Assembly: GCA_003647385.1 (NCBI GenBank)
Contig: QMMT01000025.1
Location: forward strand, 1-11,254
DNA: 11,254 bases
Direction of reading: 5' to 3'
DNA from: Deltaproteobacteria bacterium
Lineage (GTDB): Bacteria > Desulfobacterota > Desulfobacteria > Desulfobacterales > Desulfobacteraceae
Under the pieces are notes generated by a model. It made no database searches, had not been told where the DNA came from, and was given only the letters and a program-made list of their open reading frames with translations. Positions 1 through 11,254 of this stretch are shown here, piece by piece. The position numbers and the translations under genes are program-made. Every line of letters starts with the position of its first letter. Position 1 is the first letter of the stretch.

Positions 1-501
1 AACCCACAGTCTTCCCATGATGTTGTCGCAGCTGTTAAAAAAGTAATCAATGTCCCGCTCATTGTAAAATTAACACCCCAGGCACTGAATATTGGTGATA
101 TAGCAAAGGCCTGTGAAGATGCCGGTGCTGATGCCATCTGCGCCATCAATACCCTGGGCCCGGGGATGGTGATTGATATTGAAGCAAAGATGCCGGTGCT
201 GTCCTTTAAAAAAGGAGGGCTTTCAGGTCCCATGATAAAACCTGTTGCCATTCGATGTGTGTTTGATATTTACAAGGCCGTAGACATTCCCATCATTGGG
301 CTCGGCGGCATTACTACAGGGGAAGATGCGATCGAAATGATCATGGCAGGAGCAAGCCTTGTGGGAATTGGAAGTGCTGTCCGGTACAGGGGTATTGATG
401 TGTTTCAAACGGTCTCAGATGAAATGGAAGCCTGGTTTTTAGATCATCATTGCAGTTTAGATGACATTAAAGGGGCTGCCCATGAGGGAAACCAATCATG
501 A
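1..501 (+). CDS. pyrD: Dihydroorotate dehydrogenase, class 1B catalytic subunit (3' part)
   Basis: The reading frame is open from base 1 to the TGA at 499-501, giving the C-terminal 166 residues; the start and the part that should hold the catalytic cysteine lie outside the window. PyrD oxidises dihydroorotate to orotate on FMN, the fourth step of UMP synthesis, in the cytoplasm. Seen here are the barrel lysine segment LIVKLTP, the substrate-binding INT, the GGLSGPMIKP motif, and the FMN-phosphate site GLGGITTGEDA followed by MAGASLVGIGSA. These are class 1 features, and the adjoining pyrK makes it 1B, the NAD-linked heterotetramer. The wording around INTLGPGM and the C-terminal YRGIDVF resembles archaeal class 1B enzymes as I remember them, so an archaeal-like lineage is possible. 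The last codons overlap pyrK by four bases (ATGA), implying translational coupling. The order pyrD then pyrK is the reverse of that in Bacillus. Confidence 0.96.
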   Translation, partial: NPQSSHDVVAAVKKVINVPLIVKLTPQALNIGDIAKACEDAGADAICAINTLGPGMVIDIEAKMPVLSFKKGGLSGPMIKPVAIRCVFDIYKAVDIPIIGLGGITTGEDAIEMIMAGASLVGIGSAVRYRGIDVFQTVSDEMEAWFLDHHCSLDDIKGAAHEGNQS

Positions 502-1310
502 ACACTATTACCGATCAGAACCATATCATGCTCAGAGTTGGAAAAAAACAAATTGAAAGCCAAAACTTTGCCACTTTGTTTTTTAACCATGCTCTGCCTT
601 TCAAGCCCGGTCAATTCATCATGGTATGGATACCGGGTATGGATGAAAAACCCTATACCATATCTTATCATTCAAAAGAAAATTTTGCCATTACCATTGA
701 GGCCAAGGGGCTTTTTTCTACTAAAGCCATTTCACTGGAAACGGGTGACCTGATTGGAATCCGGGGACCCTTTGGAAACGGGTTTAATATCAAACCAGAT
801 GACAAAGTAGCGGTCGTAGCCGGCGGCTGCGGAATGGCACCTCTGGCCACCCTGATGGAACAGCTTTCCAAAAGTACAACCTTTATTCATGGGGCAAGAT
901 CCAAAGAGTATATTCTCTACCCGGAGCGATTTGATATTGAAAGGCTATTTTGTACGGATGACGGAAGTTTTGGTTATAAAGGATTTGTAACAGATCTTTT
1001 GGAAAAAGAAATTACATCAGGAAAACACTTTGACAGTGTCTATACCTGCGGACCTGAAATCATGATGTACACTGTTTTTTGTATCTGTGAAAAGTATGAC
1101 ATCCCCTGTCAGGTCTCTTTGGAACGTTACATGCGATGTGGTTTTGGTGTTTGCGGAGCCTGTGTCTGCGGCAAACAGGTGGTCTGCAAAGACGGACCGG
1201 TATTCGAATCTTCCACACTTCGTGCTATGAAAGACTTTAATGCAAAAGCCTTGCTGAAATCCGGTAAAGATGTTGATCTTTCCCAATATTTTTCCTGGCG
1301 TTGTAAATAA
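498..1310 (+). CDS. pyrK: Dihydroorotate dehydrogenase electron-transfer subunit PyrK
   Basis: This 270-residue protein carries electrons from the FMN of PyrD to NAD+ through a [2Fe-2S] cluster and FAD. The N-terminal FAD-binding barrel (about 1-95) holds KPYTIS at 51-56, the counterpart of the flavin RPYS/T motif. The NAD-binding domain (about 100-205) holds AGGCGMAP at 108-115, TDDGSFGYKG at 153-162 and CGP at 184-186. The C-terminal iron-sulfur motif has four cysteines, C214, C219, C222 and C230, spaced C-x4-C-x2-C-x7-C as is normal for PyrK. Length is usual for the family. The ATG at 498 overlaps the pyrD stop, which fixes the start and suggests equal synthesis of the two subunits. A shadow frame begins at 538 but carries no family signature. 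The identification is firm. Confidence 0.97.
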   Translation: MNTITDQNHIMLRVGKKQIESQNFATLFFNHALPFKPGQFIMVWIPGMDEKPYTISYHSKENFAITIEAKGLFSTKAISLETGDLIGIRGPFGNGFNIKPDDKVAVVAGGCGMAPLATLMEQLSKSTTFIHGARSKEYILYPERFDIERLFCTDDGSFGYKGFVTDLLEKEITSGKHFDSVYTCGPEIMMYTVFCICEKYDIPCQVSLERYMRCGFGVCGACVCGKQVVCKDGPVFESSTLRAMKDFNAKALLKSGKDVDLSQYFSWRCK

Positions 1311-1319
1311 AAAAATATT

Positions 1320-1351
1320 TTACGTGTGACCTTCAGGTTACGTGTGATCTT
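1320..1351 (+). repeat. Paired 14-base direct repeat forming a hairpin upstream of pyrE
   Basis: Two near-identical 14-mers, TTACGTGTGACCTT (1320-1333) and TTACGTGTGATCTT (1338-1351), differ at one base and sit 18 bases apart in the 62-base pyrK-pyrE gap. As RNA, 1322-1331 can pair with 1336-1345 across a UUCA loop for ten pairs, several of them G-U. No U-tract follows, so this is not a standard terminator. It could be an RNA processing site, an attenuator element, or a repressor site with two half-sites about two helical turns apart. The function is not determined. Confidence 0.45.
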
Positions 1352-1372
1352 TAGTTTAAAGGATTTTTATAA

Positions 1373-2041
1373 ATGACATATAAAGAAGAATTTATTGAAT
1401 TTTTAATTGAGTGCAATGCTTTAAAATTTGGCAAATTTGAATTGAAAAGCGGCAGGATTGCCCCCTACTTTATCAATACCGGCATGTTTGATACCGGATT
1501 TAAAATTAAAAGACTCGGTATCTATTATGCCAAAGCCATACAGGAGCATTTCTCTGACAACTTCGACGGGATCTATGGCCCTGCTTACAAAGGGATCCCT
1601 TTATGCATCTGCACTGCCATGGCACTTTCTGACATGGGCCTGGATAAAGGGTATGTATTCAATCGAAAAGAAGCTAAAACCTATGCTGACAAGAGCCTTG
1701 TTGTGGGCATGCCCCTGACAACCGATTCCAGACTGATTCTGGTTGATGATGTCATTACATCCGGGAAAGCCATCAGGGAATCTCTTGAAATCCTTAAATC
1801 CTGTGATAATCCAAAGGTCAACGGTATTGTTATCAGTGTGAACCGCCAGGAAAAAGGCAAAACCGAAAAAAATGCATTAAAGGAAGTTGAAGAGATCCTT
1901 GGCATTCCCATCCACTCCATTGTCACCATCACGGAAATAAAGGAATACCTGCACAATAAAGAAATAGATGGCAAGGTGATTCTTGATGATCACATGCTTT
2001 CAAAAATCGATACCTATCTTGAAGAATATGGTGCCATATGA
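1373..2041 (+). CDS. pyrE: Orotate phosphoribosyltransferase PyrE
   Basis: This 222-residue cytoplasmic enzyme joins orotate to PRPP to give OMP, the step after PyrD/PyrK. Visible family features are the substrate segment LKSGRIAPYF (24-33), GPAYKGIPL (69-77), the flexible-loop entry FNRKEAK (96-102), and the PRPP-binding loop LILVDDVITSGKA (121-133) with the acidic pair D125/D126. The start ATG has an AAAGGA ribosome-binding site at 1358-1363 at good spacing. Odd point: the catalytic loop, KDHGEGG in the enterobacterial enzyme, reads KTYADKS here, so the loop histidine is replaced by tyrosine (Y104). The gene lies 62 bases after pyrK and probably shares its transcript. It ends convergent to serB with a 44-base gap. 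The family call is firm; only the loop makes the catalytic detail unusual. Confidence 0.95.
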   Translation: MTYKEEFIEFLIECNALKFGKFELKSGRIAPYFINTGMFDTGFKIKRLGIYYAKAIQEHFSDNFDGIYGPAYKGIPLCICTAMALSDMGLDKGYVFNRKEAKTYADKSLVVGMPLTTDSRLILVDDVITSGKAIRESLEILKSCDNPKVNGIVISVNRQEKGKTEKNALKEVEEILGIPIHSIVTITEIKEYLHNKEIDGKVILDDHMLSKIDTYLEEYGAI

Positions 2042-2085
2042 AAATCAAGCAACCGATTTAGGATTCTATTCTAAGGATAACCCAT

Positions 2086-3309
2086 CTAAGAATAGTGCTG
2101 ACGTATCTCTCTTTCGCTGATTCCCATCAGATACAGCAGCCCATCCAATCCAACGCTGGATATGGACTTTTGTGCGTTTTCCTTTACAGTCGGCTTGGCG
2201 TGAAATGCAATGCCTAAACCGGCAATACTGATCATTGGAAGATCGTTGGCACCGTCACCAACAGCGATGGTCTGCTGAAGACTGATATTTTCTACCGTGG
2301 CAATGGTCTTGAGGATTTCGGCTTTTCTATGCCCGTCAATAATATCACCGGTAACACTTCCGGTAACTTTACCCTCTTTGATTTCAAGTGCATTGGTAAA
2401 AACATAATCAAGCCCCAGTTTGCTCTGTAGATATCCACCGAAATAATCAAAGCCACCGGATATGATGCCTATTTTATACCCAAGTTTTTTTAAGGCAGTA
2501 ACCAGACGCTGGGCACCTTCAGTCAACTCAAGATTTTCGGCAACCTGAGCCAGTACTTTTTCATCCAGGCCTTTGAGCAGAGCCACCCGCTGGGTGAAAC
2601 TTTGTTTAAAATCTATGTCACCGTTCATAGCAGACTCAGTAATCTGTGCGACCTGTTCTCCAACTCCGGCGTGCTTTGCCAGTTCATCAATGACTTCACA
2701 CTGGATTAAAGTTGAATCCATATCAAAAACGATCAACCTGCGGGCATGGCGATAAATGTCATCTACATGAAAAGAGATGTCAATCCCGGTTTTTTTTGAA
2801 ATTTCAAGCAATTGCCGGCGTAATCTGCCAGGATCATGCATCTTGCCGGATACGGTAAGCTGTATGCAGGCTTTGGGGAATCGTTCGGTCTCATCTTGCG
2901 GCACCCATCCGGAAAGTTTGGTAATAATATCAATATTGAGCTGGTTGGCTGCGATTGCAGCTGTAACTTCGGATAGCTGCCTTGCGGTCAGGGTACGACC
3001 CAGAAGTGTTATGATCCTTCGTTCATGGCCATTAGAAGCGACCCATCCGATATAGCTTTCAGCATCAATGGCCGAAAACCGAATCTGAATCTCAAGTTCA
3101 TGGGCCTGGAATAGAAGATCTTTAAGGATAGACGATGATGAATGTTTTGATGGTATTTCAACCAGTATGCCCAAAGAAAGATAATCATGAATAACAGCCT
3201 GCCCGATATCCAGGATAATGACTTCATATTGCGAAAGGATATTGGTTAAGCTGGTGGTCAAACCGGGTTTGTCTTTACCGGTAATATTAATTAGGATAAT
3301 TTCTCTCAA
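2086..3309 (-). CDS. serB: Phosphoserine phosphatase SerB with two ACT domains
   Basis: A 407-residue enzyme that hydrolyses O-phosphoserine to serine, the last step of serine synthesis. The N-terminal half carries two ACT-type regulatory domains, about residues 4-75 (starting IILINITGKDKPGL) and 97-180 (RRIITLLGRTLTARQL). The C-terminal half is a HAD phosphatase: motif I FDMDSTLIQCE with nucleophile D196 and D198, motif II ISGG at 283-286, the motif III lysine K329 in HRKAEIL, and motif IV VGDGANDLPM with D352 and D356. It is longer than the enterobacterial enzyme (about 320 residues); the two-ACT form is known from other bacteria and suggests feedback by an amino acid. The start is TTG at 3309: no in-frame ATG lies just upstream and GGAG sits at proper distance. 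It follows iorB by 54 bases on the same strand, so it is probably part of the iorAB transcript. Confidence 0.95.
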   Translation of the reverse strand: MREIILINITGKDKPGLTTSLTNILSQYEVIILDIGQAVIHDYLSLGILVEIPSKHSSSSILKDLLFQAHELEIQIRFSAIDAESYIGWVASNGHERRIITLLGRTLTARQLSEVTAAIAANQLNIDIITKLSGWVPQDETERFPKACIQLTVSGKMHDPGRLRRQLLEISKKTGIDISFHVDDIYRHARRLIVFDMDSTLIQCEVIDELAKHAGVGEQVAQITESAMNGDIDFKQSFTQRVALLKGLDEKVLAQVAENLELTEGAQRLVTALKKLGYKIGIISGGFDYFGGYLQSKLGLDYVFTNALEIKEGKVTGSVTGDIIDGHRKAEILKTIATVENISLQQTIAVGDGANDLPMISIAGLGIAFHAKPTVKENAQKSISSVGLDGLLYLMGISEREIRQHYS

Positions 3310-3316
3310 TACAAAT

Positions 3317-3320
3317 CTCC
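3317..3320 (-). promoter_or_regulatory. Ribosome-binding site supporting the TTG start of serB
   Basis: On the minus strand GGAG lies seven bases before TTG at 3309-3307. The TTG begins MREIILINITGKDKPGL, the expected first strand of the ACT domain, so the rare start codon is preferred over a later ATG. Confidence 0.6.
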
Positions 3321-3363
3321 ATTTATTAAACTGCGGCTCAAAGTTTTTTCTTTAAAGGAAAAT

Positions 3364-3936
3364 TCATGCATATACATTAAAAATCTCTTTGTTTTTCCTT
3401 AACATTTCTCCTGAAAGAAGGTCTTCCAAAGCATCGTCATAATTTTGTTTTGATACACCAGGGACTATTCTCTGTTTTGCAATGGTCCCTAAAAGTGCCA
3501 TATTCTGCATCCTTGAATCGTCCATGGTCCGGGTATCCACTTTAACAGCAACTGCACCAATAGACTCACATGCCGTCTGAATATCGTTTGCAGTCAGTTC
3601 AGTGTTCAGACCCAGACGAACACCCAGCGGTTGCCAGGAGACATCCAAGTATACCAGCGTGCCACCCTTTTTCAAAGCCGTTTCAAGTCCCCGCATGGCC
3701 TCATGAATCTCCATACCTAAGACAAGATCGGCACTATTTTTCATGATCATCGGGGAATGGATCTTATCCCCGCATCGAATCATGGAAACGACCACACCCC
3801 CTCTCTGGGCAAGACCGTGGGTATCCACGGCAAGGGCATTAATTCCTGCATGATCTATTCCCCGCAACAACGCCTGACTCAACAATCCAATACCCTGCCC
3901 GCCGACACCTGTGATATGAATATTATATGCTTTCAT
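3364..3936 (-). CDS. iorB: Indolepyruvate:ferredoxin oxidoreductase, beta subunit IorB
   Basis: This 190-residue protein is the small, gamma-domain-type subunit of the oxidoreductase that decarboxylates indolepyruvate and other aryl pyruvates to aryl-acetyl-CoA with ferredoxin as electron acceptor. It opens with the glycine-rich GVGGQGIGLLSQAL (10-23) typical of the POR/KOR gamma domain, followed by DTHGLAQRGGVVVSMIR (38-54), also a hallmark of the family. Its size is normal. The start codon overlaps the iorA stop by four bases (ATGA, 3933-3936), with GGAG at 3941-3944 on the minus strand, so the two subunits are translationally coupled. It gives no sign of damage. The physiological direction cannot be read from sequence: it may serve aromatic amino acid breakdown, or reductive synthesis from aryl acids. 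Confidence 0.95.
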   Translation of the reverse strand: MKAYNIHITGVGGQGIGLLSQALLRGIDHAGINALAVDTHGLAQRGGVVVSMIRCGDKIHSPMIMKNSADLVLGMEIHEAMRGLETALKKGGTLVYLDVSWQPLGVRLGLNTELTANDIQTACESIGAVAVKVDTRTMDDSRMQNMALLGTIAKQRIVPGVSKQNYDDALEDLLSGEMLRKNKEIFNVYA

Positions 3937-5786
3937 TTTACTCCTTTATCAAAATCAATTGCCTGTTGGGGGCACGATGGCCTGCATGATCCATCCCCGA
4001 TACATAGATCAAGATTGATATCCACACTCTGGTCCGGATTTCGGATAAAGGTGGGACAGCCGAACTGCTCCACACAGTCATGGGTTTGATTGCAGGTTTC
4101 CTGGTCAATGGTAATATGCTTTTGAATAAACCCTGGTTTTTTTCTTTGAAGCCTTGTGAACTTGAGCATGCAGGGGTGACTGGCAATGACCACACTGATA
4201 CCGTCTATTCTCATGGCGGTCTTTACAAGATCTGTTAATTTTTCCTGTTTGTAGGTATCGCATAAGAAAACATTTTCAATACCCAGCCCTTTTAAAAGAC
4301 TTTCAATGGAAATTTCTTCACCCGCATGATCCTGATGACCGGTCATGGCTGTGGTACCATTTTCCATAATAATCAACGTCATATTGTGATGGTTAAAAAT
4401 CGTATTGATCAACCCTGGAAGACCGGCATGAAAAAAGGTTGAATCTCCCAAAAAGGCCACCACTCTTTTTTTATCATTAAACAAGGACAATCCGGATGCC
4501 ATACCCGGAGAAGCACCCATACACATTAAAACCTCACCTATGTTATAAGGCGGCATATATCCCAACGTGTGACAGCCGATATCCGCTACTGTGACATCTT
4601 CTTTTCCCAGGGCTTTTTTGATAGCAAAAAAAGCACTCCTATGCCCACATCCGGGACACATCTGCGCCGGCCTTGCCGGGATGTCAAACGGCAGGACAAA
4701 CGCTTTTGGGTTATCAGTTGTTATATCCGGCCATACGCTTACAAGTTTTCCCCTTACCTTATCCGGGGTGTATTCACCCACATAATCTTCATCCTCTTTT
4801 TTCCCGATCAATTTTACTGTAAGACCTTCATCATACGCCATGGCTTTAATCTGAATTTCAAGGATATCATCCAGTTCTTCTATAATCAGAACCTCGTCAT
4901 GAGCTTTTAAAAAGGAAAGGATACTGATTTCTTCAAGGGGATTTACAGCACCCAGTTTTAAAATATCAGGCCTGTATGCTGCTGTTTCAAGCACATCCAG
5001 CAAAGACAAATAAGTCAACCCGGAAGTAATGATACCTTTTTTTCGACTGTTCTGAGAGGCCAATTCCATATTTAAGCCCGCTTGTCTGATATATTGTTTT
5101 GATCGATGAAGTTTTTTAATTAATTTTCGTTTCATATCCAGCGCCATTGTTGTCAACGCTATATACGGACCATTTTCCGAATTGAAATCCGTTCGATAGG
5201 AGGGGGTATTTTTATAGGCATCAAACTTAACTTTCTGCCTTGCATGGCAGACATGGGTGGTCAGTCTCAGCACAACAACGGTCTGTTCTTTTACGGCAAG
5301 GGCTGCAGCATGTTTATAATATTCATAGGCTTCCTTTGGAGATGCCGGTTCTAAAACCGTTACCCTGGACATTTTATAGACATTCCTGTTGTCCTGCTCA
5401 TTCTGGGAGGAATTTGCTCCGGGATCATCTCCCAAAATAGCCACCATGCCGCCGATAATATTCATCAATCCCAACTGTACAAAGGTATCAAGCGCCACAT
5501 TCAATCCTACACTTTTAAAAAATACACAGGAAAGATTGCCGTTTAATGCAGCCCCGAATGCCACCTCCGTAGCCACCTTTTCATTAACTGAAAATTCAAA
5601 ATAAAAAGGACGTTCAGTTTCTGTGACGCTTTGAATGGCTGTTGCGATCTCAGGGGTTGGTGAGCCGGGATAAGACGTCACCACTTTAGTCCCTGTTTCT
5701 ATCATTGCCCTGACAACGGCCTCGTTTCCCATTAAAATTTCCTCAAAGGGATTTTCACCTGTAAGGATATCACCTAATTTTTTCAT
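3933..5786 (-). CDS. iorA: Indolepyruvate:ferredoxin oxidoreductase, alpha subunit IorA
   Basis: A 617-residue large subunit combining the pyrimidine-binding, TPP-binding and ferredoxin-like domains of the 2-oxoacid:ferredoxin oxidoreductases. The N-terminal part starts GNEAVVRAMIETG (20-32) and SYPGSPTPEIA (38-48). The TPP domain has CPGCGHR (377-383), GDSTFFHAGLPGL (447-459) and MENGTTAMTGHQDH (474-487), which bind the Mg-diphosphate. The C-terminal Fe-S region (about 560-610) is atypical: cysteines are C565, C571, C577 and C595, C601, C605, while the second cysteine of each CxxCxxC motif is replaced by T568 and D598. Family members usually have four cysteines per motif. The ATG at 5786 is preceded by GAGGA. 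Likely promoter and operator sites lie just upstream. The enzyme is cytoplasmic, oxygen-sensitive and typical of anaerobes. The substrate range is inferred from the family. Confidence 0.95.
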   Translation of the reverse strand: MKKLGDILTGENPFEEILMGNEAVVRAMIETGTKVVTSYPGSPTPEIATAIQSVTETERPFYFEFSVNEKVATEVAFGAALNGNLSCVFFKSVGLNVALDTFVQLGLMNIIGGMVAILGDDPGANSSQNEQDNRNVYKMSRVTVLEPASPKEAYEYYKHAAALAVKEQTVVVLRLTTHVCHARQKVKFDAYKNTPSYRTDFNSENGPYIALTTMALDMKRKLIKKLHRSKQYIRQAGLNMELASQNSRKKGIITSGLTYLSLLDVLETAAYRPDILKLGAVNPLEEISILSFLKAHDEVLIIEELDDILEIQIKAMAYDEGLTVKLIGKKEDEDYVGEYTPDKVRGKLVSVWPDITTDNPKAFVLPFDIPARPAQMCPGCGHRSAFFAIKKALGKEDVTVADIGCHTLGYMPPYNIGEVLMCMGASPGMASGLSLFNDKKRVVAFLGDSTFFHAGLPGLINTIFNHHNMTLIIMENGTTAMTGHQDHAGEEISIESLLKGLGIENVFLCDTYKQEKLTDLVKTAMRIDGISVVIASHPCMLKFTRLQRKKPGFIQKHITIDQETCNQTHDCVEQFGCPTFIRNPDQSVDINLDLCIGDGSCRPSCPQQAIDFDKGVK

Positions 5787-5808
5787 TTATTCTTCCTCGG
5801 AAAACAAG

Positions 5809-5822
5809 TTGGTATTTACCAA
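5809..5822 (-). promoter_or_regulatory. Candidate repressor operator of iorAB (perfect palindrome)
   Basis: TTGGTATTTACCAA is a perfect inverted repeat with six-base arms and a two-base centre. On the minus strand it starts at the last base of the proposed -10 box and covers the expected transcription start, the standard place for a repressor. The half-site TTGGT...ACCAA resembles operators of GntR/FadR-type regulators, though with a centre one base longer. That link is an inference; no such regulator gene is in the window. Confidence 0.4.
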
Positions 5823-5849
5823 TTACAATATCACAAATTCTTTTTTCAA
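5822..5849 (-). promoter_or_regulatory. Sigma-70-like promoter of iorA
   Basis: On the minus strand TTGAAA (5849-5844, five of six to consensus) and TGTAAT (5827-5822, five of six) are separated by 16 bases. Initiation would fall near 5815, giving a leader of about 29 bases before the iorA ATG. The flanking DNA is AT-rich. Confidence 0.45.
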
Positions 5850-5885
5850 ACACTATAAAAATATCTATTTCTGATCCTTGTTACA

Positions 5886-5937
5886 GCAGGGCAATCACAT
5901 GTAAAGGCCATACAGGAAGCAATCAACGATTCCCTGC
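5886..5937. repeat. Imperfect inverted repeat between ktrA and iorA
   Basis: GCAGGG (5886-5891) and CCCTGC (5932-5937) pair perfectly. After one bulged C, AATC (5893-5896) pairs with GATT (5928-5931), giving a ten-pair stem around a 31-base loop. It lies in the 216-base gap downstream of ktrA and upstream of the iorA promoter. There is no T-tract on either side, so a factor-independent terminator is not supported. Its role is unknown. Confidence 0.4.
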
Positions 5938-6002
5938 AATAATAGTGAGTTTTGACAAGGTTAATTTTTGCCAACCGCTTTCGAATAGTTTCAGATTAAT
6001 TT

Positions 6003-6656
6003 TTAACTGGTTTTGAGTTTTTTAAGTCCACTTTCCGATCCCAGGAGAATCATGACACCATTATCTTTAAAAATAAAATCTGCTTTTGGGATAAAGTACA
6101 CCTTTTCAGAAATCATCTCCTTGATTGCAATAATCTGAACATCATACCGATTGGGCAGTTTGACCTGCCGGAGTGATTTTCCGATAAAACTTTTTGGTAC
6201 TGCCAGTTCTATTATCCCATACCCTTCCATAAACGGCAGGTAATCTATTAAATTTGGATTATGGAGCTTTTCAGCCATAGAAATGGCATTATCTTTTTCC
6301 GGAAAACAAATATCCCGTACCCCTAATTTTTCAAGTACCCGTTTATGGGGTTCATTAATTGCTTTTGCAACGATATGCCGTATACCGGCCTCTTGGAGGT
6401 TAAGAACTGCTAAGATTGAATTACTCAAAACAGACCCAATACTGACCACCGCTACATCCATCTCCTTTACACCCAAAGAACCAATAACATCTGCATCGGT
6501 AGCATCTGCCACAATAGCCTGTGTTACTTTGGTCTTTATACGATCTACAAGTTCCGGTTTTTTATCAATGGCCATTACATCATGACCTTTGCTGTAAAGG
6601 TGTGTCGCCAGAAAATATCCAAAATTTCCAAGCCCGATTACTAAAAACTGTTTCAT
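6003..6656 (-). CDS. ktrA: KtrA/TrkA-family potassium-uptake regulatory subunit (RCK protein)
   Basis: A 217-residue cytoplasmic gating subunit of a K+ transporter. The N-terminal RCK/TrkA-N Rossmann domain (about 1-125) has the nucleotide loop GLGNFG (8-13), an acidic residue D31 after strand two, VADATD (49-54), and VVSIGSVLSNS (70-80). The C-terminal TrkA-C domain covers about 140-215. One RCK_N plus one RCK_C in about 220 residues is the KtrA layout; E. coli TrkA is twice as long. Family members bind ATP/ADP or NAD(H), and often c-di-AMP in the C-terminal domain; which ligand applies here cannot be seen. The ribosome-binding site AAGGAG (6663-6668, minus strand) overlaps the stop codon of ktrB and lies six bases from the ATG, tying its translation to the membrane partner. 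It appears to be the last gene of the operon. Confidence 0.93.
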   Translation of the reverse strand: MKQFLVIGLGNFGYFLATHLYSKGHDVMAIDKKPELVDRIKTKVTQAIVADATDADVIGSLGVKEMDVAVVSIGSVLSNSILAVLNLQEAGIRHIVAKAINEPHKRVLEKLGVRDICFPEKDNAISMAEKLHNPNLIDYLPFMEGYGIIELAVPKSFIGKSLRQVKLPNRYDVQIIAIKEMISEKVYFIPKADFIFKDNGVMILLGSESGLKKLKTS

Positions 6657-6666
6657 GGGTTTCTCC

Positions 6667-8040
6667 TTATCCTATCATGATATCATCCCGGGCATAAGAA
6701 TACTTCTTTGCTGCTCCATGCCTGCTGATAGCAATAGCAATCACCAAAGGACCAATCCGCCCGACAAACATCATCATCGTAATAATCAGTCTGCCGGCCG
6801 TTGAAAGGGTAGATGTGATACCGGTTGACAACCCGACTGTGCCAAAAGCACTTATATTTTCAAACATTAATTCCAAAAATGCCCCCCTGCTGAATCGATG
6901 AGAAACCTCCCCAATCTCTGTTTGCTGTAACAGTATAATTCCAATGGTGATTACAAAGAAACTGACCATGATGAGGCTGACAGCTTTGGTAATACTTTCA
7001 TCAGATATCCTCCGGTAAAAGATTTGAGGAGAGTCCTGCCCGAAAAGCCGGGACACCCCAAAAATAATTATGGTTGAAAACGTTGTGATTTTGATTCCAC
7101 CACCGCATGAACCGGGTGCCGTGCCGATGAACATCAAAATCATGGCTAACAGCAGAGTTTCATTGGTTAATTCTCCAATTTGAACGGTATTGAATCCGGC
7201 AGTCCTGGCATTTACAGATTGGAAAAAAGAAGCCAGTAGTTTATACGGTATTGTCATTTCCTTTAAAGTGTTCTGCCATTCTAATAAAAAGAATGCTGCC
7301 GTGCTGATAAAAAGAAGCAGCACCGTGCTTGAAAGGACCAGTTTTGTATGCAGGCTCAAATGGGACCACATCCGCCTGGAAAATGATACATTTTTTATTT
7401 CAGAAAGAACAACAAAACCGATACCACCAAGGATAATCAAGGCGCTGATGGTAAGATTCAATACCCAGTCATGCGTATAGCCTGTAAAACTGTTTGAAAA
7501 AAGCGAAAAGCCTGCATTGCAAAATGCACTGACAGAGTGAAATACAGAATAAAAAATTCCCATCCCTGTTGTCTGACCGGAGTGGAATCGGAAAAATAAT
7601 ATCACGGCACCTATAGATTCAATCGCAACTGTAAATAAGACAATGTCTTTTATAAGAGGCAGCGTTCCTTTTCCATGGCTCAAGCTGTATGTATCCTGAA
7701 GCAATATTCTACCAGTAATACTGACTTTTTTCCCAATTGAGAATAAAAAAATGGTTGATAATACCATAATACCAATACCACCCACCTGGATCAGAGAAAG
7801 GATAACCATCTTCCCAAAGAGGGTAAACGTTCCTGCGGTATCGACTATGGTTAATCCAGTGACACAGACGGCAGACGCGGCAGTAAACAGGGCATCAACA
7901 AAATGAAGATGATCGTTTGTGGAAACCGGTAAATACAATAAAAAAGTCCCCAATATAATAAGAGCGGTATAACCGATTACAGCAATTCGACCGGGTGAAT
8001 TTGAAAAAGATCTTTCCAATTTGCTTATAATTAATTTCAT
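6667..8040 (-). CDS. ktrB: KtrB/TrkH-family potassium transporter membrane subunit
   Basis: A 457-residue inner-membrane protein of the SKT superfamily, with four repeated membrane-pore-membrane units. All four selectivity-filter loops are present with their glycines: AVCVTGL (G62), AFCNAGF (G177), ARTAGF (G282) and AFGTVGL (G403). The gating loop of the third repeat, GTAPGSCGGGIK (306-317), and the conserved arginine in FVGRIGPL (R428) are also present. Size and single-residue filter pattern fit KtrB, or a shorter TrkH, and the adjoining short RCK gene favours KtrB. KtrAB takes up K+ and is often Na+-dependent, serving turgor and pH control. The gene follows degP by 27 bases on the same strand. 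No clear ribosome-binding site precedes the ATG, so its translation may depend on the upstream gene. It is intact. Confidence 0.94.
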   Translation of the reverse strand: MKLIISKLERSFSNSPGRIAVIGYTALIILGTFLLYLPVSTNDHLHFVDALFTAASAVCVTGLTIVDTAGTFTLFGKMVILSLIQVGGIGIMVLSTIFLFSIGKKVSITGRILLQDTYSLSHGKGTLPLIKDIVLFTVAIESIGAVILFFRFHSGQTTGMGIFYSVFHSVSAFCNAGFSLFSNSFTGYTHDWVLNLTISALIILGGIGFVVLSEIKNVSFSRRMWSHLSLHTKLVLSSTVLLLFISTAAFFLLEWQNTLKEMTIPYKLLASFFQSVNARTAGFNTVQIGELTNETLLLAMILMFIGTAPGSCGGGIKITTFSTIIIFGVSRLFGQDSPQIFYRRISDESITKAVSLIMVSFFVITIGIILLQQTEIGEVSHRFSRGAFLELMFENISAFGTVGLSTGITSTLSTAGRLIITMMMFVGRIGPLVIAIAISRHGAAKKYSYARDDIMIG

Positions 8041-8067
8041 ATAAAAAGTCGTAAAGTTACTAATCCA

Positions 8068-9555
8068 TTATTTCTTGATATTCAGGGTCAGGTAGTGAGA
8101 ATATTTTCCATCACTAACACGCAGGAGGAGAAAGTTTTTCTTCCTATTTTGTGTGAGGGCCTGCTTGAATTCATCGACATTGTTTACTTGCTTGCGATTT
8201 ATTTCCAGAATCAACATGCCGGGTCTGAGTCCAGCTGATGCGCTGATCGTACCAGGGTTCACCTGTGTGATAACCACTCCCTTTTCCCCCTGATACCCCA
8301 ATTGTTCGGCAAGGCCCGGCGTTAGAGTCTGAACGGTTAATCCCAACTCTGCCAGAGTATGCGATGCAGTGTCGGCGACTGAACCATCATCATGGAGTTT
8401 ACCAATAGTGACATTGAGAATACGACGTTTCCCATCACGCAATATTGTAATTTTCTCTTTTGACCCAGAGGCTTTAAGTGAAACACGATTACGAAATGCG
8501 CCGACATCTTTTACCGGTTTGTCTCCAAACTCTAAAATCACATCTCCTTGTTTCAATCCCGACTTTTCAGCCGGAGAATCTTTAGTAACCTGGGCAATCA
8601 ATATCCCTTTAAGATCATCCAGGCCGAATGATTCTGCTAACTCAGGTGTAAGGTCTTGGATGATGATTCCAAGATACCCTCGAGTTACCCCCCCGGTTTT
8701 GATCAATTGATCTTTTACCGCCTTGACCATATTGATGGGGATGGCAAAACCAATGCCCATATAACCACCATTACGGGTAAAGATGGCTGTGTTCATACCG
8801 ATAACCTTACCATCCAGATTTACTAAAGGGCCTCCTGAATTACCGGGATTTATGGCGGCATCAGTCTGAATGAAATTTTCATAATCTGCAAGTCCAAGAC
8901 TGCTTCGTCCCTTCGCGCTGACAATACCGGCAGTAAGTGTATGAGACAGACCAAAGGGATTACCGATGGCAAGAACCCATTCACCCACTTCGAGTTTATC
9001 TGAATCTCCTAAGTCCAGTACCGGTAAATTTTCAGCGTCAATCTTGATCACGGCTATATCAGAATGTGGATCCGTACCAATCGTCTTAGCTGCATATTCC
9101 CGGCCATCTTGAAGCTTAACCGTGACTTTATCCGAGCCGCCGACCACATGGTTGTTGGTTAAAATATATCCGTCTTCAGAAAGAATAAAACCAGAACCTT
9201 GTCCCACTAAACGCTGTTGTTGCTGGGGTGCATGAGAGTAAGGGTAGCCACCAAAGAAATGTTTTAAAAATTCTTCTCCAAGGGGGTTTTGGCCCTCAAA
9301 TGGAGAGGAGGATTCAACAACACCTTGCCTATCAACAATTTTTTCCACCTTGATAAACACCACTGAAGGTGAGACCATTTTTGCCACGGCTGCGAATGCT
9401 TTTCCGGTTTTTTTCAAACTTTCCATACCGTTGTTTTGTGAATAGGCAGCAGGCACAAACATGCCGGATGTCAGAATGATAATAGTGCAAAAAGCAATGA
9501 GGTTGAATCGACTCCATATTTGCATTAACTTATTTTGTTTTTTTTTCGAATTCAT
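8068..9555 (-). CDS. degP: Periplasmic serine protease DegP/HtrA (Do family)
   Basis: A 495-residue protease-chaperone that degrades misfolded envelope proteins. The N-terminus has a basic stretch, a hydrophobic core (about 17-33) and a likely signal-peptidase site after AYS (37-39), so it is exported. The trypsin-like domain holds the full triad: H136 in TNNHVV, D166 in HSDIAVI, and S240 in GNSGGPLVN. Two PDZ domains follow, about 290-385 (from RGYLGIIIQDL) and 400-490 (from LAELGLTVQTLTPGL). Glutamines at 111-114 lie in the region of the regulatory loop before the histidine. Length is normal for two-PDZ Do proteases. The ATG overlaps the stop of the receiver-HPF gene by four bases (9552-9555), with AAGGAG upstream, which couples protease synthesis to the regulatory fusion. 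It is placed in an operon with K+ uptake genes, suggesting a joint envelope or osmotic stress response. Confidence 0.96.
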   Translation of the reverse strand: MNSKKKQNKLMQIWSRFNLIAFCTIIILTSGMFVPAAYSQNNGMESLKKTGKAFAAVAKMVSPSVVFIKVEKIVDRQGVVESSSPFEGQNPLGEEFLKHFFGGYPYSHAPQQQQRLVGQGSGFILSEDGYILTNNHVVGGSDKVTVKLQDGREYAAKTIGTDPHSDIAVIKIDAENLPVLDLGDSDKLEVGEWVLAIGNPFGLSHTLTAGIVSAKGRSSLGLADYENFIQTDAAINPGNSGGPLVNLDGKVIGMNTAIFTRNGGYMGIGFAIPINMVKAVKDQLIKTGGVTRGYLGIIIQDLTPELAESFGLDDLKGILIAQVTKDSPAEKSGLKQGDVILEFGDKPVKDVGAFRNRVSLKASGSKEKITILRDGKRRILNVTIGKLHDDGSVADTASHTLAELGLTVQTLTPGLAEQLGYQGEKGVVITQVNPGTISASAGLRPGMLILEINRKQVNNVDEFKQALTQNRKKNFLLLRVSDGKYSHYLTLNIKK

Positions 9556-10418
9556 CTTATTTGTTCTCCTTGTGTGATGGATGAGTGGAATTTACTGCTG
9601 TTAAGTTTTTTGTGGTAGTTTTTTACTTGACGATACAGTTTATCAAAAACAATTTGGATGGCCAGATAGAGATTCTCATGACCATTGTCTTTGCCTGAGT
9701 TATGCGTTGCAACCAAAGTTTTCCGAGTACATGAGACAGTGGCCGTCACAAGACACCTGTGTTTCAGCTGCTTTTCGGAAGTTGGCTGATCAACCATTAC
9801 GTGACAGCGCTGAATAAATGAATCGAAACGATTTAGTTTGCTTGCCTGTTCCTGGATAAAACTCCTTGCATGGCCAGACCCGCAACCATGCCTGAAAATG
9901 ATATTCATGGGAAATTGAACCGTAGATCCCCTCTCTCTGAATAACAACCGCTGTAGATCTGTTGAGCTTTGCTTGAATGGTATCACCTGCGCAATTGTGG
10001 TAAACAAGTCATCAATATCAAATGGTTTATCGATTACCACTACTGCGCCAAGCTTTTTCGCCCTTATATGGGTAACTTCATCACCAAATGCTGTGATAAG
10101 GATCATAGGTGGAAAGTCCTCATAGTCTTTGATGGCCTCAAGTACCTGCGTTCCGGTTACACCCGGCATCCGAATATCTGAAATGATCAAATCAAAGGTC
10201 TCTGTTTCTCCCAAGGTATCCAAAAAACCCAGTCGCTTCATTAAACTGTTACCGTCCTTGCATTCCGTCACATCAAAGCCTTCTTCTCGCAGGGACCACG
10301 CCAGCATCTTCCGCATCTCCAGGTCATCTTCTGCAAGTAAAACGCGGTAATCATTCTCAGTACTTTCTATCTTAGGATGCCATTGTATCTTAAAGCTTTG
10401 TCCTTTTTTTTTATTCAT
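9552..10418 (-). CDS. Response-regulator receiver domain fused to a ribosome-hibernation (HPF/RaiA) domain
   Basis: A 288-residue two-domain protein. Residues 24-147 form a CheY-like receiver: acidic pocket E30/D31/D32, phosphoacceptor D81 in SDIRMPG, switch threonine T109, and K131 in IDKPF. A linker of about 20 residues leads to a domain at about 168-273 that matches the S30AE/HPF-RaiA fold: strand MNIIFRHG, a helix ending in ASKLNRFDSFI, strand QRCHVMVDQP, a further strand region, and the diagnostic last helix LAIQIVFDKLYRQVKNYHKK (252-271). The FRH, CHV and HENLYLAI wording resembles the short stress-island HPF type as I recall it. Such domains bind the 30S decoding centre and silence ribosomes. 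No DNA-binding output domain is present. The frame is continuous, so the fusion is real in this sequence. It is preceded by AAAGGAAAG and overlaps degP by four bases. The phosphorylation control of ribosome binding is inferred, not shown. Confidence 0.85.
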   Translation of the reverse strand: MNKKKGQSFKIQWHPKIESTENDYRVLLAEDDLEMRKMLAWSLREEGFDVTECKDGNSLMKRLGFLDTLGETETFDLIISDIRMPGVTGTQVLEAIKDYEDFPPMILITAFGDEVTHIRAKKLGAVVVIDKPFDIDDLFTTIAQVIPFKQSSTDLQRLLFRERGSTVQFPMNIIFRHGCGSGHARSFIQEQASKLNRFDSFIQRCHVMVDQPTSEKQLKHRCLVTATVSCTRKTLVATHNSGKDNGHENLYLAIQIVFDKLYRQVKNYHKKLNSSKFHSSITQGEQIR

Positions 10419-10471
10419 GTTCTTTCCTTTTTTATCTATTTGCAGTGATTGATATTAATCTCATCTTAATT

Positions 10472-10933
10472 TTACAATGGAACGATCTCCCGGACTTTAC
10501 CCAGTAAATCATCCATCTCAAACGGCTTGTCAAACATTGCTGCGACCCCCAGCTGTTCAGCCTGATGATGGGTATCTTCATCCCCAAATGCAGTAATCAA
10601 AATAATTGGGGGGTATCCCTCCCCTTGCGGCAGACCCTTCAGTATCTCGATGCCGGTTATGCCCGGCATTCGAATATCGGAAATTATAAGATCGACTTTC
10701 CCGTGTTTCGAGCTGGGGAAAATGTAAGGGCTGAGATATTCAAGTAAACGCCATCCGTCCGGACACTCGACAACTTCATAACCGGCTCCGCTAATCACTA
10801 ATGCAAGTAACGCCCGCATTTCATAATTATCCTCGGCCAGCAGGATACATGGTTTGTTTTTTTTACCGCAAATTGCTGTTGCCTTTGGCCCTTTTTGAAG
10901 GATCGAATTTTGACTGTCATCAATACTTACCAT
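10472..10933 (-). CDS. Stand-alone receiver-domain response regulator (CheY-like)
   Basis: A 153-residue protein with one receiver domain and no output domain. A 27-residue polar leader precedes ILLAEDNYEMR, with acidic-pocket residues E34/D35. The phosphoacceptor is D86 in ISDIRMPG, the switch threonine is T114 in LITAFGDED, and the lysine is K136 in FDKPF. It ends at VPL, directly after the last helix. The domain is clearly paralogous to the receiver of the next gene: DLIISDIRMPG, the ITAFGDE block and DKPF are shared almost unchanged, so the two probably arose by tandem duplication. It may act as a phosphate shuttle or sink, or bind a partner protein. It begins the probable operon, 53 bases before the fusion gene; its ATG is preceded by AGGAATT. 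A sigma-54 promoter lies upstream. The cognate kinase is not in the window. Confidence 0.92.
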   Translation of the reverse strand: MVSIDDSQNSILQKGPKATAICGKKNKPCILLAEDNYEMRALLALVISGAGYEVVECPDGWRLLEYLSPYIFPSSKHGKVDLIISDIRMPGITGIEILKGLPQGEGYPPIILITAFGDEDTHHQAEQLGVAAMFDKPFEMDDLLGKVREIVPL

Positions 10934-10985
10934 GGTGAATTCCTATTCCTGTTTTTAAAATTGTTTTCTCTACAAAGGTGGAATA

Positions 10986-11000
10986 GCAAACTCTATGCCA
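10986..11000 (-). promoter_or_regulatory. Sigma-54 (RpoN) -24/-12 promoter for the receiver-HPF-degP-ktrBA operon
   Basis: On the minus strand the sequence is TGGCATAGAGTTTGC, followed by TA. It matches the sigma-54 consensus TGGCACG-N4-TTGCW with the invariant GG and GC at exact spacing; the C at the sixth position is T and the G at the seventh is A. Transcription would start near 10974, giving a leader of about 40 bases to the ATG at 10933. Sigma-54 promoters need an AAA+ activator bound upstream. Confidence 0.65.
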
Positions 11001-11043
11001 ACTATAAACATAGCAATTACAGCAACTTATATTTTTTAGACGT

Positions 11044-11058
11044 GGGGCAGTATGCCCC
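11044..11058. promoter_or_regulatory. GC-rich inverted repeat, candidate activator-binding site
   Basis: GGGGCA-GTA-TGCCCC is a perfect inverted repeat with six-base arms in an otherwise AT-rich region. Its centre lies about 77 bases upstream of the predicted sigma-54 start site, close to the usual distance for enhancer-binding proteins. It also lies upstream of the rightward sigma-70-like promoter. A further GGGT/ACCC pairing on the minus strand (11062-11075) adjoins it. The role as an enhancer site is an inference. Confidence 0.4.
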
Positions 11059-11087
11059 GAAGGGTAAAAACACCCCATCATTTAGCT

Positions 11088-11116
11088 TTGCAGAAAAATT
11101 AGACCCATAGTATAAA
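11088..11116 (+). promoter_or_regulatory. Sigma-70-like promoter facing right
   Basis: TTGCAG (11088-11093) and TATAAA (11111-11116, five of six to consensus) are separated by exactly 17 bases. The -35 box keeps only the TTG. It would start a rightward transcript near 11123, upstream of the possible divergent gene at the edge. Confidence 0.35.
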
Positions 11117-11126
11117 GCTTTATTAA

Positions 11127-11157
11127 GGTGGCAACAGATTTGAATATAAAAGCCACC
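11127..11157. repeat. Inverted repeat GGTGGC/GCCACC
   Basis: GGTGGC (11127-11132) and GCCACC (11152-11157) are perfect inverted copies separated by 19 AT-rich bases. If the rightward promoter is real, this lies at the very start of its transcript and could form a leader hairpin. It could also be a protein-binding site in the shared control region. Confidence 0.35.
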
Positions 11158-11170
11158 CACTTTAAAAAAT

Positions 11171-11203
11171 CAAATGGTGTTAAAAAAGACAAATGGAATT
11201 AAA
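11171..11203. repeat. Two 14-base imperfect direct repeats
   Basis: CAAATGGTGTTAAA (11171-11184) and CAAATGGAATTAAA (11190-11203) agree at 12 of 14 bases with a 19-base period. Each contains an ATG. They may be chance in A-rich DNA, or a local duplication around a start codon. Confidence 0.3.
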
Positions 11204-11254
11204 GAAAAACAACAAAAGGCCAAGGTTTCTTTTTGGCTGTATCATATTTGTTAT
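11193..11254 (+). CDS. Possible 5' end of a divergent gene, membrane-anchored or exported product
   Basis: From the ATG at 11193 the frame stays open to the window edge and encodes MELKKNNKRPRFLFGCIIFV. This is a strongly basic start followed by a hydrophobic run, as in a signal peptide or first membrane helix. A second open frame from the ATG at 11174 is lysine-rich without such a pattern. There is no clear ribosome-binding site, but a sigma-70-like promoter lies upstream at 11088-11116. With only about 20 codons visible the call is tentative and no function can be given. Confidence 0.3.
   Translation, partial: MELKKNNKRPRFLFGCIIFV

Follow-up and report, generated by a model that had tools for sequence, protein, structure and literature searches.

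A receiver domain joined to a ribosome-hibernation (S30AE/HPF) domain in a putative sigma-54-controlled operon of Desulfobacterales

The window, by which we mean the whole stretch of 11,254 nucleotides that was analysed, comprises positions 1 to 11,254 of contig QMMT01000025.1 in assembly GCA_003647385.1, from a Deltaproteobacteria bacterium (Desulfobacterales; Desulfobacteraceae). On its minus strand a single frame (9552..10418) encodes a protein of 288 aa that joins a receiver to an S30AE/HPF domain. Upstream of this fusion gene lies a single-domain receiver of 153 aa (10472..10933, minus strand, Pfam), with 44% identity to the receiver of the fusion, and the contig ends 321 bases before this lone receiver gene. 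On the other side the stop codon of the fusion overlaps (ATGA) the ATG of an HtrA/DegP-type protease with a trypsin domain and PDZ domains (8068..9555, minus strand, identified by Pfam and the coordinates). The next gene encodes a TrkH-type potassium transporter (6667..8040, minus strand, Pfam), a candidate member of the operon at most, and it is followed by a TrkA-like gene (6003..6656, minus strand) that was named from the sequence, so that the order is receiver - fusion - HtrA - TrkH - TrkA-like. The remaining part, 498-5786, carries PyrK/PyrE-like genes, IorA/IorB-like indolepyruvate oxidoreductase genes and a SerB-like phosphatase with ACT domains. Rfam gave no match at gathering scores within the window.

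The receiver domain covers residues 26-142 (9993..10343, minus strand) with a Pfam Response_reg score of 83.1 bits, and the S30AE/HPF domain residues 172-273 (9600..9905, minus strand), where an own-genome HMM match and the predicted fold agree with a Pfam Ribosomal_S30AE score of 46 bits against a cut-off of 23.7 bits. The preliminary description had proposed that one frame joins a complete receiver, with D81, T109 and K131, to an HPF domain, and the two scores (83 and 46 bits) bear this out. All three residues are intact, the D81 codon lying at 10176-10178 (minus strand), and the protein has what marks a CheY-like receiver, i.e. an acidic pair, a phospho-Asp, a Thr/Ser and a Lys. The protein stops 15 residues past the S30AE domain, which leaves no space for a further C-terminal domain, and in the window fusion protein Pfam matched neither a cold-shock domain C-terminal to S30AE nor the C-terminal ribosome-dimerisation domain of long HPF. 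NCBIfam returned 94 families at E up to 1, of which the best 25 are response regulators, none of these 25 above its own cut-off.

Searching 291 genomes of the order with the S30AE part gave two further fusions, a 310-aa frame in genome G333 and a 395-aa frame in genome G184, on contigs JAJDND010000151.1 (titled Desulfobacterales) and JAMOVG010000241.1 (titled Desulfobacteraceae). With a three-row profile run over genome contigs, 81 stretches fitted the pattern and three of them encode relatives, on these two contigs and on JAJRTU010000120.1 (L092). The fusion is hence found on three more MAG contigs, L092, L062/L093 and L063/L094, with 53%, 42% and 36% identity to that of the window. An alignment of the four shows the acidic pair D31/D32 together with D81, T109 and K131 in every copy, and likewise the ENLY motif and the core S30AE positions; Pfam at 1e-3 matches S30AE in three of them. 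The genes around the fusion are also similar. The order is HK - NtrC - receiver - fusion - HtrA in L062, HK - NtrC - fusion - HtrA in L063, where the interval between NtrC and the fusion showed no lone receiver, and NtrC C-terminal part - receiver - fusion - HtrA in L092, whose contig stops inside HtrA. HtrA thus directly follows the fusion gene in all four loci and a lone receiver stands beside the fusion in three, while the stretches fetched for L062 and L063 had no TrkA or TrkH match. With four contigs sharing the fusion and its neighbours, chance or an assembly artefact can be ruled out as the source, and we regard the architecture of a receiver plus an S30AE domain as practically certain. 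Upstream of the locus in L063, and divergent from it, is a gene for a universal stress protein (2769-3338), before which there is a sigma-54-like word (12 of 13 positions; minus strand, 3338).

Fusions of this kind are few and scattered: three of the 291 genomes in the order have one, as do one of 24 and one of two in the families of G333 and G184, respectively, where no additional fusion was found. Nor did the profile find more in 389 genomes of the class or 395 of the phylum, draws that overlap one another and that of the order. Within the window's own family (86 genomes, at most 28 candidates scored in each), the only full-length cover among the matches listed was the window itself. Fusions could be concealed in long frames, and all listed frames of 243 aa or more from order, class and phylum were therefore inspected, some shorter ones being judged by length only; the 13 further long S30AE frames (243-683 aa) turned out by eye to be long HPFs without a receiver. 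The S30AE loci whose frames were opened are, by eye, HPF with or without a cold-shock-like part (L058 is one that has it, without a receiver) or long HPF, and a receiver is seen only in the fusions. Among viral contigs two stretches fitted a pattern and neither encoded a relative, and a plasmid search gave two records, both from Azospirillum, one with an annotated HPF/RaiA protein and one without annotation.

Upstream of the operon we find a sigma-54 (-24/-12) site, TTGGCATAGAGTTTGCT (10985..11001, minus strand), 51 bases ahead of the ATG of the receiver gene. It has zero mismatches to TGGCAYRNNNNTTGCW and is the sole match to it even if one mismatch is allowed, with 0.57 expected by chance. 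A corresponding site is present upstream of the operon in all four fusion loci, namely CTGGCATGCGAATTGCT in L062, CTGGCACACCTTTTGCT in L063 and TTGGCATGGGATTCGCT in L092, and of 13 consensus positions 11 agree in the window, 12 in L062, 12 in L063 and 11 in L092; plain shuffles would give 0.007-0.05 such words per kb and strand. Other sigma-54-like words of 11 or more number three in L063, one each in L062 and L092 and none in the window.

Further upstream lies the palindrome GGGGCATACTGCCCC (11044..11058, minus strand), a candidate activator site with 12 of 12 letters, a score reached in 0 of 500 shuffles, and 18 bases beyond it a weaker second copy, GGGGTGTTTTTACCC (11062..11076, minus strand). 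In the 3.07-Mb draft genome GGGGCATACTGCCCC is the only exact match to GGGGCAWANTGCCYC, and the backward control pattern has no match. We compared seven upstream regions, those of the four fusion loci and of three loci without the fusion in genomes G135, G139 and G141 (window 11044-11076; upstream regions of L062, L063, L092, L142, L143 and L144). The best word against GGGGCANNNTGCCCC (GGGGCA-N3-TGCCCC-like) has 10-12 of 12 letters in all seven, a score that at most one of 500 shuffles of each region attained; the word itself was derived from these same seven loci. A second copy with 8 to 11 letters, mostly weaker, lies exactly 18 bases away in every one of them, a spacing that was not put in. 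Because the sites are paired at a fixed spacing, they fit as candidate sites of an NtrC-type activator. We also looked for a wider regulon and rejected it: the own genome has four one-mismatch palindromes, the stretches fetched around them held no sigma-54 word of 11 or more (the best was 10, in L109), and by eye these palindromes were judged to be coding.

An NtrC-type regulator is encoded immediately upstream in the three loci that have DNA there, and in the two that reach far enough it is preceded by an HK with HAMP, HisKA and HATPase domains (Pfam) and, by eye, two hydrophobic segments around a loop. In the window genome an orthologous HK-NtrC pair is found on contig C242, not adjoining the operon, and has 61% identity to that of L062 for NtrC and 46% over 368 aa for the HK. 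That the window operon has retained its promoter and palindromes away from HK-NtrC is as expected under control in trans, and judging from these sequence features we consider control of the operon by sigma-54 and NtrC very probable. The shutdown of translation had been described beforehand as transcription-independent, which would be half the picture: besides a putative direct action on ribosomes, the sigma-54 site and paired palindromes, together with the NtrC-type activator and kinase adjoining in relatives, make it probable that the operon is induced as well. On C242 a cardiolipin-synthase-like (phospholipase D) gene comes after HK-NtrC (L110 748-2178, by eye), which is another envelope-related neighbour.

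With a threshold of E 1e-150 that we chose ourselves and five candidates scored per genome, orthologs of this NtrC are present in six of the 291 genomes of the order, including all three with the fusion. The other three have no fusion at the locus. In G135 the order is HK - NtrC - receiver - HtrA, and in G139 it is HK - NtrC - receiver, the 14 kb fetched there giving no match to HtrA; both have weaker sigma-54 sites by eye. In G141 HK - NtrC is followed by a membrane-transporter-like gene (by eye). This gene, of NADH-dehydrogenase/antiporter subunit type by eye, has paired palindromes and a sigma-54 site before it (L142, G141:C428, 2266-2404). Since it replaces the receiver operon in G141, the targets of the regulator may differ between genomes. 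Two relatives keep HK-NtrC-receiver, one of them with HtrA next, without the fusion there, and the fusion therefore looks like an addition to a stress module.

The draft genome to which the window belongs is 81% complete with 5.3% contamination, and it comes from a relative of the sulfate reducers. A foreign contig in the bin was considered and judged unlikely, as PyrK, PyrE, IorA and IorB adjoin at 73-87% identity in two genomes of the same genus, which favours a native contig; the window IorA has 84% identity to a same-genus genome and 82% to G101 from another family of the order. The 19-kb stretches of the two same-genus genomes had no TrkA, TrkH or HtrA match. Tetranucleotide profiles of the window and C242 correlate at 0.935, which may merely reflect the binning. 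L092 is the closest relative found of the window operon (HtrA 71% and fusion 56% in aligned parts) and is filed under a Gammaproteobacteria MAG. The rpoN-hpf-ptsN-hprK-like cluster of that MAG (by eye) has a short HPF and fits the label, so the L092 locus is either horizontally acquired or misbinned.

A model of the whole fusion had a pTM of 0.47, with the linker 148-164 below pLDDT 50 and low confidence in how the receiver is placed relative to the S30AE domain. As fold searches with this model were filled by receivers, the S30AE domain was predicted alone. It has the b-a-b-b-b-a order, and rows 1-34 of the Foldseek search and rows 1-33 of the VIA search are HPF/pY chains by title or name, so the earlier assignment of the domain to the S30AE/HPF family stands on fold as it does on profile (46 bits against 23.7). 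With phmmer the S30AE part matched the hibernation factor 9t0z_9 among solved structures at 8.4e-6. A four-row S30AE profile had HPFcold, 9T0Z, as its best match (3.5e-14) and found 13 distinct solved sequences at E 0.01 or better, twelve of them named hibernation, sigma-54 modulation or subunit-interface proteins and one 30S protein S30.

Basic positions of the domain, candidates for rRNA contact, were compared with those of unfused domains. R176, K194, R263 and K271, whose counterparts are basic in 96, 98, 96 and 80% of 46 unfused S30AE rows, are all basic in the four fusions, and K191 and R225 (basic in 91 and 89% of those rows) are lost in all four, R206 (89%) is lost in two and R239 (72%) has become H in all four. 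With basic positions partly kept and partly lost, the S30AE core appears to be retained in the fusions and the surface to be altered. The net charge of the domain is +4 to +9 in the fusions against a median of +1.5 (range -3 to +8) in the 46 unfused rows, and this is due to fewer acidic residues, as K+R number 14-16 in the fusions against an unfused median of 18.

For the phylogeny we used 50 S30AE domains, the four fusions and 46 unfused ones chosen by similarity to them, including the long HPF of the own genome; L045 (wrong frame) and L118, L120 and L121 (repeats) were left out. All four fusions group together in a single clade (ultrafast bootstrap 93, SH-aLRT 99), and 92% of 200 bootstrap trees show a single origin of the fusion, support that falls slightly short of the 95 which the tool sets as its mark. 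The stem of the clade has 1.13 changes per column, L035 is one long end branch of 1.57, and the own-genome long HPF sits on a very long branch. The S30AE domain of the fusions can be aligned along its full length with unfused HPFs of the phylum, a good many of them with a cold-shock-like C-terminal part, and by sequence its nearest counterpart is HPFcold, minus the cold-shock domain. The simplest history would be that a receiver was copied within an HK-NtrC-receiver-HtrA stress module and joined to an S30AE domain of HPFcold type.

ZraSR-like systems, i.e. an HK and an NtrC-type sigma-54 activator responding to envelope stress, resemble the operon in having an HK with HAMP, HisKA and HATPase domains, an NtrC-type activator and a sigma-54 site, and the operon looks like an envelope-stress response; it differs from them in carrying the receiver-S30AE gene and HtrA. 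The window genome also has another protein of the S30AE family, a long HPF in a cluster of rpoN-hpf-ptsN type (L001, neighbours by eye), but this is a 196-aa frame with its own C-terminal part and no receiver. The preliminary description held that HPF proteins normally stand alone or are followed by a dimerisation domain, which is too narrow, since two other fusions are described (PMC13392368 and PMC13324472). HPFcold (CBU_0020, PDB 9T0Z; PMC13392368) is S30AE plus a cold-shock domain, and is the best solved sequence match of the fusion S30AE (3.5e-14), whereas the fusion is without the cold-shock domain and has a receiver at the N terminus instead. The same paper attributes HPFcold and 'HPF-SigE' fusions to a preprint on hibernation-factor evolution (Chan et al., bioRxiv 2025.11.04.686544). 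HibA joins an archaeal HPF/RaiA domain to CBS domains and thus to a regulatory-type domain, as in the fusion, but there the partners are CBS modules in archaea (PMC13324472), in contrast to the phospho-receiver encoded here in a two-component operon of a bacterium. EutV and other ANTAR regulators (PMC3369931) are alike in aiming their output at RNA rather than DNA; there it is antitermination, here a ribosome-channel domain. An HPF fusion as such is hence already known, and the receiver as the partner is apparently new, at least to us: in the open PMC literature searched, partly with other aims, no receiver-S30AE protein was described by title or start of the abstract, and the Chan et al. preprint may already list one.

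Our best explanation, to which we give about even chances, is that the fusion would act as a hibernation factor gated by phosphorylation, and that a single two-component system would govern the making of both this factor and a periplasmic protease. We infer that the membrane HK would sense envelope trouble and phosphorylate the NtrC-type activator, that this would bind the paired GGGGCA-N3-TGCCCC-like sites, and that together with sigma-54 polymerase it would turn on the operon with the lone receiver, the receiver-S30AE protein and HtrA. The receiver-S30AE protein would itself be phosphorylated on D81, by the same or another kinase, and the phosphate would alter either the dimerisation of the receiver or its contact with S30AE and so set whether the S30AE domain occupies the mRNA/tRNA channel of the 30S subunit. 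Ribosomes could in this way be parked and protected while periplasmic proteins are cleared, the receiver adding a fast, reversible layer above the sigma-54/NtrC induction. The switch could go in several directions: once the receiver is phosphorylated, the S30AE domain might be set free, become dimeric or come off the ribosome. That the fusion binds ribosomes we consider probable, and to gating of this binding by phosphorylation we give about even chances. The stricter version, in which the phosphorylated receiver directly loads HPF on 70S or releases it, perhaps pairing the 70S ribosomes through receiver dimers, with a shutdown within seconds of the envelope signal and co-made with a repair protease, is a tentative proposal to which we give somewhat less than even chances.

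In a different reading the hibernation factor would be constitutive. The receiver would then serve only dimerisation or docking, in place of the C-terminal module that long HPF and HPFcold have and the fusion lacks; the S30AE domain would bind whatever the phosphorylation, and control would come from sigma-54 transcription alone. The transcriptional anatomy is clear, with sigma-54 site and palindromes, the window fusion has neither the long-HPF C-terminal domain nor the cold-shock domain, and receivers often dimerise, all of which would suit such a factor. A mere scaffold would however need nothing of the D31/D32, D81, T109 and K131 pocket that all four copies have kept, and we find this reading rather unlikely. 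It is likewise unlikely in our judgement that the S30AE fold has been reused for another RNA or for a protein, i.e. that the output is non-ribosomal. The ENLY motif and the core positions are kept in all fusions, the net charge of the domain is still positive and the top fold matches are all HPF/pY, even though several basic positions of the unfused relatives are lost, R239 is H, K+R are fewer, Pfam at 1e-3 misses S30AE in one of four copies and the clade stands on a long stem of 1.13 changes per column.

The tandem receivers could also be a phosphate sink, mainly competing for the phosphate of the HK in order to tune the NtrC branch, with S30AE as a degenerating passenger. A lone receiver does adjoin the fusion in three of four loci and is retained in two related loci without the fusion, but a passenger would hardly have preserved its frame and core residues in four diverged copies, and L063 keeps the fusion with no lone receiver found between it and NtrC; we regard a sink as very improbable.

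Control of hibernation factors is commonly regarded as a matter of their amount, which depends on (p)ppGpp, growth phase or sigma factors. If the phosphorylation-gated reading is true, a two-component system would, by way of a receiver on HPF, control hibernation directly and reversibly, and the outputs of response regulators would extend to the ribosome; the arrangement suggests that a sensor kinase may be able to park ribosomes directly. It raises the testable question of how D81 phosphorylation relates to ribosome binding, and one operon would tie translation arrest to periplasmic protein quality control.
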